DNA from: Parvibaculum sp. | GTDB lineage: Bacteria > Pseudomonadota > Alphaproteobacteria > Parvibaculales > Parvibaculaceae | DNA length: 64,000 nucleotides | NCBI GenBank assembly: GCA_030645235.1 | Contig: JAUSMV010000012.1 | Span: forward strand, 744,001-808,000 | Reading direction: 5' to 3' | In this document: positions 1-64,000 of the stretch, piece after piece | Layout: each line of letters starts with the position of its first letter | Position numbering within the stretch: the first letter of the stretch is position 1 | Position numbers and translations under genes: made by a program | Notes under the pieces: model-generated | Database searches by the model: none | The model's input: the letters and a program-made list of their open reading frames with translations, nothing else | Told to the model about the DNA's origin: nothing

Positions 1-21
1 GAGAAACGGGGAGGAACGGTG

Positions 22-798
22 ATGGTTGACTACAAGAATGTGACTATTGAAAAAATAGGGGCGGTGGCGCTGGTGCGGTTTGACCGCAAGGGCGCGCGCA
101 ATGCGTTCAATCAGGAAACGATTCTTGAATTGACGGATGTGGCGCGGCGTTTTCAGGATGATCTGACCGTGCAGGCCGTGGTGCTGACGGGTACGCGGGA
201 GGCTTTTTCGGGCGGCATTGATCTCAAGGAGCGCGCCTCGCGGGCGGTGACGGCGGGGTCGGACCTTGAATTGCGCCAGACCTATTATCGCGGCGTCAAA
301 CTTTGTCAGGCGTGGGAAGACATGCCGCAGATCACGGTCGCCGCGATTGAGGGCATGGCGGTGGGTGCAGGCGTGGCGTTGCCGCTGGCGCTTGACTGGC
401 GCGTGATGGGTAAGGAGGCGTTTCTCTATGTGCCGGAGGTGAAGATCGGCATCAATCTGCAATGGGGCGCGCTGCCGCGGCTTGTGACGCTGGTGGGGCC
501 GGCACGGGCCAAGCGTATCTGTATCCTCTGTGAACGGATGGGTGCAGTGCATGCACTTGACTGGGGTTTGGTGGACGAGTTGGCCGAGGACGGCAAGGTG
601 GTGGAGGCTGCGATGGCGCTGGCGGGGAAGGCAGCGGCGATGCCCGCACCGGCTGTGCGCATGGTGAAGGAGGCTGTGAACGCGACGGCCAATGCGCTGC
701 ATAAGGTGAGCGCCTATGCGGACGCTGACCAAAGTCAGCTATCGACTAATTTCCGTTCGGCGCAGGCGGAGAGCGATAAGTTTGTAAATAAGGAGTGA
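22..798 (+). CDS. enoyl-CoA hydratase/isomerase family protein
   Basis: Crotonase-fold enzyme of about 258 residues acting on acyl-CoA thioesters, probably in fatty-acid or xenobiotic acid degradation. The oxyanion-hole segments are visible (SGGIDLKER near residue 65; GMAVGAGVALPLALDWR near 115), followed by VPEVKIG, which keeps the glutamate usually used for catalysis. I prefer the ATG at 22 over the GTG at 19 because GGAGG lies 7 nt upstream. It is one of five crotonase paralogs in the window, and its substrate cannot be read from sequence. The gene is complete; no operon partner is visible because the window begins here. Confidence 0.9.
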   Translation: MVDYKNVTIEKIGAVALVRFDRKGARNAFNQETILELTDVARRFQDDLTVQAVVLTGTREAFSGGIDLKERASRAVTAGSDLELRQTYYRGVKLCQAWEDMPQITVAAIEGMAVGAGVALPLALDWRVMGKEAFLYVPEVKIGINLQWGALPRLVTLVGPARAKRICILCERMGAVHALDWGLVDELAEDGKVVEAAMALAGKAAAMPAPAVRMVKEAVNATANALHKVSAYADADQSQLSTNFRSAQAESDKFVNKE

Positions 799-848
799 GG
801 CGGGGTGAAGCGCCTCACCGCTTTGCTCCTCGCAATGACGGCTATTCT

Positions 849-1565
849 TTACGACTTCTTCTTCATCCGTGTCGCGATCTGTTCCAATGAGAGCATGTGG
901 TTGCGCTCTTTGGGGATGTCATAGACGGCGGTGTTCATGGAGCGGAGCAGTTTGCGCACCACGGTGCCTGTTTGCGGATGCGTGTCCACGTCGATGACGT
1001 TGAAGCAGCAGGTGTTCTGATCAATCGTGGGGAAGGGCGTGAGGTCGGTGCCAAGCGCCCAGCAGATGAAGAGGCGGTTGATGCCGCCATGCGCGACAAG
1101 GGCCAGCGTCTCCCAGTTTTTATCGGCGAGAATTTTTTCAAAGGCGGTGATGACGCGTGTGTTGATGTCGGCAAAGACATCGCCGCCGACATAGCGTGCG
1201 CCGGGCTTGGCGGCATCGCGGAAGGAATAGGCGAGGTCGTTGAGATCCGTCACGGCGTTGCGTGTTGTCGCGTCGCCCTGAAACTCAATGAAGGCGTCGT
1301 TCTTTTCAATCGTCAGTCCACGTCCTTCTACAATGAGTTCGGCGGTTTCAACTGAGCGCGGGAAGCTCGATGAGACGGCGCGGTCGAACGGGATGTTGGC
1401 AAGCGCCTTGCCGGTGAGCGTTGCTTGTTCGCGGCCCCATGTGGTCAAGGGCACGATGGTTGAGTCTGCGACGCGCACGCCGTTGTCATCGACATAGGAA
1501 ACATCGCCGTGGCGAAAGACGTAAATGCGGCGGCGATGGGAGCCGTCGAAGGCGGTGCGGAGCAT
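849..1565 (-). CDS. histidine phosphatase family protein
   Basis: Phosphoglycerate-mutase-like phosphatase, 238 aa. The N-terminal RHG box (YVFRHGDVSYVDD) supplies the phospho-accepting histidine, and the second catalytic histidine is in LVAHGGINR near residue 160. Such proteins hydrolyse phosphate esters in the cytoplasm; the substrate is not predictable here. AGGA lies about 10 nt before the ATG. The gene converges with the upstream crotonase. Its 5' flank holds the palindrome/mini-ORF module listed separately, which could be part of its leader. Confidence 0.87.
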   Translation of the reverse strand: MLRTAFDGSHRRRIYVFRHGDVSYVDDNGVRVADSTIVPLTTWGREQATLTGKALANIPFDRAVSSSFPRSVETAELIVEGRGLTIEKNDAFIEFQGDATTRNAVTDLNDLAYSFRDAAKPGARYVGGDVFADINTRVITAFEKILADKNWETLALVAHGGINRLFICWALGTDLTPFPTIDQNTCCFNVIDVDTHPQTGTVVRKLLRSMNTAVYDIPKERNHMLSLEQIATRMKKKS

Positions 1566-1660
1566 GTTTTGAGGTTCCTATACGTGTTTTTGATTGCCGT
1601 GAGTATAGGGGGATTTGTGACGGCGGGGTGAAATTCGCAACGTTTTGCGCTCGGATCAGT

Positions 1661-1762
1661 CAGCATTTCTTGCAAGAGATTCGAGGTTTCCATGCAGAGA
1701 TCGTAGCTCTGTTCGTCGAGTGTCATAAAAAGAGGCGTCGGAGGAAATCCCCGGGTGGGGAT
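1661..1762 (-). repeat. copy A of palindrome + 20 nt + mini-ORF module
   Basis: On the minus strand, ATCCCCACCCGGGGAT (1747-1762) is followed after exactly 20 nt by ATG (1726) opening MTLDEQSYDLCMETSNLLQEML. The same arrangement occurs at 38940-39050 with 16 of 22 residues and about 54 of 66 nt identical. The reading frame here stays open far beyond the similar part and runs into the histidine phosphatase gene in another frame, so copy A may not be translated. No Shine-Dalgarno precedes the ATG. It may be a short protein, an RNA element or a DNA-level repeat. Function unknown. Confidence 0.5.
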
Positions 1763-1876
1763 AGAGGATTTTATCCGGAAAATAAACTTGTCCCCGTGGC
1801 GGTGATGCATCACGCGGTCAGTTTGGTTTTTTATTTATCCCCGTGGCGGGAGTGCAACGACGAAGGAAGGAAGACC
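1763..1876. other. intergenic stretch with direct repeat TCCCCGTGGCGG
   Basis: The gap between the histidine phosphatase gene and purB is about 357 bp. Apart from module A it contains two copies of TCCCCGTGGCGG about 50 bp apart (near 1790 and 1840), each beside an AT-rich run. I see no convincing ORF in it. It may hold the promoter for the phosphatase gene. Confidence 0.35.
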
Positions 1877-1922
1877 CTCACCCAACCGTCGCAAGCGCGA
1901 CCCCGCAAGCGGGAGAGGACTA
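1877..1922. repeat. degenerate REP-like palindrome next to purB stop
   Basis: The sequence CTCACCC...CCCCGCAAGCGGGAGAGGA has the pyrimidine-rich ends and CCCGCAAGCGGG hairpin typical of small intergenic palindromes of Alphaproteobacteria. It abuts the purB stop codon. It could stabilise or end the purB transcript. Confidence 0.35.
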
Positions 1923-3230
1923 TCAAGCCTCGCCAAACACGCGTTTGAAAATCGTGTCCACATGTTTCGTGTGGTAGCCGAGGTCGAACAGTTCTTCGAG
2001 TTCTTTGTCCGAAAGTTTCGACGACACTTCCTTGTCGGCTTTCAGCAGATCGAGGAAGTTGCCTTCGCCGCGCCATACTGGCATCGCATTGCGCTGCACG
2101 AGGCGGTAGCTGTCTTCGCGGCTGACGCCTTTTTGCGTCAGCGCGAGCAGGATGCGCTGCGAGTGGACGAGGCCGCCGAGCTTGTCGAGATTCTTTTGCA
2201 TGTTTTCGGGATAGACCAGCAGCTTGTCGATGACACCGGCAAGGCGCATCAGCGCGAAGTCGAGGGTCACTGTGGCATCGGGTCCGATCATGCGTTCCAC
2301 GGACGAGTGCGAAATGTCGCGCTCGTGCCAGAGGGCCACGTTTTCCATCGCGGGGATCGCCATGCCGCGCACGAGGCGGGCGAGGCCGGTGAGGTTTTCA
2401 GTGAGCACCGGATTGCGCTTGTGCGGCATGGCCGACGAGCCCTTCTGGCCCTCGGAGAAAAACTCTTCGGCTTCCAGAACTTCCGAGCGCTGGAGGTGAC
2501 GCACTTCGGTGGCGAGGCGTTCGACGGAGCTGGCGATGACGCCGAGCGTCGCAAAATACATCGCGTGGCGGTCGCGCGGGATCACCTGTGTTGAAACGGG
2601 TTCGGCTTTGAGACCCAGTTTTTCGGCGACATGTTCTTCGACGCGCGGGTCGATGTTGGCGAAGGTGCCGACCGCGCCGGAGATGGCGCAGGTGGCGACT
2701 TCTTCGCGCGCATGGACGAGGCGCGTGCGGCATCGCGCAAACTCGGCATAGGCCTGCGCGAGTTTGATGCCGAAGGTGGTGGGTTCGGCATGGATGCCGT
2801 GGCTGCGGCCGATGGTGGGTGTGTTCTTGAATTCAAAGGCGCGGCGCTTGATGGCGGCGAGCAGGATGTCGAGGTCGGCAAGCATGAGGTCTGCGGCGCG
2901 GACAAGCTGGATATTGAAGCAGGTGTCGAGCACGTCTGACGAGGTGAGGCCCTGATGAACGAAGCGGCTGTCGTCGCCGATGAACTCGGAGAGATGCGTC
3001 AGAAACGCGATGACGTCATGTTTCACTTCGCGTTCGATCTCGTCGATGCGTTCGACATTGAAGACGGCCTTGCCGCCGCGTTCCCAGATGTTTTTGGCAG
3101 CTTCCTTGGGGATGACGCCGAGGTCCGCCAGCGCGTCGCAGGCATGGGCTTCGATCTCGAACCAGATGCGGAATTTCGTTTCCGGGGTCCAGATGGAAAC
3201 CATTTCAGGCCGCGAATAGCGGGGGATCAT
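1923..3230 (-). CDS. purB: adenylosuccinate lyase
   Basis: Cleaves SAICAR and adenylosuccinate to release fumarate in purine synthesis; cytoplasmic homotetramer. The fumarase/aspartase-superfamily signature GQKGSSAMPHKRNP is present near residue 260, the N-terminus MIPRYSRPEMVSIW is typical of the family, and the 435-residue length fits the short (Bacillus-type) PurB class. The ORF track begins at a TTG four codons earlier; I choose the ATG at 3230 because GAGG lies 6 nt before it. The gene stands alone, with no pur neighbours. Confidence 0.96.
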   Translation of the reverse strand: MIPRYSRPEMVSIWTPETKFRIWFEIEAHACDALADLGVIPKEAAKNIWERGGKAVFNVERIDEIEREVKHDVIAFLTHLSEFIGDDSRFVHQGLTSSDVLDTCFNIQLVRAADLMLADLDILLAAIKRRAFEFKNTPTIGRSHGIHAEPTTFGIKLAQAYAEFARCRTRLVHAREEVATCAISGAVGTFANIDPRVEEHVAEKLGLKAEPVSTQVIPRDRHAMYFATLGVIASSVERLATEVRHLQRSEVLEAEEFFSEGQKGSSAMPHKRNPVLTENLTGLARLVRGMAIPAMENVALWHERDISHSSVERMIGPDATVTLDFALMRLAGVIDKLLVYPENMQKNLDKLGGLVHSQRILLALTQKGVSREDSYRLVQRNAMPVWRGEGNFLDLLKADKEVSSKLSDKELEELFDLGYHTKHVDTIFKRVFGEA

Positions 3231-3406
3231 GGGAAGCCTCAACGAACAGGGGTGGGAATGAGGGGGGTTTAGCAGATGGGGCCCAAGGCTTCAACAGGGC
3301 CGGGTGCCGCATGGATTGCCCCATGGATTGCCACAGGGCGGAAAACGGGCAATCCTGAGGGTCGGGGATGAAAAGAGCCCGAACAGGGCGAAAACGGGGG
3401 GACGGA

Positions 3407-4792
3407 ATGGCAACCTATCAGGATGCAGTGGCTCAGGGCGCGTTGGTGGCCAAGGGTGAGGTGACGGCGCTGGAACTTGCGGAGGCAACGATTGCCCGTA
3501 TCGAAGCGGTGAACCCGAAGATCAATGCTGTGGTCGCCAAGGATTATGATCGCGCCCGCGCGCGCGCCAAAGGTCCGTTGCCCAAGGGGCCGCTGTCGGG
3601 CGTGCCCTATCTGCTCAAGGATATTGAAAACTATGCGGGCATGAACGCGACGATGGGGTCGCGGCTGCTGGCGACTAATCTCGTCCAGGAGACCGCGCCC
3701 GTGCCGCAGCGCGCGATTGATGCGGGGATGGTGGTGCTCGGAAAAACCAACACGCCGGAATTTGGTTTGCTTGGTACGACCGAGGGGCTGTTGCTCGGCG
3801 CCTGTCACAATCCGTGGAACCTCGATCACTCGTCGGGCGGATCGTCGGGCGGTGCGGCGGCGGCTGTGGCGGCGGGTATTTTGCCGGTGGCCAATGCGTC
3901 GGACGGGGGCGGGTCGATCCGTATTCCCGCTTCGTGCTGCGGGTTGTTCGGGCTGAAACCAAGCCGTGGACGGATGAATGTCGGACCGACGCCCCTCGCT
4001 GCCGATATTGCCGTTGTCAGCAGTGTCAGCCGCACGGTGCGCGACGGGGCGATGATTGTGGCCGTGTCGGAAGAGAAGGGGAAGGACGCGCCCTTCGCGC
4101 CGATCGGATTTGTGTCCGGTCCGTCATCGAAGCGGTTGAAGATTGCCTTCAACACATTGCGCGCCGACGGCACGGAACCCGACGCCGATGTGAAAGCGTC
4201 GATAGAAGCGACGGCGAAGCTCTGCGCTGACCTCGGCCACGAGATTGTGCCGGTTAAAAATCCGATGGTGGGTGATGAGTTCATCAACACGTTCCTCACC
4301 ATCTGGGCGTCGAGCCCTGCCGATCTTGTGGCGATGGCCAAGGGCATGAACCTGAAGCCTGAAGATGTGCTGGAGCCCTGGACCATCGGGCTCGCCAATC
4401 TGTTCAACGCCAAGCCGAAAGACTCGCTGCAAAAGGCGCTTATCTATTTTGATAAAGTGGAAAAGCAGATTGCCGATTTCTTCGGCAACTATGATGCGTG
4501 GCTGACGCCGGTGCTGAGCGCGCCTGCGCCGCGTCTCGGCCAACAAGCGCCGACGGTTGATTTCGACACGCTCTATAAGCGCACCACTGATTATGTCGCT
4601 TATACGCCGGTGCATAATGTGGCGGGGACACCGGCCATGTCAGTGCCGCTCGGCATGAGCAAAAGCGGTTTGCCCATTGGTAGCCAGTTTGCTGCGGCGA
4701 AAGGGCAAGACGGATTGCTGCTGGCGCTGGCTTATGAACTGGAAGCGGCGGCCCCGTGGATTGACAGGCATCCGCCGGTCTATGTGGGGTGA
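3407..4792 (+). CDS. amidase (amidase-signature family)
   Basis: Serine amidase of the amidase-signature superfamily, hydrolysing a carboxamide; substrate unknown. The Ser-cisSer-Lys triad is recognisable: Lys about 71 in YLLKDIEN, the GGSSGG loop near 146, and the nucleophile Ser about 170 in DGGGSIRIPAS. Length is 461 aa from the ATG at 3407, which follows GGGGGACGG directly; the track start at 3368 adds 13 basic residues and lacks a clear ribosome site. The gene diverges from purB and is followed by a terminator-like hairpin. It is not GatA: no gatB or gatC lies nearby. Confidence 0.92.
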   Translation: MATYQDAVAQGALVAKGEVTALELAEATIARIEAVNPKINAVVAKDYDRARARAKGPLPKGPLSGVPYLLKDIENYAGMNATMGSRLLATNLVQETAPVPQRAIDAGMVVLGKTNTPEFGLLGTTEGLLLGACHNPWNLDHSSGGSSGGAAAAVAAGILPVANASDGGGSIRIPASCCGLFGLKPSRGRMNVGPTPLAADIAVVSSVSRTVRDGAMIVAVSEEKGKDAPFAPIGFVSGPSSKRLKIAFNTLRADGTEPDADVKASIEATAKLCADLGHEIVPVKNPMVGDEFINTFLTIWASSPADLVAMAKGMNLKPEDVLEPWTIGLANLFNAKPKDSLQKALIYFDKVEKQIADFFGNYDAWLTPVLSAPAPRLGQQAPTVDFDTLYKRTTDYVAYTPVHNVAGTPAMSVPLGMSKSGLPIGSQFAAAKGQDGLLLALAYELEAAAPWIDRHPPVYVG

Positions 4793-4837
4793 ACGGATTA
4801 TTTTCTGGCCGACATTCGAAAGCTGATTCTGCCAAAT

Positions 4838-4870
4838 GAAAAGGCGGCGCTTTTCGAGCGTCGCTTTTTT
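4838..4870 (+). terminator. rho-independent terminator after amidase
   Basis: AAAAGGCGGCGC-TTTTCGA-GCGTCGCTTTTTT: a GC stem with one G-U pair, flanked by A and T runs, 45 nt after the amidase stop and just before the next gene. Confidence 0.75.
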
Positions 4871-4882
4871 GTCGGGGGGCAA

Positions 4883-5917
4883 ATGTCTAAGAAGGGTATC
4901 TTGATTGCGCTTTTAGTGGGCGCTGTGGCCGGTTGGTTTTTGGTAAATTTCTCTCCTAAAGACCAGGGTCCTGAGATCATCTGGGGCAAAACGTGGTGGG
5001 ATCTCTTCAAATTAGGGATCGGGCCTGCGCTGATAGCCTTTTGGGCTTTTACCGCAATGCTGCCGGATGGCGGACAAAAATCGTCAGGTAAAATCCGCCC
5101 GAAGAAAATCCGGAACAAGGCTTCTGACAGAAAGAAATTCGAGAAAGATACGCCGCGTACTTTCCTGCAAACAGATAGGGGGAAATTTCTCGATAGTAGA
5201 AAATTTCTCTATCAGCTCGTCCATACGGTTTCTACGTCGCCGAAGAAGGAAAGTGTAAAGGGCGAGAATGACGCGGTTCAAGCGCAGGTGAAAGAACTCC
5301 TGTTTGCGGAACTCGCGGATAAGCGTGGTGTGCAAATTGAAGCTGTGCTAACGGCACTCGGAGGTATCGCCGGATTCTCTGTTCAGATGATGATACGCGA
5401 GGCTTACGTCGATTCTGGTAAGGTGGCTGAAGATAAAATATTTGTTGTTATTGGCGGCGCTGACGGCGAGAAGTATTTTTCCGGTGACAACATTAATGAA
5501 GGTGTGATGGCACCAAGACCCGGCAATCTGTCGGTCTGGAGTTTGGTCGCCGGGGCGCCTCATTCCGTCGGCGCACCGTTGCCGGATATAGCAGACATGG
5601 TGAGTGTGATGGCGAAGTCCTACGGCTCACCGGCATTCTGGGTGCCCGACGTACCGCAAGAAAATATGCCGCGATTGATGCCGAAGGAATTGTTGAACCG
5701 TTATTGGAATGTTGTTCGCAACATTCAGATGATGAATGTCGGTGTAATTTCAACGATGCCTTTTTCGATAGCACAACTGGCGCAGCTAATTATCCTTGAG
5801 AATAAGGCTATCATCGATCCGACCATCGGGGCCAAAGTTGTGATGGAAGCGGCTTTGCGCATGTCGCGGATTGATCCCAAGCATGTGCAGTTCGCGCGGT
5901 TTGAACAGCCGGTTTAA
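4883..5917 (+). CDS. hypothetical membrane-anchored protein
   Basis: I do not recognise this 344-aa protein. Two hydrophobic segments sit at the N-terminus (about 4-22 and 45-62), followed by a basic linker (KIRPKKIRNKASDRKKFEK) and a soluble domain of roughly 230 residues, so it is probably anchored in the inner membrane with a cytoplasmic tail. The soluble part has IFVVIGGADGEKYFSGD and WSLVAGAPHSVGAPL stretches. Sampled lines are about 47% G+C, clearly below the neighbours, hinting at acquisition. It begins after a terminator and ends before another, so it is probably monocistronic. Confidence 0.75.
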   Translation: MSKKGILIALLVGAVAGWFLVNFSPKDQGPEIIWGKTWWDLFKLGIGPALIAFWAFTAMLPDGGQKSSGKIRPKKIRNKASDRKKFEKDTPRTFLQTDRGKFLDSRKFLYQLVHTVSTSPKKESVKGENDAVQAQVKELLFAELADKRGVQIEAVLTALGGIAGFSVQMMIREAYVDSGKVAEDKIFVVIGGADGEKYFSGDNINEGVMAPRPGNLSVWSLVAGAPHSVGAPLPDIADMVSVMAKSYGSPAFWVPDVPQENMPRLMPKELLNRYWNVVRNIQMMNVGVISTMPFSIAQLAQLIILENKAIIDPTIGAKVVMEAALRMSRIDPKHVQFARFEQPV

Positions 5918-6031
5918 CGAGGTGCGGCTTTTGATTGCCGGGTTAATTGCGGCGATGGCAAAAATAAAATCTAAATCAATAGCTGCGATCTGAAGCTTGC
6001 GGTTCGGCGTCGGGTTTTCGTCGGAGACGTG

Positions 6032-6073
6032 CGGCATCGTCCCGGAGCTAAGTTCGGGACGATGCCGGTTTTG
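6032..6073 (+). terminator. strong hairpin terminator
   Basis: GGCATCGTCCCG-10 nt-CGGGACGATGCC, a 12-bp perfect stem followed by GGTTTTGC. It lies between the convergent 4883-5917 gene and the nitric oxide reductase gene and may serve both. Confidence 0.65.
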
Positions 6074-6086
6074 CACCATTACTTTT

Positions 6087-8366
6087 TCAATTTCGCCGCG
6101 CCGGGTTTTTCGCGAGAAAGGCCTGAAGCATGAATAATGCAAAGGCACCGACGCCGACGCTGAAGACGATGTCACCGGGTACGCGCATCCAGACAAGCGT
6201 GTGCATAATCGGGCTTTGCACAAATTCGGCAGAGCGCGCATAGGCATAGCTGACATTGACGCTTGCATAGGTCTGCCACATGCCCTGCGGGAACAGCGAC
6301 AGGAATGTCATCATGGCCAGACCGATATTGAGTGACCAGAATGATATTTTCAGGAGCTTGTTATTCCACCGCGTTACGTCTGTCAGTCCGCGTACGCAAT
6401 AGAGTGTCAGGCCGAGACCGAGCATTCCGTACACGCCGAACAAGGCGGCGTGGCCGTGGTTGGCGGTCGTGTTCAGTCCTTGCATGTAGTAGAGGGCCAG
6501 CGGCGGATTGATCAGGAAGCCAAAGACACCTGCACCAACAAAATTCCAGAAAAGCACCGCGCTGAAGAACATGAACGGCCAATGGTAATTGCTTGTCCAT
6601 GTTGCCTCGCCTTCGATCCGCTTGTGATTATAGGCTTCGAAGCCGACGACCAGCAGCGGAACCACTTCGAGCGCCGAGAGGCTCGCACCGGCGGCGATGA
6701 CAGAGATGGGTGTGCCGGTGAAATACATGTGGTGAAAGGTGCCAAGCACGCCGCCGAACAGAAATATGATCGTGGCAAAAAGCACCATGACTGTGGCGGT
6801 GGAAACGCGCACAAGACCCATATGGACGAACAGGACGGAGATGATTGCGGTGGCAAAGACTTCGAAAATGCCTTCGACCCAGAGATGGACGATCCACCAG
6901 CGCCAGTATTCGGCGACGACAAGATGCGGTCTCTCTCCCCACATCAGACCTGCCGCATAGAGCAGCCCGATGGAGATGACGGAGATCATAATGAGAAACA
7001 GGATGGAGCGACTGTTGTCATTGTGAAGCGCAGGCCAGACGCCACGCAGAACCAGAGTTACCCAGAGGAATAATCCGATTGTCAGATAAATCTGCCAGAA
7101 GCGGCCAAGATCGACATATTCCCAGCCCTGATGGCCGAACCAGTAGTTCGTTGTGAGGTTGGAGATGAACCCGTTGACAGCGGCCCATTGTCCGATGAAG
7201 CCGCCGACGACAATGACGAGCAGGCTTATAAAGAGAAAGTTCACACCGAAGACCTGAAATTTCGGGTCGCGTTTCGTCAGCAGGGGCGCAACATAGAGTC
7301 CAGTGGCAAGCCAAGCTGTCGCAATCCAGAGTACGGACAGTTGCGTGTGCCAGCTTCGGGTGACGGTGTAGGGGAAATATTCGACGAGAGGCAGGCCATA
7401 AACCCCTTGTCCTTCGACCGCGTAATGCGCTGTCAGGATGCCGAGCAGAACCTGCACGCAGAACAGGGCCGATACCAGCCAGAAATATTTGGCTGTGGCG
7501 CGCATGGATGGCGTGATCACCGAAATATCCATGATATCCGTTGCCGCAACGCCGCCCTCGGGCTCCATCTCGTCGCGCCACTGGTCATATTGTTTGGCGT
7601 AGTACCAAACGATTGTGCCGATGCCAACGAGCAGAATGACGATTGAAAATATGCTCCACATGAAAATGCCGGCGGTTGGCCGATTTTCAACGAGAGGTTC
7701 ATGAGGCCAGTTGCTGGTATAGGTGACAGTGTTGTCCGGCCGGTTGGTTGTCGCCGCCCATGCCGTCCAAAAATAGAATGCTGCCAGATCATGGCCGCGT
7801 TCCGGTGTCAGGAACGTGCGCGCCGGAAATGCGTAAGCTTTGCGAAGCTCCAGTGACGGTGCGTCTTGTCCTGCATAGAGGTTGGTGAAATGCGCCTCGA
7901 CTTCGCGGATCGCGCGGGCGCGCTCTTCGCTGACGGTGATGACGCCGGTTGCGCTGTCATAGGTGTTCTTTCGCATTTCAATGACAAGCGCTGCTTTTTG
8001 CAGTGGCGTCCGGTCTTCCGGTGGTTGCTCAGTGAATTGATTTTTTTCAGCCATGATGGCGAGCAGTGCTGTTGCTTCGCGCTGCAACCAGTCGGCGCTC
8101 CAATCGGGCGCGAGATAACTTCCGTGTCCCCAGATCGATCCCTGCTGCATTCCGCCGAGTGATTGCCAGACCTGTTGTCCGGTCCGGATATTCTCTGCTG
8201 TGTAGAGGATGTCGCCACCCGGCGTTTGGACCGTCGTCGGAATGGGCGGCGCTTCCTGATAAATTTCCCACCCGATAGCGAGCAAGGCGCCGAACATGAT
8301 GGTCATGCCCAATGCGAGGAAAATCCAGAGACGCTTTACTGAGAATGTTTCACGAAAGCCCCGCAT
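6087..8366 (-). CDS. norZ: quinol-dependent nitric oxide reductase (qNOR)
   Basis: Single-subunit quinol-oxidising NO reductase, reducing 2 NO to N2O at the inner membrane; used in denitrification or NO detoxification. It has 759 aa: an N-terminal helix and periplasmic domain (TGQQVWQSLGGMQQGSIWGHGSYLAPDWSADW) fused to a heme-copper-oxidase-like NorB core. Core motifs include RSWHTQLSVLWIA, HLWVEGIFEVFATAI (with the FeB-region glutamates) and GTFHHMYFTG. I choose the ATG at 8366 because GGGAGG lies 8 nt upstream; the track start at 8396 is ten codons longer. No norC, norQ, norD or nos genes are near, as expected for qNOR. No clear FNR, NnrR or NsrR box was found upstream. Confidence 0.95.
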   Translation of the reverse strand: MRGFRETFSVKRLWIFLALGMTIMFGALLAIGWEIYQEAPPIPTTVQTPGGDILYTAENIRTGQQVWQSLGGMQQGSIWGHGSYLAPDWSADWLQREATALLAIMAEKNQFTEQPPEDRTPLQKAALVIEMRKNTYDSATGVITVSEERARAIREVEAHFTNLYAGQDAPSLELRKAYAFPARTFLTPERGHDLAAFYFWTAWAATTNRPDNTVTYTSNWPHEPLVENRPTAGIFMWSIFSIVILLVGIGTIVWYYAKQYDQWRDEMEPEGGVAATDIMDISVITPSMRATAKYFWLVSALFCVQVLLGILTAHYAVEGQGVYGLPLVEYFPYTVTRSWHTQLSVLWIATAWLATGLYVAPLLTKRDPKFQVFGVNFLFISLLVIVVGGFIGQWAAVNGFISNLTTNYWFGHQGWEYVDLGRFWQIYLTIGLFLWVTLVLRGVWPALHNDNSRSILFLIMISVISIGLLYAAGLMWGERPHLVVAEYWRWWIVHLWVEGIFEVFATAIISVLFVHMGLVRVSTATVMVLFATIIFLFGGVLGTFHHMYFTGTPISVIAAGASLSALEVVPLLVVGFEAYNHKRIEGEATWTSNYHWPFMFFSAVLFWNFVGAGVFGFLINPPLALYYMQGLNTTANHGHAALFGVYGMLGLGLTLYCVRGLTDVTRWNNKLLKISFWSLNIGLAMMTFLSLFPQGMWQTYASVNVSYAYARSAEFVQSPIMHTLVWMRVPGDIVFSVGVGAFALFMLQAFLAKNPARRN

Positions 8367-8552
8367 GTCATATCCTCCCGTTGATGGGTGGTGCATTGGC
8401 AGAGTTCTGGTCTGCTTGGTGTGGCTCGGCGCGACAGTCTAGTAGTATTCAGGTAAACGCAATCGATTCCGCAAACGGATGATGTCTGGTGTGAGGGGCA
8501 TTGTCGGCGGGCGGTGAGGTGCGAGCCTCTATCATGCCGGTGGCGTGAGAGG

Positions 8553-9266
8553 TTAAATCAAGCCCAGCGACTTGAAGCTCGCGTGTTTGCCTTTGCCGAT
8601 GACGAGATGGTCGTGGACGGTGATGCCGAGCGGCCTGGCTGTGTCGATGATGAGCTGCGTCATCACTATGTCGTCGCGCGAGGGTGTCGGGTCGCCGGAC
8701 GGGTGGTTGTGTACCAGAATGATCGACGAGGCGTTCAAAGCCAATGCGCGTTTGACGACTTCGCGGGGATAGACCGGCGTGTGGTCGATGGTGCCGGTTT
8801 GCTGGACTTCATCCGCAATCAGAACATTCTGACGGTCGAGAAAGAGAATGCGGAATTGTTCGATTGTGTTATGTGCCATGGTGGCAAAGCAATAGTCGAG
8901 CAAGGCGCCCCATGAGGAGATGATATCGCGCTTCATCACTTTGGCCTGGGTGAGGCGGGCGGTGGTTTCGCGCAGGATCGCGAAATCGGCGATGGTGGCG
9001 TCGCTGATGCCTTTGACTTCGCGCAGGCGCGTTTCGTCGGCATGGATCGTCGCGCCGAAACTACCGAAAGCTGCGATGAGGTCTTTCGCCAGCGGCTTTA
9101 CATCCTTACGCGGGATGGTGCGGAACAGGATGAGTTCCAGCAATTCATAATCGGGAACGGCGGCGGGCGAGGCGATGAAGCGTTTGCGCAAACGCTCGCG
9201 GTGACCTGCCATGTGGTCAATGGGCTTGGGTGGTTTTGGATTTTGCCGGTCGGACCCGTCAGGCAT
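8553..9266 (-). CDS. radC: RadC family protein (JAB/MPN+ domain)
   Basis: RadC/YeeS-type protein. It has an N-terminal helix-hairpin-helix-like part (LREVKGISDATIADFAIL) and a C-terminal JAMM metalloprotease-like fold with the full zinc motif HNHPSGDPTPSRDD. The old link of RadC to DNA repair is doubtful in the literature and its molecular role is unsettled. The track ORF starts at 9362 inside map; the ATG at 9266, 10 nt after the map stop, gives 237 aa and suggests translational coupling with map. Start confidence is moderate because the ribosome site is weak. Confidence 0.9.
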   Translation of the reverse strand: MPDGSDRQNPKPPKPIDHMAGHRERLRKRFIASPAAVPDYELLELILFRTIPRKDVKPLAKDLIAAFGSFGATIHADETRLREVKGISDATIADFAILRETTARLTQAKVMKRDIISSWGALLDYCFATMAHNTIEQFRILFLDRQNVLIADEVQQTGTIDHTPVYPREVVKRALALNASSIILVHNHPSGDPTPSRDDIVMTQLIIDTARPLGITVHDHLVIGKGKHASFKSLGLI

Positions 9267-9276
9267 AGGCCATGTT

Positions 9277-10098
9277 TCACTTATAAGGAGGGCAATCCAA
9301 ACCGGCGGGGGATTTTGTGAAAATTTCAGCGCCGTCAGCGGTGACGCCGATGGAATGTTCAAACTGCGCTGACAGCGAGCGGTCGCGCGTCACAGCGGTC
9401 CAGCCGTCGGCGAGAATTTTTACGCCCGGCTTGCCGAGATTGATCATCGGTTCGATGGTGAAGAACATGCCTTCGCGCAGGCGCGCGCCTTCGCCCTTGC
9501 GGCCATAGTGCAAAATGTTGGGCATGTCGTGGAAGACGAGACCGACGCCGTGGCCGCAGAATTCGCGCACGACGGAGCAGCGTTCGGCTTCGGCATAGGA
9601 CTGGATCGCATAGCCGATGTCGCCCAATGTCGCGCCGGGCCTCACCGCCGCGATGCCGCGCATCATGGCTTCATAGGTGACTTCGCAGAGGCGCGCGGCC
9701 TTGCGCGGCACGTCGCCGACATAATACATGCGGTTGGTGTCACCGTGCCAGCCGTCGAGGATGTAGGTCACGTCCACATTGACGATGTCGCCCTCGCGCA
9801 GTACGCGGTCGGACGGGATGCCGTGGCAAACGACATGGTTGATCGAGGTGCAGCAGGAATGGCGATAGCCGCGATAGCCGAGCGTCGCGGGCAGCGCGCC
9901 GTTGGCGAGGCCAAATTCATAGACCGCGCGGTCGATCTCGTCCGTTGTCACGCCCGGTTTGATGAAGGGGGCGAGCATGTCGAGAGCGGCACCGGCAAGC
10001 GCGCCCACTTTGCGCATACCGGCAAATCCGGCGGCGTCATAGAGTTTGATCTGGCCGGTGTTGCGCACAGGCGCGGTCTGGGCTTCGGTATAGGTCAT
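9277..10098 (-). CDS. map: type I methionine aminopeptidase
   Basis: Removes the initiator methionine from nascent proteins; cytoplasmic dinuclear metalloenzyme. The ligands are recognisable: Asp in VDVTYILDGWHGDTNR (two), His in CGHGVGLVFHD, Glu in FFTIEPMI, and Glu in AQFEHSIGV. The substrate histidine is in YRHSCCTSINHVVCHGIP. Length is 273 aa with a short N-terminal extension before the pita-bread fold. It lies directly upstream of radC in a probable two-gene unit. Confidence 0.96.
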   Translation of the reverse strand: MTYTEAQTAPVRNTGQIKLYDAAGFAGMRKVGALAGAALDMLAPFIKPGVTTDEIDRAVYEFGLANGALPATLGYRGYRHSCCTSINHVVCHGIPSDRVLREGDIVNVDVTYILDGWHGDTNRMYYVGDVPRKAARLCEVTYEAMMRGIAAVRPGATLGDIGYAIQSYAEAERCSVVREFCGHGVGLVFHDMPNILHYGRKGEGARLREGMFFTIEPMINLGKPGVKILADGWTAVTRDRSLSAQFEHSIGVTADGAEIFTKSPAGLDCPPYK

Positions 10099-10228
10099 AT
10101 TGCGGTCCGTTATTTTGGCTGGCCCCTAACATAAGGCTTCTTTCGCCTGATGCCTAGGCGGGAGGAAATTCGGGGGGTAGAGTGGGAGAAAGCCCCCGAT
10201 TGTTGCCCGATATATTGAAAGTGCCGTC

Positions 10229-10999
10229 ATGTCCGAAAAATCCGCAAAACTTGTCACTGCCTGCGTCGTGCTGATCGGCGATGAGGTTTTGTCCGGGCGG
10301 ACGCGGGATGCGAACCTTGGCTATATCGCCAAGCACCTCAACCAGATCGGCGTGCAGGTGCGCGAGGCGCGCGTGATCCCCGATATTGAAGATGTGATCG
10401 TGGCGACGATCAATGAGGTGCGGGCGCGTTACGATTATGTGTTCACGACGGGCGGCATCGGGCCGACGCATGATGACATTACGGCGGATTCGATTGCCAA
10501 GGCCTTTGGCGTGCCGATCGGGCTTCATCCGGATGCCATGGCGATCCTTGGTGCGCATTATAAAGAGACGGGCGGCGAGTTTACCGATGCGCGCAAACGC
10601 ATGGCACGGATACCGGACACGGCGACACTCATCCCCAATAGTCTGAGCAAGGCGCCCGGATTTCAGATCGGCAATGTGTTTGTGATGGCCGGTGTGCCGA
10701 TGGTGATGCAGGTGATGATGGATGCGCTGACGGACCGGCTCGAAGGCGGGGCGACGATGCAGAGCCGCACGGTCAGCGCGCAGATCGGCGAGGGGACGAT
10801 TGCCGAAAAGCTCGGCGAATTGCAGAAGCGCTTTCCCGATATCAGCATCGGCTCGTACCCCTATTATCGCGGCAAGACCTTTGGCACCAGCCTGGTGCTG
10901 CGCGGCACGGACGGGGCGGTGCTGGACGTGGCCACGGGCGAGGCGGCGGCGCTTATCAGGGGATTCGGGGTGGAACCGATTGCGGGCGATCCGGTTTGA
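10229..10999 (+). CDS. molybdopterin-binding protein (CinA N-terminal/MoaB-like)
   Basis: Stand-alone MoCF_biosynth domain of 256 aa, as in the N-terminal half of CinA but without the C-terminal nicotinamide-nucleotide deamidase domain. The signature TTGGIGPTHDDITADSIAKAFG lies near residue 71, preceded by IGDEVLSGRTRDANLGYI. The family binds molybdopterin or a nucleotide, but the role of this stand-alone form is unclear. The gene diverges from map with about 130 bp between them. Confidence 0.87.
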   Translation: MSEKSAKLVTACVVLIGDEVLSGRTRDANLGYIAKHLNQIGVQVREARVIPDIEDVIVATINEVRARYDYVFTTGGIGPTHDDITADSIAKAFGVPIGLHPDAMAILGAHYKETGGEFTDARKRMARIPDTATLIPNSLSKAPGFQIGNVFVMAGVPMVMQVMMDALTDRLEGGATMQSRTVSAQIGEGTIAEKLGELQKRFPDISIGSYPYYRGKTFGTSLVLRGTDGAVLDVATGEAAALIRGFGVEPIAGDPV

Positions 11000-11345
11000 G
11001 GTTTGCGGGATGCTTAATGGCATTTTGCGCAATGCTGCTTTGCGAAATGTCGCCCAAAAGCCACAGAAAGCGGGCCACATTACGAAAGTTTCAGCATTTT
11101 TGCTGACGGCAGGCGATACAATCTAACGAGAGTCAGCTAGAGTTTTCAGCGGACAGGGTCTTAGACGCGCCAAGAATTGCATCGTGTTTCCTTCAGATGA
11201 GGGGGCACGGAGCGGGGATTTGGGGGGCAAACCGGGATCCTGAAAAAGAAGGCTCTTTAAAGACAGGCTTGTTAAGTCCGGTTTCTGGAAATACAAAGCC
11301 TGACAACGAATTTTGGGTCAGCGATACCCGGAGGGAGAGACGCTA
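11000..11345. other. gene-poor intergenic region
   Basis: A stretch of 346 bp with a small hairpin CAGCATTTTTGCTG near 11092. A 38-codon ORF (MLNGILRNAALRN...) follows the previous stop but lacks support. The GGAGGGAGAGACGCTA segment at the end is the ribosome site of the next gene. No ncRNA family is recognised. Confidence 0.3.
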
Positions 11346-11594
11346 ATGAAAAAGATGGTTGGAATTTTGGGTCTGGCGCTTGCGATCAGCACCGTTTCGG
11401 GTTCGGCGTTCGCGCTTGACTCCAGCTTCGACGCCATGTCGAAGGCGGGCAAGCACACATTCTATGTGTGGTGCACAGGCGGCAAGAGCTCAGTGCAGTC
11501 GGCCGATGGCGCGACAGCCAAAGAAGCTCAGGCGACACTCGCCGCTTCAGCCGGCGCTTCGTGCTGGCCGGTGTGGCAGGGCCTCGAAGGCTAA
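11346..11594 (+). CDS. small secreted protein, unknown function
   Basis: An 82-aa protein with a clear Sec signal peptide (MKKMVGILGLALAISTVSGSAFA, cleavage after AFA) and a mature part of about 59 residues containing two cysteines (YVWCTGGKSS and ASCWPVW) that could form a disulfide in the periplasm. A strong GGAGGGAGAG ribosome site precedes the ATG; the longer track start at 11313 has none. It is followed at once by a terminator. I cannot assign a family. Confidence 0.75.
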   Translation: MKKMVGILGLALAISTVSGSAFALDSSFDAMSKAGKHTFYVWCTGGKSSVQSADGATAKEAQATLAASAGASCWPVWQGLEG

Positions 11595-11620
11595 TCCCTT
11601 CGACCTTTGCTTTAAGTTCA

Positions 11621-11656
11621 AGGCGGTCCCTGACGGGGCCGCCTTTTTCTTTTTTA
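11621..11656 (+). terminator. rho-independent terminator
   Basis: AGGCGGTCCCTGACGGGGCCGCC followed by TTTTTCTTTTTT, 27 nt after the small secreted gene. Confidence 0.85.
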
Positions 11657-11659
11657 AAG

Positions 11660-11780
11660 CCCTCCCCCTTGAGGGGGGAGGGAGGAGCGAGCGAAGCGAG
11701 TGGAGGGCGGGGGTGAGCGGCTGGGTTCGGAATGTGCGGCTCACCCCCCTCCCTAACCCTCCCCCTCAAGGGGGGAGGGG
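11660..11780. repeat. composite palindromic element (third sequence family)
   Basis: The ends are themselves hairpins (CCCTCCCCCTTGAGGGGGGAGGG and CCCTCCCCCTCAAGGGGGGAGGGG). Inside is GTGAGC...GCTCAC pairing around a short core. It has the architecture of the elements at 18.7, 21.1, 22.2, 24.1, 28.3 and 37.6 kb but a different core. It is non-coding, about 90 bp before the tRNA-Leu gene. Confidence 0.7.
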
Positions 11781-11871
11781 AATGAAAACGTCGCCCCCCT
11801 GCCTTGCCCTGAATCTCGCAAGCGGGCATATGTGAGGCAGCACTTCGCATTTGTGAAGCGACGCTTCGCGG

Positions 11872-11958
11872 GGCCCCTTGGCGAAACCGGTAGACGCAGC
11901 AGACTTAAAATCTGCTTCTCGTAAGGGAGTGCCGGTTCGAGTCCGGCAGGGGCCACCA
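11872..11958 (+). tRNA. tRNA-Leu (anticodon UAA)
   Basis: Class II tRNA with acceptor GGCCCCT pairing AGGGGCC, anticodon stem GCAGA/TCTGC with loop CTTAAAA giving anticodon TAA, a long variable arm (TTCTCGTAAGGGAG), T-loop GGTTCGAGTCC and an encoded 3' CCA. It reads UUA and UUG codons. The gene begins about 12 nt after a short TTGTGAAGCGACGCTTCGCGG hairpin. Confidence 0.95.
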
Positions 11959-11993
11959 GCGACTGCATTTGTCGGAGCTAAGGGATCGGTCAT

Positions 11994-12617
11994 ATGCGGA
12001 TTGAACTCGTCGGGTTGCTTACTCAGCGACAGATCATTCACCCGACTGAAATCATCTCGACGTCTGTTCAGGCGAACACTCTGCGCATTCGGGTTGAAGG
12101 CTATCCCTGGTGGATGGCCTCGCCGGATTTATCTGAGCGGCAATCGCTTGAATTGATCTTTGAAGGTGTCACTCAAGGCACGCTTGATCTCGAAGACCTC
12201 AGCCCAGACGAGTTTGTCGGCGATGAAGCGCTGGAAGACTTCGACGTGTGCTCATTGGCGGCGCTCGATTGGGCGCAACCGAACATTCACTCTATCTTTT
12301 GCTCGAGTCCCCTCAGTAATCCGATGCAGCTCTACATGCTGCTTCATGACTATCTCGAAGACGCAGGCTCGTTTCGTAAGCCCGCCGCATTTCTGAATGG
12401 CGGTGCACGTCTTTCCTCCTTTGCTCAGATAACGTCCGCCCGTTCATTCAAGATTGCAGAATGCCCGCAATCTGTTTGCGATCTTATTTGCCACGAGCTT
12501 GATGAGCAGGGCGTCCGGTATAACGTTATGAGCACGGACCTCCCGTCAGATAATCGCTTGTTGGTTCGTTTGGGGGATTCTCACTTTTTGTGTGAGGTGG
12601 CATATGTTGAGTTTTGA
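11994..12617 (+). CDS. hypothetical protein downstream of tRNA-Leu
   Basis: 207-aa soluble acidic protein I do not recognise. It has no signal peptide or membrane segment. Features are a Trp/Pro patch (GYPWWMASPDL), acidic runs (LDLEDLSPDEFVGDEALEDFD) and a C-terminal half with several cysteines. It starts 36 nt after tRNA-Leu; one sampled line is about 50% G+C, lower than the flanks. The small acidic nature and tRNA-side position would suit an immunity-type or acquired gene, but this is speculation. Confidence 0.6.
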   Translation: MRIELVGLLTQRQIIHPTEIISTSVQANTLRIRVEGYPWWMASPDLSERQSLELIFEGVTQGTLDLEDLSPDEFVGDEALEDFDVCSLAALDWAQPNIHSIFCSSPLSNPMQLYMLLHDYLEDAGSFRKPAAFLNGGARLSSFAQITSARSFKIAECPQSVCDLICHELDEQGVRYNVMSTDLPSDNRLLVRLGDSHFLCEVAYVEF

Positions 12618-12665
12618 CTATGCCGGTTCGATGTTGGTGGAAACCTTCATATCTCGGAGTTTAAA

Positions 12666-13112
12666 ATGACATCCACAAAAACCCGCGTCGGAGCCACGCG
12701 CTACACAACCGCTCCCGCCGCCACCGTTTATGCCATTGCGGCGGACTCGTCGGGCTATCCGCAATGGGGCGGGATCGGGTCGTTTGAGGAAATCCGTCCG
12801 GGTACGGAGAGCCGCTACGGCAAAGGGTCGGAGCGGATATTTCGCACGGCGGGTATGGTAATCCGCGAGGAAGTCATGGCGGCGGAGCCGGATCGTTATA
12901 ACTCCTACCGGCTTATTTCAGGATTGCCGCTGAAAGATTATCTCGGTGAGATCACGATTGCGCGTGAAGGCGACAAGGTGCGGATCGACTGGTATTCGAC
13001 CTTCATTCCGCCCAAGGGGTTCGGCTGGTTCTGGCGCGCGTTTATGCAGCGCATTTTGAGCACGATGTCGGCCGCGCTGGTCAAAGAGGCTGAAAAGCGG
13101 ATGGTGTCTTAA
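12666..13112 (+). CDS. SRPBCC family protein (polyketide cyclase/START-like)
   Basis: 148-aa helix-grip fold protein that would bind a hydrophobic ligand. Evidence is the typical start (TRYTTAPAATVYAIAADSSGYPQWGGIGSFEEIRPG) and the terminal long helix (FWRAFMQRILSTMSAALVKEAEKRM). There is no catalytic motif. Its 3' end overlaps the convergent zinc-finger gene by 4 bp. Its ligand is unknown. Confidence 0.83.
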   Translation: MTSTKTRVGATRYTTAPAATVYAIAADSSGYPQWGGIGSFEEIRPGTESRYGKGSERIFRTAGMVIREEVMAAEPDRYNSYRLISGLPLKDYLGEITIAREGDKVRIDWYSTFIPPKGFGWFWRAFMQRILSTMSAALVKEAEKRMVS

Positions 13113-13369
13113 GCGTGGGCCTTTTCGCCTTTGGGGGCGTGATAGACCGCTGAGGCGGGCAGGGCGTCGCCTGCGCCGAGGCTCGCGTCATACTTATAAA
13201 GCGTCGAGCAATAGGGGCAGATGGTTTCCGTCCCGCGGCCCATATCCAGAAACACATGCGGGTGGTCATAGGGTGGGGTGGCGCCGATGCACTCAAATTC
13301 TTTGACGCCGATGCGGATTTCCGCGACGCCTGCGTCATTGGTGAATTTGGGTGTGGCCGGACCGTGCAT
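13109..13369 (-). CDS. zf-CHCC zinc-finger protein (NDUFS6-like)
   Basis: 86-aa protein of the zf-CHCC family, common in Alphaproteobacteria and related to the zinc-binding mitochondrial complex I subunit NDUFS6. The C-H-C-C ligands are visible: FECIG, HPHVFLDMG and ETICPYCSTLY. Complex I genes are not in the window, so a complex I role here is by homology only. Confidence 0.88.
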   Translation of the reverse strand: MHGPATPKFTNDAGVAEIRIGVKEFECIGATPPYDHPHVFLDMGRGTETICPYCSTLYKYDASLGAGDALPASAVYHAPKGEKAHA

Positions 13370-13633
13370 GGTGATTCCTCGGGGCTGGTGTTGGCGTCAA
13401 ACTAGACGGGCTGGCGGGTGATTTCCAGATGTAATTGGGAACCCGTGTTGCAGCACCATAACACCGTCAGGCCTGTGCGGAATTGCGGGCTGAGGCTCCG
13501 TAATTGAAGAGAAATAGTGACGCTGAGTCACAATGAGGGCTTGGACGCAGCGGGACGCTTGGGCATACTCTGCGCCGGTTGAAACGGGAGGCGGTAAGAC
13601 CTTCGCAACCGAGGAATGACACAGGGAGGTACT
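13370..13633. promoter_or_regulatory. upstream region of tandem symporters with palindrome
   Basis: A 264-bp non-coding region. It contains GTGACGCTGAGTCAC (13517-13531), arms GTGAC/GTCAC with 5 nt between, about 100 bp before the first symporter gene; a possible operator. GGGAGG precedes the ATG at 13634. Confidence 0.35.
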
Positions 13634-15058
13634 ATGTCTGATGGGCAGGTGGCGCGTGCTGCGCCTCTATCGCGATGGACCTTGTTTGCTTTTGCACTGC
13701 CGGCCGCGCCGATTTCAGCCATGGGCCTGCCTCTGGTTGTGCACCTGCCGCCATTCTATGCCGGAACTTTGGGACTGGGCCTCACCGTTGTCGGCGCGAT
13801 CTTCATGCTGGCGCGTTTTTGGGATGTGTTTACAGATCCTGTGCTGGGCGTTTTGTCCGACAGGTTTGAGACACGCTGGGGCCGCCGCCGCCACTGGATC
13901 GTTCTGTCCGTCCCGATCATGGTTCTGTCGGCCTATATGATTTTCATGCCGCAAGGCGACGTGACGCCGTTCTATCTGATTTTCTGGCTTTTCGTTCTCT
14001 ATGTCGGCTGGACGCTGCTCACCATTTCCCACATGTCCTGGGGCGCGGAGCTGACATCGGATTATTTCCAGCGTTCACGTGTGCAGGGCGCGCGTGAAGT
14101 GTTGCTGATCCTGGGCATGGTGTTCGTGCTCATTCTGCCCATTGTTGTGGTGGGCATGTTTCCGGACGAGGCTGAATATGTCGGCGTGGCGTCGATGGGG
14201 TGGTTTGTCATCATCCTGTTGCCCATAGCGGTGGCCATTGCCGTGTGGCGGGTGCCGGAAAAACCCGCGCCGCGCCCCGAGCATGTGCCGTTTCGCGAGG
14301 CGGTGAAGGTTCTCGTGGAAAACCGGCCTTTGCGTTTTCTGCTTGCCGCCGATCTGATTTCCGGCGTGTCGGGCGGCATTGTGGCGAGCCTCTTTTTGTT
14401 TTTGGCCAATGACGCTTTCAAGCTGACGCAGTCACAATCCTATCAGATGTTGCTGGCCTATTTCCTGTCCGGCGTCGTTTTCATTCCGCTTATGCTTTTT
14501 ATCAGCAGCCGTATTGGCAAGCATAAGGCTGCGGCGCTGTCGGCGCTGTTTAATGCCGTGTCTGTGCCGTTGATCCTGCTGGTGCCGGAAGGCAATGTGG
14601 AAGCCGCGTTGCTCGTCTGGGTTCTGTGCGGTGTCAATATGGCGGCGGGGCCGTTTTTGTTCCGGTCGATCATGGCGGATGTCTCCGATCATGATGCCGT
14701 GCTGACCAAGCAGACACGCACGGGTCTTTTCTATTCTCTGCTGACATCCACCAGCAAGGTGGGGGCGGCCTTTGCCATCGGTCTTTCTTACTGGATGCTC
14801 GACGTGATCGGCTTTGTGCCCAAGGGCGAGAATACGCAAGCTGCCATTGACGGATTGCGCATGGTCTATGTCTGGCCGGCTGTGATCATCAGTGCCGCTG
14901 TGGCTGTGATCCTGTGGTATTTCCCGCTTGATGAAGTGCAGCAGAAGGCCAATCGCGATATTCTTGACCGTCGTGTTCTGGATGCAGCGGCAGCGGGGAT
15001 TGAAATTCGCACCGGTTCCCCCAGCGATCCGCAATCGTCGGGTGTGCCGGCAGACTGA
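13634..15058 (+). CDS. MFS transporter, GPH (glycoside-pentoside-hexuronide) family
   Basis: 474-aa, 12-helix cation symporter of the MelB/GPH type. Family marks are WDVFTDPVLGVLSDRFETRWGRRRHWI in the first half and the central WGAELTSDYFQRSRVQGARE. These proteins import glycosides or organic anions with Na+ or H+. I choose the ATG at 13634 because GGGAGG precedes it by 5 nt; the track start is 6 codons earlier. It is followed after 37 bp by a clear paralog, so the two form a tandem pair, probably one operon. No glycosidase accompanies them. Confidence 0.9.
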   Translation: MSDGQVARAAPLSRWTLFAFALPAAPISAMGLPLVVHLPPFYAGTLGLGLTVVGAIFMLARFWDVFTDPVLGVLSDRFETRWGRRRHWIVLSVPIMVLSAYMIFMPQGDVTPFYLIFWLFVLYVGWTLLTISHMSWGAELTSDYFQRSRVQGAREVLLILGMVFVLILPIVVVGMFPDEAEYVGVASMGWFVIILLPIAVAIAVWRVPEKPAPRPEHVPFREAVKVLVENRPLRFLLAADLISGVSGGIVASLFLFLANDAFKLTQSQSYQMLLAYFLSGVVFIPLMLFISSRIGKHKAAALSALFNAVSVPLILLVPEGNVEAALLVWVLCGVNMAAGPFLFRSIMADVSDHDAVLTKQTRTGLFYSLLTSTSKVGAAFAIGLSYWMLDVIGFVPKGENTQAAIDGLRMVYVWPAVIISAAVAVILWYFPLDEVQQKANRDILDRRVLDAAAAGIEIRTGSPSDPQSSGVPAD

Positions 15059-15095
15059 CATTCTTCCCCCCTTGTAGTTTCAGGAGTAAATCGGC

Positions 15096-16523
15096 GTGGC
15101 CGAAAAACATCATTCAACCTGGCGGCTGTTTCTATATTCGCTGCCGTCCATCACGCTTGCGGCCCTCGGCCTGCCGCTCGCGGTCCATCTTCCCAATTTC
15201 TATGCGAAGGCGATGGGGCTTGGCCTCACAACTGTCGGCGCGGCGTTTTTTCTCGCGCGCATGTGGGACGTCATTATCGATCCGTTGCTGGGGCAGGTGT
15301 CCGACAAATATAAAACGCGCTGGGGCCGTCGTCGTCCCTGGGTTGTGATTTCGGCACCCATTCTGATGATTGCCAGCTTCTTCGTGTTCATTCCCAATCG
15401 CGGATTGCCGGTGCTCAATTCGGTGATTGTGTTTTTCGGGGCCGAGCCGATGGTGGCGGTCACAGAGAATTATCTGATCGGCTCGCTCTTTCTGCTCTAT
15501 CTCGGTTTCACCATGCTTCTGCTCTCGCATATGTCATGGGGCGCGGAACTGAGCAGCGACTATAATCAGCGTTCGCGTATTCAGGGTTGGCGTGAAGGCC
15601 TGTCGATCCTCGGTGTGCCGCTGGTGCTGATGTTGCCCATGGTCATTCAGGCGGTCGGCGGCATCGACACGGAGCATAACAGCGTTGAAATCATCGGCTG
15701 GTTCATCATCATTGTGGCACCGCTGGCGGCACTCATCTCTGTCATTTCGATGGGAGAGAATGAAGCGAAGCCTGAGCCGCATGTGCCTTTCAAGGAAGCA
15801 CTTGGTCCGCTTCTGAGCAATGGCGGATTGCAGCGACTTGTCATTGCTGATCTTGCGAGCGGCTTCTCCGGCTCGGCGCTCGGCGCGATGTTTATTTTCG
15901 TCGCGACGCAGGTTTGGCAGGTCGGCGAATACACCAACATGCTTCTGCTTCTCTACTTCTTTGCCGGTGTCGGCTTTGTGCCGATTGCGCTGCTGCTGTC
16001 CTACAAGTTCGGCAAGCGCGCGACGATGATCGGCGCGTCGATGTTCAATGTGTGCTTTGTGCCGGTGCTCTTTCTCATTCCGGCAGGTAATATCTGGATC
16101 GCCGCGACGGTTCTTGTTTTCCTCGGCGTCAATGTCGGCATTCCGTCGGTGCTCTACCGCGCCATGATGGCGGACGTGTGCGACTATGACGAAGTGAAAA
16201 CAGGTCAGCGCCGCACGGGGCTTTTCTTTGCTCTGCTGACACTGACGGCCAAGGTGGGCAGTGCGCTTGCCATTGGCGTTGTCTATTTCATTCTCGACCG
16301 GATCGGCTTCAATGCGGCAGGCGACAACACGCCGGAGACCCTGTCGAAGATGAGCTATCTCTATGTCGCGGTGCCGTTCTTCTGCAATATCTTCGTGACG
16401 CTGATGATGTGGCGCTATCCCATCGGTCTCGATGAGCAGAAAGAGTTGCGTCGCCAGCTTGATGAGCGTGTGGTGGAAGAAGTGGAATCCGTTGAGCGGA
16501 CGGGCGTCGAGGGGATCGTTTAA
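15096..16523 (+). CDS. MFS transporter, GPH family (tandem paralog)
   Basis: 475-aa paralog of the preceding symporter. It shares the aligned stretches LGLTTVGAAFFLARMWDVIIDPLLGQVSDKYKTRWGRRRPWVV and MSWGAELSSDYNQRSRIQGWREGLSILG. Relative to the first copy it carries an insertion after the third helix region (NRGLPVLNSVIVFFGAEPMVAVTENY). Start is GTG with AGGAG upstream. A terminator follows. The pair may import two related substrates or act as a hetero-oligomer; neither is shown. Confidence 0.9.
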   Translation: MAEKHHSTWRLFLYSLPSITLAALGLPLAVHLPNFYAKAMGLGLTTVGAAFFLARMWDVIIDPLLGQVSDKYKTRWGRRRPWVVISAPILMIASFFVFIPNRGLPVLNSVIVFFGAEPMVAVTENYLIGSLFLLYLGFTMLLLSHMSWGAELSSDYNQRSRIQGWREGLSILGVPLVLMLPMVIQAVGGIDTEHNSVEIIGWFIIIVAPLAALISVISMGENEAKPEPHVPFKEALGPLLSNGGLQRLVIADLASGFSGSALGAMFIFVATQVWQVGEYTNMLLLLYFFAGVGFVPIALLLSYKFGKRATMIGASMFNVCFVPVLFLIPAGNIWIAATVLVFLGVNVGIPSVLYRAMMADVCDYDEVKTGQRRTGLFFALLTLTAKVGSALAIGVVYFILDRIGFNAAGDNTPETLSKMSYLYVAVPFFCNIFVTLMMWRYPIGLDEQKELRRQLDERVVEEVESVERTGVEGIV

Positions 16524-16542
16524 GCGATTTCAGCTAAATGCA

Positions 16543-16573
16543 AAACGGGAGCCTTGTGGCTCCCGTTTTTGTT
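16543..16573 (+). terminator. rho-independent terminator
   Basis: AAACGGGAGCC-TTGT-GGCTCCCGTTTTTG, 20 nt after the second symporter; it separates it from the convergent M20 gene. Confidence 0.9.
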
Positions 16574-16590
16574 TGTGGATTTTGTGGCGC

Positions 16591-17853
16591 TTAGTGCGCG
16601 CCGCAGCCGCAACCGCCGATTTCGATGAAGCCCGTGGGGTCATAGGCATATTCAACGGATTTTGCCGAATGTACCGCCGTCGCTGCAAACTCGTCGCGCA
16701 TGGTCTGGCGCAAAGTTGCGTCTGTCATGTAATCGAGTGCGGTCATGGCGAGTGCCTTCGCACCGTCGATACAGGCTTTGTCGCCTGTCTCGCTGCCGGC
16801 CCAGCGGGCAAATTCGGGATTGTGGATCACGACATTGGGTGGTGCACACGAGATCATCGGATGGATCGAGGGTACGCGATGGCTGACATTGCCCATGTCG
16901 GTCGAACCTGCCGAACCGCTCGGCATTTTTGAGAGCGGGAAGAACGTGCGACCAAGCGAGAGCATGTTGGCTTCATAGGAGTCCGCAAGCGGCATCGAGG
17001 TTTTGAGATCGAGGAAATTCACTTTCGACCATTTGATGTCGGCGGTGCAGCCTGTGGCCAATGCGCCCGCTTCAAAGCAGGCCTGCACGCGTTTTTTCAG
17101 TGCGGCGAGGTCGTCGGCAAAAGCACCGCGGACATAGAACAGGCCTTCGGTGATGTCCGGCACGATGTTGGGCGCGCTGCCGCCTTTGGTGATGATGCCA
17201 TGGATGCGGTCGGTTGATTTGATGTGCTGGCGCAGTTGCGCGATGGATTGGTACGCCGTGACGAGCGCATCAAGCGCGTTGAGGCCCGCGTGGGGGATGG
17301 CGGAGGCATGCGCGCTCTTGCCGTGATAGGTGACGACGACTTCGCAGACGCAGATGCAGGGCATGGTGACGAGATCGACACCGGCTGGATGAACCATCAT
17401 GGCGGCATCAACGCGGCTGAATGCGCCTTCCTGCGCCATTAGCTCTTTGCCGCCGCCGCGCTCTTCGGCGGGTGTGCCGAGATAGCGCACGCGACCGGGC
17501 AGGGCCGCGCCGAGTTTCGCCAGCGCCAGCGATGCACCGAGACCGGTTGTGGCGATGATATTGTGGCCGCAGGAATGGCCGATGCCGGGCAGTGCGTCAT
17601 ATTCTGACAGGATCGCGACTTCCGGTGTGTTGTCCGGTCCGAAGGAGGAGGCGTAAGCCGTGGGCAGGCCGAAAGCGCCGCGTGTGACGGGCAGGCCTGC
17701 ACGCTCGATGCGCGACGTGAGCAGCTTTGCCGCTTCAAACTCCTGAAACGCGAGTTCGGGGTTTGCGTGAATGGCGTGGCTCACTTCGAGAAGCTCAGGC
17801 GCCATGGCGTCGATGGCGGCGCACACGTCACGTTTCAGGGCGGCAATGGTCAT
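16591..17853 (-). CDS. M20 family metallopeptidase/amidohydrolase
   Basis: 420-aa zinc amidohydrolase resembling AbgB and hippurate or N-acyl-amino-acid hydrolases. Metal and catalytic residues are in GIGHSCGHNI, in the EE pair of GTPAEERGGGKE, and in the histidine-bearing segments AMMVHPAG and HRVPSIHPM. The start at 17853 has GGAGG 6 nt upstream; the track start at 17973 adds 40 unlike residues. The protein ends in an unusual GGCGCGAH tail with two cysteines. It diverges from the alpha/beta hydrolase gene. The natural substrate is unknown. Confidence 0.9.
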   Translation of the reverse strand: MTIAALKRDVCAAIDAMAPELLEVSHAIHANPELAFQEFEAAKLLTSRIERAGLPVTRGAFGLPTAYASSFGPDNTPEVAILSEYDALPGIGHSCGHNIIATTGLGASLALAKLGAALPGRVRYLGTPAEERGGGKELMAQEGAFSRVDAAMMVHPAGVDLVTMPCICVCEVVVTYHGKSAHASAIPHAGLNALDALVTAYQSIAQLRQHIKSTDRIHGIITKGGSAPNIVPDITEGLFYVRGAFADDLAALKKRVQACFEAGALATGCTADIKWSKVNFLDLKTSMPLADSYEANMLSLGRTFFPLSKMPSGSAGSTDMGNVSHRVPSIHPMISCAPPNVVIHNPEFARWAGSETGDKACIDGAKALAMTALDYMTDATLRQTMRDEFAATAVHSAKSVEYAYDPTGFIEIGGCGCGAH

Positions 17854-17975
17854 GTTGATCCTCCGGTTTTGCCAAAGTCTAGCCATTGCTGGGTGCGCTT
17901 TCCAGCTTCGACATTGCGGGAGTGCGGTGCGAGGGGTGATAATGTCGCTCAAAGCATGATGATGGGAGGTCACGC

Positions 17976-18722
17976 ATGGATTATTTTCAATCTGATGGCT
18001 TGCGGCTTGCCTATCGTGTGGTGGGTGAGGGCGCGCCGATTGTCCTCGTGCACGGGTTTGCCTCGACGCATGACGTGAACTGGGTGGCGACGGGCTGGTC
18101 GCGGGCGCTCGTTGATAGCGGGCGACGCGTCATCATGGCGGACGGGCGCGGGCATGGCGCGAGCGACAAGCCCTATGATGAGGCCGACTACACGCTTGAG
18201 GCGATGGCGGGCGATGTCGTGGCGCTGATGGATCATTTGGGCGAACCCGGTGCTGATCTCATGGGCTATTCGATGGGCGGCATGGTGTCGCTTGTGGCCG
18301 CCGCGCTTTATCCTGACCGGTTTGACCGCGTGATTGCCGCAGGCATCGGCGAGCGCCTGCTCGACCGCAATAAAGACGCGAGCGATGTTGTGAAGGCGTT
18401 GCTGGCGAATGATGGTGTTGTTGTGGGCGGTCGGGCGGCGCAGATGTTTCGTCTGTTTGCCGATCAGAACAAGCAGGACCGCGCGGCGCTAGCTGCCTGC
18501 TTTGCAGCGGTGCGGAAGGATTTTCCCGATACACTGCTCACGCGGATTGTGCGGCCTGTGTTGATTGTCGCGGGCGAGACCGATGATGCGGCAGGCGCTG
18601 CGGGACCGCTCGCCGCGCGCATTCCGCACGGGTCGGCTTACACAGTGCCCAAGCGCGATCACATGCGCACGGTGGGCGACAAGGCTTACAAGGATGCGGT
18701 GATGAAGTTTTTGACGGAGTGA
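17976..18722 (+). CDS. alpha/beta hydrolase
   Basis: 248-aa alpha/beta-fold hydrolase. Oxyanion region VLVHGFAST, nucleophile elbow MGYSMGGMV (Ser about 95) and a late His in PKRDHMRTVGDKAYKDA are present. Esterase, lactonase or C-C hydrolase activity is possible. GGGAGG lies upstream of the ATG. The gene ends 9 nt before a composite palindromic element. Confidence 0.88.
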   Translation: MDYFQSDGLRLAYRVVGEGAPIVLVHGFASTHDVNWVATGWSRALVDSGRRVIMADGRGHGASDKPYDEADYTLEAMAGDVVALMDHLGEPGADLMGYSMGGMVSLVAAALYPDRFDRVIAAGIGERLLDRNKDASDVVKALLANDGVVVGGRAAQMFRLFADQNKQDRAALAACFAAVRKDFPDTLLTRIVRPVLIVAGETDDAAGAAGPLAARIPHGSAYTVPKRDHMRTVGDKAYKDAVMKFLTE

Positions 18723-18731
18723 TTTTTTCTA

Positions 18732-18887
18732 ACCTCCCCCTTGTGGGGAGGTCAAAATATTCACCTTTGAATATTTTGGGTGGGTGGGGGAACGAAGCTC
18801 AATAAATGCACAGACATTGCCGCGACAGAGCATCCCCCACCCAAAAAATCTGAAGTAGATTTTTTGACCTCCCCACAAGGGGGAGGT
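18732..18887. repeat. composite palindromic element R1
   Basis: 156 bp. Terminal hairpin CCTCCCCCTTGTGGGGAGG at each end; an AAAATATTC-type arm hairpin left and an AAAAAATCT-type right; core GAACGAAGCTCAAT...GAGCATCC. It sits between convergent genes. It is non-coding although it yields ORFs such as PPPKKSEVDFLTSPQGGG. Confidence 0.9.
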
Positions 18888-18908
18888 CAGATTTACTTTA
18901 CTCAGAGA

Positions 18909-19700
18909 TTACCGCGCCACGAGCGGTGCAAAGCCCAGATGCATGCCCGCATCCGTGATCAGCGTCTCACCCGTGATGTGGTCCGAGCCTTCGCCCGCAA
19001 AGAAGACAACGCTTTTGGCGATATCGTCCGGTGTGCCTGCACGCGCAAGAGGTGTGGAAGCAATCTGCCCGTCGATGATTTTCTTATATTGCTCTTCGCC
19101 GAAACGGTCGGAGAACCAGCGCGTGCCGATGAAGCCGGGGCAGACGGCGTTGACGCGGATTTCCGGTGCGAGCGAGCGGGCCAGCGACAGCGTCATCGTG
19201 TTGAGCGCGCCTTTGGAGGCGGCATAGGCGACCGACGAGCCGATGCCGGTGACGCCCGCAATCGATGAGACGTTGACGACGGAACCTTTGCCCGCCTTCT
19301 TCATCGCGGGGGCGCAGGCGCGGATCATCTGATAAGCGCCGATGACGTTGACCTTATAAATCCAGAGGAAGTCGTCGGCGGTGAGCGCATCAAGATCGGC
19401 GTGATTGGCAAATTGCGTCGTGCCTGCATTGTTGACGAGAATGTCGATGCGGCCCCATTGGGCAATCGCGGCGGCGGCGATTTTCTTGCAGTCCTCATCA
19501 TTGCTGACGTCGCCCTGCGCCATGATGGCATCAACGCCTTTGGCCTTGCAGAGGGCGAGCGTTTCGGACGCTTCCTTCTCGCTCTTGGTGTAATTGATGA
19601 CGACCTTCGCGCCGCGCTCGGCAAGCAGGATGGCGACGGATGCGCCGAGACCTGTGGCCGAGCCTGTGACGATGGCGACTTTGTCTTTGAGTGCTGACAT
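18909..19700 (-). CDS. SDR family oxidoreductase
   Basis: 263-aa classical short-chain dehydrogenase/reductase. Cofactor motif TGSATGLGASVA near residue 12, NNAG motif, and catalytic Ser-Tyr-Lys in SSIAGVTGIGSSVAYAASKGA. The Asn following the nucleotide-binding strand (VVINYTKSE) favours NADPH only weakly. It is probably a 3-oxoacyl- or 3-hydroxyacyl-type reductase; substrate unknown. Start ATG with GGGGGAA upstream. Confidence 0.9.
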   Translation of the reverse strand: MSALKDKVAIVTGSATGLGASVAILLAERGAKVVINYTKSEKEASETLALCKAKGVDAIMAQGDVSNDEDCKKIAAAAIAQWGRIDILVNNAGTTQFANHADLDALTADDFLWIYKVNVIGAYQMIRACAPAMKKAGKGSVVNVSSIAGVTGIGSSVAYAASKGALNTMTLSLARSLAPEIRVNAVCPGFIGTRWFSDRFGEEQYKKIIDGQIASTPLARAGTPDDIAKSVVFFAGEGSDHITGETLITDAGMHLGFAPLVAR

Positions 19701-19794
19701 GATTTCCCCCGGATGAATTGTTGCGGGGGAGTGTAGCGGCTTGGCCCGAATTTTCTAGCGATGAGTCAGGCCTGACGGTCAGTCAGCTTTTTGC

Positions 19795-20145
19795 TCAATC
19801 GTCGGGCGGAAAGTTGAAAGCCGCGAGGATCAGCTTGTCGGCGAGTTTGTTGCGCTTGGCGGGTGTGGTGGTGAGTTCAATGCAGGCGAGTTCGTCTTCG
19901 TGGCGCAGTACGCGACCAAGCGCAAAGCCGACATGGGGCACATCAAGCGCGACGGGTTCATGCGCGGCGGGCAGGGGCTGGCATTCGACCAAGGCACCGG
20001 TCGCTGACATTTCATGGATGATGCAGTCGGTATCCACACCGGCAAAGACAATACGGCCTTCGATGCGCGTGGCGATGCGCCGAAAGACGCGTCGGTTGGA
20101 CGCGTCATTTTGCGACGAAGGCGGCAGTTGCGAATGTTTGCTCAT
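19795..20145 (-). CDS. PilZ domain protein
   Basis: 116-aa single-domain protein with the c-di-GMP-binding PilZ pattern: RRVFRRIATR (RxxxR type) and, about 25 residues later, HEMSATGALVE (a D/NxSxxG-like motif with E in place of D). It would link c-di-GMP to motility or envelope behaviour. A longer start at 20169 adds 8 residues; the one at 20145 gives the usual short basic lead. A CCCGGACC...GGTCCGGG inverted repeat lies at 20156-20188, immediately upstream. Confidence 0.75.
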   Translation of the reverse strand: MSKHSQLPPSSQNDASNRRVFRRIATRIEGRIVFAGVDTDCIIHEMSATGALVECQPLPAAHEPVALDVPHVGFALGRVLRHEDELACIELTTTPAKRNKLADKLILAAFNFPPDD

Positions 20146-20251
20146 GGTCCGTTTCCCGGACCGCTCCATTCAGCATGGGGGTCCGGGATCGAGCCTAAGC
20201 AAGGATGGTTGCCAAAGCGTTTGCGGCAAGTGTCCTATTTCGGGAGGGGGC

Positions 20252-21100
20252 CTATTTCGGGAGTTCGGCCAGAAAATCACCGATAACCTTCTCGAAATCG
20301 ATGCGTTTGCCGAGCGTGGCCATCGGGCCTGCCGTTAACCCGCCGTCAACTGCGATGGTCTGGCCGGTGACAAAGCTCGACGCGTCGCTCGCAAGGAAGA
20401 GCGCGGTTTCGGCAATATCACTCGGCATGCCGGAGCGCGGTGTTGGCTGGATTTTCGCCAGATGCTCCTGCATCACAACGGCGAGCTGGTCGGCGACCTG
20501 CGTGCCGAGGCCGAGACCTGCACCGAAAATTGACGTCGCAATACCGCCGGGGCAGATCGCATTGGAGCGCACGAAATGCGGTGCGAGCTGCAGCGCGGCG
20601 CAGCGCGAGAAATGATGCACGGCGGCCTTGCAGGCGGAATAGACGAGCGGGCCGTAACCGGCCTGCAGGCCCGCGACCGAGGCGGTCGAGATGATGCTGC
20701 CGGATTTTTGTGCGGTCATATGCGGCACGGCATATTTATAGCCGAGCACGACGCCCTTGAGCAGCACGCCGATCGTCTCGTCAAAACCGTTCATGTCGAT
20801 TTCGTGCAGCTCGCCGCCGACGCCGCCGTAACCGGCATTGTTGAACATCACATCGAGACGGCCGTATTTATTCACCGTATGCGCGACGAGATTTTTCACT
20901 TCATCTTCATGCGCCACGTTGGTGCGGCAATAGGAGAAGTTCGGCCCTAGCTCGCGCTCCATCGCCTCGCCCTTATGGTCCTGCAAATCGCCCGCGACGA
21001 CTTTCGCGCCTTCTTTGAGGAACAGATCCACCGTGCCGCGCCCGATGCCGCTGGTGCCGCCGGTGATGATGGCGACTTTGCCGCTCAGTCTTCCTGTCAT
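20252..21100 (-). CDS. SDR family oxidoreductase
   Basis: 282-aa classical SDR. TGGTSGIGRGTV cofactor motif, NNAGYGGVGG, and catalytic YSACK in STASVAGLQAGYGPLVYSACKAAVHH. It resembles 3-alpha-hydroxysteroid or cyclohexanol-type dehydrogenases, but substrate is not assignable. The stop region shows a 17-bp-period duplication (CCTATTTCGGGAG twice at 20234 and 20251) that repeats the last codons. Palindromic element R2 lies directly upstream. Confidence 0.9.
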   Translation of the reverse strand: MTGRLSGKVAIITGGTSGIGRGTVDLFLKEGAKVVAGDLQDHKGEAMERELGPNFSYCRTNVAHEDEVKNLVAHTVNKYGRLDVMFNNAGYGGVGGELHEIDMNGFDETIGVLLKGVVLGYKYAVPHMTAQKSGSIISTASVAGLQAGYGPLVYSACKAAVHHFSRCAALQLAPHFVRSNAICPGGIATSIFGAGLGLGTQVADQLAVVMQEHLAKIQPTPRSGMPSDIAETALFLASDASSFVTGQTIAVDGGLTAGPMATLGKRIDFEKVIGDFLAELPK

Positions 21101-21147
21101 TTTCTATTTCCCTGTTTGTTTTGTTTTTGGTTTTTATTCTAAATTCA

Positions 21148-21300
21148 ACCTCCCCCTTGTGGGGAGGTCAAAAAATCTTTTTTAGATTTTTTGGGTGGGG
21201 GATGCTGTGTTGCGGCACTTATTGCGCATTCATTGACCTTCGCTCCCCCCACCCAAAATATTCGAAGGCAAATATTTTGACCTCCCCACAAGGGGGAGGT
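21148..21300. repeat. composite palindromic element R2
   Basis: 153 bp, same family as R1 but inserted in the opposite orientation: core reads GATGCTGTG...CTTCGCTCC. The AAAAAATC arm is left and the AAAATATTC arm right, so arm-to-core arrangement equals R1. Confidence 0.9.
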
Positions 21301-21308
21301 GGGTTCCT

Positions 21309-22100
21309 CTATCTTCCCTTAAACACCGCTTTTCGCTTTTCCATGAAGGCGGTGCGGCCTTCGGCATAGTCTTCGCTGTGGAAGCAGCGTTCGATCAGTT
21401 GATCGCAAAAGGCCGCGTCGAAATTGTCCGCCGCTTTGCGCGTTTCATCGACGATTTTCTTGGCGGTCATCACGGTGAGCGGCGCGTTGTCGGCGATGGT
21501 CGCGCAGGTGGTGCGGACTTCTGCTTCGAGCGCCTCGCGCGCATAGACGCGGTTGATGAGGCCCATGGCGAGGGCTTCATCGTGAGAGAAGCGTCGCGCG
21601 GTGAAGAAAATTTCTTTGGCATAGGCGGGGCCGACAATATCGACCAGACGTCGCGTGCCCGATGCGGCATAGGCAAGGCCGAGTTTGGCCGCCGGTATGC
21701 CGAAGGTGGAACCCGCGCTCGCAAAACGCAGATCGCAGGAGAGCGCGATGCCGAGGCCGCCGCCGATGCAATAGCCGTCGATCATGGCGATGGTGGGCCG
21801 CTCGGCGCGCGCGATGGTTTCAAAGGCCAGCGTGGTCGCGTCTTCGTATGTCACGACGCTGGCGGGATCGCCGCGCTGCGCTTCAAATTGCGAAATATCG
21901 GCGCCCGCGACAAAGGCTTTGTCGCCCGCGCCTTTCAGCACGATGGTTTTGATTTCGGGGTCGGCTTCAAAATCCGCAATGATCGACGGCACCGCCTGCC
22001 ACATGTCGAGGCTCACGGCGTTGAGCCGTTCGGGATTGTTGAAAATCATCCAGCCGATGTTGCCGTCTTTTTTGACGATCATGCGGGAGGTGGTGGACAT
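21309..22100 (-). CDS. enoyl-CoA hydratase/isomerase family protein
   Basis: 263-aa crotonase-fold protein. Oxyanion-hole motifs AGADISQFEAQ and GYCIGGGLGIALSCDLRFAS are intact. The position that is usually PE reads GIPAAKLG, so the first catalytic glutamate is an alanine; the protein may be an isomerase, hydrolase or decarboxylase instead of a hydratase. It lies between palindromic elements R2 and R3 and is read in the same direction as the SDR genes. Confidence 0.87.
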   Translation of the reverse strand: MSTTSRMIVKKDGNIGWMIFNNPERLNAVSLDMWQAVPSIIADFEADPEIKTIVLKGAGDKAFVAGADISQFEAQRGDPASVVTYEDATTLAFETIARAERPTIAMIDGYCIGGGLGIALSCDLRFASAGSTFGIPAAKLGLAYAASGTRRLVDIVGPAYAKEIFFTARRFSHDEALAMGLINRVYAREALEAEVRTTCATIADNAPLTVMTAKKIVDETRKAADNFDAAFCDQLIERCFHSEDYAEGRTAFMEKRKAVFKGR

Positions 22101-22193
22101 GGGCGGGCTCCATCGGCGGGGATTCGGATGGGCCGCATTGTGCCTGCCTAATAGTCAGGTGTCATCCTGTGGCTTGGGATACTCATAAAACTC

Positions 22194-22374
22194 ACCTCCC
22201 CCTTGTGGGGAGGTCAAAATATTCGTCTTCGAATATTTTGGGTGGGGGGAACGAAGTCTAATAAGTATTCCGAATTTGCCGCGGCACGGCGTACCCCCAC
22301 CCAAAAAATCTGAAGTAGATTTTTTGACCTCCCCACACCTTGCGCGTAGGCGCAAAGAAAAGGAGGGGGGAGGT
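22194..22374. repeat. composite palindromic element R3 with nested hairpin insertion
   Basis: R1-type element, core forward. Its right terminal hairpin is interrupted by ACCTTGCGCGTAGGCGC... (22337-22365), about 29 nt, which matches in reverse complement an insertion in R5. Confidence 0.88.
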
Positions 22375-22397
22375 GGAAAATTTATTGGATCGGAAAA

Positions 22398-23936
22398 TCA
22401 GACCGGCGCGACACATTCCAGCTTCGGGTCATGCACCTTCGGCAATGCGTCTTTCAAATCCGCCAGCAAATCCGACTTCAACGCAGCGTAGGCCGGATCG
22501 TTCCACAGGTTGCGCCATTGCTGCGGGTCGTTTTTGTGATCGTATAGCTCGCCTTCCGTGCCGTCATAGATCGTGCCCTTGAGGTATGACGTGATCGTGT
22601 AGCCGTCGCGATAGATCGTGCGCAGGCCCACGGTCGTGCCGTCCACATGCGTGCAGTCCCATTCGGTGAAGACGCGCTCGCGGCCCTGTGTGTCGCCTTC
22701 CGCGTCGGTCTTCGGCATGGGCTTGCCCTGCATCCAGCCCGGCACGGGCAGACCCGCAATCGCGCAGAAGGTCGGCGCGAGATCGACCTGACCCACCGGC
22801 GCTTTGACGGACGCGGGCACAACAGCGGCAGATTTCGCCGGACGCCAGATCATCGGCAGGCGCATCAGCGCATCGACATGGTACGGGCCTTTGAACAGCA
22901 GGCCGAACTCGCCCTGAAATTCGCCGTGGTCTGTGGTGAAGACAACATCCACATCATCGCCCCAGCCGCGCCTTTCGATCTCGGCCATGACCTTTGCGAT
23001 GGCTTCGTCGATCAGTTCATTTTCGACATGGGTATAGGCGTTGATTTCCTGCACCTGATCGGGCGTCATGTCGCAAGCGCGGAAATCCGGCGGCGCTTCA
23101 AAGTTTGTGACGCGCGTGCCGTTGTACCATTCAAGCCAATGCTGGGGCTTTTCTTTCAGCACCGCTTCGATCTTGTCTTTGGAGCCTGGATAAAATTCCG
23201 GCAGCGGCGTGTCGCGCCACGGATGACGACCCAGCTCGCTCGACGGCGGGTCCCACGGGTGATGCGGATCGGGAAAGGACATCCAGCAGAACCAGTCTTC
23301 GTCCGTACCCACCGTTTTCAGCCAATCAATCGTGCGGTCGGCCACCCAGTCGGTGTGGTAAAGCTCGCGCGCAATCGGATTGTTGTGGAGCTGACAGCCG
23401 CCCGTCTCGCCGCCGCCTGCGGCGTTCACCTGAAACTTGTCATTGAGGTTCTGGTAGAAATAGTCGAGCGCGCGCGGCTCCTTTGATTTCACCCAATCGC
23501 TGTAATGCAGGATCATCGGCGAATGTGTGGCGAGTTCCATATATTCAAAACCACGATGCGGCCCGTGCTCGTGCTTGCGCGACATTTGCGTTTCATAGAA
23601 TTGCTGTTTGAAATCCATGAAGGGTTCAAAATGCGCTTTGCCGATCAGCGCCGTGCGATAGCCGCCTTCGTCATGCAGATAGCGCGCGACAGACGGCGCA
23701 TCGACGGGGAGCGGCACACCGTTCATCCAGACGCCATGCGTGGACACATATTGCCCCGTCACCATGGTCGAGCGGGCGGGCATGCAAACGACGTTCTGAT
23801 TATGCGCGCGGGTATAGTTGATGCCATGCGCGGCGAGCGCGTCGATGGCGGGCGTCGCGGCCACCTTGCCGCCATTCGCGCCGATGGCGTCAAAGCGCAT
23901 TTGGTCCGTGGTGATAAACAAGATTTTGCGGCCCAT
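22398..23936 (-). CDS. sulfatase-like hydrolase
   Basis: 512-aa alkaline-phosphatase-superfamily sulfatase or phosphonate/phosphate monoester hydrolase. ITTDQMRFDAIG supplies N-terminal metal-binding Asp residues; VVCMPARSTMVTG holds the CxPxR signature with Cys about 51, which is normally oxidised to formylglycine; FTTDHGEFQGE gives further metal ligands. No signal peptide is visible, so a cytoplasmic choline-sulfatase-like role is likely. GGAG before the ATG at 23936 decides the start over 24008. No sulfatase-maturase gene is in the window. Confidence 0.9.
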   Translation of the reverse strand: MGRKILFITTDQMRFDAIGANGGKVAATPAIDALAAHGINYTRAHNQNVVCMPARSTMVTGQYVSTHGVWMNGVPLPVDAPSVARYLHDEGGYRTALIGKAHFEPFMDFKQQFYETQMSRKHEHGPHRGFEYMELATHSPMILHYSDWVKSKEPRALDYFYQNLNDKFQVNAAGGGETGGCQLHNNPIARELYHTDWVADRTIDWLKTVGTDEDWFCWMSFPDPHHPWDPPSSELGRHPWRDTPLPEFYPGSKDKIEAVLKEKPQHWLEWYNGTRVTNFEAPPDFRACDMTPDQVQEINAYTHVENELIDEAIAKVMAEIERRGWGDDVDVVFTTDHGEFQGEFGLLFKGPYHVDALMRLPMIWRPAKSAAVVPASVKAPVGQVDLAPTFCAIAGLPVPGWMQGKPMPKTDAEGDTQGRERVFTEWDCTHVDGTTVGLRTIYRDGYTITSYLKGTIYDGTEGELYDHKNDPQQWRNLWNDPAYAALKSDLLADLKDALPKVHDPKLECVAPV

Positions 23937-24040
23937 CAGGCTGTCTCCGCTTTTATTAATGGTTTTCATTAAACTAGCGGATGGGACCGCGCGGGGCAAG
24001 TGTGGCAAGGCAGGGCGAAGGGGGCAAGAGGTTCAATGAA

Positions 24041-24076
24041 GTCGTCATGCGCGGGCTTGACCCGCGTATCCACGCC
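24041..24076. repeat. MRGLDPRIH-type REP palindrome
   Basis: GTCATGCGCGGGCTTGACCCGCGTATCCACGCC: a palindrome (GCGCGGG/CCCGCGT) whose translation gives VMRGLDPRIHA, a familiar intergenic repeat of Alphaproteobacteria. It is adjacent to element R4. Confidence 0.8.
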
Positions 24077-24091
24077 TTACCTTTTCTTCGA

Positions 24092-24240
24092 ACCCTCCCC
24101 TTGAGGGAGGGTCAAACGGCGTCTTCGCCGTTTGGGGAGGGGGAACGAAGTTCAATGCAGGGCTGTGCTCTGATGTCAGACCGCGACCCCGCCCCAAAAA
24201 ATCTGAAGGAGATTTTTTGACCTTCCCTCAAGGGGAGGGT
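24092..24240. repeat. composite palindromic element R4
   Basis: 149 bp variant: ends ACCCTCCCCTTGAGGGAGGGT, left arm AAACGGCG...CGCCGTTT, core GAACGAAGTTCAATG..., right arm AAAAAATCT-type. It occupies most of the gap between the sulfatase and yjfB-like genes. Confidence 0.88.
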
Positions 24241-24283
24241 TGAAAAAAGGAAAACGCGAAGCAGCAGCAAAGCGTGAGAAACC

Positions 24284-24472
24284 TCAAACGCTCACATCAA
24301 CCGCATGGCCCATGCCCTGCGGCGCCGCCGCCTTCACCTGCTCAACAGCAGCAGACAGCATATTGGCAACCGCCTCGCCCTGCTCGTGCCCGGCCTTCAA
24401 CATAGCAATCTGCATCGCAGCTTGAGTCTGGCTCTGCGAGGTCGCGGCGACGATGGAGGCGAGATCGGACAT
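24284..24472 (-). CDS. YjfB-like putative motility protein
   Basis: 62-aa protein matching the YjfB family pattern: short, Ala/Gln-rich, MSDLASIVAATSQSQTQAAMQIAMLKAGHEQGEAVANML. The family is labelled putative motility protein in other genomes, with no defined mechanism. No flagellar gene is in the window. It borders the AT-rich ParA/RelA cassette and keeps normal high G+C. Confidence 0.65.
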   Translation of the reverse strand: MSDLASIVAATSQSQTQAAMQIAMLKAGHEQGEAVANMLSAAVEQVKAAAPQGMGHAVDVSV

Positions 24473-24590
24473 GAGGGACTCAATGAGGGGAGAAAGGCGG
24501 GGAGTATGGAACGGAGAAAGTTTAGAGAAGGTTAGTTACAGTGGATTAGATCGTTCAGACTTTTGAGTTTTGATTGAAGTGCGAGAGCGA

Positions 24591-25295
24591 TTATTGCTGT
24601 GTGTTTTGATGAACTCTTTTTATAGAATCTAATAGGCGGCTGCCTGCGCCCACAATTTTTGAAAGCACTTTTATTTGCTCCTTGCAAGCTATGTGGTCCG
24701 TAGGTTTGGGATAGTTAATTTGATGATCAACTTCTCCCCAGATTTCTTCAAATAATGTTCGGACTTGGATTTCGCAATAAATATGTGATTTAGCTTTAGG
24801 TTGAACTAAGTAGTGTACGCTCGTATACGAGGTGGATTTCTGTGATACGGCTAAATCAAATTGTTCAAAAAATGCGGCCGCTTCTGGATCCCAAGTATAA
24901 GCCTTAGGGCGTTCCGCAAAAATCCAGTCTCCACTGGAAACTTTTTTTCTCACGATTGTATCTATTGCGCCGAAATCCTCTTGGAACAAATGCAATATTC
25001 TTACGCCGGCCAGATCAGTAATTTGTTTAAAGAAATTTTTGGCGTCAATTTTCTTTTCGGCTGACTTTCGGATTATTTTTTCGCTCAGGTGGTCTTTGTC
25101 TTTAAGTCGGCATCTGTAGGAATGAATAATGTTTTTGCCGCCAGTTTTTAGATCTGGATGAGTTCCGATGTGATTCACAACGCTGTCCATGAAAATTTTA
25201 ATTTCATGTTGTGAATCTGTGTAAAGATCAATTAGTTCAGAAATCTGCTTCTTACTTGGGCGGGGAAATTTTCTTTTAGGTTGAGTTTTTTTCAT
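24591..25295 (-). CDS. stand-alone RelA/SpoT-domain nucleotide pyrophosphokinase
   Basis: 234-aa protein with only the RelA/SpoT synthetase fold: no HD hydrolase and no TGS/ACT part. Key residues look intact: R63-x-K65 and K73 in CRLKDKDHLSEKI, D94 in TDLAGVRIL, Tyr157 and His161 in SYTSVHYLV, Glu175 in CEIQVRT, and EEIWGEVDHQINY. It would transfer pyrophosphate from ATP to GTP/GDP, or to tRNA 3' ends as shown for some toxic small alarmone synthetases. It overlaps the ParA-like gene by ATGA, so the two are translationally coupled. G+C is about 40%. A toxin role is inference. Confidence 0.88.
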   Translation of the reverse strand: MKKTQPKRKFPRPSKKQISELIDLYTDSQHEIKIFMDSVVNHIGTHPDLKTGGKNIIHSYRCRLKDKDHLSEKIIRKSAEKKIDAKNFFKQITDLAGVRILHLFQEDFGAIDTIVRKKVSSGDWIFAERPKAYTWDPEAAAFFEQFDLAVSQKSTSYTSVHYLVQPKAKSHIYCEIQVRTLFEEIWGEVDHQINYPKPTDHIACKEQIKVLSKIVGAGSRLLDSIKRVHQNTQQ

Positions 25296-26395
25296 AGCAA
25301 GTCGACCCTCGCCAGAAAATCTTCCGCAAATTCGCGGTAAGCTTTTCGTGTTGCTCTAAATTTTTCCTGATTTCCAGCAATGGTGCTTTGATCGGATGGT
25401 TCTAATTTTGGAAAATCGGGTAGCTTCCACATTGGCAGATGGTATTTTTGAGACATGCTGGGAAATGTGTTGTGACTGTGTATGACAGCGTTTTTTCCGA
25501 TTGATCCCTTAAGGATGTCTTTGAAATCCAGTATGTTGCCAGCAGCGACGTATTTTGAAATTGTTGAAGGGATTTGCTGAGCATAGTGAAAGTGTGCCTT
25601 CGCTAAGTGAAGATCATTGCTCTGGCCCGAATATCGTTTTGAGTTGTAGAGAGTAAATCCTATTAATCTTACAAACCTGTCTGGAAATTGAGTGCGTTTT
25701 GCATCGGGGAGGAGAAGGAAAATGCTTTCGAATTGCTTTCTCCATGTGCTCAACGCGGCGCCGATGTTTCTTATTCCGTAAACGGAAAAAAGATCAGGCG
25801 CACATGGAATTAGAAATCCATCGGCCAGAGACAGTAAGCTTCTATTTAAGGCACCCAAACTTGGAGAAGTGTCGAATATGACTATGCTATAGCCATACGA
25901 TTTTGCGTATTCGTAGGCCATTGATCTGGCGCGGGTGGCTGTGCGTATTGCTAGAGGATCGCCTTGATATATTCCACTCCAACGCTCGCCGACTTTTGCC
26001 TCGTAGAGGTGCAATGTTAGTCGTCCAGGAGCTAAATGAACATTCGGTGCGAGTTCAATAGGTGGTGGAAGTTGGTCAATTTCGGCCGTGCCATCTTCGG
26101 TTGGCTTTAACGAAAAGTGAATTGATCTTGGCTCGCGAACAAGCGAAGTGAAGTCTTTTGATCCGAGCTTTTCCCGCGCAGCTGAAAAATCTTCTACAAA
26201 ATCGTCTTCCTTTACCCAAATGTCGTGTATCTGTTCCATTTCTAGTGAAAAAATTGTGAGATTGCATTGAGGGTCTAAATCAACGAGCAGTATTTTCTTG
26301 CCCAGTTCCCCAAGAGCATGTGCAAGGTGATATGTGAGAGTTGTCTTTCCCACCCCTCCCTTGTTGTTGAAAATCGTGATGATTTTGGGGTTCAT
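25292..26395 (-). CDS. ParA/MinD-family ATPase
   Basis: 367-aa deviant Walker-A ATPase. NNKGGVGKTTLT (residues 10-20) with signature lysine K12 and catalytic K17, Walker A' LLVDLDPQCN, Walker B YSIVIFDTSPSLG (170-181). It lacks the N-terminal HTH of plasmid ParA type Ia and has a C-terminal extension of about 100 residues. No parB or parS is visible, so classic partitioning is unlikely; it probably works with the RelA/SpoT protein it overlaps. Sampled lines are 37-42% G+C versus about 60% around, indicating transfer. Confidence 0.9.
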   Translation of the reverse strand: MNPKIITIFNNKGGVGKTTLTYHLAHALGELGKKILLVDLDPQCNLTIFSLEMEQIHDIWVKEDDFVEDFSAAREKLGSKDFTSLVREPRSIHFSLKPTEDGTAEIDQLPPPIELAPNVHLAPGRLTLHLYEAKVGERWSGIYQGDPLAIRTATRARSMAYEYAKSYGYSIVIFDTSPSLGALNRSLLSLADGFLIPCAPDLFSVYGIRNIGAALSTWRKQFESIFLLLPDAKRTQFPDRFVRLIGFTLYNSKRYSGQSNDLHLAKAHFHYAQQIPSTISKYVAAGNILDFKDILKGSIGKNAVIHSHNTFPSMSQKYHLPMWKLPDFPKLEPSDQSTIAGNQEKFRATRKAYREFAEDFLARVDLL

Positions 26396-26437
26396 GAATT
26401 TTGCCTTGTACTGAGTAATTTGAGTGATTAAAGCAGG
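26396..26437 (-). promoter_or_regulatory. short AT-rich upstream region of the ParA/RelA cassette
   Basis: Only 42 bp separate the cassette from the upstream hydrolase gene. On the minus strand it reads ATCACTCAAATTACTCAGTAC, with ACTCA repeated at 9-nt spacing, then AAGG 9 nt before the ATG. The repeated half-site could be an operator for autoregulation. No convincing promoter boxes. Confidence 0.3.
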
Positions 26438-27253
26438 CTAAATAAAAATTTCCAATCTATTTTCCAAAAACCCCACCATCTCCACAAACGCCTGCCGATC
26501 CTGAATCATAAACATATGCCCGCCCTCGAACATCTTGAGTGTCGCGTTCGGCAGCCGCGTCATCATCTTCTCCTGCGTCTCCGGCAGCGCCTGACCGTCA
26601 TATTTCCCGCCGCAGACCAAAGTCGGGCACGTAATCTGTGCCAGACGGTCCCACGTATCATGTCCCGCCCGTGCCTCAAGCTGACGGCGCAGGCCCATCG
26701 CGTGATCTGGTTCATCTTTATAGGGATCATTCACCGCGTAAGCGACAAACTGTTCATACATCTCGCCGTTCGCCGCGATCCAGTCCGGCGTGCGGCGCGT
26801 GTCCATGATGGGGATCATGTGTTTGGCGCGCGCGACAGGCTCCATGTCCTGCACTTCATGCAGCGGATAAGACGCGCCGCCTGCGCCGCCGGGCGAGGTG
26901 CAGGCGAGGATGAGCCGGTCAACGAGATGCGGGTGCCGCAGCACGAGTTCCTGCGCCACCATGCCGCCAAACGAGACGCCGCAAATATGCGCGCGGGTCC
27001 AGCCCATGGCCGCCATCAGCCCCGCCGCGTCGTCGGCATAGTCGGCCATCGTGTAAGCGCGGTCAGGCTTTGAGCTTTGGCCAAGGCCGCGTTGGTCATA
27101 GGCCAGCGTGTCAAAATGCTTAGGGAAGGGGCCGTCCAGCGCATTGGGTTTGGCGCGGAGGTCGCTGCCGGTGCCGGAGATGAACAGCAGCGGTGAGCCT
27201 TCACCCTTCCGCTCATAGTAAAAGGTCAGGTCGCCCAATTTGGCGGTCGGCAT
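26438..27253 (-). CDS. alpha/beta hydrolase
   Basis: 271-aa alpha/beta hydrolase. Oxyanion strand PLLFISGTGSDLRA, nucleophile elbow CGVSFGGMVAQ (Ser about 98), catalytic His in FEGGHMFMIQD. Close in type to 3-oxoadipate enol-lactonase-like hydrolases. GGGAG before the ATG at 27253 sets the start. G+C returns to normal immediately inside this gene, marking the edge of the AT-rich cassette. Confidence 0.88.
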   Translation of the reverse strand: MPTAKLGDLTFYYERKGEGSPLLFISGTGSDLRAKPNALDGPFPKHFDTLAYDQRGLGQSSKPDRAYTMADYADDAAGLMAAMGWTRAHICGVSFGGMVAQELVLRHPHLVDRLILACTSPGGAGGASYPLHEVQDMEPVARAKHMIPIMDTRRTPDWIAANGEMYEQFVAYAVNDPYKDEPDHAMGLRRQLEARAGHDTWDRLAQITCPTLVCGGKYDGQALPETQEKMMTRLPNATLKMFEGGHMFMIQDRQAFVEMVGFLENRLEIFI

Positions 27254-27481
27254 CGGGCTATCTCCCAAGTCTTCGGTAATACAGAATCTCTTGTAAATGG
27301 CGTTTGCCCGACCATATCACCAAGGTTGCGGAAAACGGGGGTTGGGTGGAACAGGACTGCGTTGTTGCGAGGTATTCGCAAAATTGCCCGTCATTTGTTG
27401 TACACCCCGCCCGTGTTAGACTAAACCTGAGCGCGCTTCGGGCCTATGGGCTGCGGGGCAACAAGTCACGGGAGTCCGGCC

Positions 27482-28321
27482 ATGTCGAAATCAGTTGAGC
27501 GCAATCGTTCGTCGGAGAAGTTGTCCGTCTGCGACCCTGTGTGGGACCGGTTGCGATCCGAGACGGAAGACATGGCGCTGAGCGAGCCTGCGCTCGCGGC
27601 CTTTTTCCATGTGACAGTGCTCCATCACAAAACATTCAATGCGTCGCTCTCCTATCAGCTCGCCCAAAAGGTCGGCAATTCGGAAGTGCGGGCGATGCAG
27701 CTCCGCGAATTGTTTGACGAAGCGCTCAACGACGATCCGTCGATTGCCGAAGCCGCGCGCGCCGACATCGTGGCCTATTACGAGCGCGATCCGGCCTGCA
27801 ATACTTATGCGCAGCCGCTGCTGTTCTTCAAAGGCTATGCGGCCCTGCAGCTTTACCGCGTCGCCCATTGGCTCTGGACCAAGGGCCGTCGCCCGATGGC
27901 GCTTTATATTCAGAGCCGCGTGTCGGAATTGTTTTCGGTCGACATTCACCCCGCCGCGCAAATCGGCAAGGGCGTGTTCATCGATCATGCCAATGGCATT
28001 GTGATCGGTGAAACGGCTGTCGTTGAAGACGATGTGTCGATGATGCATGGCGTGACGCTTGGTGGCACCGGCAAAGAAGTCGGCGACCGTCACCCGAAGA
28101 TCCGTCGCGGTGTGCTGATCAGCGTCGGCGCGAAAGTGCTCGGCAATATCGAAGTCGGCGAATATAGCCGCATCGGTGCCGGCAGCGTCGTGCTGCAATC
28201 CGTGCCGCCGCATTGCACGGCTGTCGGTGTGCCTGCCAAACTCGTCGGCTGCGCCGGTTGCGACAAGCCGAGCCACGAGATGGACCACATCATCAACGAA
28301 ACGACGCCCAGCGCGATTTGA
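27482..28321 (+). CDS. cysE: serine O-acetyltransferase
   Basis: Acetylates L-serine with acetyl-CoA, the first step of cysteine synthesis; cytoplasmic hexamer. 279 aa: N-terminal helical domain followed by a left-handed beta-helix of hexapeptide repeats (VDIHPAAQIGKGVFIDHANGIVIGETAVVEDDVSMMHGVTLGGTGK), with catalytic Asp and His in FIDHANG and MMHGVTLGG. The start at 27482 has GGAG upstream; the track adds 12 codons. It stands alone; cysK is not in the window. Confidence 0.95.
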   Translation: MSKSVERNRSSEKLSVCDPVWDRLRSETEDMALSEPALAAFFHVTVLHHKTFNASLSYQLAQKVGNSEVRAMQLRELFDEALNDDPSIAEAARADIVAYYERDPACNTYAQPLLFFKGYAALQLYRVAHWLWTKGRRPMALYIQSRVSELFSVDIHPAAQIGKGVFIDHANGIVIGETAVVEDDVSMMHGVTLGGTGKEVGDRHPKIRRGVLISVGAKVLGNIEVGEYSRIGAGSVVLQSVPPHCTAVGVPAKLVGCAGCDKPSHEMDHIINETTPSAI

Positions 28322-28334
28322 TTTCCTTTCTTGA

Positions 28335-28509
28335 ACCCTCCCCCTCCTTCTTGTTCGCGCCTACGCGCGAGGTGAGGGAGGGTCAAACGGCGTCTCGCCG
28401 TTTGGGGCGGGGGCGCGGTCTCTCGTCTGGTTCTGAATTTGCGGTGTCTTTCGTTCCCCCGCCCCAAAAAATCCAAGAAGATTTTTTGACCCTCCCTCAA
28501 GGGGAGGGT
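28335..28509. repeat. composite palindromic element R5 with nested hairpin insertion
   Basis: R4-type element in opposite orientation, between convergent genes. Core reads TGCGGTGTCTTTCGTTCC. The left terminal hairpin is split by CTCCTTCTTGTTCGCGCCTACGCGCGAGGT (28344-28373). The CGGCGTC arm is left and the AAAAAATCC arm is on the GAACGAA side, so arms are swapped relative to R4. Confidence 0.88.
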
Positions 28510-28536
28510 TGAGGTAGAGAGTTGAATCGCTCACTC

Positions 28537-29814
28537 TTACGGCAACCGATCCTTCAGCGTGTACCACAACACACCGAGCATCAGCCCCGGATAGCGCAGC
28601 AATGTGCCGCCCGGAAAATTCGGGATTTTGATTTCGCTGAGGCAATCAAATCGTTCGGCCTGTCCGCTGACGGCTTCCGCCATCAGCTTGCCCGCCAGCG
28701 TCGCGATGTTGATGCCTTGCCCCGAAAAGCCCTGTGCGTAAAACACGTTTGGTGCGAGGCGGCCAAAATCGGGAATGCGCGGCATGGTGATCGCCAGTGT
28801 ACCGCCCCAGGCATAATCAATTTTCACGTCAGCCAATTGCGGGAAAACACGCAGCATCGGTTTGCGCACGAAGGCGGCAATGTCCTTTGGAAAATGCGCT
28901 GAATAGTTTTCGCCGCCGCCGAAGAGCAGGCGGTGATCGGCGGAGAGCCGGTAATAGTCGATGACGAATTTGCTGTCCTGCACGCCGACATCATCGCGGA
29001 TCAGCGCGCGCGCCGCCGCTTCGCCCAGAGGCTCGGTCGCGATGATGAAATTATTGACCGGCATGATGCGGCCCGCGATACGCGGCTCAAGGTTTTGTAA
29101 GTATCCGTTGCAGGCCATGACGACGAAACGCGCGGTGATAATGCCCTTCGCCGTGTGAACCTTCGCAGGGTCCGTGTAATCAATTTTTGTAACGCGCGTG
29201 TTTTCGTAAATGCGCACGCCTTTGGCGCGTGCTGCGCGCGCGAGGCCCAGCGCGTAATTGAGCGGATGGAGATGCGCGCCGCCTTTATCGAGCACCCCGC
29301 CATAATAGCGCGGCGATGCAACCATCTCGTGCATTTCGGCGGGCGATACAAAGCGAAGTTGCTCGTAGCCATAGTCACGCGCCATATGCTCGGCTTCGCT
29401 TTCATACCAGGCCGTCTCGCTGCGTTTCCAGGCGGCGTGCAGCACGCCGGGTTTCAGGTCGCAATCGATCCCGTGTGTGGCGATGAGGTCTTTGACGGTC
29501 GCGACGCTGTCAACGGCGAGGTCCCAGAGGCGGTGCGCCCAATCGGTTCCGAGTTTTTCTTCGAGCGTGCGCTGGTCCTGCCGGTGGCCGGTGCCGAGTT
29601 GTCCGCCGTTGCGGCCTGAGGCGCCGAAGCCCACGGTCTCGGCTTCAACGAGCGTCACGCTGTAGCCGCGTTCGGCTAGATGGAGGGCGGCGGAGAGGCC
29701 GGAATAGCCCGCGCCTATGACGCAGACATCAGTGGCCTCGTCGCCTGCGAGCGGCGGCAGCGGCGACCATGCATTGGCTGTTGCGGCGTAATAGGAGGCG
29801 GGGTGTCCGCTCAT
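28537..29814 (-). CDS. FAD-dependent oxidoreductase (DAO family)
   Basis: 425-aa flavoprotein of the D-amino-acid-oxidase/glycine-oxidase superfamily. N-terminal FAD motif DVCVIGAGYSGLSAALHLAERGYSVTLVEAE and GFGASGRNGGQL are typical of the PuuB/OrdL subgroup that oxidises gamma-glutamylputrescine or related amines. C-terminal YAQGFSGQGINIATLAGKLMAEAV closes the fold. AGAGGA before ATG 29814 sets the start; the track ORF adds 87 residues of shadow. The next gene upstream is a small monooxygenase-like protein 16 nt away, a probable operon. Confidence 0.92.
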   Translation of the reverse strand: MSGHPASYYAATANAWSPLPPLAGDEATDVCVIGAGYSGLSAALHLAERGYSVTLVEAETVGFGASGRNGGQLGTGHRQDQRTLEEKLGTDWAHRLWDLAVDSVATVKDLIATHGIDCDLKPGVLHAAWKRSETAWYESEAEHMARDYGYEQLRFVSPAEMHEMVASPRYYGGVLDKGGAHLHPLNYALGLARAARAKGVRIYENTRVTKIDYTDPAKVHTAKGIITARFVVMACNGYLQNLEPRIAGRIMPVNNFIIATEPLGEAAARALIRDDVGVQDSKFVIDYYRLSADHRLLFGGGENYSAHFPKDIAAFVRKPMLRVFPQLADVKIDYAWGGTLAITMPRIPDFGRLAPNVFYAQGFSGQGINIATLAGKLMAEAVSGQAERFDCLSEIKIPNFPGGTLLRYPGLMLGVLWYTLKDRLP

Positions 29815-29830
29815 AAGTCCTCTGGTTTTT

Positions 29831-30118
29831 TTAGCGCGAGATTTCGAATGTTGTTTCGCTGCGGCCATTGGCGTGCACATCGGAGAGGTCCATGCAGGCT
29901 TCCCATGGCGCGCTGTCGCGTGTGTCTTCCAGTGTCTCGCTGTCGTCCCATTCGCTGTAAAAGGCGACGGACTTGCCGTCTGCGCCCACCAAGATGCGCG
30001 AGGAGACGAAGCCCCTGGGCGCTTTGCGGTCGAGTTCGCGTTCTGAGTAGCCGCGCAGCTGCGAGATGATTTCATCAGGGGCCGAGGTTTTGAACTGGAT
30101 GAGATGGGCGACAGACAT
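29831..30118 (-). CDS. small protein, possibly ABM-like (dimeric alpha/beta barrel)
   Basis: 95-aa protein (MSVAHLIQFKTSAPDEIIS...). The pattern, a beta strand, a helix (QLRGYSERELDRK), then GFVSSRILVGADGKSVAFYSEWDDSETLE, resembles antibiotic-biosynthesis-monooxygenase-like dimeric barrels, but I see no catalytic motif. It lies 16 nt upstream of the DAO gene. The track start at 30340 adds 74 unsupported residues and would overlap the divergent SDR promoter and start. Confidence 0.7.
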   Translation of the reverse strand: MSVAHLIQFKTSAPDEIISQLRGYSERELDRKAPRGFVSSRILVGADGKSVAFYSEWDDSETLEDTRDSAPWEACMDLSDVHANGRSETTFEISR

Positions 30119-30266
30119 CGAAGCTTCCGTGAATTTAGGGTGAGGCGAAATATAGCACCTTAAGCCTATAGCACAGCGTCCATGGGCTTGGCTAAAGGCA
30201 CCATTGCGGATTGCACAATCGCGGCAATCGGCCACAATGTCCGCAAAACAAAACGCAGGGAGTCGG

Positions 30267-31073
30267 ATGATGGGACGCGTATCAGGTAAAGTGGCGATTG
30301 TGACAGGGGCTGCCAAGGGGATCGGGGCGGCGTCGGCCAAGGCGCTCGCGCGCGAAGGCGCAAAGGTTGTGTGCAGCGATTTCGATGAGCCGGGCGGCGA
30401 GGCGCTGGCCGCTGAAATTCAGCGGCTTGGCGGCGAGGCAATATTCGTTGCCCATGATGTGACGAGCGAAGCGCAATGGGAAAATGTCGTGGCGGTCGCC
30501 GAGAAGCGTTTTGGCGGGCTCCATATTGTCGTCAACAATGCAGGCATCGCACCGGAAGGTCTGCCCATCGAGGAGCTTTCGCTTGAAAGCTGGCGTCATA
30601 CATTGGCGGTCGATCTCGACAGCGTGTTTCTCGGCTGCAAGCATGCGATCCGCACGATCAAGAAGACGACGGCCACGGGGGCCAAAGGGTCGATCATCAA
30701 TATCTCGTCGATCATGGGTCTCATCGGCTGGCCGCATACGGCGGATTACAATGCGGCCAAAGGTGGTGTCCGGTTGTTGACGAAATGCGCTGCACTTGAA
30801 TGCGCGGGAGCGGGCTATGACATCCGCGTCAATTCCATTCATCCGGGCTATATCGACACGCCGCTGGTGCGCAATGCGATTGCCAATAATGTCGGCGCGG
30901 AAGACGGCATCGGGCCCAATGAGCGGATGGAAATGCTGGTGTCGCTCCATCCCATCGGGCGGCTTGGTGTGGCCGACGAGATCGCCAATATGGTGCTGTT
31001 TCTGGCGTCGGATGAAAGTTCCTTTGTCACAGGCGCGGAAATGGTCGTGGACGGCGGCTATACGGCGCGCTAA
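30267..31073 (+). CDS. SDR family oxidoreductase
   Basis: 268-aa classical SDR. GAAKGIGAASAKALA cofactor loop; Asp in VVCSDFDEPG favours NAD; catalytic YNAAK in SSIMGLIGWPHTADYNAAKGGVRLL. Similar to cyclopentanol or 3-beta/17-beta hydroxysteroid dehydrogenases; substrate unknown. GGGAG before the ATG at 30267 supports that start over 30204. It diverges from the ABM-like gene across 148 bp. Confidence 0.9.
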   Translation: MMGRVSGKVAIVTGAAKGIGAASAKALAREGAKVVCSDFDEPGGEALAAEIQRLGGEAIFVAHDVTSEAQWENVVAVAEKRFGGLHIVVNNAGIAPEGLPIEELSLESWRHTLAVDLDSVFLGCKHAIRTIKKTTATGAKGSIINISSIMGLIGWPHTADYNAAKGGVRLLTKCAALECAGAGYDIRVNSIHPGYIDTPLVRNAIANNVGAEDGIGPNERMEMLVSLHPIGRLGVADEIANMVLFLASDESSFVTGAEMVVDGGYTAR

Positions 31074-31118
31074 AACCTCCGCCAACAGCTATTACCCCCT
31101 TCGGCATGGAGAGCGACA

Positions 31119-31331
31119 TTGGACAAGCACGAAATCAGACGCGTTGAGGCTTATCTGCGTGACACGTTTCGTCTGCCCGCGATTAAACTCCATACGCGTC
31201 CCAATAAGGATGACAGCGTCGAAGTGAATATCGGCGAAGAGTTTATCGGCGTGATCTTCAAAGACGAAGAAGACGGCGAAGTCTCCTACGCTTTTCAGAT
31301 GGCTATTCTGGATATTGATTTGCCGGAGTGA
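31119..31331 (+). CDS. DUF3126 family protein
   Basis: 70-aa conserved alphaproteobacterial protein: MDKHEIRRVEAYLRDTFRLPAIKLHTRPNKDDSVEVNIGEEFIGVIFKDEEDGEVSYAF. TTG start with GGAGAG 5 nt upstream. It is acidic and cytoplasmic, with no known function. Its 3' end overlaps the convergent membrane-protein gene by 29 bp. Confidence 0.85.
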   Translation: MDKHEIRRVEAYLRDTFRLPAIKLHTRPNKDDSVEVNIGEEFIGVIFKDEEDGEVSYAFQMAILDIDLPE

Positions 31332-32097
31332 GGGTTTCGGGCTCGCTCTTGTCCAGATCATCGGGCAGACCCGGCGCTTCAAACGAGCTGACGATCCGCA
31401 TTGTCAGCTCGTCGATGCGCTGCCAGTCGCGCACCTGCGCGCGCTTATAGCGATAGGTCAGCGACAGCGAACTTGTCATCACAATCGTGCGGGTGCAGTT
31501 GGGACTGTCATTCAGCTCCGTTTCGCGCTGGCACATCAGCAGGATCAGGCGACCGTCCTTGTCGGTGCCCGCCAACAAATCCTGATCGCGAAAGCCTGAA
31601 CTGTCCTTAAACGTGAAACGATCAAGACCCGTCGCGTCGCGTTCCGGCGTCGGCGACACAAATTGCCGTGCATAGATTTCTTTCAGCCGGCGTTCGGCGG
31701 GCAGCATGGCTTCTGATTTTTGCAGCGTGAAGTAGATCACGTCCGACGAAGCGCTCTGGTCGGCAAATTCCTCATCATAGGAGGGTGCATAGGGCGTGAA
31801 ATCCGGCAGCAAAGCATGCATCGCCATTTCAGTGTGATTGCCGCCATTGCGCTGCGCGGGATAGCGCGTGAAATTTTCAGGAATGAGAAAGCGCACGCCG
31901 CCGACAATGGCTTCGACGCGGCGCGTCGCGGCGCTGGCCCGCGGGTTCTGGCCGAGCAGTTCTGCGGGGCGGGGGCCGAAATAGTAATAGAGAAAGAGGC
32001 CTGAAAAGGCGATCACGGTCAGGATGACCAGGGCCGGAAGGATCCAGGCAGGGCGCTCATGCACCAATTCGCCGCCGCTCTGCTGTCGTCTCGCCAC
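31303..32097 (-). CDS. hypothetical membrane-anchored protein
   Basis: 264 aa. One transmembrane helix near the N-terminus (PAWILPALVILTVIAFSGLFLYYYFGP), then a probably periplasmic domain starting VEAIVGGVRFLIPENFTRYPAQRNGG. Two cysteines (LMCQRE, PNCTRT) could form a disulfide. The pattern is widespread in Alphaproteobacteria as far as I recall, but no function is known to me. Confidence 0.8.
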   Translation of the reverse strand: MARRQQSGGELVHERPAWILPALVILTVIAFSGLFLYYYFGPRPAELLGQNPRASAATRRVEAIVGGVRFLIPENFTRYPAQRNGGNHTEMAMHALLPDFTPYAPSYDEEFADQSASSDVIYFTLQKSEAMLPAERRLKEIYARQFVSPTPERDATGLDRFTFKDSSGFRDQDLLAGTDKDGRLILLMCQRETELNDSPNCTRTIVMTSSLSLTYRYKRAQVRDWQRIDELTMRIVSSFEAPGLPDDLDKSEPETLTPANQYPE

Positions 32098-32308
32098 GCT
32101 TTACTCTTCCTGCCGCATATTCTGATTTCGATGCAGTGCCACAATGCGCTGTTTCGCCTTGGCACAAAAGGGGTGGCGCAAAGCGGCACGATCAGCCGGA
32201 TAACGCATGCGCCGTGCCGCTGTTTCCCATTAAGTCATTGATTTTAAATAGTTATTTTATCCATCCCGTCCCGCCCGAAACTGGCCCGCCGCTTGCGATT
32301 ACGGGTGC

Positions 32309-32614
32309 ATGATTACATTTTTTTCAAAATCGCTGGTCAGCCTCGCCATCATCGCCGCCCTCTGGGGCCCGACGAGCGGCTGGCTTGGCGGCCAACACAG
32401 CGCCGGTCTGTCCTGCCGCACGGATTTCAGTTCGTGTCAGCTCGCAGGTCAGGTCATCCCGCTTGTTGATCGCGCAACAGTGCTTGGACAAATTGCGGCC
32501 GAGGCCAAAAACAATCCGGCAGACCAGTTTGGAAAAGAAATACGCAACGTAGCAACGACCGCGTTCGATGGGGCATTGGACGGGATGCGGGCGCAAGCCC
32601 GCAAGAGTGAATGA
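32309..32614 (+). CDS. small hypothetical exported protein
   Basis: 101 aa. N-terminal hydrophobic segment (SKSLVSLAIIAALWGPTSGWLG) that may be a signal peptide or anchor, then two cysteines (LSCRTDFSSCQL) and a helical C-terminus. A GATTACGGGTG precedes the ATG, but the ribosome site is weak. Its stop codon touches the next ORF, suggesting coupled expression. Not recognised. Confidence 0.55.
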   Translation: MITFFSKSLVSLAIIAALWGPTSGWLGGQHSAGLSCRTDFSSCQLAGQVIPLVDRATVLGQIAAEAKNNPADQFGKEIRNVATTAFDGALDGMRAQARKSE

Positions 32615-32632
32615 ATGGGCGGGCTTGATCCA

Positions 32633-32944
32633 ATGTCTGAATGGACGACTTTTTTCTTCGCAACAGCCACGGGTTTTGTTGCGGCCGGTTTGGTTGGCAG
32701 TTTCTATCGTCTGGTGATGAAGAAGCCGCCGAGCTTCCAGATTTGGGATGGTACTTTGATCACGCAGGTGGCGGGCATTCTGGCGCTCGTCTTTGCGGGG
32801 CCGAATGTCATTCTGCGCAATGCGCTGCGCGCGCAGGTGCTTGAGAACCGTCCGCCCGCATGGCTGCTGCTCTCCTTTTTCATCGCCATGATGTGGAGCT
32901 GCCTCAGCGGTATTTTTCTTTTGACCCTTATTCTGGTTCGCTAG
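32633..32944 (+). CDS. small hypothetical membrane protein
   Basis: 103 aa with three hydrophobic segments (TTFFFATATGFVAAGLVGSFY, LITQVAGILALVFAGPNVIL, AWLLLSFFIAMMWSCLSGIFLLTLILV) joined by RLVMKKPPSFQIWDG. The track start at 32615 lies directly after the previous stop; the ATG at 32633 gives a more natural N-terminus. It converges with the next gene with 3 bp between. Function unknown. Confidence 0.65.
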   Translation: MSEWTTFFFATATGFVAAGLVGSFYRLVMKKPPSFQIWDGTLITQVAGILALVFAGPNVILRNALRAQVLENRPPAWLLLSFFIAMMWSCLSGIFLLTLILVR

Positions 32945-32947
32945 GCC

Positions 32948-34000
32948 TCACGCGCGTCTGCGGGCAATCCGGCGCGTCATTGTGCCGAAGAAGCCCGCGC
33001 CGATGGCCGCGATAATCGCCCAGCCCCAGCTCAGCGCCCAGAGCACAAGATTTACGACCGTCTTGAAGGCGCGCAGGCTTGTCTTGCCGGTGATCTCCAC
33101 AATGCCGCGTGTCTTGGTGCCGAATTTGCCGCTCATCTTGGTGATGCGCGCAAGATCGTCGCCATTATTGGCATACTTGAGCAGGCGCACGGATTCAGCA
33201 GGGCCAACGCTTTTTTGCAAAGCGGCCACATCATCAAGCAGCGGCGTCAACTTGGCGAGCGATACACCGCTTGAATAATCCGTGATGGCGCTGCGCGTGG
33301 CGGATGTGTTGGTGAGATCCACTTTTTTCAACGTGCTGCCGAGCTTGTCGAAGTTCACCGCTTCGTTGATCAGCCGCGTCGTGTAGCGCGTGAAGTCCGC
33401 CGTCAGCGTTCCGGCTTTCTTGGCGACTTTCAGCAGCGATACGCCGATGCGGGCGGGCAATGCGCTGCCGCCGCTCGCGACCGTTGCTGTCGTGGCGGCA
33501 AGGCCGACGACCGAGAGGCCGAGAATGAATTTTGAGTAGTCTTCGCCCTTGACGAGCTTGGTGCCTTCCGAGCCGATGTCGCGCACGTCGCCCACGACAG
33601 TCAGGTCCGATGTGATCGCGCCGACAAAGGAGGCCGTGTCATTGCCTTCGCCGGTCACAAAGCCTTCGAAGAAACTGCCCGTGTTGCGTGCGACGGTCCT
33701 GGTCATGCCTTTTTCAGTTTCAAGCCGCGTTGACGTGCCCGCTTCAATCGGCATTTCCGCAAATTCTGCGATGTCGGCATACATGACGGCATCATCGAAA
33801 TTGCCTGTGTCGAGGGCTGTGTCGATGCGGCGGCTCAGATCAGCGCCGCTGGTTTTTTGCGTGAGTTCCGCGCGTACAAAAGGTTCCGCCGGAATGGCGT
33901 CCTCCGGCACGATCGTGTCGAGCAAGCCGTTCTGATAAGCGAGAATGAACAGTACCGGCATCAGCAGCAGGAAAGTCACTGTGTTGAAAAAGAACCTCAT
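32948..34000 (-). CDS. hypothetical membrane protein with terminal anchors
   Basis: 350 aa. N-terminal helix (NTVTFLLLMPVLFILAYQ), a central hydrophobic stretch (FILGLSVVGLAATTATVASGG) and a C-terminal helix (VVNLVLWALSWGWAIIAAIGAGFFG) ending in RRIARRRA. Between them are long polar parts with many Lys, Thr and Asp. Probably inner-membrane. I do not recognise the family. It stands alone downstream of the phoX-type gene on the same strand. Confidence 0.75.
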   Translation of the reverse strand: MRFFFNTVTFLLLMPVLFILAYQNGLLDTIVPEDAIPAEPFVRAELTQKTSGADLSRRIDTALDTGNFDDAVMYADIAEFAEMPIEAGTSTRLETEKGMTRTVARNTGSFFEGFVTGEGNDTASFVGAITSDLTVVGDVRDIGSEGTKLVKGEDYSKFILGLSVVGLAATTATVASGGSALPARIGVSLLKVAKKAGTLTADFTRYTTRLINEAVNFDKLGSTLKKVDLTNTSATRSAITDYSSGVSLAKLTPLLDDVAALQKSVGPAESVRLLKYANNGDDLARITKMSGKFGTKTRGIVEITGKTSLRAFKTVVNLVLWALSWGWAIIAAIGAGFFGTMTRRIARRRA

Positions 34001-34090
34001 TCTGTCCGCACTCCCGCTTTCTACGCCGCCCGCCTGAAACCTTGCGGCAACACGCGGAGCGAAGCAACAAGGGCAGGGGACTTTGGGCGC

Positions 34091-36079
34091 TTAAATGCCG
34101 ATTGGACCGCCTTTGTGCGACGTGATTGCCACAACTGACGGGCGTGGCGGCATGGCATCGGCAAAATCAGGCCAGCGTGTGGCGGGGTCTTCATAGGTCG
34201 AAGCGCGCGGGGGGGTACGTTCTTCGGGCGCAATGTCAGCGGCAGGATGCTGCACAGCGACGAAAAGTGTGGACGCATCCGGCGTGAAACAAGGCCCGCA
34301 CATTTCAGCGCCGAGAGGCACCTGAAAGAAACGCTTGGCCGTTCCGCGCTCCGCGCCTTGTGTGGTCAGCGCGAAGATGCCGTCGGCGGCACCCGATGTT
34401 GTTGCCCAGTCATCGCCCTGATCGGTCGCAACCCAGAGGCGGCCTGACGGATCAACCGCGAGATTGTCCGGACAGGCGAACCAACCATCTTCCGTTGTGG
34501 CGGGATTCCATTTGGCTCCCACGGCGGCGACTTTCGGATCGCCGCAGGTGACGAGCAGATCCCATGCGAATGTCTCGCTCGTCTGGTCGCCTTTGTCCGG
34601 TGTGATCTCGACAATCTGGCCCCAGAGATTTTCGGCGCGCGGATTGGCACCATGCGCGTCGCCCGCCTTGCGTTTGGAATTATTGGTCAGAGGTACATAG
34701 ACGCGACCCGTGACCTTATTGGGTTGCACGTCTTCGGGCCGGTCCATCGGCGTGGCGCCAACCGTGTCGGCCGCGCGGCGCAGATCAATTAAGACATCGG
34801 CCTGACTGGCAAAAGTATTTTCAGGATTGCTCACATCAAGACCGTTTTCGCCATGGATAAGCGAGACCCATTTTCCGGTGCCCTTGTCATCAAAGATAGC
34901 CACATAGAGTGTGCCGTGATCGAGCAGGTCCGCATTGGCCGCGCGGTCTTCAAGGTTCACTTTGTCGCGCGAGACAAAGCGATAGAGATATTCGCCGCGC
35001 TGATCGTCACCCATATAAATGACGAGGCGTCCGTCACCGGCGATGATTGATTCAGCCCCTTCATGTTTGAAACGTCCGAGCGCCGTGCGCTTCTTCGGGC
35101 GCGATGCCGGGTCGAGCGGATCAACCTCCGTGATCCAGCCGAAGCGGTTGGGTTCATGCGGCTCAATACCGATATCGAAGCGTTTGTGATATTGCGCCCA
35201 GCCCATGTTTATTCTCTTATCCGGCACACTCATGCGCTCGTGATTTTTGGCTTCGCTTTCGTCTTTCAACTCACCGGCAAAATAGAAATTGAAGTTCTCC
35301 TCGCCCATCAGATAAGTGCCCCAGGGCGTGATGCCACCGGCGCAATTATTGAGCGTGCCGATGACTTTCGTGCCGCTTGCATCGTCCATCGTTTGCAGGC
35401 GTGGATGACCGGCGGCGGGACCGCAAATTTCCATTTCTGTTTCAAGCATATTGATGCGGCGGTTATAGGAACTGTCAGCCACGACGCGCCATTTCTTGCT
35501 CTCTTTGTCGCGCCTCACTTCGATGATGCTGCCGCCATGGGCGGCGAGCGACACGTCAACTTGTTCGTTGGTAAGGGCGTCCGGCGTCGTGAAGCCTGCA
35601 AACATCAATGAGGCGTTGGTATATTCGTGATTGACGCAGAGAAGTCCGTGGTCGGTCGCGTTGCTGCCATAAGGCAGAGGCACGAAGCCGACATAGTCGC
35701 AGTTATAGCCAAATTGTTTCAGCTGCGCGGCGGCGGTCTGATTGAGCGGATCGAAGGCGGGCGCACCGGCGACAACAGGATCGCCCCAGCGGATCAGAAT
35801 ATCGGCGTCATGGCCTTCGGCAACGTGATGGTGCTCGTCCGCGCCGCGTTTTAATTCGGTGAAGTTGAACGGCGGCAGGTCGGGCAGCGATGAGGCATTA
35901 TCGCAGGCCGACAGGGCCAGCAGGCTTGTGGATGTGGTGGCGAGGATGGCGAGACCGCCCGTCCCTTTGAGGAAGGTGCGGCGCGACCAGAGCGTGGCGA
36001 GGGAAGGGGCGGTTGCCCGTGCGACGGGCGTGTCGTCGGCGGCCTCGAACATGGCCTCAAAGTCGTTCCGCGGGGTCAT
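34091..36079 (-). CDS. PhoX family protein (DUF839), Tat-exported
   Basis: 662-aa PhoX-type protein; the family includes Ca2+/Fe-dependent alkaline phosphatases and several uncharacterised periplasmic proteins. A twin-arginine signal is clear but late ([28 protein letters not shown], residues about 32-60), so export is folded, by Tat. The family's N-terminal glutamate/histidine-rich parts ([12 protein letters not shown]) and C-terminal [21 protein letters not shown] match. It diverges from the gamma-carbonic-anhydrase gene. No pho regulator is near. Confidence 0.9.
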
Positions 36080-36206
36080 TCTGGCTTTGCTCCGAAAAGA
36101 TGGGTCTCACAAGTTTCGCTCAAATGCATATCTCTATTGTGACGCAAGTCGCGCGCCGTGGCATAGTCTTTGGCAAAGGAAATGCCAAAAAAGAGGAACG
36201 GATTTT

Positions 36207-36737
36207 ATGGCTGTTTTTGCACTGGGGGCGGTCTCGCCTCAGTTGCCCGCTGAAGGGGACTATTGGATTGCGCCTAATGCGCAGGTCATGGGCAATGTGA
36301 AGCTCGAACGCAATGCCAGCGTCTGGTTCAACGCGGTCTTGCGCGGTGACAATGAACTCATCACCATCGGTGAAAATTCCAATGTGCAGGACGGCTCGGT
36401 GCTGCATACAGATCCGGGTTCACCGCTGGTCATCGAAGAGAATGTCACCATCGGCCATCTCGTCATGCTGCATGGTTGTCGCATCGGCGCGGGCAGCCTC
36501 ATCGGCATTGGCAGCATCATTCTCAATAACACACGTATCGGCAAAAATTGTCTGATCGGCGCCAATACGCTGATCGCGGAAGGCAAAGACATTCCTGATA
36601 ATTCGATGGTGCTCGGTGCGCCCGGCAAGGTTGTGCGCACGCTCACCGACGAGCAGGCCGCCGCGTTGCGCCTGTCATCGGATCACTATGTGCAAAATTG
36701 GAAACGCTATGCGCGCGACCTGAAACAGGTCGGCTGA
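36207..36737 (+). CDS. gamma-carbonic anhydrase family protein
   Basis: 176-aa left-handed beta-helix protein of the YrdA/PaaY/CaiE type. Hexapeptide repeats start at [27 protein letters not shown] and the metal-binding histidines fall in [19 protein letters not shown]. Family members hydrate CO2 or act on CoA thioesters. GAGGAA 8 nt upstream fixes the start at 36207; the track ORF adds 116 spurious residues. A crotonase gene follows 28 nt later, so the two are probably co-transcribed. Confidence 0.92.
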
Positions 36738-36765
36738 GATAATTTTATAAAACGGGGAGAGAAAA

Positions 36766-37590
36766 ATGAGCAAGCCACAGGAAGTACCGGCTACAGCCGA
36801 GCAGGAAGTGCTTTACGAAGTGTCCGAGCATATTGCGACGATCACGTTCAATGCACCGGACCGCATGAACACGATTTCAGGTCCGATGCTCAATCAGCTG
36901 ACCAAGCGTCTGTTGGAAGCCAATCAGGATAAAGACGTGCGCTGCGTGATCCTCACGGGTCGCGGTCGCGCCTTCTGCGCCGGTCTTGATTTGCGCCCGC
37001 AATCGGGCGGCGTTGCCGGTCTCGCGGGCAGCAGCGGTGCGGTTTCCACATCGCTTGATCTGCGCAACACGCCGCCGACTGTTCTCTTTGAAATGGAAAA
37101 GCCGGTCATCGCGGCGATCAATGGTGGTGCCGCAGGCTATGGCATGGACACAGCACTTGGTTGTGACATTCGCCTGATGGGCAAGTCAGGCAAGCTCGCC
37201 GCCGCGTTCTGCAAGCGCGGTCTGGTGCCCGAAAGCGGTGGCACATGGTTCCTGCCGCGTCTCATTGGCTGGTCAAAAGCGGCTGAATTGATTTTCACGG
37301 GCCGCACATTGAACGCCGAAGAAGCGGTCGAATGGGGTCTCGCGTCCGAAGTGGTTGAGGATGCGGAATTGCAAAACCGCGCCCGTGAACTCGCTAAAGA
37401 AATCGCGGCCAACGCGCCGCTCGCCGTGCAGGCCGCCAAGCGCATGATGCGCATGGGCCTCAATGAGCCGTTCCCCGAGCATGTCCACCATGTTTATTTG
37501 CAACTTCTGCCTTTGATGCGGACGGAAGACGTGAAAGAGGGCATGATCTCCTTCATGGAAAAACGTCCGGCGGTTTTCAAAGGACGCTAA
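36766..37590 (+). CDS. enoyl-CoA hydratase/isomerase family protein
   Basis: 274-aa crotonase-fold protein with GGGGAGAG before its ATG. Oxyanion motifs FCAGLDLRPQ and GGAAGYGMDTALGCDIRLM are present. The first catalytic glutamate position reads CKRGLVPESGGTWFLPRL: Lys-Arg instead of Pro-Glu, while a Glu occurs in PESGG; the pattern is shared with 2-(1,2-epoxy)-type isomerases only loosely. It follows the carbonic-anhydrase-like gene in one transcription unit and is closed by element R6. Confidence 0.88.
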   Translation: MSKPQEVPATAEQEVLYEVSEHIATITFNAPDRMNTISGPMLNQLTKRLLEANQDKDVRCVILTGRGRAFCAGLDLRPQSGGVAGLAGSSGAVSTSLDLRNTPPTVLFEMEKPVIAAINGGAAGYGMDTALGCDIRLMGKSGKLAAAFCKRGLVPESGGTWFLPRLIGWSKAAELIFTGRTLNAEEAVEWGLASEVVEDAELQNRARELAKEIAANAPLAVQAAKRMMRMGLNEPFPEHVHHVYLQLLPLMRTEDVKEGMISFMEKRPAVFKGR

Positions 37591-37613
37591 CAGGTCAACG
37601 TAACATCCCTTCA

Positions 37614-37764
37614 ACCTCCCCCTTGTGGGGAGGTCAAAAAATCGTCTTAGATTTTTTGGGTGGGGGGAACGAAGTTCAATGTGTACACAGACAGTGCGGC
37701 AAAACCGCATCCCCCACCCAAAATATTCCAAGTGAATATTTTGACCTCCCCACAAGGGGGAGGT
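37614..37764. repeat. composite palindromic element R6
   Basis: 151 bp. Core forward (GAACGAAGTTCAATG...CGCATCC) but the AAAAAATC arm is left and the AAAATATTC arm right, the reverse of R1 and R3. It lies between two genes read in the same direction. Confidence 0.9.
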
Positions 37765-37783
37765 GGAATCTTTAAGCAGGACT

Positions 37784-38938
37784 ATGATCGATCACTCTGA
37801 TCCCGTCCGTACACGGAAATATCGTCACATAAAGATGCTCACGAGCATTTTCATGCTGGCGATGTTTGCCTTTGCTGCGCCCGCATCCGCCCGCGACTTC
37901 ACCGGTAATTTCAATGGCATCGGTTCGGCCAAGGGCATGGTTCTGTCACTGACGGAAGTGCAGGGCCGTCTCGTCGGGCGCCTGGCGGCGGCGGACGGGC
38001 GCTCCTATGCGCTTAACGGCGCGCGGCGGAATTCCGAGGGTGAAAAAACAATAGCAGGCGCACAGGGCGATTTGCGTCTCAGCGGCGTGACATCGCCGGT
38101 TGCCTTTTTCCGCATTGAGGAGCGTCCGCTCGGCATCCAGTTTTTGTTCATTCCGGTTTCAGGGGCGGGCAAACCCGACATGAGCGCGGCGCGTGACTAT
38201 GCGTTTCTGACGCAGGGTGTTGATGTGAAGTCGGCCAAAAATTTCATTGCCGCGCCGCGCATGGGCGAGAAGATCGATCTCCTGCGTTTCATTGATGAGT
38301 TCCGGCAATGGGACCCGCGCGATGTCGCGCGTGTCTATGTGAGCCTCGCCGAACGTGAGAAGGGGCTCATTCAGATTTACGATCATGCGAGCGCCGATAT
38401 TTTATGGCGCGTCTGTGCGACCAAGCCGCCCAATGAATTGGTCAGTCAGGCGATGGTTGATGAATTGCTCGACCGGCAGCAGACAACGTGCGCGCAATTG
38501 ATGCCCGTTGTGAAGGCGGCAGAGGCGGGCGGATTGTTTCCGGAGTTTTTGCGCCGGGCGCGGTTTCAGTTTGAAGTGATCCGTGAGACGACGATTTGCG
38601 CACTTGGAAAATCGTCACCTGCCAAATGCGCCGATGTCAGTGCATTGGGGGCGCCGCTCATCGTGCATTGGCGCGATGCGCGCTCGATCATGCGCGAGCT
38701 GGTGCCCGAAGGTGTGGTGATTGCACCGGTTGAGATGCAGCCGGAGGCGATGCAATCGACAGCGCTCATGCTTCATCCCAAAGCGGGTGACGTGCCGACG
38801 GCCCTGCCTTTGCGGGATAGTATTTCTGATGTGCCCAAAGAAAAGCGGGGATTAAAAGAAGTCAAAAAAGAAGGCCGCGTCGTCGCTTTGATGCGACGGC
38901 GTGGCCTTCATGTACCACTGCGCGATCCGCGTCTCTGA
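37784..38938 (+). CDS. hypothetical exported protein
   Basis: 384 aa. After a short polar lead comes a signal peptide (MLTSIFMLAMFAFAAPASA), so the true start may be the ATG at 37835. The mature part begins DFTGNFNGIGSAKGMVLSLTEVQGRLVGRL, a beta-rich region, followed by a helical half with cysteines (WRVCATKPP, TTCAQL, TICALG, AKCADV). No family recognised. The last 25 codons coincide with an inverted repeat that works as a terminator on the other strand. Confidence 0.75.
   Translation: MIDHSDPVRTRKYRHIKMLTSIFMLAMFAFAAPASARDFTGNFNGIGSAKGMVLSLTEVQGRLVGRLAAADGRSYALNGARRNSEGEKTIAGAQGDLRLSGVTSPVAFFRIEERPLGIQFLFIPVSGAGKPDMSAARDYAFLTQGVDVKSAKNFIAAPRMGEKIDLLRFIDEFRQWDPRDVARVYVSLAEREKGLIQIYDHASADILWRVCATKPPNELVSQAMVDELLDRQQTTCAQLMPVVKAAEAGGLFPEFLRRARFQFEVIRETTICALGKSSPAKCADVSALGAPLIVHWRDARSIMRELVPEGVVIAPVEMQPEAMQSTALMLHPKAGDVPTALPLRDSISDVPKEKRGLKEVKKEGRVVALMRRRGLHVPLRDPRL
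38861..38908 (-). terminator. minus-strand terminator inside the 3' end of an opposing CDS
   Basis: Inverted repeat AAGGCCGCGTCGTCGC / GCGACGGCGTGGCCTT (14 of 16 paired, 6-nt loop). On the minus strand it is followed by CTTTTTTGAC, so it would end transcription from the FKBP gene. Confidence 0.65.
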
Positions 38939-38939
38939 A

Positions 38940-39050
38940 ATCCCCATCCGGGGATAGCGATTTTGTTTCGGCGTCATGTGGCTCGACGAACCGACATACG
39001 ATCTCTACATGGAAACACTCAATCTCTTGCAAGAAATCCTGGTGTTTTAG
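38940..39050 (+). repeat. copy B of palindrome + 20 nt + mini-ORF module
   Basis: ATCCCCATCCGGGGAT (38940-38955) sits just after the stop of the exported-protein gene. Exactly 20 nt later an ATG (38976) opens a complete 24-codon ORF, MWLDEPTYDLYMETLNLLQEILVF, ending at 39050. It matches copy A at 1661-1762 in layout and in 16 of 22 residues. No Shine-Dalgarno is seen. The ORF end overlaps the FKBP stop on the other strand. Candidate small protein or RNA element; function unknown. Confidence 0.5.
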
Positions 39051-39472
39051 TTGATGGCGACGAGCTCAATCGCGAATGTGAGGTCCTCTCCGGCCAGCGG
39101 ATGGTTGGCATCGAGGCGCACCGTCTCCTCCGAAATTTCGGTGATTACGAGGCGCAATTCGCGGCCATCGGGGCTTGAGGCGGAAAGTTGCATACCGATT
39201 TCAAGAGGCATTTCCGGCGGCAATTCGGTGCGCGGCACGTCCTGCACCATGCGCGGATCATGCTCGCCGTAAGCTTCATCGGCGGGGATGGTGAAGGTCT
39301 TTTTCTCACCGATCACCATGCCCATCACGGCTTTATCAAAGCCCGGAATGACTTGTCCGGACCCCACCGAAAACGAGAGCGGGCTGCCGCCTTCGCTTGA
39401 ATCAAAGACGCTGCCATCGCCGAGTGAGCCGGTGTAGTGAACCTGCACGGTGTCGCCATTTACTGCTGCCAC
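39047..39472 (-). CDS. FKBP-type peptidyl-prolyl isomerase, SlyD-like
   Basis: 141 aa. FKBP halves flank an insert-in-flap domain as in SlyD: VQVHYTGSLGDGSVFDSSEGGSPLSFSVGSGQVIPGFDKAVMGMVIGEKKTFTIPADEAYGEHDP. It catalyses Xaa-Pro isomerisation and acts as a chaperone in the cytoplasm. Unlike Escherichia coli SlyD it lacks the His/Cys-rich metal-binding tail. Single gene with its own terminator downstream. Confidence 0.92.
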   Translation of the reverse strand: MAAVNGDTVQVHYTGSLGDGSVFDSSEGGSPLSFSVGSGQVIPGFDKAVMGMVIGEKKTFTIPADEAYGEHDPRMVQDVPRTELPPEMPLEIGMQLSASSPDGRELRLVITEISEETVRLDANHPLAGEDLTFAIELVAIN

Positions 39473-39490
39473 GATGCCCGCCTTTCGAAA

Positions 39491-39524
39491 ATAAAAAAGG
39501 CCCTCTGCCGTGTGCTGAGAGCCT
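39491..39524 (-). terminator. rho-independent terminator
   Basis: Minus strand AGGCTCT...AGAGGGCCT followed by TTTTTTATTTT. It ends the gene at 39608-40258. Confidence 0.7.
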
Positions 39525-39607
39525 GTTGAACATGACCTGAAACTTACACCGGAAGATAAAAGGCGTCACCCCCTTAGCGCAAGGGGAGCGACGAAATGAC
39601 CCTTATT

Positions 39608-40258
39608 TTAAAAGGCTCTTCGCCACACGCGGCGCAGTTTCGCGTCGGTTTCAGGGCCGAGATTGTGCCAGGCCGTGCGGTCGCGCGTGGCGTCCACAAT
39701 GAACATGCTGTCGGTCTTGCCGATGTGAATGGAGAGGTCGTTAAGAAGACCGGCGGCGGTTGAATCCGTGTTGACGCACCAGACATTGGGCGCGAGTTTG
39801 TAGGCAGGTCCGAGCGACATGATCGCTTGTTCAAGCTGGCCCGCATAGCGCGCCTTGATGTCCATGATGACGATGAAGTTTGCCGTTTCCGGTTGGCGGC
39901 GACGGTCGATCTGACCCTTGGCCGGACCATAGGTGGGGCGGGCGTCGGTGGTGACTTCCCGTTGGGGCGCAGCAACGTCTTGTTCTTCGGCCTGCTCGAC
40001 CGGAGAGCGATAATTGGGCGCTACGCGGTCTTGTTCTTTCGGAATACCGAAGCTTTCGGCAAAGGCGTCCACGCTGCTCGCCGGTTGCCATGTCGTATCT
40101 TCCGCCGCCGTTCCCTCCGGCGCGATCAGACTCGTCGCGATCACACGCCCTTCCGCGATATATCCGGTCATCGCGTCATGACTATAGGGACCATAAACGC
40201 GGTCGCCATATTTCAGCAGCCAACGGTCGGCGCTTGATTGTTGTTGTGTCTCAGCCAT
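39608..40258 (-). CDS. GYF_2 domain fused to SinR/Cas2-like fold protein
   Basis: 216 aa in two parts. Residues about 12-75 (RWLLKYGDRVYGPYSHDAMTGYIAEGRVIATSLIAPEGTAAEDTTWQPAS) match the GYF_2 (DUF4339) pattern, a peptide-binding module. After a polar linker, residues about 125-216 (NFIVIMDIKARYAGQLEQAIMSLGPAYKLAPNVWCVNTDSTAAGLLNDLSIHIGKTDSMFIVDATRDRTAWHNLG) follow the SinR-family pattern, a ferredoxin-like fold related to Cas2/VapD. No cas genes are present. The fusion is unusual as far as I know; function unknown. Confidence 0.72.
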   Translation of the reverse strand: MAETQQQSSADRWLLKYGDRVYGPYSHDAMTGYIAEGRVIATSLIAPEGTAAEDTTWQPASSVDAFAESFGIPKEQDRVAPNYRSPVEQAEEQDVAAPQREVTTDARPTYGPAKGQIDRRRQPETANFIVIMDIKARYAGQLEQAIMSLGPAYKLAPNVWCVNTDSTAAGLLNDLSIHIGKTDSMFIVDATRDRTAWHNLGPETDAKLRRVWRRAF

Positions 40259-40478
40259 CGGTCTCTTTTGCTATGCAGTCGGACATGCAGAGAGTGCCGC
40301 GAATCACGACCCTCTGCTCTCATGTTAAAGCATTACATTCAATAAGACTTTCTCTGTGCCGCTGCGTCAACGTCTGCCTGCTTGCGCATGTGCGTCCAAG
40401 CAGGCAGATTTTGGGCAATCGCGCCGCTTTGAAGCGCACAAAGTGAACCAATTCCATAAATCAGGATCAGGGAACGCC

Positions 40479-41255
40479 ATGGCCTACGAACATTGCACAG
40501 CGACACGCGAGGGGCATTTGCTCATCGTCACAATCAATCGTCCGGAGCGCATGAACGCGCTGCATCCGCCGTCCAATTTCGAACTCGCAAAAGTGTTTGA
40601 TGATTTTGCAGCCGATCCTGAGCTTTGGGTGGCGATCATCACAGGCGCGGGTGATCGCGCTTTCAGCGCCGGCAATGATCTGCGCTGGCAGGCCGAAGGC
40701 AATAAGATCGAAGTGCCGCCGTCCGGCTTTGCCGGTCTCACTGCACGCTATGATTTGACCAAGCCCGTCATCGCTGCCGTCAATGGCGTGGCGATGGGGG
40801 GTGGTTTTGAAATCGCGCTTGCCTGCGATCTCATCATCGCGTCGGACAATGCGATGTTCGCGTTGCCGGAACCGCTCGTCGGTCTCGCCGCGCTCGCCGG
40901 TGGCCTCCATCGTTTGCCGCGTCAGATCGGCACCAAGCAGGCGATGGGCATGATCCTCACGGGTCGTCGGGTCAAAGCCGCTGAAGGCAAAGAGCTTGGC
41001 TTTGTCAATGAAGTCGTGCCTGCCGCCGATCTTATGACAGCAGCAAAGCGTTGGGCCGGTCTCATCATGGAATGCTCGCCCATGTCGATCCGCGCATCGA
41101 AAGAGTCTGTCTATAAAGGTCTTGATGAAGCTGATCTGGAAAAAGCCGTGACGGGAAAATATCCGGCCGTTGCAGCTCTGTTCCGTTCGGCTGATCTCAT
41201 TGAAGGGCCGCGTGCGTTCGCTGAAAAGCGCAAGCCCAACTGGACCGGCAAGTAA
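40479..41255 (+). CDS. enoyl-CoA hydratase/isomerase (carnitinyl-CoA dehydratase-like)
   Basis: 258-aa crotonase. FSAGNDLRWQ and GVAMGGGFEIALACDLIIASDNAMFALPEPLVGLAALAGGLHRLPRQIG are intact, including the PE glutamate; the latter stretch resembles CaiD-type and enoyl-CoA hydratases. GATCAGGGAACG precedes the ATG at 40479; the track start is 41 codons longer. The 220-bp upstream region up to the GYF_2 gene must hold divergent promoters. Confidence 0.9.
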   Translation: MAYEHCTATREGHLLIVTINRPERMNALHPPSNFELAKVFDDFAADPELWVAIITGAGDRAFSAGNDLRWQAEGNKIEVPPSGFAGLTARYDLTKPVIAAVNGVAMGGGFEIALACDLIIASDNAMFALPEPLVGLAALAGGLHRLPRQIGTKQAMGMILTGRRVKAAEGKELGFVNEVVPAADLMTAAKRWAGLIMECSPMSIRASKESVYKGLDEADLEKAVTGKYPAVAALFRSADLIEGPRAFAEKRKPNWTGK

Positions 41256-41274
41256 TTTCAAAGAAAGTGTCCGC

Positions 41275-41316
41275 CAAAAAATAACCGGTCCTGCCATGTG
41301 GGGATGGCAGGACCGG
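41275..41316 (-). terminator. rho-independent terminator
   Basis: CCGGTCCTGCCAT/ATGGCAGGACCGG, a 13-bp perfect stem. On the minus strand it is followed by TTATTTTTTGG, so it serves the peptidase gene at 41395. Confidence 0.85.
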
Positions 41317-41394
41317 CCTCGACAGGACCGACCTCTGGGGGGTTAGAGGCCGATCAGAGCTTGTTTCAGCAACGCGCTTAGCGGATCCCCAATG

Positions 41395-42246
41395 TCACCG
41401 GACCAATGTGCTGGTCGGGCGTGGTTCCGGCAGAATTTTCACGTCCGTGATACCTGCGGTCGGGCTTTGCGGCAGTTCTGCCATTGCAAGGCTCGGCCGG
41501 AGAGTTGCGTTGTCGGCCACCACAGTCGGTGCCTGACGCTTGGCATTCGCCGCGACCAGGAAGGGAATCTCGGCGCCGAGCGGTGGAATTTTTTCATTCG
41601 TCGCGGTACGGAATGTTTTGGCGTCGAGATTGACCCAGATATACGGCCGTTCGCGTGACTGGCGTTTGATCCATGTATAGGGTGCTTCGTTCCAGGCGAC
41701 GACGGCCCAGTTTTTGTTGTCGAGCACATATTCGCCCTTGTCTGTATCGACGACGAGGATTGCATGACCCGCACCATCCCACTCGCGCACAACAGCAACG
41801 AGGAGATCGGACGGTGACCAGCCGCGCTCTATGAGCATCTTGCGCTTCAGCATCGCCAGGTCCTCGCAATCGCCGCCATTGGCATTGGGGTAGGACCAGT
41901 CTTCGCTGACACCGTAATTGTCGGCATCAGAAATCTGACGGATGCTTGAATTCACATAGTCATTGACTGTGTTGAGTTCGCTCCAGCGTTCAGGCGTCAT
42001 GGCCATGCTCGTCGGATTGTCCGTGCCGCCTTCGCATTGCTTGGGATCGCTCATGCAGAATGAGATGTAACCCATAGGCGGAACGACCTGTTGCCCCACC
42101 GGCATATAGGCGTTCGCGGCAATCACGTTTCCGGAACCCTGCGTGCTGAACATGCCCGCAGTATTGTTTGTGTTTGTCTGACATCCTGCGAGCCAGACGC
42201 TTGTGCCAGCCAGCAAGGCCAACATCAATGTGCGTTTCGCTTTCAT
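41395..42246 (-). CDS. LapG-type transglutaminase-like cysteine peptidase (BTLCP), lipoprotein
   Basis: 283-aa member of the bacterial transglutaminase-like cysteine proteinase family (peptidase C93), which includes LapG, the periplasmic protease that releases large adhesins. Cys-His-Asp triad: NGGDCEDLAMLKR, GAGHAILVV, YVLDNKNW. The lipoprotein signal MKAKRTLMLALLAGTSVWLAGC puts the acylated Cys at about 22, unlike soluble LapG. AGGTGGGG before ATG 42246 sets the start. No LapD or large adhesin gene is in the window. Confidence 0.9.
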   Translation of the reverse strand: MKAKRTLMLALLAGTSVWLAGCQTNTNNTAGMFSTQGSGNVIAANAYMPVGQQVVPPMGYISFCMSDPKQCEGGTDNPTSMAMTPERWSELNTVNDYVNSSIRQISDADNYGVSEDWSYPNANGGDCEDLAMLKRKMLIERGWSPSDLLVAVVREWDGAGHAILVVDTDKGEYVLDNKNWAVVAWNEAPYTWIKRQSRERPYIWVNLDAKTFRTATNEKIPPLGAEIPFLVAANAKRQAPTVVADNATLRPSLAMAELPQSPTAGITDVKILPEPRPTSTLVR

Positions 42247-42510
42247 AACCCCACCTAGATTCTCATCTGTCGAGAGGACTTCCTGTCCTAACGATTGCAA
42301 GACTGGCAGCGAAAATTTGGTGCGGGCTTAAGTTGGGTGAGTGGTTTTAAGACAAGTTCGATGCGTCTTTGAATTGACTTTAGATCAAATTTGAATCACA
42401 TCCGAAGCGTCTGCTGAGCTGGAAAATATTCCGAGGAAAACCAAGCATTTGCGAATGTGCGTTGTGAGAGAGACGCCGCGTAAAGTTATTTCGGGCGACA
42501 AAAAGGACAG
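42247..42510. other. AT-richer intergenic region
   Basis: About 265 bp without a credible gene, between the BTLCP gene start and the terminator of the next minus-strand gene. It must contain the BTLCP promoter. I see no operator that stands out. Confidence 0.3.
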
Positions 42511-42540
42511 AAAAAATGCCCCGGAAAATTTCCGGGGCAT
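42511..42540 (-). terminator. rho-independent terminator
   Basis: ATGCCCCGGA/TCCGGGGCAT stem with a 5-nt loop; on the minus strand followed by TTTTTTCTGTCC. It ends the crotonase gene at 42568. Confidence 0.88.
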
Positions 42541-42567
42541 GGTTTCCAAAGAGTTTATTTTTGCGAT

Positions 42568-43272
42568 TTATCGCGCTGCGCCGTCGAAAGTTCTGGCATC
42601 GCTGACCAGCGTTTCGCGGATATAGCTGATTGTGGAGCCGCGTTCCTTGCGTTTTGTATTGGCAAAAGCGGGCTGTGACAGGCCCCCAAGCTCACGGGCG
42701 CGGGTGAGTGCCGTTTCTTTCAGGGAGGCAGCAGGCGCGGTCTGGTCGAGATAGCCGATCTGGGCGGCTTCCTGCGGGTTGTAGATGCGTGCCTGGGTGA
42801 CGGCGGCGGTCAGGTGGTGGTTGGAGAGGCGGTCACGGGCGAGCTCAAGGCCGAAGATGGGCATGGTCATGCCGATGGCGACTTCGGGCAGGCCGATCTT
42901 GAAATCGCCTTCCGCCCCGATGCGCAGATCGGCGGAGAGCAACAACAGGCCACCGGCAGCGAGGGCATGGCCGGTGCAGCCGATGACGACGGGCAGGCGG
43001 TGCTCATAGATGTCCATGAGGAGGTTAGCGCCTGCACTCACCAGCGGCGCGACATGTTCGGGACCGGCGGCCATGACCTCAAGGTCAAAGCCAGCGCAGA
43101 AGCGCTTTTCGCGGCCGAGGATCAGAATGGCTTTGGCTTCGCCGTCTGCACGCGTCAGGGCGGCGCTGAGGGCGTTGATCATGGCATGGCCGAGCGCATT
43201 GGCGCGACCGTCATCCATGGTGAGGACGGCAACGCCGTCATTGAGCGTGTAATCGAGAATTGGTGCCGACAT
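42568..43272 (-). CDS. enoyl-CoA hydratase/isomerase family protein (short)
   Basis: 234-aa crotonase-fold protein, shorter than the other four. Motifs FCAGFDLEVM, GHALAAGGLLLLSADLRIGAEGDFKIGLPEVAIGMTMPIFGLEL retain the PE glutamate. The C-terminal part resembles the crotonase-family protein often annotated in Alphaproteobacteria without known substrate. A PilZ gene lies 63 bp downstream in coordinate but upstream in transcription. Confidence 0.88.
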   Translation of the reverse strand: MSAPILDYTLNDGVAVLTMDDGRANALGHAMINALSAALTRADGEAKAILILGREKRFCAGFDLEVMAAGPEHVAPLVSAGANLLMDIYEHRLPVVIGCTGHALAAGGLLLLSADLRIGAEGDFKIGLPEVAIGMTMPIFGLELARDRLSNHHLTAAVTQARIYNPQEAAQIGYLDQTAPAASLKETALTRARELGGLSQPAFANTKRKERGSTISYIRETLVSDARTFDGAAR

Positions 43273-43335
43273 GGAATCCCCCTGAGATTTAATGGGGGCA
43301 CTCTAGAGAGGCTTGTGCCTTAACGAAAGGGCGTC

Positions 43336-43938
43336 TCAGCCAAACGGGCGGGAAAGGGCAGAGGCCTTTTCCGGGATCTCGGTGAAAGCAATGGCGATGC
43401 CTTCCTCGGTGTGGCGGACCACGCGGCCTTTCATGCGGCCGATCGAGACATGCGTGCCGATGGGTGCACGGAGCTCGGTGCCGACATTGGCACCGCCGAG
43501 TGACATATCGACAATGCGGCAGGGCGCGGTGCGGCCATCGGGAAGTGTGAGAACAGAATGTTCCTCAATACCGGCATCCGCAGGCGCATAACGCTGAAAT
43601 GCACGTGCGCCAACGCCTTTATCGCCTTTGGCATAAGCCGCAAGGCGATCAGCCACGCGTTCGCGGCGCGGGCCGCTTAATGCTGTTTCAATGGCAAAGC
43701 CACCGTCGAAGGTGCGAACAACGTCGCCCTCAAAGCGGCCGAAGTCATCGAGATAGATGATGAGGTGTGAGCCGAGATTGATCGGCGTGTCGCAAATGAG
43801 AGCGATGCCTGACAAAGACATATCGCGGATGGCGCAAGGGTGCTCCGTTCCGTCAGGCGCAAGGAAACGACCTTTCACGGTCACGGGTACGCGCGGATGG
43901 CGACGTCTTTCCTGGCCGCTGGGTTGTTCGCTGGTCAT
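43336..43938 (-). CDS. tandem PilZ domain protein
   Basis: 200 aa with two PilZ-like modules. The first has ERRRHPRVPVTVKGRF and IRDMSLSGIALIC (RxxxR plus DxSxxG), the standard c-di-GMP-binding pair. The second has IVDMSLGGANVGTE with DxSxxG but its RxxxR partner is poorly kept (AFQRYAP), so it may be a non-binding copy. Cytoplasmic c-di-GMP receptor, target unknown. Read in the same direction as the crotonase after it. Confidence 0.85.
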   Translation of the reverse strand: MTSEQPSGQERRRHPRVPVTVKGRFLAPDGTEHPCAIRDMSLSGIALICDTPINLGSHLIIYLDDFGRFEGDVVRTFDGGFAIETALSGPRRERVADRLAAYAKGDKGVGARAFQRYAPADAGIEEHSVLTLPDGRTAPCRIVDMSLGGANVGTELRAPIGTHVSIGRMKGRVVRHTEEGIAIAFTEIPEKASALSRPFG

Positions 43939-44258
43939 TGCTTCAAGCTCATTTCGCTAGCCCGGTTTGGCGACCCCCTCCCAGAGGGATTCGGGCGCAC
44001 CGTATAAGGGAAGATAATCGCGCAGGGTTAACGAATTTTTACTGACTAGGTCTAATTGGGCTATGAATTTCAACAAATCTAACCCAAATGGCGTATTTCT
44101 CTCTACATGACGCTTGCGTCAGCTTTCATCATTGCTGACAATTAGGTCAAATCCGACCATCTAGGGGAATCGGCACCGCGCTGGCGGCGGAGAGAGGCTA
44201 TTCAAGGCCCGATGCCCGTCCTATGCAAAGCCTAAAACGAGAAAGTTCAGGAAACATC
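43939..44258. promoter_or_regulatory. divergent intergenic region with palindrome TGACGCTTGCGTCA
   Basis: 320 bp between the PilZ gene and the divergent GMC oxidoreductase gene. It holds a perfect inverted repeat TGACGC-TT-GCGTCA (44108-44121), and AGGTCTAATT / AATTAGGTC elements on either side (near 44048 and 44140) that form a wider inverted arrangement. No ORF. Possibly a regulator site for the oxidoreductase. Confidence 0.35.
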
Positions 44259-45902
44259 ATGAGTGAGTTCGACTACATCATCATTGGCGCAGGCAGCGCC
44301 GGTTGCGTACTCGCAAACCGTTTGTCCGAAAATCCGGCCAACAAGGTTTTGTTGCTGGAAGCGGGGGCCAAGGATACGAACATGATGATCCACATGCCGG
44401 CAGGCGTGGGCTCACTCATCGGCACGGATACGGTCAATTGGTACTATTACACCGAAGGCCAGCCCCACCTGAACAATCGCAAGATGTTCTGGCCGCGTGG
44501 CAAGGTGCTTGGCGGCTCCTCCTCAATCAACGGCATGATCTATATTCGCGGCCATGCGCGTGACTACGACCTTTGGCGTCAGATGGGCCTCGAAGGCTGG
44601 GGCTTCTCAGACGTGTTGCCTTATTTCCGTAAGTCGGAAGGCAATCAGAACGGGTCCAGCGCGTTCCATGGCGGCGACGGTCCGCTCGGCGTTTCCAACG
44701 CTTCCAAAAGCAACGTTCTGTTTGATGCCTTTGTTGAGGCCGGTAAGCAGGCCGGACACCCCTATACGGATGACTTCAACGGTCCGCAGCAAGAAGGCAT
44801 GGGGCCTTACCAGACCACGATTAAGAACAATCAGCGTTGCAGCGCAGCGGTTGCTTACCTCCGCCCCGCTCTCAGCCGCCCGAACCTCAAGGTTGAAGTT
44901 AATGCTTTGACGCATCGTATTCTGTTCGATGGCAAGAAGGCCGTCGGCGTTGAATATAAGCAGGGCGGCGAGTTGAAGACCGCCAAATCCGGCAAAGAAG
45001 TCATCTTGTCGGGTGGTGCTGTCAACAGTCCGCAAGTGCTGCTGCTGTCAGGCATCGGTCAGGCCGAATATCTGCGTAAGTTCGGCATCAATGTCGTCGC
45101 CGATCTGCCGGGTGTCGGCCAGAATCTGCAGGACCATCTCGACGCGACGATCATCAATGAATGCAAACTGCCGATTACGTTGCACAGCCAGATGAACAAG
45201 CTCCGCATGCTTATGACGGGTATGCAATATACGTTCTTTAAGACGGGTCCGGCCACCACGCAGGGGCTCGAATCCGGCGGCTTCCTGAAGTCGCGTCCGG
45301 AACTCGAAATCCCGGATCTCCAGCTTCATTTTGTGGCCGCGATGATGCGCGACCATGCCCGTGTGAAATCGGATCGTCATGGATTTACGGTTCACGTTTG
45401 CCAGCTGCGTCCTGAAAGTAAGGGCTATGTTGCGCTGAAGTCGCTTGATCCGGCTGATCATGCGCTTATTCAGCCGAACTATCTGGCCGCTGAAAATGAC
45501 CGCCGCACCATGCGCGACGGCGTGCGTATCGTCCGCAACATCCTCGCTCAGCGTGCGATGGACATTTATCGCGGTCCGGAATTCATGCCCGGTGCCGACA
45601 AGCAGACGGATGCTGAAATTGACACATGGATCCGCGAAACAGCCGAGACGATCTATCACCCCGTCGGCACCGCCAAGATGGGTCATGATCCGATGGCCGT
45701 TGTGGATACGAAGTGCAAGGTGCGCGGTCTCGAAGGTCTGCGTGTTGTTGACGCCTCGGTCATGCCGACCCTCGTGGGCGGTAACACCAATGCGCCGACC
45801 ATCATGATCGCCGAAAAAATCTCCGACGACATTCTCGGCCGCGCCGCACTGACGCCTGAGCATGTCACCATCGTCGAAGACCGTCGCGGCGCTGCGGCAT
45901 AA
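44259..45902 (+). CDS. GMC family oxidoreductase (choline/alcohol dehydrogenase-like)
   Basis: 547-aa FAD enzyme of the glucose-methanol-choline family. FAD motif YIIIGAGSAGCVLANRLSE, GMC signatures GKVLGGSSSINGMIYIRGHARDYD and GAVNSPQVLLLSGIG, active-site His in TIYHPVGTAKMG, and terminal GGNTNAPTIMIAEK. It resembles long-chain alcohol or choline dehydrogenases; with no betB or choline genes near, a general alcohol dehydrogenase is likelier. AGGAAAC before ATG 44259 supports this start over 44223. Closed by a strong terminator. Confidence 0.94.
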   Translation: MSEFDYIIIGAGSAGCVLANRLSENPANKVLLLEAGAKDTNMMIHMPAGVGSLIGTDTVNWYYYTEGQPHLNNRKMFWPRGKVLGGSSSINGMIYIRGHARDYDLWRQMGLEGWGFSDVLPYFRKSEGNQNGSSAFHGGDGPLGVSNASKSNVLFDAFVEAGKQAGHPYTDDFNGPQQEGMGPYQTTIKNNQRCSAAVAYLRPALSRPNLKVEVNALTHRILFDGKKAVGVEYKQGGELKTAKSGKEVILSGGAVNSPQVLLLSGIGQAEYLRKFGINVVADLPGVGQNLQDHLDATIINECKLPITLHSQMNKLRMLMTGMQYTFFKTGPATTQGLESGGFLKSRPELEIPDLQLHFVAAMMRDHARVKSDRHGFTVHVCQLRPESKGYVALKSLDPADHALIQPNYLAAENDRRTMRDGVRIVRNILAQRAMDIYRGPEFMPGADKQTDAEIDTWIRETAETIYHPVGTAKMGHDPMAVVDTKCKVRGLEGLRVVDASVMPTLVGGNTNAPTIMIAEKISDDILGRAALTPEHVTIVEDRRGAAA

Positions 45903-45926
45903 GCCTTTTAGGCGAATAGAGTAATG

Positions 45927-45964
45927 AAAAAGGCCGGTTCCCAATATGGGGACCGGCCTTTTTG
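45927..45964 (+). terminator. rho-independent terminator, likely bidirectional
   Basis: AAAAAGGCCGGTTCCC-AATATG-GGGACCGGCCTTTTT between convergent genes. Confidence 0.92.
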
Positions 45965-45995
45965 CTGTGCGGGGTGCAGCCGCAAGAAAACTTGA

Positions 45996-46667
45996 TTATT
46001 CGCCGGCAGAGAAGACGTTTTTGACCAGGCGCAGGTAGGAGCGTTCGCTGCGCAACGGTGCGCGACGATTGGCGAGGCTTGAGACCTGAGCCGAGACATG
46101 CGGCGGCAGAAGCGGCTGGCGCTGGGCCGGTGCGCGGCGGGCAGGTTCAGGCGTACGTTCGCGTTTGGGCATGCGTTCGGGATCGAGAATTTGCAGACGG
46201 TCGATCCACTGGCGGGCGAGAAGGTGATCGCCGATCCAGGGCAGGTCATCGACAGGGACGGCCGCACCGAGGATGCGTGTAATGGCGCCATTATCCTGTG
46301 CAAGCGGCAGAAGGATCATTTCAAAAGTGGCTTCGCGTTGTGCCGTGGTGCTGGCTGTATATTCGACAATGCTGATGGAGGCGTTGCGGATGACCTCGTC
46401 GAGTGCGTGGCGCAGGCTGTCGAGGCAGTCTTCCTGCCACATGGCGAGCATATTGTGGTTGCGGAATTCCATGCCATAAACACCGCAGAGTCCTGTGCCG
46501 GCGAGGCGGAAGCGGAAGCTTTGTTCGTTTTCGCGCTCAAGGATGAAGACATGGGGCAGGATGGAGCGGATTTCGCCCGGCTGAATTTCGCTGCGCATGG
46601 GTGCGGGACGACCGAGGCGTTTGGCGTTCCAATAATCGAACAGCGCGTGAATTGTCTTATGTTTCAT
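45996..46667 (-). CDS. PAS_5 domain protein
   Basis: 223 aa. The PAS_5 (DUF1457) pattern is clear: ALFDYWNAKRLGRPAPMRSEIQPGEIRSILPHVFILERENEQSFRFRLAGTGLCGVYGMEFRNHNM. It is a probable small-ligand or redox sensor without an attached output domain; the C-terminal 70 residues are basic and Pro-rich. The ATG at 46667 follows GGGGTTGAGTGAC; the track ORF adds 55 unlikely residues. Confidence 0.85.
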   Translation of the reverse strand: MKHKTIHALFDYWNAKRLGRPAPMRSEIQPGEIRSILPHVFILERENEQSFRFRLAGTGLCGVYGMEFRNHNMLAMWQEDCLDSLRHALDEVIRNASISIVEYTASTTAQREATFEMILLPLAQDNGAITRILGAAVPVDDLPWIGDHLLARQWIDRLQILDPERMPKRERTPEPARRAPAQRQPLLPPHVSAQVSSLANRRAPLRSERSYLRLVKNVFSAGE

Positions 46668-46806
46668 GTCACTCAACCCCGGCCTACAAAGGCTCTCCAG
46701 CGTTTGCCCGCACGCGGCTTCAGCCTCACGCGGATCATTTGTGCTTTCAAATCGAAACGTCCCGTTCTGGGGCGATCCAGTTTTGAACCCCTTGGGGTGA
46801 CTTGCG

Positions 46807-46824
46807 TTTCGTAGCGATACGAAA
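46807..46824. promoter_or_regulatory. palindrome TTTCGTAGCGATACGAAA
   Basis: Perfect 7-bp arms TTTCGTA/TACGAAA around GCGA, 140 bp upstream of the PAS_5 start. Possible regulator-binding site. Confidence 0.35.
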
Positions 46825-46893
46825 TGCGGCAATCACCCGAAGGTCAGGTCTCAGAGAGCAGAAAGCGTGCCAGTGGGGGCTGAGGAGGTCACT

Positions 46894-46986
46894 ATGGCAG
46901 AAACCTGCGACATTTTAAGTGCGAAGCGCTCCATAAAGGGTGAAATTAATAAAAAATTCACCCTGGTTGGCCGGTTTCGGGACTGA
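46894..46986 (+). CDS. candidate 30-aa small ORF with strong ribosome site
   Basis: GAGGAGGTCACT precedes ATG at 46894, opening MAETCDILSAKRSIKGEINKKFTLVGRFRD. Within it AGGGTGAAATTAATAAAAAATTCACCCT forms a hairpin. It lies about 190 bp upstream of the Asn-rich secreted gene and could be a leader peptide controlling it, a small protein, or chance. No family known. Confidence 0.35.
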   Translation: MAETCDILSAKRSIKGEINKKFTLVGRFRD

Positions 46987-47171
46987 AAGGCCATATTGAA
47001 CCGTCCCGTGATCGCTCAAGGAGCGGCATGAGAGATGCTCATGAAGTGGGTGCAGATGCCATTTTGGCGCGAAAGTTAAAGCGGCACGGCTTCTGCAATA
47101 GACGGGTAAGCGCCATAGAGGTGCACCAGATTGGGTCCAAGCATCAGACCAGCGGCCCCAGGAGAAACAAG

Positions 47172-48206
47172 ATGAAACATAAAGCCCCCCTCATCTCCAC
47201 GTTCGCGCTCACGCTCGCTTTGGGCCTCGGCGCTTTCATGTTTGCAGGCAGCACGCCCGCTCAAGCCGGTAATTACGGCGGCGGTGACGGCGGTTGCGGC
47301 GGTGGCTGCGATACGCCTCCGCCTGAAGAAGATTGCAGTGTTTGCGGTGAAACACCGCCTCCGCCCCCGCCGCCCGAAGAGGATTGCGGCTGTGAAGACG
47401 ATCATGGCGGCGGCAAAGGTACGTGGAACTGGAACAAGAACCACAACGAAAACAACAATTCCAACGAGAATAACAACGAAAACACGAACACCAATACCAA
47501 CACCAATACGAACACGAACACGAACAATAATAATATCGTGGTCAATGTGAATGCGAACTCGACGGCCAGCGCCAGCGCGACGGCGGCCGCCAATGCGGTT
47601 TCGAATGCCAATCTCGCCAGCAATGTGTCGAGCAATTCGAATTCGAATTCAAACAGCGCGTCGGCCAGCCGTTCGGGTGGTTCGGGCTTTGGTATCGGCA
47701 ACGGTAACGGCAGCGGCGGCGGCGGCGGCAGCTATTACATTGCGCCCCAGCCTGCGATGTCGATGGGTGCATTGAATGTGGTTGTGCGTGAAGCGGCCGT
47801 TGAGGTGAAGCCGGTGCGTGGCGTCTGCGTCAGCGCCAAGGGTCTTGAAGAAATGGCCCGTTACTCGACACAGATGCGTGAACTCACAGCGCGTGATGAA
47901 ACCGAAGTGTTCCATTGCGTCGCCGGTGACATGCTGGTGGTGACGATTGGCCGGATGGTTGGTTCGGGTGCTAATTACGATGGCGGCTATGTCATCGAAT
48001 GCAGCGAAGGCGAAGCGCTCCGTTTCGGTACCAACGGTCTTGCCTGCTCGCCGCGCCAGGCCGGTTATTCGCGCCATGATGCGGGTGGCGAAGGACGTAC
48101 AGGCTACGCTGAAGTCTATATCAGCAAGGCAAGCCGCAATGAGACGGCAAGTGTGTCGGCCTCGGGCGCAGGCATGGCGACTTACAATGGTGGCGTTGGC
48201 TATTAA
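47172..48206 (+). CDS. Asn-rich repetitive secreted protein
   Basis: 344 aa. Signal peptide MKHKAPLISTFALTLALGLGAFMFAGSTPAQA; then a Gly/Cys/Pro-rich segment (GGCGGGCDTPPPEEDCSVCGETPPPPPPPEEDCGC), an Asn-rich tract (NENTNTNTNTNTNTNTNNNN), an Ala/Ser/Asn region (NANSTASASATAAANAV...SNSNSNSNS), a Gly-rich hinge and a C-terminal domain of about 120 residues with cysteines (VRGVCVSAKG, VFHCVAG, VIECSEG, GLACSPR). Strong AGGAGAAACAAG ribosome site. The low-complexity middle resembles amyloid-prone secreted proteins; with the CsgG/HfaB gene nearby it may be a secretion substrate. This link is inference. Confidence 0.8.
   Translation: MKHKAPLISTFALTLALGLGAFMFAGSTPAQAGNYGGGDGGCGGGCDTPPPEEDCSVCGETPPPPPPPEEDCGCEDDHGGGKGTWNWNKNHNENNNSNENNNENTNTNTNTNTNTNTNNNNIVVNVNANSTASASATAAANAVSNANLASNVSSNSNSNSNSASASRSGGSGFGIGNGNGSGGGGGSYYIAPQPAMSMGALNVVVREAAVEVKPVRGVCVSAKGLEEMARYSTQMRELTARDETEVFHCVAGDMLVVTIGRMVGSGANYDGGYVIECSEGEALRFGTNGLACSPRQAGYSRHDAGGEGRTGYAEVYISKASRNETASVSASGAGMATYNGGVGY
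47451..47535 (+). repeat. short tandem repeats in Asn/Thr tract
   Basis: Imperfect 6-nt units (AACACC/AATACC/AACACG) run in register through the NTNTNT coding tract. Such in-frame repeats can change length by slippage. Confidence 0.75.
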
Positions 48207-48248
48207 GGCACGACAGGAAAAGTTTAGGACGGCTTCTGCGAAGAAGAG

Positions 48249-48278
48249 ACGGGGAGGGCGAAAGCTCTCCCCGTTTTT
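48249..48278 (+). terminator. rho-independent terminator
   Basis: ACGGGGAG-GGCGAAAG...CTCCCCGTTTTT, 43 nt after the Asn-rich gene. Confidence 0.88.
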
Positions 48279-48798
48279 ATAGCTCAGGGATAAGTCCGGA
48301 CTGGTCGAGCACCATAAAGACAACAAAGAACACCACGACGGTGCCGAGTGTGCCGAGGATCGCGATGGGCCAACTCGTCCCGCCAAGTGAGTGGATGGCA
48401 TCAGAAAGCGCTTCCGGTGAACCGGCGTTGCGGTACTTTTCCAGCGTCTTGTTTACGTGCTGAAAGTAGAAGGCATTGCCAAGCATGCCGAGCACAACGC
48501 TCAGGCCGATAGCGCCACCGGTTGTGCTGATATCCCAAACAAGTTCCACGATGGCACCTGCTAGCATCGCGACGGACACGCCAATCGCAGCGCCGTACAT
48601 TTTGCGATAGAACAACCAGCTCGATGTCAGGAGGAACGCGGACCAGTTCCATGATCGCGTGGTGGCAAGTTTTTGCATCGACTGAGATCTGTTGAACATA
48701 CTTGTCCATTTACTGCGATAGGTTTCGAAGTTCTTGCTGACAAACAATTTAGTATTGGGGTCCGTTATGAACGCATTGAATTTTTCTTCGTCGCTCAT
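48277..48798 (-). CDS. DUF2628 family membrane protein
   Basis: 173 aa. The family's RSWNWSAFLLTSSWLFYRKMY motif is clear, followed by hydrophobic helices (AAIGVSVAMLAGAIVELVW, IGLSVVLGMLGNAFYF) and a C-terminal helix (WPIAILGTLGTVVVFFVVFMVL). Inner-membrane protein of unknown function. GGGGAAAG precedes ATG 48798; the track start adds 12 residues. Its 3' end touches the terminator of the convergent Asn-rich gene. Confidence 0.85.
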   Translation of the reverse strand: MSDEEKFNAFITDPNTKLFVSKNFETYRSKWTSMFNRSQSMQKLATTRSWNWSAFLLTSSWLFYRKMYGAAIGVSVAMLAGAIVELVWDISTTGGAIGLSVVLGMLGNAFYFQHVNKTLEKYRNAGSPEALSDAIHSLGGTSWPIAILGTLGTVVVFFVVFMVLDQSGLIPEL

Positions 48799-49140
48799 TT
48801 TGATTTCTTTCCCCAACGACATCTGCACCGTCATTCCCGTGAACGGTTTTGATGCGTATAATTCTGTGTCTTTGATTTTTTAAGCGTAATGTCGATGCGT
48901 CAACACATCTGACCTATTAGTGCAAACATGCATCACACGCGGATGGAAAACCATCCGTGTCAAGATTTGTACTTGGCAAATCGAAAGCGTGAGCGTATCA
49001 ACCCTGCATCACACACTAAAAGTACATGATTTCCATGAAACACGTAATGCAAACAGCCGTTGAAGGTTTTGAAGGTAACTCGTACCCCACGGGGCCGGGC
49101 CGCACACGTTTGCGCTGATTGCGCATTGTGTTTGTGACCA

Positions 49141-49171
49141 TAGGCCCCACCAAACCGGATGGGGCCTTTGT
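49141..49171 (+). terminator. orphan rho-independent terminator
   Basis: TAGGCCCCA-CCAAACCGGA-TGGGGCCTTTGTCGTTT. No plus-strand gene precedes it, which suggests an unannotated short transcript ending here. Confidence 0.5.
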
Positions 49172-49253
49172 CGTTTAGGGCTTCGTCCACAGACCTCACT
49201 CAAGCGCGACTTCGCCGTGAGTGAACTCACTCAAACGAGAGCGGAGGATTTCT

Positions 49254-49295
49254 ATGAAAACACCCCACGGTACCGAGGTTACGACCTCAGCCTAG
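49254..49295 (+). other. 13-codon mini-ORF with ribosome site
   Basis: GCGGAGGATTTCT then ATG AAA ACA CCC ... TAG, encoding MKTPHGTEVTTSA. It may be a leader peptide of the 49484 membrane protein. Too short to judge. Confidence 0.25.
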
Positions 49296-49483
49296 GCGAA
49301 GAACGCTATGGGCCGCAGGCATTTCCTGTGTTGGCGTCGGAATGACGTCGGCGCAAACGGCATTGCTTTGTGGTCCCGGCTCTGAAGCCTGAGCTTACGA
49401 CACATCACGTTTGGCAGAGACCAACGGACGCGCTTTATCGCGCGGGACCGGAAGGGTATCTGCATCCCTGAAGGAGAGAGAGA

Positions 49484-49873
49484 ATGGTTACGTTTCCTGC
49501 CGCGTCAGTGCGGTGGAGTTTGGAGAACGGGCGCAGCATTGGTGTTGTGGTCGCATTGGTTCTGGCGATCCTGCTGCGCGTGAGTGGCCAGGGTGATCTG
49601 AACTTTTTGTCGGTGCTGGCGATTGTTTTGCCCGCACTCGAAGTCGCTATGTTTGCTTTGGTCGTAGCGTTCTACTTCGACAGCGAAGCGGCAGAGCAGG
49701 GCGCTGACCAGAGTCCCAATCAGAGTAACGTGCTAGCACACAATGCAGAGGCGCTGGTTGCCTGGTTCGTTGTCGTGCTAGCGCTGATGTGGGGCAATAT
49801 CGTGCTGGTGCAGTTGGCCATCAACGCCTATGTGACACTCGGCGTACCGCCCGTATGGGCGACGTCGCTATAA
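49484..49873 (+). CDS. small hypothetical membrane protein
   Basis: 129 aa with three probable transmembrane helices (IGVVVALVLAILLRV, FLSVLAIVLPALEVAMFALVVAFYF, ALVAWFVVVLALMWGNIVLVQLAINAYV) and a polar loop DSEAAEQGADQSPNQSN. GAAGGAGAGAGAGA gives a strong ribosome site. A long structured leader precedes it. Not recognised; its position between the Asn-rich and CsgG/HfaB genes makes a role in that system possible but unproven. Confidence 0.7.
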   Translation: MVTFPAASVRWSLENGRSIGVVVALVLAILLRVSGQGDLNFLSVLAIVLPALEVAMFALVVAFYFDSEAAEQGADQSPNQSNVLAHNAEALVAWFVVVLALMWGNIVLVQLAINAYVTLGVPPVWATSL

Positions 49874-49874
49874 G

Positions 49875-49904
49875 CAAAAAAAGGGGAGGACATAAGTCCT
49901 CCCC
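49875..49904 (-). terminator. rho-independent terminator
   Basis: GGGGAGGA-CATAAG-TCCTCCCC; minus strand continues TTTTTTTGC. Likely ends the CsgG/HfaB transcript. Confidence 0.75.
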
Positions 49905-50073
49905 GGAGTTTGTATCGCTGAACCGCTTTGGGTGCCCCCCGTGGGCGGTTCAGTTCTGTCCGAAAGATAAGCCCGGACAGCAGCTCTCAAGACCCGACGA
50001 CTAGTCGGTGGCAACCTGAGGGGTGGAGCTGACGGATCAGGATCTGATTGATCCGTCAGCGAATGGGTTTTGA

Positions 50074-51237
50074 TTAGTTGACGTTACCGCGAAGGCCGCT
50101 GTTATCAACTTCCGAGTAGTAGCCGTAAGGCGACGTGTCGGCGGCTTTGACCGGTGCTGCCTGATAAGCGGGAGCAGGAGCGGCGGCTTGCGGTGCGACC
50201 TGTGAGTAAGGCTGGGCATATGTCTGCTGCTGAGCGGCGGGTGCAACATAGGCAGAGCGTGAAGGTGTCGAGGGTGAGGCAGCGCCTGAGGGGTTTGACT
50301 GGCGATAGTCAATCGTGCCCATCGGGTCGGATTTGCTGCCGGCGATCTTGGAACCGCAATCAGACGGGTTCACATGATAGAGCGGCACGAGCATCTTGAG
50401 CACGGCGCGTTCGAGAACGGCGCGCACGGCGAGCTGGAGAGGTTCCTGTGCGCTTTCGCCGGCACCGATCTGGAAGAGATTGCCGCCGAGGAAGTCGAAC
50501 ACACCGGCGCTGACTTCATGACCGACGATCTGCTTCTGATAAGAGACAAAGTCCACAACTTCGAGCGTGCGGCTGTTCACAAGACGCAGGTCGAGGCCGA
50601 TATTCATGACGTAGATTTTGCCACCGGCAGACACGCCCCAGCCCATCGCGTCGGGGCTTGAGACTGCGCCGTCAACGCCGCCTGAACGGATGTTGAAGTT
50701 GAGTTCTGTGATGCCACCGACGAGGTAGTAGTCGCTGCCGCGGATTTCGCCCGCGAAGATTTTGCGATAGTCGCTTGTGCCTTCGCTCGAGCCGTCGGCA
50801 TTCATCTGGGCGCCGTCGCCGATGAGCTTGTTGTTGGTGTATTTGAGTTCGAGTTCCGTGATCGCTGTATCATAGCGTTCGACGAGCGGCACACCGGCTT
50901 TGCCCAACGCGGACATGGCCATCAAAGCAGCGCCTTGTGTGAGCTTGCGGCCTGAACCGTCGGCTTCTTCCTTGCCGGTATAGTCTTTGATGTTGCCGAC
51001 GGCGATGCGCAATGTCTGTGAGTCATTGTGGATGCGCGTTGCGACGCAGCGCAGGGCCGATGAATAGGGTGTTTCGTTGTTGATAACCGGAGCATTGCCC
51101 GTCGGCATCGTGTAGCGGCCGTCCGAACCGGCGCTGGCGCTGATGCAGCCCGTCAAAGCGAAGGCGACTGAAAGCATGCCCAATGTCTTTGTGGGGAGTG
51201 CCTTATGAGCCAAAACAGCTTTTGCAATGTTAAACAC
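50074..51237 (-). CDS. CsgG/HfaB family outer-membrane lipoprotein
   Basis: 387 aa. CsgG family members form nonameric outer-membrane channels that export curlin; HfaB serves holdfast anchoring in Caulobacter. Lipobox ALTGC puts the acylated Cys at 31. The core (RIAVGNIKDYTGKEEADGSGRKLTQGAALMAMSALGKAGVPLVERYDTAITELELKYTNNKLI...DYYLVGGITELNFNIRSGG...GLDLRLVNSRTLEVVDFVSYQKQI) fits HfaB well. The last 90 residues are a Pro/Ala/Gln-rich tail (YVAPAAQQQTYAQPYSQVAPQAAAPAPAYQAAP) beyond the usual fold. No csgE, csgF, hfaA or hfaD homolog is obvious; the Asn-rich protein 2 kb away is a candidate partner. Confidence 0.87.
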   Translation of the reverse strand: MFNIAKAVLAHKALPTKTLGMLSVAFALTGCISASAGSDGRYTMPTGNAPVINNETPYSSALRCVATRIHNDSQTLRIAVGNIKDYTGKEEADGSGRKLTQGAALMAMSALGKAGVPLVERYDTAITELELKYTNNKLIGDGAQMNADGSSEGTSDYRKIFAGEIRGSDYYLVGGITELNFNIRSGGVDGAVSSPDAMGWGVSAGGKIYVMNIGLDLRLVNSRTLEVVDFVSYQKQIVGHEVSAGVFDFLGGNLFQIGAGESAQEPLQLAVRAVLERAVLKMLVPLYHVNPSDCGSKIAGSKSDPMGTIDYRQSNPSGAASPSTPSRSAYVAPAAQQQTYAQPYSQVAPQAAAPAPAYQAAPVKAADTSPYGYYSEVDNSGLRGNVN

Positions 51238-51602
51238 GGGATCGTCTCCTGGTTGCCATTTCTCGTCGGGGAGGCGCTGGCGATCATTTTGATCTGTCTC
51301 AGTGCCGCGACGATGAAGTCAGGATGTAGATTGCAACGCCCGTGCCAGTCCTTAAGTCCCGTTAACCTTTGAAAAAACCGGCTGATTTCTGCGTCTTTTC
51401 GGGAGGCTGCCTGTTCACTTGTGCCAAAAACGGGCCAGTTTGAAATTGGTTAACAGGTGTAAACCTGTGTCCCGCTTCGAAACGGGAGGCCATTTTCCGT
51501 TGCTTTGTACGATTGAGGGACAGGGAAGCGGGTGGCTTGCGAGCTTGGGCGGCACAGGCGACACTCGCGCACCCGAACTCACCCAAAAAAGGGACCAAAC
51601 CC
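51238..51602. other. intergenic region with clustered inverted repeats
   Basis: 365 bp. From 51433 three inverted repeats follow each other: CCAGTTTGAAATTGG, ACAGGT-GTAA-ACCTGT (51453-51468) and CCCGCTTCGAAACGGG (51471-51486). It separates divergent genes, so promoters and operators are expected. No ORF is convincing. Confidence 0.4.
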
Positions 51603-52220
51603 TTGGCCACACTCGAATTCTTCTTTGATTGCTCCAGCCCCTGGACCTATCTGGCCTTCAGCCGCGTTGAGGCGCTTGTGAAACGGACCGGCGCGACCAT
51701 CATCTGGCGGCCGATCCTTGTCGGCGGCATCTTTAATACGGTCAATGACACGGTTTACGAGTCCCGCGCCAATCCGCACCCCGTCAAAGGGCGCTATTAC
51801 GTGAAGGATCTGGCCGATTGGGCGAAATATTGCGGTATCGAAATCGGCCGCCCGCCGGTTTTTCCGGTGAATTCGGTTAATGCCATGCGCGCGGCCATTG
51901 TGGCGGACGGGGAGGGCAAGCTGCCCGCCTTTGCCTGGGCGACGTTCCGCACCTATTGGGGTGAGTTGAAAGATATCAGCCAGCCCGACGTGCTTGAGGC
52001 CATTTGCGCCGAAGTCGGGCTCGACTGGGCGCATGTAGCCAAACGTATTAAAGACGATGACATCAAAGCTCAGCTTCGCGCTAATACAGAAGAAGTGATT
52101 GCGCGCGGCGGTTTCGGCTCACCCACAATGTATGTGAACAAGACGGATATGTATTTCGGCAATGACCGGCTTCCTCTGGTCGAGGCGGCCCTCCTTGGCG
52201 CGACATTGACGCATGGTTGA
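51603..52220 (+). CDS. 2-hydroxychromene-2-carboxylate isomerase-like DsbA-family protein
   Basis: 205-aa thioredoxin-fold protein of the HCCA isomerase/GST-kappa type: LEFFFDCSSPWTYLAFSRVEALVKRTGATIIWRPILVGGIFN with the catalytic-type Ser in CSSPWTY, and C-terminal GGFGSPTMYVNKTDMYFGNDRLPLVEAALLG. In naphthalene degradation HCCA isomerase uses glutathione; here the substrate is unknown. TTG start chosen to match the family's N-terminus; upstream residues in the track are unlike it. It overlaps the rhomboid gene by 8 bp. Confidence 0.87.
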   Translation: MATLEFFFDCSSPWTYLAFSRVEALVKRTGATIIWRPILVGGIFNTVNDTVYESRANPHPVKGRYYVKDLADWAKYCGIEIGRPPVFPVNSVNAMRAAIVADGEGKLPAFAWATFRTYWGELKDISQPDVLEAICAEVGLDWAHVAKRIKDDDIKAQLRANTEEVIARGGFGSPTMYVNKTDMYFGNDRLPLVEAALLGATLTHG

Positions 52221-53016
52221 TCTGAACAACGCGGCCGACAATGGTGAGCCGCCAGCCTTTAATGTGCCGTCTGTGGTGCTGGGTCTTATCGGCGTGCTCG
52301 TTGTGGCCTATGCCGTCTTCGCTTGGGCGCAGCCTGAACAACAAGGGCAATGGCTTTTTCTCTTTGCCTTGTTTCCGGCGCGCTTCATTGCATCTGATCT
52401 GCATCCTGATCTGATTTTTCCGGGCGGCTTTGCGGGCGATGTCTGGACGCTCTTCACTTACACGCTCATGCATGGCAGTTGGACCCATGTGATTATTAAC
52501 TGCGTTTGGCTGCTTGCCTTTGGCAGCGCCGTCGCGCGGCGCATCGGTTCGTTTCGCTTTCTTCTGTTCTTTTTCTTTTGCGGTATCGTCGGCGCCCTTC
52601 TTCATGTCGTGCTCTATGGCGGTTCACTGGTGCCTGTTGTCGGCGCATCGGGCGCGATTTCGGGATTGATGGGCGGCGCGGTGCGCTTTGTCTTTTTGGC
52701 CGGTGGTCCGCTGGGCGGTCTTGGCGGCCATCGGGGACCAAGCACGGCACCGCGCGCGCAGATGAGCATTGGTGCGGCGCTGCGCGACCGGCGCATTATG
52801 ACATTTGTGGGTGTCTGGGTTCTTCTCAACTTTATCTTTGGTGTCAGCGGTGTGAACCCGTCGGGACAAGTCGCCGACATTGCATGGATCGCCCATCTCG
52901 GCGGCTTCCTTGCGGGCCTGTTCTTCTTCGGCATTTTTGACGGCCACAGGTCATCGCCTTCGGGCGGCCCGGGCAATGTCGGTTATGGCGAGTGGAGCGG
53001 CCGCGATAAGGATTGA
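52213..53016 (+). CDS. rhomboid family intramembrane serine protease
   Basis: 267-aa membrane protease that cleaves substrates within the bilayer. Catalytic Ser in VVGASGAISGLMGG and His in IAHLGGFLAGLFFFG, with the family's HGSWTHVIINCVWLLAFGSAVARRIG loop. About six transmembrane helices. Between helices lies a polar GGPLGGLGGHRGPSTAPRAQ loop, common in alphaproteobacterial members. Translationally coupled to the isomerase-like gene by overlap. Confidence 0.92.
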   Translation: MVDLNNAADNGEPPAFNVPSVVLGLIGVLVVAYAVFAWAQPEQQGQWLFLFALFPARFIASDLHPDLIFPGGFAGDVWTLFTYTLMHGSWTHVIINCVWLLAFGSAVARRIGSFRFLLFFFFCGIVGALLHVVLYGGSLVPVVGASGAISGLMGGAVRFVFLAGGPLGGLGGHRGPSTAPRAQMSIGAALRDRRIMTFVGVWVLLNFIFGVSGVNPSGQVADIAWIAHLGGFLAGLFFFGIFDGHRSSPSGGPGNVGYGEWSGRDKD

Positions 53017-53087
53017 ATCTGTGAGTATCGTTCTTACATAAATCAGATGTACTTGTGTCGGCTCCAACCAGAAGGAAATCAACTCAA

Positions 53088-53399
53088 ATGAGTGATACGT
53101 CTTCCTCGTCCGAACCGTCCATTGAAGCGCCTAAAGAAGTAAGCAACGGCGAGCCGCTCTGGCTGCGTTTCGTTTACATGATCGGCTACGGCATCCTCGG
53201 CAACATCGCTTTTTCGCTGGCGCTGTTTCTCGGCGTTGTGCAGATCGTGCTGCTGCTCATCCGCAAAGAACTGAATGACGAGATCGCAGGCTTCAGCCGC
53301 AATCTCATTGCTTATGTGGGTGAGTGCCTGAGCTATGTCGCCTTTGTGCGCGAGGACAAACCATTCCCGCTGGCGAAATTTCCAAGCTCTGAGGATTGA
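53088..53399 (+). CDS. DUF4389 family membrane protein
   Basis: 103 aa. Polar N-terminus, then PLWLRFVYMIGYGILGNIAFSLALFLGVVQIVLLLI with the family's short hydrophobic block and LNDEIAGFSRNLIAYVGECLSYVAFVREDKPFPLA. Membrane-associated, function unknown. AGAAGGAAATC precedes ATG 53088. It may be co-transcribed with the rhomboid gene. Confidence 0.83.
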   Translation: MSDTSSSSEPSIEAPKEVSNGEPLWLRFVYMIGYGILGNIAFSLALFLGVVQIVLLLIRKELNDEIAGFSRNLIAYVGECLSYVAFVREDKPFPLAKFPSSED

Positions 53400-53402
53400 G
53401 GC

Positions 53403-54107
53403 TTAAGCGCCGCGCGTGTAGCTTTCGAGCTTGGCGCGGCCTTTGTCCGTCATAAAGCCGCGGATGACGGCAAGTGTCGTCACGGCGAAGCGCGTCTTAG
53501 CCTCGTCGGCGGTGGCGTGAAAGCCCGCAAGCTCCAGACTGCATAATCCGTGTACGACAGCCCAGAAGGCGTCGGCGACGAGGATCGGCTCGAACTCATC
53601 GGAGAAGCTGCCGTCCTTGATGCAGGCCGTCACGCCGTCGAGCAGGAACTGATAGGACGAGTGACCTGAGATGCCGCGCGCGGGCAGGATCGTGTCGGCA
53701 CTATGCGCGTGGCGTGCTGCCTCGCTCACCGGCATCGTCGCGCTGATCATCAAGGCATAATAGGACGGGTTCTGCCTCGCGAACTCATGATAGGCGCGGC
53801 CGAGGTCGGCCAGGTAAAGCAGCGGTTCGTCATTTTTGGGGACCGCGCTCTGCGCATCGCCAAGCCGGTCGAAGGCTTCATCGAAAAGCGCCGCGATCAG
53901 TCCGTCTTTGCCGCCAAAAGCCGTATAGACCGCCATGGTCGAGGTGCCGACTTTGGTGGCGAGTTTGCGCAAGGAGATCGAATCCGGCCCGCCTCTGAGT
54001 AACATTTCGCTCGCCGCATCGAGCAGAGCGGCGCGCTGCGCATTGCGGCGCAGATCGGCTTTGCTCGCGTCGGGCGATGCAGCAGGCAGGGCTTCGGTTT
54101 GGTCCAT
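53403..54107 (-). CDS. TetR/AcrR family regulator
   Basis: 234-aa repressor. N-terminal HTH: RNAQRAALLDAASEMLLRGGPDSISLRKLATKVGTSTMAVYTAFGGKDGLIAALFDEAF. The C-terminal ligand domain ends in VHGLCSLELAGF, typical of TetR_C_13-like members. It is divergent from the carotenoid oxygenase gene, so probably regulates it. A palindromic candidate operator lies between them. ATG 54107 preferred over GTG 54113. Confidence 0.9.
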   Translation of the reverse strand: MDQTEALPAASPDASKADLRRNAQRAALLDAASEMLLRGGPDSISLRKLATKVGTSTMAVYTAFGGKDGLIAALFDEAFDRLGDAQSAVPKNDEPLLYLADLGRAYHEFARQNPSYYALMISATMPVSEAARHAHSADTILPARGISGHSSYQFLLDGVTACIKDGSFSDEFEPILVADAFWAVVHGLCSLELAGFHATADEAKTRFAVTTLAVIRGFMTDKGRAKLESYTRGA

Positions 54108-54166
54108 CGTCACTTTCTATACGATTTTCCGAGGGGCGGGCTTGCTTTTGTGATTTAAGGTGAATT

Positions 54167-54179
54167 ATAACACTGTTAT
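54167..54179. promoter_or_regulatory. candidate TetR operator ATAACACTGTTAT
   Basis: Perfect 6-bp arms ATAACA/TGTTAT around one base, 27 bp before the carotenoid oxygenase ATG in the 99-bp divergent region. The AT-rich palindrome is of TetR-operator size and would cover the promoter. Confidence 0.5.
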
Positions 54180-54206
54180 CGAACGAGTCGCAATCAGGAG
54201 CGCCCC

Positions 54207-55637
54207 ATGTCCAAACCCTTTCCCCAAGATGCTGTGCTGCAGGAAAACTTCGCTCCCGTGATGGCGGAGAGCTATGCGCCGGAGCTTGTCGTGGTTGAAG
54301 GGGAGTTGCCGAAAGGTCTGGCGGGCACGCTTTACCGCAACGGGCCGAATCCGATGTTCCCGCCTTTGGGCGACAAGCATCACTGGTTTCTGGGCGAGGG
54401 CATGATCCATGCGATCCAGGTTGAGGATGGCCGCGTTTCCTATCGCAACCGCTGGATCGAGACTGAGCAATATAAAGTCCAGCGCAAAGCCGGACGTCGT
54501 TTGATCGACACAGGCTTTGGCGGTGCGAGCCTGCCGGAAGCTGAAGGTATCAAGCGCAATGTCGCCAACACGAATATCGTCTGGCACGGCGGCAAACTGC
54601 TGGCGCTTGATGAAGGCAACCAGCCCGTCGCGATGGATGGCGATACGCTGGCGACCAAAGGTTCGTGGGATTTTGCGGGCAAGTATCAGGGCCCGATGAC
54701 AGCGCATCCGAAGATGGACCCCAAAACCGGCGAGATGATGTTCTTTGGCTATATGGCCAAGGGGCCGGGCACGCCGGATATTTCCTACACCGTCGTCAAC
54801 GCCAAGGGCGAAGTCACGCGCTCCGACATGTTTGAAGCGCCTTATGCCAGCATGGTGCATGACTTCATCACCACCGACGAACATGTGATCTTCCCGATCT
54901 TCCCCGCAACGATTGATGTCGAGCGCATCATGCGCGGCGGCCCGACAATTGCGTGGGACCCTGAGACCGCGACAAAGATCGGCATCATGGCGCGTAATGC
55001 GGGTGTCGAGACGATCCGCTGGTTTACGGGCGATCCCTGCTATGTCTATCACCCGATGAATGCTTACACCTCGCACGAAGGCGGACGCACGCGCGTCATT
55101 GCCGATGTGATGAAATATGACCGCGTGCCTTTGTTCCCCAATGCGGACGGCAGCAAGCCCGCATCCGGTCTGAGCGATGACCCGTCAATGCTTGTGCGTT
55201 GGACCTTTGACCTCGACAGCAACACGGACACTTATACCGAAGAAGCATTGAATGATCTCGGCGGCGATTTCCCGCGCCTTGATGAACGCTTCACAGGAAT
55301 GGATTATCGACACGGTTTTTATGCGGCACTCACCGGCGAGCCCGGACGTGGTAAACCGTTCGACACAATCGTTCACGCCAATATGAAAACGGGAAAGCGC
55401 CACGAGTATCGTCCCGGTGCAGGCAAATATGTGATGGAGCCTGTCTTCGTGCCGCGCAAAGAGAATGCGGGCGAGGGCGATGGCTGGATCGTGTCGCTGC
55501 AATATGATCAGCGCCGCAATCTGAGCGACTTCATTGTGCTCGATACCGATGACATTACGCGTGGTCCGATTGCACGCGTCGAACTTCCGACACGTGTGCC
55601 GTTTGGTTTCCACGGCAATTGGCGCGGTGCGGCCTGA
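54207..55637 (+). CDS. carotenoid oxygenase (RPE65/CCO family)
   Basis: 476-aa non-heme iron dioxygenase that cleaves C=C bonds of carotenoids, stilbenes or lignin-derived phenylpropanoids. Family marks: TLYRNGPNPMF, and histidine-bearing HPKMDPKTGEMMFFGY, VHDFITTDEHVIFP, YHPMNAYT and the terminal FGFHGNW, which supply the four iron ligands. AGGAG precedes the ATG. No carotenoid biosynthesis genes are here; a lignostilbene-type substrate under TetR control is equally plausible. Confidence 0.93.
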   Translation: MSKPFPQDAVLQENFAPVMAESYAPELVVVEGELPKGLAGTLYRNGPNPMFPPLGDKHHWFLGEGMIHAIQVEDGRVSYRNRWIETEQYKVQRKAGRRLIDTGFGGASLPEAEGIKRNVANTNIVWHGGKLLALDEGNQPVAMDGDTLATKGSWDFAGKYQGPMTAHPKMDPKTGEMMFFGYMAKGPGTPDISYTVVNAKGEVTRSDMFEAPYASMVHDFITTDEHVIFPIFPATIDVERIMRGGPTIAWDPETATKIGIMARNAGVETIRWFTGDPCYVYHPMNAYTSHEGGRTRVIADVMKYDRVPLFPNADGSKPASGLSDDPSMLVRWTFDLDSNTDTYTEEALNDLGGDFPRLDERFTGMDYRHGFYAALTGEPGRGKPFDTIVHANMKTGKRHEYRPGAGKYVMEPVFVPRKENAGEGDGWIVSLQYDQRRNLSDFIVLDTDDITRGPIARVELPTRVPFGFHGNWRGAA

Positions 55638-55651
55638 TTGAGAACGGTTTT

Positions 55652-56062
55652 ATGGCCTCGATATTTGTTGCTGCAAGCGCAATTGTTATCGCGTGCTTGG
55701 GGCTGGTGCATCTGCTGTTTACGTTCAGCGGGGCCAAGCTTCATCCGCGCGATCTAAGCTTGAAGGATGCGATGATGGCGTCGTCGCCGGTCATCAGCCG
55801 GGAAACGACAATGTGGCGAGCGTGGATCGGTTTTAATGCGAGCCATAGTTTCGGAGCCATGTTGTTTGGCATCATCTATGGTTATCTGGCAATACTGCAT
55901 GGTGAATTTCTCATGCAGTCCACGTTCCTGCTGGCGGTCGGGTTTTGTCTTCTGAGCGGCTATGCGCTGCTGGGCAAGGTCTATTGGTTCAGCGTTCCGT
56001 TTCGCAGTATTTTGCTGGCGCTGTTTCTTTATGGCATCGGGTTGGGGCTTCATTTTGCTTAA
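55652..56062 (+). CDS. small four-helix membrane protein
   Basis: 136 aa with four hydrophobic helices and a conserved-looking centre TTMWRAWIGFNASHSFGAMLFGIIYGYLAI. The pattern resembles a group I recall as LIC_13387-like, without known function. It begins 15 nt after the carotenoid oxygenase stop, so the two are probably co-transcribed and it may help that pathway. Confidence 0.72.
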   Translation: MASIFVAASAIVIACLGLVHLLFTFSGAKLHPRDLSLKDAMMASSPVISRETTMWRAWIGFNASHSFGAMLFGIIYGYLAILHGEFLMQSTFLLAVGFCLLSGYALLGKVYWFSVPFRSILLALFLYGIGLGLHFA

Positions 56063-56083
56063 TGTCGCAATCCCGCCGGAAGG

Positions 56084-56668
56084 CTAAAACACCGGCTCTT
56101 CATAAACCGGCTTACCGTCAATCCTGATCCCTTTGATCGTCGCCTCGCCGTCGCGGCCAAGTGCGACATCGACGGAGAGCGCACTCTTGTTGCGTTCTTC
56201 CTCCAGCACGCGGCCTTCGCCTTCGGGCACGTAATAGCGTTCGATGCCGTAATCCACTTGGGCGACATTGCGCGTTGTATCGTAATAACTGATCGTGCCG
56301 CGAATGATTTTGTTGCCCAGCGCGGGCACTTCATGTGCATGAAACGCGGCGACCGCCCGCCAGTTATTTTCTGCGGGCGTCAATTCCACATAGATCGTTT
56401 CGCCATCGGCCCATGTCTGATCGCCGTTGATTTCGGTGAGTGACAAAGTGGTGATGGCATAGCCGAGCGTCACATAGTCGCCGCGAAAGAGATCGCGCGG
56501 GTCAACGGGTTCGCTTAACAGCGTCACAACATTGGGTGAGCGCAAAATCATCACGCGGTCGGCGATGAAGTAGGTGAGCAACAATGTCTGCACGAGAACA
56601 AGCACAATAACGGCGCTGCCGAAACGACCAAAGCGGGTGACGAAGGGAACGAGCCATTGCTTGGTCAT
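56084..56668 (-). CDS. GDYXXLXY domain protein
   Basis: 194 aa. N-terminal transmembrane helix (GSAVIVLVLVQTLLLTYFIAD) and the family motif FRGDYVTLGYAI near residue 65, with a beta-rich extracytoplasmic domain. Function unknown. Its start overlaps the DUF2157 stop by 4 bp; this pair is a common arrangement. Confidence 0.9.
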   Translation of the reverse strand: MTKQWLVPFVTRFGRFGSAVIVLVLVQTLLLTYFIADRVMILRSPNVVTLLSEPVDPRDLFRGDYVTLGYAITTLSLTEINGDQTWADGETIYVELTPAENNWRAVAAFHAHEVPALGNKIIRGTISYYDTTRNVAQVDYGIERYYVPEGEGRVLEEERNKSALSVDVALGRDGEATIKGIRIDGKPVYEEPVF

Positions 56669-57945
56669 TTGGCGTCTCCTTCTTCAGTCGAGGCCACAAG
56701 CCGGCGACGCAGTTTTGGCAGGATGAGACTTCCCGCGATGAGCAGGATGCCACCGATTGCGAAGAAAGCGGCTGTGTTGAGCAATGTCCCGAGCGTCTGG
56801 AAATAGAGATAGAGACATTCACCGGCAAAGGCGACGAGGCCTGCATTGATCGCAAAGCGATGATTGCGGGCTGTGCCATAGGCCACGAGCCAGACCGAGA
56901 GGGTGAGGAAGAGCGCAGCGTAGAACAAGAGGTTGTAGCCGTCATGTTGCGCGACGAGCGGATAGACGAGCGCGCCGATGCCAAGTGCGGCAAGGCCGCC
57001 ATAGTTACGCATTGAGAGGCGCTGGGCCGCGACTTCACTAAAGGCAAGCGCGCCGACAGCGGAAAGCGCGACAAGAGCGAGGGCGTACCAGAGAATGCCG
57101 GTGCCGCCATAACCGTCTTCAAGCTGGAATGTCGCCATGGCGGCGAAGGCGATCAGCATGCCGTAGTTTTCGAGCAAAGACCCGAAGCGGATAGACGTGG
57201 ATGAGAGGCGCAGGCCAAGCACCCATTGCATAAGAGCAACAAGCGCGAAGAGCGCGACGAGACTTCCGGTGTTGCAACCGATGAGTTCCTGCAAAGCGCC
57301 CGCATTGACACCGGCCCAGACCCAGAGTGTGAGGAGCGCGAGATGCAATCCCGCCCGCCAGCTCATGCGTATGGTGAGCCATGTCGCACCGAGCCATGGC
57401 AGGAAGAAGGCCCAACTGATTTGCTCGTGATGATCAAGCGCCCATGCTGCCCACAGAACAGCGAGAAGATAGGTGATCGCCAGGGCCGCGCGGGACGGCA
57501 GCGACCATGCCGCAGCGAGAGCGATGAGGCACCACAGCATCACCCATTCGGGCGTTGAAGACGTGACGTGATAAATCTGCCCGATCAGCATGATATTCGC
57601 GCCGAAGAGTGCGAGCCCTGCGACGACGCCTGCCTCGGCATAGGCGGGGTGGCCGCGCCTGTCGGCAAACCACGCTGCACCCCATGCGACCCAGAGGGCT
57701 GAAAAGATCATCAGGAGGCGGATGATTTTGGGAATCTCGGCCCAGTTCGCCGCGACAAAACTCATCACGGCAAAGCCCACAAGCACTGCGCCCATGATCG
57801 CCAGAATTTGCGGAATGTGCCGCACGGCCGCGCCGCCGCTCGCATCGGTCAGGATTGATTGCGCGTGTGCAGGCGTGACCCAGCCGCGCTCAACCCATTT
57901 TTCGAGGTCCTGGCGAAGGCGCCTTAAATAGATGGTCTGCCACAT
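56665..57945 (-). CDS. DUF2157 domain membrane protein
   Basis: 426 aa. Cytoplasmic N-terminus LRQDLEKWVERGWVTPAHAQSILTDA is the DUF2157 signature, followed by about twelve hydrophobic helices. Function unknown. Operon with the GDYXXLXY gene. The N-terminus MWQTIYLRRLRQDLE looks natural. Confidence 0.9.
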   Translation of the reverse strand: MWQTIYLRRLRQDLEKWVERGWVTPAHAQSILTDASGGAAVRHIPQILAIMGAVLVGFAVMSFVAANWAEIPKIIRLLMIFSALWVAWGAAWFADRRGHPAYAEAGVVAGLALFGANIMLIGQIYHVTSSTPEWVMLWCLIALAAAWSLPSRAALAITYLLAVLWAAWALDHHEQISWAFFLPWLGATWLTIRMSWRAGLHLALLTLWVWAGVNAGALQELIGCNTGSLVALFALVALMQWVLGLRLSSTSIRFGSLLENYGMLIAFAAMATFQLEDGYGGTGILWYALALVALSAVGALAFSEVAAQRLSMRNYGGLAALGIGALVYPLVAQHDGYNLLFYAALFLTLSVWLVAYGTARNHRFAINAGLVAFAGECLYLYFQTLGTLLNTAAFFAIGGILLIAGSLILPKLRRRLVASTEEGDAK

Positions 57946-58178
57946 GACGTTGCCGAATCTCCGTAAAGAGGGTCAGAGGATGATAGCGCAGCCCAAGCGT
58001 TCTGCGGACTTTCATGGTTTACGTAGCGTCACGCTTGCGCCCTGCGTCCGAATGTCGCAACATATCCATTCTGGGTGTTGCCGATGCGATTGAGCGGACG
58101 GTGCCTCACTGTCTGCCGGCGTGTTTCAACAGGGCTTTCATTCAAGGTCCGGGCTTCACCATTTTGGGAGTTGAAGCG

Positions 58179-58607
58179 ATGAACGTTGCCACGATCCTCA
58201 AGGCCAAAGGGGCCGATGTCGAAACAGTCGGGCCGGATATTACGCTCGGTGAAGTTGCGCGCCTGCTGAGCGCGAAACGCATCGGTGCTGTGCTTGTCCT
58301 CGAAGGTGAGCACCTGATTGGCATTCTGTCCGAGCGCGACGTCATCAAATCCATCGGCGTGGCCGGCTCCGAGGCGCTTGATCGTCGTGTCCGCGAAGTC
58401 ATGACGTCGCGCATCGTGACCTGTGATCTCAATGACAGTGTTGATCTGCTCATGGACATGATGACTGAAGGTCGTTTCCGTCATTTGCCGGTTGTGGCCG
58501 AGGGCCGTCTTGTCGGCATCATCTCGATCGGTGACGTGGTGAAGCATCGCATGGCCGAAACCGTCATGGAGACGGAAGCTTTGCGCCTCTATATCGCCAA
58601 TAGCTAA
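58179..58607 (+). CDS. CBS domain pair protein
   Basis: 142 aa, two CBS motifs forming one Bateman module: VGPDITLGEVARLLSAKRIGAVLVLEGEHLIGILSERDVIKSI and VTCDLNDSVDLLMDMMTEGRFRHLPVVAEGRLVGIISIGDVVKHR. These bind adenine nucleotides and sense energy state. GGGAG before ATG 58179 sets the start over the longer track ORF. The gene converges with the patatin gene. Confidence 0.92.
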   Translation: MNVATILKAKGADVETVGPDITLGEVARLLSAKRIGAVLVLEGEHLIGILSERDVIKSIGVAGSEALDRRVREVMTSRIVTCDLNDSVDLLMDMMTEGRFRHLPVVAEGRLVGIISIGDVVKHRMAETVMETEALRLYIANS

Positions 58608-58616
58608 GCCAATTAC

Positions 58617-59678
58617 CTAAGATTGGGCCAATAGACTGATTGTTTCGCGGATTTGGGGGAGGGCTTCTTCGGCAGCTTCTTCCCCAAGTCGTATCAGCTC
58701 GTCCGCGCGGTCAAATTCCATCAATGTCAGATGGCCGATCTTCGGCGCGATCACCACGTCCGGCGGATCACTCGCCAATCGTGCGCGGGCGAGGCGGTCC
58801 TGCACGATGTTGAGTGAGGCCAGCAGCACACTGGCAAAGCCCGGACCCCGACGAGCGGTGCCGATGGCGCGTTTGACGATTTCGCGTTCCGGTGCGCGCG
58901 CGGCGCCGCGCAGCTTGTTCAGCGTGTTTTTGATACCGTCCATGATGGCGGAGTTTTCATCCGGTGCAGTCACTGTGCTTTCAATGATTTCCTCTTCGAC
59001 CATATCCGCGATGTCTTCAGCGATATCTTGCTCAGGCATCCGGTGCGGGACGCTCGCGACATAGAAGGGGTTGGTGCCTTCGGCAAAGTTGCGCCGTGTC
59101 GCGGGATCAAACGGATCAGTATTGAGGTTCACCGCTATGACAAGTCGTGCGCCGAGGGCGCGGGCGACGGAGACGGGTACAGGGTTCACAATCGCACCGT
59201 CGATGAGCCAGCGGTTGTCCACCGGCACGGGCGAGAACACACCGGGCAGCGCGTAGGAGGCGCGCAGCGCCTGCACGAGGCTTCCTTCGCGCAGCCAGAC
59301 TTCATGGCCGGTGGAAAGCTCGGTGGCGACGGCGACGAAAGTGCGCTCCATATTTTCGATGCGCAGGTCGCCCAGATGATTGGTCAGGATCGCCTCAAGC
59401 TTCGCGTCACCGATCAGACCCGATGAGCGAAAACGAAAATCGACAAGACCGAGCAGGCGGCGTCGGTTGAGACTGCGCGCAAATTCTTCCAGCGGCTTCA
59501 TTTGGCCCGCTACATAGCAGCCGCCCACCATCGCGCCGATCGACGTGCCCGATATGATATCGGCATGGACGCCAGCTTCGCTGAGAACACGCATGACACC
59601 GATATGTGCCCAGCCGCGCGCCACACCGGCACCGAGAGCGATGCCGATTTTCGTGCGGTTTCTGTTCAACTGGTTCAT
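58617..59678 (-). CDS. patatin-like phospholipase (RssA-like)
   Basis: 353-aa acyl hydrolase with Ser-Asp dyad. GIALGAGVARGWAHIGVMRVL (oxyanion GGGxR-type loop, here GAGVARG), nucleophile GTSIGAMVGG (Ser about 50), and DGAIVNPVP with the catalytic Asp. Cytoplasmic, probably phospholipase A-like. The track begins at GTG 59693; ATG 59678 gives NRTKIGIALG soon after. Neighbours hisI and folE on the same strand form a conserved-looking neighbourhood. Confidence 0.9.
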   Translation of the reverse strand: MNQLNRNRTKIGIALGAGVARGWAHIGVMRVLSEAGVHADIISGTSIGAMVGGCYVAGQMKPLEEFARSLNRRRLLGLVDFRFRSSGLIGDAKLEAILTNHLGDLRIENMERTFVAVATELSTGHEVWLREGSLVQALRASYALPGVFSPVPVDNRWLIDGAIVNPVPVSVARALGARLVIAVNLNTDPFDPATRRNFAEGTNPFYVASVPHRMPEQDIAEDIADMVEEEIIESTVTAPDENSAIMDGIKNTLNKLRGAARAPEREIVKRAIGTARRGPGFASVLLASLNIVQDRLARARLASDPPDVVIAPKIGHLTLMEFDRADELIRLGEEAAEEALPQIRETISLLAQS

Positions 59679-59753
59679 TAGGCTCTCACTCAACAGACTT
59701 CACTACGCGTTGAATTGAGGAATAGAAGAGGCAGAAGGCAAAAATATGACGGC

Positions 59754-60200
59754 TTAATGATTATGACCGTCTGAAATCTTTTGAGTTTCAATGCGCAGCG
59801 TCAGCGCCTTGTCCGACGCGCCCATCGGCACCGAGCGGAAAAAGCATGAGCGATAGCCGATATGGCAGGCGCCGCCATCGCCGCCGACGCTGACTTTCAG
59901 CACCAGCGCATCCTGATCGCAGTCGATGCGGATTTCGCGGACCGTTTGTGTCTGACCGCTTGTGTCGCCCTTGCGCCAGAAGCTCTGACGCGAGCGGCTC
60001 CAGTACCAGGCCTGACCTGTCTCAATGGTGCGTGCGAGGGCTTCGGCATTCATCCAGGCAAACATCAGCACTTCATTGGTGGTCGCGTCCTGCGCCACAA
60101 CGGGGATCAGCCCGTCTGCGTCGAACTTCGGCATGAAGCTCACGCCGTCTTCAATGTCAGCCAATGTGCCGCGCGGGGCGAAGAGGGGGGAAGGGGTCAT
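59754..60200 (-). CDS. hisI: phosphoribosyl-AMP cyclohydrolase
   Basis: Third step of histidine synthesis: opens the purine ring of PR-AMP. 148 aa with WYWSRSRQSFWRKGDTSGQTQTVREIRIDCDQDALVLKVSVGGDGGACHIGYRSCFFR, including the Asp cluster for Mg2+ and the cysteines for Zn2+. Stand-alone HisI without the HisE domain, as is usual in Alphaproteobacteria. It lies downstream of folE, separated by a terminator. Confidence 0.96.
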   Translation of the reverse strand: MTPSPLFAPRGTLADIEDGVSFMPKFDADGLIPVVAQDATTNEVLMFAWMNAEALARTIETGQAWYWSRSRQSFWRKGDTSGQTQTVREIRIDCDQDALVLKVSVGGDGGACHIGYRSCFFRSVPMGASDKALTLRIETQKISDGHNH

Positions 60201-60251
60201 GGGAGCCTCTGTCGAATAACGAATAGTGCCAACATAATGGGCGCGTCCGGC

Positions 60252-60285
60252 CCCAAAAACAAATGGCCCGCATCGAGCGGGCCAT
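60252..60285 (-). terminator. rho-independent terminator after folE
   Basis: ATGGCCCGC-ATCGA-GCGGGCCAT; minus strand continues TTGTTTTTGG. Confidence 0.85.
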
Positions 60286-60310
60286 CTGCATCAATTCAAA
60301 TTCTGCATCC

Positions 60311-60943
60311 TTACGGACGGATCATCTGCATGAAGCGGGCCTCGAGGCGCGGGTCGTCGCGGAAGACACCGGTAAACTGCGTGGTGATGGTCGCCACGTC
60401 AGGTTTCTTGATGCCGCGCGTTGTCATGCATTGATGCTTCGCATCAACAAGGATCGCCACACCGGCGGGCGCGAGCGCCTCCGTGATCGCGTCAGCGATC
60501 TGGGCGGTCATGGTTTCCTGCGTCTGGAGACGCTTGGCGTAAATTTCAACGACGCGGGCGAGTTTGGAAATGCCCACGACCTTGTTGGTCGGCACATAGG
60601 CGATATGAACCTTGCCGAGAATGGCGACCATGTGATGTTCGCAATGTGATTCAAGGCTGATGTCGCGCAGCATCACCATGTCCTGATAGCCGGACACTTC
60701 TTCGAAGGTGCGTGAGAGTTCTTTGATCGGGTCGGCATTATAGCCTTCAAAGAATTCTTCATAAGCGCGGGTGACGCGGCCGGGCGTGTCAATGAGGCCT
60801 TCGCGGTTCGGATTGTCCCCCGCCCAGGCGATCAGCGTGCGCACGGCAGCTTCCGCTTCTTCGCGGCTCGGCTTTTTCACTTCTGGCAGTTCAACGGATT
60901 TCAAGCGCGAACCCAGACCTTCAACGGCAACATTCATGTTCAT
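60311..60943 (-). CDS. folE: GTP cyclohydrolase I
   Basis: Converts GTP to dihydroneopterin triphosphate, the first step of folate and pterin synthesis. 210 aa from ATG 60943; [20 protein letters not shown] with Cys and His zinc ligands, [16 protein letters not shown] and QCMTTRG are the family signatures. The track start at 61030 adds 29 residues of odd composition. It diverges from cysS. Confidence 0.96.
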
Positions 60944-61335
60944 CTGACCATTCTCGTTTGGGGGACCGCGCCACAATTTAAGGGGCAGGGGCCAAATCAC
61001 TCCCATCAAGCAACGGGGTCTATATGCCATGTGAAAGACACTCTGGCATCGTTACAAGGACGCATATGGCCTTGCAGAAAGGGACTATCAAGGTGGGTGC
61101 GACACCTAAACGCCGCAAGATGAGGAGGGGAAATTGGCTCATTTCCTCTATTTTAAGCCTTGCCGCCGATGATGAAGCCTAATAACAAATGGGTGTGGCG
61201 CCCGGGCGCTGCCCTCAATGAACGGACCGGATATGACCTGTCGAAGCTGCGGACACATCACGATCACCGCCTGAGGCCCCTCGCGATGAAGGGGGTCAGG
61301 TTTACCCCTTTGCTGATTTGAGAGACCGCTTCGAC
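60944..61335. other. divergent folE/cysS intergenic region with small ORF
   Basis: 392 bp. A 38-codon ORF at 61066-61182 (MALQKGTIKVGATPKRRKMRRGNWLISSILSLAADDEA) has AAGGA 7 nt upstream and a basic first half; it is the only coding candidate and is weak. Near 61272 CTGAGGCCCC...GGGGGTCAG may fold. No riboswitch is recognised. It must contain the folE and cysS promoters. Confidence 0.3.
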
Positions 61336-62721
61336 ATGACCGCTCCTCTTTATCTCTACAATACGCTGACCCGCTCCAAAGACCTGTTCACGCCTGCGGA
61401 CCCCGCGCGCGTCACCATGTATGTCTGCGGACCGACCGTTTATAATTTTGCTCATATCGGCAATGCGCGGCCCGCCGTCGTGTTCGACGTGCTCGCGCGC
61501 CTGTTGCGTCGGCTTTACCCACACGTCGTCTATGCCCGCAACATCACGGACATCGAAGACAAGATCATTGCCTCGGCCAAAGAGCAGGGCGTGCCGATCA
61601 GCGTCATCACCGAGAAATATGCCGACATCTACCGCAAGGATATGGGCACGCTCGGCGTTAAGCTGCCGGACATTGAACCCAAAGCCACCGACGCCATTCC
61701 CGACATGATCTCGATGATGGAACGGCTGATCGCCAGCGGCCATGCTTATGCCGCCGAAGGCCATGTGCTGTTCCATGTCGCGTCTTATAAGGACTATGGC
61801 GCGCTGTCGCGTCGTGATCTCGATGACATGATCGCCGGTGCCCGCGTTGAAGTTGCGCCCTACAAAAAAGACGCCACCGACTTTGTGTTGTGGAAACCGT
61901 CAACGCCCGAACAGCCCGGCTGGGACAGTCCGTGGGGTCGCGGTCGTCCGGGCTGGCATATCGAATGCTCGGCTATGATCGAGAAGCATCTGGGCGAGAC
62001 CATCGACATTCATGCCGGCGGCATCGACCTTCAGTTCCCGCATCATGAAAACGAGATTGCGCAATCGACCTGCGCCCATGGCGGCAAGCTTTTCTCGCGC
62101 TTTTGGCTTCACAACGGCTTTGTGAATATCGAAAAAGAAAAGATGTCGAAATCCATCGGCAATGTGCTGTTGGTGCATGACCTCATCAAGGAAGCTCCCG
62201 GCGAAGCGATCCGCCTCGCGCTGCTCAACGGTCATTACCGCCAGCCGCTCGACTGGACCGGCGAAGGCTTGGCTCAGGCGCGTCAGATGCTCAACCGCCT
62301 CTATGGCGCGTTGCGCACGCTTGCCGATGTGGAGGCCACGGCCAATGACGCCGTGCCGCCGGAGTTCATGGCCGCATTGCTTGATGATCTCAATACGCCC
62401 AAGGCTTTGGCGGTTTTGTTCGATCTGGCCAGGCAGGCCAATGTCGCCACCGATAAGGCTGAAAAAACCCGGCTTAAATCGGCGCTTCTGGCCGCAGGGT
62501 CGCTCATCGGCCTCCTCGAACAAGACCCTGAGATCTGGTTTGCAGGCGGCGGTATCGCTCCCCATATAGACGCAGACGAGATCGAAGCCCTGATTTTGGC
62601 GCGGGCCACTGCGCGTAAAAATAAAGACTTCAAAGAAAGCGACCGCATCCGCGACGAGTTGGCGGGGCGCGGTATCCAGATCGAAGACGGGCCGAAAGGC
62701 ACAACATGGCGTGTAGGCTAA
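61336..62721 (+). CDS. cysS: cysteinyl-tRNA synthetase
   Basis: Charges tRNA-Cys. 461-aa class I synthetase: [24 protein letters not shown] with the HIGH-type box and zinc Cys, GWHIECSAM and HHENEIAQS zinc ligands, KMSKSIGN as KMSKS box, and the C-terminal DALR and anticodon parts. ATG 61336 gives [13 protein letters not shown], the usual start. Confidence 0.97.
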
Positions 62722-62727
62722 AGCGAA

Positions 62728-63174
62728 ATGCTGAACGAGATCTACAACACGCGCATTCTGAAACTGGCAGCGAATATCCCGCTGACGGACCGGCTTGCGT
62801 CGCCTGATGCGACCGTCACGGCGGTCTCGAAGCTTTGCGGTTCCAAAGTCACTGTCGATGTCAAAATGGATGGCGACAAGGTTGTGGGCTACGGCGCGGA
62901 CATCAAAGCCTGCGCGCTGGGTCAGGCCTCGTCCTCCATCATGGCGCATCACGTGATCGGCGCGTCGGCGTCGGAACTTCACGAAGTTGGCAAAGCCATG
63001 CGCGCCATGCTGAAAGAAGGGGCCGAGCCTCCGCGTGATTTCATGGACGGCAAGTGGCTTGACCTTGAAGTGCTCGAACCCGTCCGCGATTTCAAAGCGC
63101 GTCATGCGTCCACGTTGCTCGTGTTCGACGCCGTTGAAGAAGCGGTGGACGAGGCGATCGCCAAACAAAAATGA
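62728..63174 (+). CDS. IscU/NifU-N-like scaffold protein lacking the third cysteine
   Basis: 148 aa of the NifU N-terminal fold. The first two ligand cysteines are present (KLCGSKV; KACALGQASSSI) but the third, normally HC in IscU, reads KARHASTLL, so Cys is replaced by Ala while the His stays. It may be a chaperone-like or regulatory paralog instead of a Fe-S scaffold. It begins 6 nt after cysS and is probably co-transcribed. No isc or suf genes lie near. Confidence 0.87.
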   Translation: MLNEIYNTRILKLAANIPLTDRLASPDATVTAVSKLCGSKVTVDVKMDGDKVVGYGADIKACALGQASSSIMAHHVIGASASELHEVGKAMRAMLKEGAEPPRDFMDGKWLDLEVLEPVRDFKARHASTLLVFDAVEEAVDEAIAKQK

Positions 63175-63213
63175 TTTGCTTCCGGCAAAAGCGGGGAGCG
63201 TAGGGGAGAGTTT

Positions 63214-63741
63214 ATGAGCCGCATTTTTGGCGCTGTGACGCAAAATGGTTACGTCGTGCGCGATATTCACGCGGCGATGGATCACTGGATCAATGTGATG
63301 GGCGTCGGCCCGTGGTTCTATGTGGACCGCGTGAAGACGGATTACTTCATCTATCACGGCGAACCCTCCGCAATGGAGATGAGTGTGGCGCTGGCGAACT
63401 CCGGCGATCTGCAAATCGAGCTGATCCAGCAGCGCAATGATGCGCCCTCGATGTACAAGGATTTTCTCGACGCGGGCCATGAAGGCCTGCAACACATGGC
63501 CTATTGGACCAAAGATTATCAGACGGTCTATGACCGCGCTTTGGCGCTCGGCTACAAAGTCGGCCATGAAGGTCAGATCGGCGGCGCGCAGGGGCGTTTT
63601 TCGTATTTTGAAACGCAGGCGCATCCGGGCACGGTGATCGAGCTGTCCGATATCAGCGGGGCCAAAGGCAAACTCTTTGAACATATCCGCAAAGCCTCAA
63701 TTGACTGGGACGGTTCGGACCCCATCCGTATTGCGAAATAA
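63214..63741 (+). CDS. VOC family protein (glyoxalase-like)
   Basis: 175-aa vicinal-oxygen-chelate protein: paired beta-alpha-beta modules with GAVTQNGYVVRDIHAAMDHWINVMGVGPWF, ELIQQRN, GLQHMAYW and GTVIELSDIS. The second His (LQHMAYW) and the Glu (VIELSD) are typical metal ligands. Resembles epimerase or dioxygenase-type members; substrate unknown. GGGGAGAG before ATG. Confidence 0.88.
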   Translation: MSRIFGAVTQNGYVVRDIHAAMDHWINVMGVGPWFYVDRVKTDYFIYHGEPSAMEMSVALANSGDLQIELIQQRNDAPSMYKDFLDAGHEGLQHMAYWTKDYQTVYDRALALGYKVGHEGQIGGAQGRFSYFETQAHPGTVIELSDISGAKGKLFEHIRKASIDWDGSDPIRIAK

Positions 63742-63791
63742 ACCTCTGTAGCTATCCTCTCTCACTCCTTTCTCATCTATTGGAAATATGC

Positions 63792-64000
63792 ATGTCCGAC
63801 CTTGCTGAAGCCCGTCTTAAAACTGTGCGCGATCATATGGCGCTTGAATGTGTCAATGATTGGGACGCCGTCATCGCGACCTTTGCCCATCCGCGCTATG
63901 AAATGTACGGCTCCGGTCAGGTCTTTGACGGCGAAGCTTCCGTGCGCGGCTATTTTGCCGCCTCGCGCACGCCGTTTCCCGATCAGGCCAATGAGATCAT
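63792..64000 (+). CDS. NTF2-like/SnoaL-like protein, truncated by window end
   Basis: First 69 codons of an ORF: MSDLAEARLKTVRDHMALECVNDWDAVIATFAHPRYEMYGSGQVFDGEASVRGYFAASRTPFPD. The helix-strand pattern of W-D-A-V...F-x-H-P-R-Y...G...V-R-x-Y-F matches the SnoaL/NTF2-like superfamily. GGAAATATGC precedes the ATG. It follows the VOC gene by 50 bp. Partial; the rest lies beyond the window. Confidence 0.78.
   Translation, partial: MSDLAEARLKTVRDHMALECVNDWDAVIATFAHPRYEMYGSGQVFDGEASVRGYFAASRTPFPDQANEI

Follow-up and report, generated by a model that had tools for sequence, protein, structure and literature searches.

The question raised by this locus is what a ParA/MinD-family ATPase and a stand-alone RelA/SpoT-type synthetase do together in one AT-rich cassette, found within a 64,000-nucleotide stretch of Parvibaculum sp. 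DNA (the window). The preliminary description reported two genes sharing an ATGA, and both open reading frames are present as described. The first gene of the operon (25292..26395, minus strand) encodes a 367 aa ATPase, assigned by its open reading frame, Pfam AAA_31, alignment and an AlphaFold2 model, and the second (24591..25295, minus strand) encodes a 234 aa pyrophosphokinase, or small alarmone synthetase, assigned by Pfam PF04607 and AlphaFold2. The ATPase stop and the synthetase start overlap in the ATGA at 25292..25295 (minus strand), which suggests translational coupling. The G+C content of the cassette is 42.0% overall (38.4% in the synthetase gene, 44.3% in the ATPase gene), against 57.3% for the whole window and 57–58% in the flanks; the lowest other 1805-nt stretch in the window has 51.5%. 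The AT-richness reported earlier is thus real, with two corrections to its figures: the ATPase gene lies above the 37–42% given at the time, and the surroundings, put at ~60%, are at 57–58%. Third-position G+C is 35% in the synthetase gene and 42% in the ATPase gene, versus 74–75% in the two neighboring genes compared. The cassette is a compact, foreign two-gene unit. A promoter scan was uninformative, with fewer sites than in shuffled sequences.

Comparison within the genus identifies the cassette as a clean insertion. Nineteen genus relatives have loci around the neighboring hydrolase gene, and in 18 of them the flanking sulfatase and/or small motility-type gene adjoins the hydrolase with no cassette between; in the nineteenth (L167) the hydrolase alone lies within the stretch covered. 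Alignment to the empty site of the nearest relative (G031; L150) ends at ~24492 and restarts at ~26477, giving the insertion an approximate extent of 24493..26476. The synthetase was found in no other genome among 40 searched in the order. The gene tree of the paired synthetases is discordant with the organism phylogeny which, together with the empty site in the genus relatives, indicates that the pair moves as a unit. A mobile element with its own ends was considered and rejected, as neither convincing terminal repeats nor a transposase could be found.

The two genes form a conserved operon. A strict pattern scan of one genome per species yielded 137 synthetase relatives, the best 80 of which were taken as loci; going by their record titles, these include Alpha-, Beta- and Gammaproteobacteria, Bacteroidota, Bacillota, Campylobacterota, Acidobacteriota, Myxococcota and Poribacteria, as well as one archaeal MAG (Methanothrix). 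Two of the 80 loci are cut by contig ends, and in the remaining 78, all those with room for an upstream gene, the ATPase is encoded directly upstream of the synthetase. The possibility that the pair would prove not to be conserved, which would have undone the earlier reading, is therefore set aside, and recurrence in 78/78 loci among the best 80 of 137 indicates that the pairing is not due to chance. Of 93 closed pairs, 92 have an intergenic spacing between −11 and +15 nt, and the commonest spacing (28/93) is the −4 overlap seen in the window. Viral loci with room likewise have the ATPase upstream of the synthetase. In the reverse test, conducted on viral contigs, a synthetase gene comes next after every ATPase of the paired family that has room for one, and after none of the 56 ParA matches that are more distant or partial. 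A second, divergent ParA lineage is also paired with the synthetase, in genome loci L060, L086 and L090 and viral contig L292. The ATPase and synthetase distance matrices are correlated (r = 0.53, 91 loci; largest of 999 permutations, 0.24), which argues for co-inheritance rather than physical interaction, as the permutation leaves common descent and co-transfer in. A third operon gene was sought and rejected: none is conserved across loci, except within related Poribacteria.

In three loci (L017, L031 and L069) a damaged ATPase accompanies an open synthetase reading frame. The copy in Paracoccus thiocyanatus (L031:6568-8672) has lost the N-terminal half of its ATPase along with the upstream region, and abuts a glycine-cleavage T gene; the damage in L017 and L069 could reflect sequence errors. 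Since a lethal toxin would discourage such loss, these loci speak mildly against a simple pairing of lethal toxin and antitoxin. The opposite case occurs in the viral locus L012/L112, where the synthetase is broken and the ATPase intact.

The synthetase matches Pfam RelA_SpoT (PF04607) at 65.2 bits against a 27-bit cut-off. The preliminary description held that the synthetase residues are kept and that the hydrolase and regulatory tail are missing, and both points are borne out: R63, K65, K73, R76, D94, Y157, E175, Q177 and R179 are identical in 100 of 100 synthetases compared, and Pfam detects no HD, TGS or ACT domain, and hence no hydrolase or regulatory domain, in the window protein. Its AlphaFold2 model (pLDDT 88.6) is nearest in fold to RelP/RelQ, with CapRel further down, and the housekeeping RelP/RelQ enzymes (SAS2/SAS1) are its best PDB matches by both sequence and structure. 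It differs from them in a longer stretch, with a WDPE motif, ahead of the acceptor-site tyrosine, in its pairing with an ATPase, and in being accessory rather than housekeeping; other, housekeeping-type RSH enzymes are also present in 5/5 host genomes checked. The YjbM equivalog model scores 44.8 bits, below its 320-bit cut-off. Maximum-likelihood analysis places the ATPase-paired synthetases in a clade of their own (95/95), apart from the RelP/RelQ-type enzymes, the long Rel proteins and CapRel. CapRel SJ46 is the one named toxSAS in this tree, PhRel, PhRel2, FaRel and FaRel2 lying outside its sampling, and its placement is unsure because it forms a very long branch.

The sister of the paired clade consists of longer synthetases whose tail differs, having a long extra C-terminal part (L146:1712-2881, L148:5818-6849, L263 and L267); they are encoded on plasmids and in Bacillota, and the two plasmid regions have no ParA-type gene annotated next to the synthetase. 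Single-gene synthetases of ~330 aa that share a conserved C-terminal half make up another family, not paired with ParA, found in prophage contigs (viral contigs L117-L143).

The upstream protein matches Pfam AAA_31 at 95.8 bits, and all of its Pfam matches are ParA/MinD-type P-loop NTPase families and their relatives. It shares with ParA, Soj and MinD an overall fold and a set of motifs, namely a deviant Walker A (FNNKGGVGKTT), D39 and D41 in DLDPQ, and D175 in DTSPS; the Walker A with its signature lysine, DLDPQ and DTSPS are 96–100% conserved across 95 loci. The nearest PDB entry to its AlphaFold2 model (pLDDT 84.9) is 3pg5, the uncharacterized DIP2308 of C. diphtheriae, followed by Soj/ParA. 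Unlike these proteins, the cassette ATPase has an extra conserved C-terminal region (Q316, P321 and W323, near-invariant together with H268), and its partner is a synthetase rather than ParB. As first described, no parB-like gene lies beside the pair in the window, and none is conserved beside the pair across loci. The sole YxxY column pair in the ATPase, at position 247, is present in 60% of loci, reads FxxY in the window protein and falls in a predicted ParA strand.

The genomic setting of some other copies suggests a link to phage defense. The pair was found in 7 of 5,426 E. coli genomes, on the chromosome in 7/7, and in the two regions examined it lies in a P2-like prophage between the replication endonuclease and portal genes. 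The proteins of the E. coli P2-prophage pair have the accessions WP_089588522.1 and WP_176599854.1. Divergent copies adjoin the portal gene in seven further distinct P2-like loci (L036, L058 with L103/L105, L101, L104, L106, L111 and L114), gpA being detected on the other side in five of the seven; in L109 and L110 the pair occupies another P2 position. The gpA–portal site of P2 is given as an anti-phage hotspot, housing old, tin and other systems, in the hotspot text of Rousset 2022 and Vassallo 2022; that text does not name the pair, which shares the insertion site of these systems in E. coli and in other P2-like elements. At other sites, proteins neighboring the pair matched 97 PADLOC families among 147 proteins, against 9 among 147 controls; the controls were drawn from just three alphaproteobacterial genomes, and there is redundancy and overlap among PADLOC families. 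The pair's own proteins gave no convincing match to PADLOC models. The pair thus recurs in defense contexts, both at the P2 site, in E. coli and in seven or more further elements, and in the PADLOC comparison. The broader suggestion of a mobile toxin-type or phage-defense module fares well as regards conservation, horizontal movement, the P2 hotspot and the PADLOC neighbors, but less well at its own locus: in the window, the cassette stands by itself among metabolic genes and not in a defense island. Several other copies also have metabolic surroundings, near glycine cleavage, P5C reductase and threonine dehydratase genes.

Taken at the level of sequence, these observations support a mobile, dedicated module that combines an effector enzyme with a regulatory ATPase, for which an anti-phage role is the most likely one. 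We assign a probability of about 0.6 to the reading that the cassette is a mobile two-gene module whose synthetase would act as a growth-arresting effector, triggered by phage, with the ParA-like ATPase as its dedicated regulator. Such a module would be TA-like, of the abortive-infection kind, with an alarmone-type effector under control of the ATPase. Encoded by the first gene, with translation probably coupled to that of the synthetase, the ATPase in its ATP-bound, and possibly DNA-bound, state would bind the synthetase and hold it off. Phage infection would shift the state of the ATPase, such that the synthetase is released or activated and transfers pyrophosphate from ATP to a nucleotide or to the 3' end of tRNA; growth would then stop and phage yield drop. 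We infer, in this scheme, complex formation and inhibition, the toxicity of the synthetase and its neutralization, the trigger, the substrate and product, and the defense outcome. CapRel, a proven effector of phage defense with a synthetase fold, sets a precedent in the literature (PMC9712102). It is possible, though more doubtful, that the ParA-family ATPase serves as both infection sensor and on/off switch, and that the same sort of ATPase works with other effectors such as SIR2, which would make ParA-gated immune modules a general class.

The cassette might instead be an alarmone module that is not a toxin at all, in which the synthetase makes ordinary (p)ppGpp at sub-toxic levels, tuned by the ATPase, for stress control of the host or prophage without killing. 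The resemblance in fold and sequence to RelP/RelQ, which are true (p)ppGpp synthetases, the intact catalytic residues and the presence of several copies among metabolic genes are what such a module would display. It is nonetheless unlikely, given that the paired synthetases group separately from RelP/RelQ and have a longer loop ahead of the acceptor-site tyrosine, that the hosts checked already have housekeeping-type RSHs, and that the distribution of the pair is patchy and accessory and includes a defense hotspot.

Two further explanations start from the ATPase. ParA/MinD relatives position other cargos, and this one keeps the ParA nucleotide-site residues and has a model that matches Soj/ParA structures, so that it could place the synthetase on the nucleoid, a pole or another structure, any defense effect being incidental. 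A ParB-like basic N-terminal tail on the synthetase was considered in this connection and rejected as a family trait: a net charge of +7 is found in the window copy only, against a family median of 0, and spatial positioning is accordingly rated as quite improbable. That the pair is a relic of plasmid or island partition or addiction, in which a partition-system ParA came to neighbor a synthetase by chance, is very improbable indeed. ParA is usually a partition protein and the insertion is short and AT-rich, but no parB-like gene is conserved beside the pair, the pair is conserved over large distances, and only eight plasmid records have any synthetase match, with the pair confirmed in one (Caballeronia pNK81).

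Against these alternatives, the phage-triggered module with an ATPase-regulated effector is best compared with the toxSAS systems (FaRel2/ATfaRel2, PhRel, PhRel2/PanA and the fused CapRel). Like the cassette, these have a stand-alone synthetase fold with intact catalytic residues, and are encoded in a tight two-gene operon (or as a fusion), often on prophages. Their known antitoxins carry pZFD-like, PanA/DUF4065 or Tis1-like domains (PMC11782079, PMC8832971), whereas the partner in the cassette is a ~330–380 aa ParA-type ATPase with no Pfam match to known antitoxin families; CapRel SJ46, subject to its very long branch, also falls outside the ATPase-paired clade. No description of a ParA and small alarmone synthetase pair was found in the literature searched, to which the Jimmy et al. 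2020 toxSAS survey did not belong, and the NCBI annotation of the E. coli pair reads only "ParA family protein" and "RelA/SpoT domain-containing protein". The cassette is probably an undescribed growth-arrest defense module. If so, a widespread two-gene module (137 synthetase relatives in the strict scan of species genomes) would be added to bacterial immunity or growth control, and ParA ATPases would be seen to regulate an enzyme that modifies nucleotides or tRNA. Because E. coli P2-like prophages carry intact copies, the pair is open to direct testing in laboratory strains.

ParA-like proteins also occur in other arrangements. On one contig only (L210:5986-7912), with no second copy found, a related ParA-like ATPase of 357 aa, 30% identical, overlaps a gene with a SIR2_2 domain at a P2-like gpA–portal site. 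Stand-alone ParA-like proteins of ~350 aa, in which the Walker A is of the variant form KGGVSKT and which have no synthetase beside them, are encoded on viral contigs (L293-L297), and some of them adjoin phage genes.
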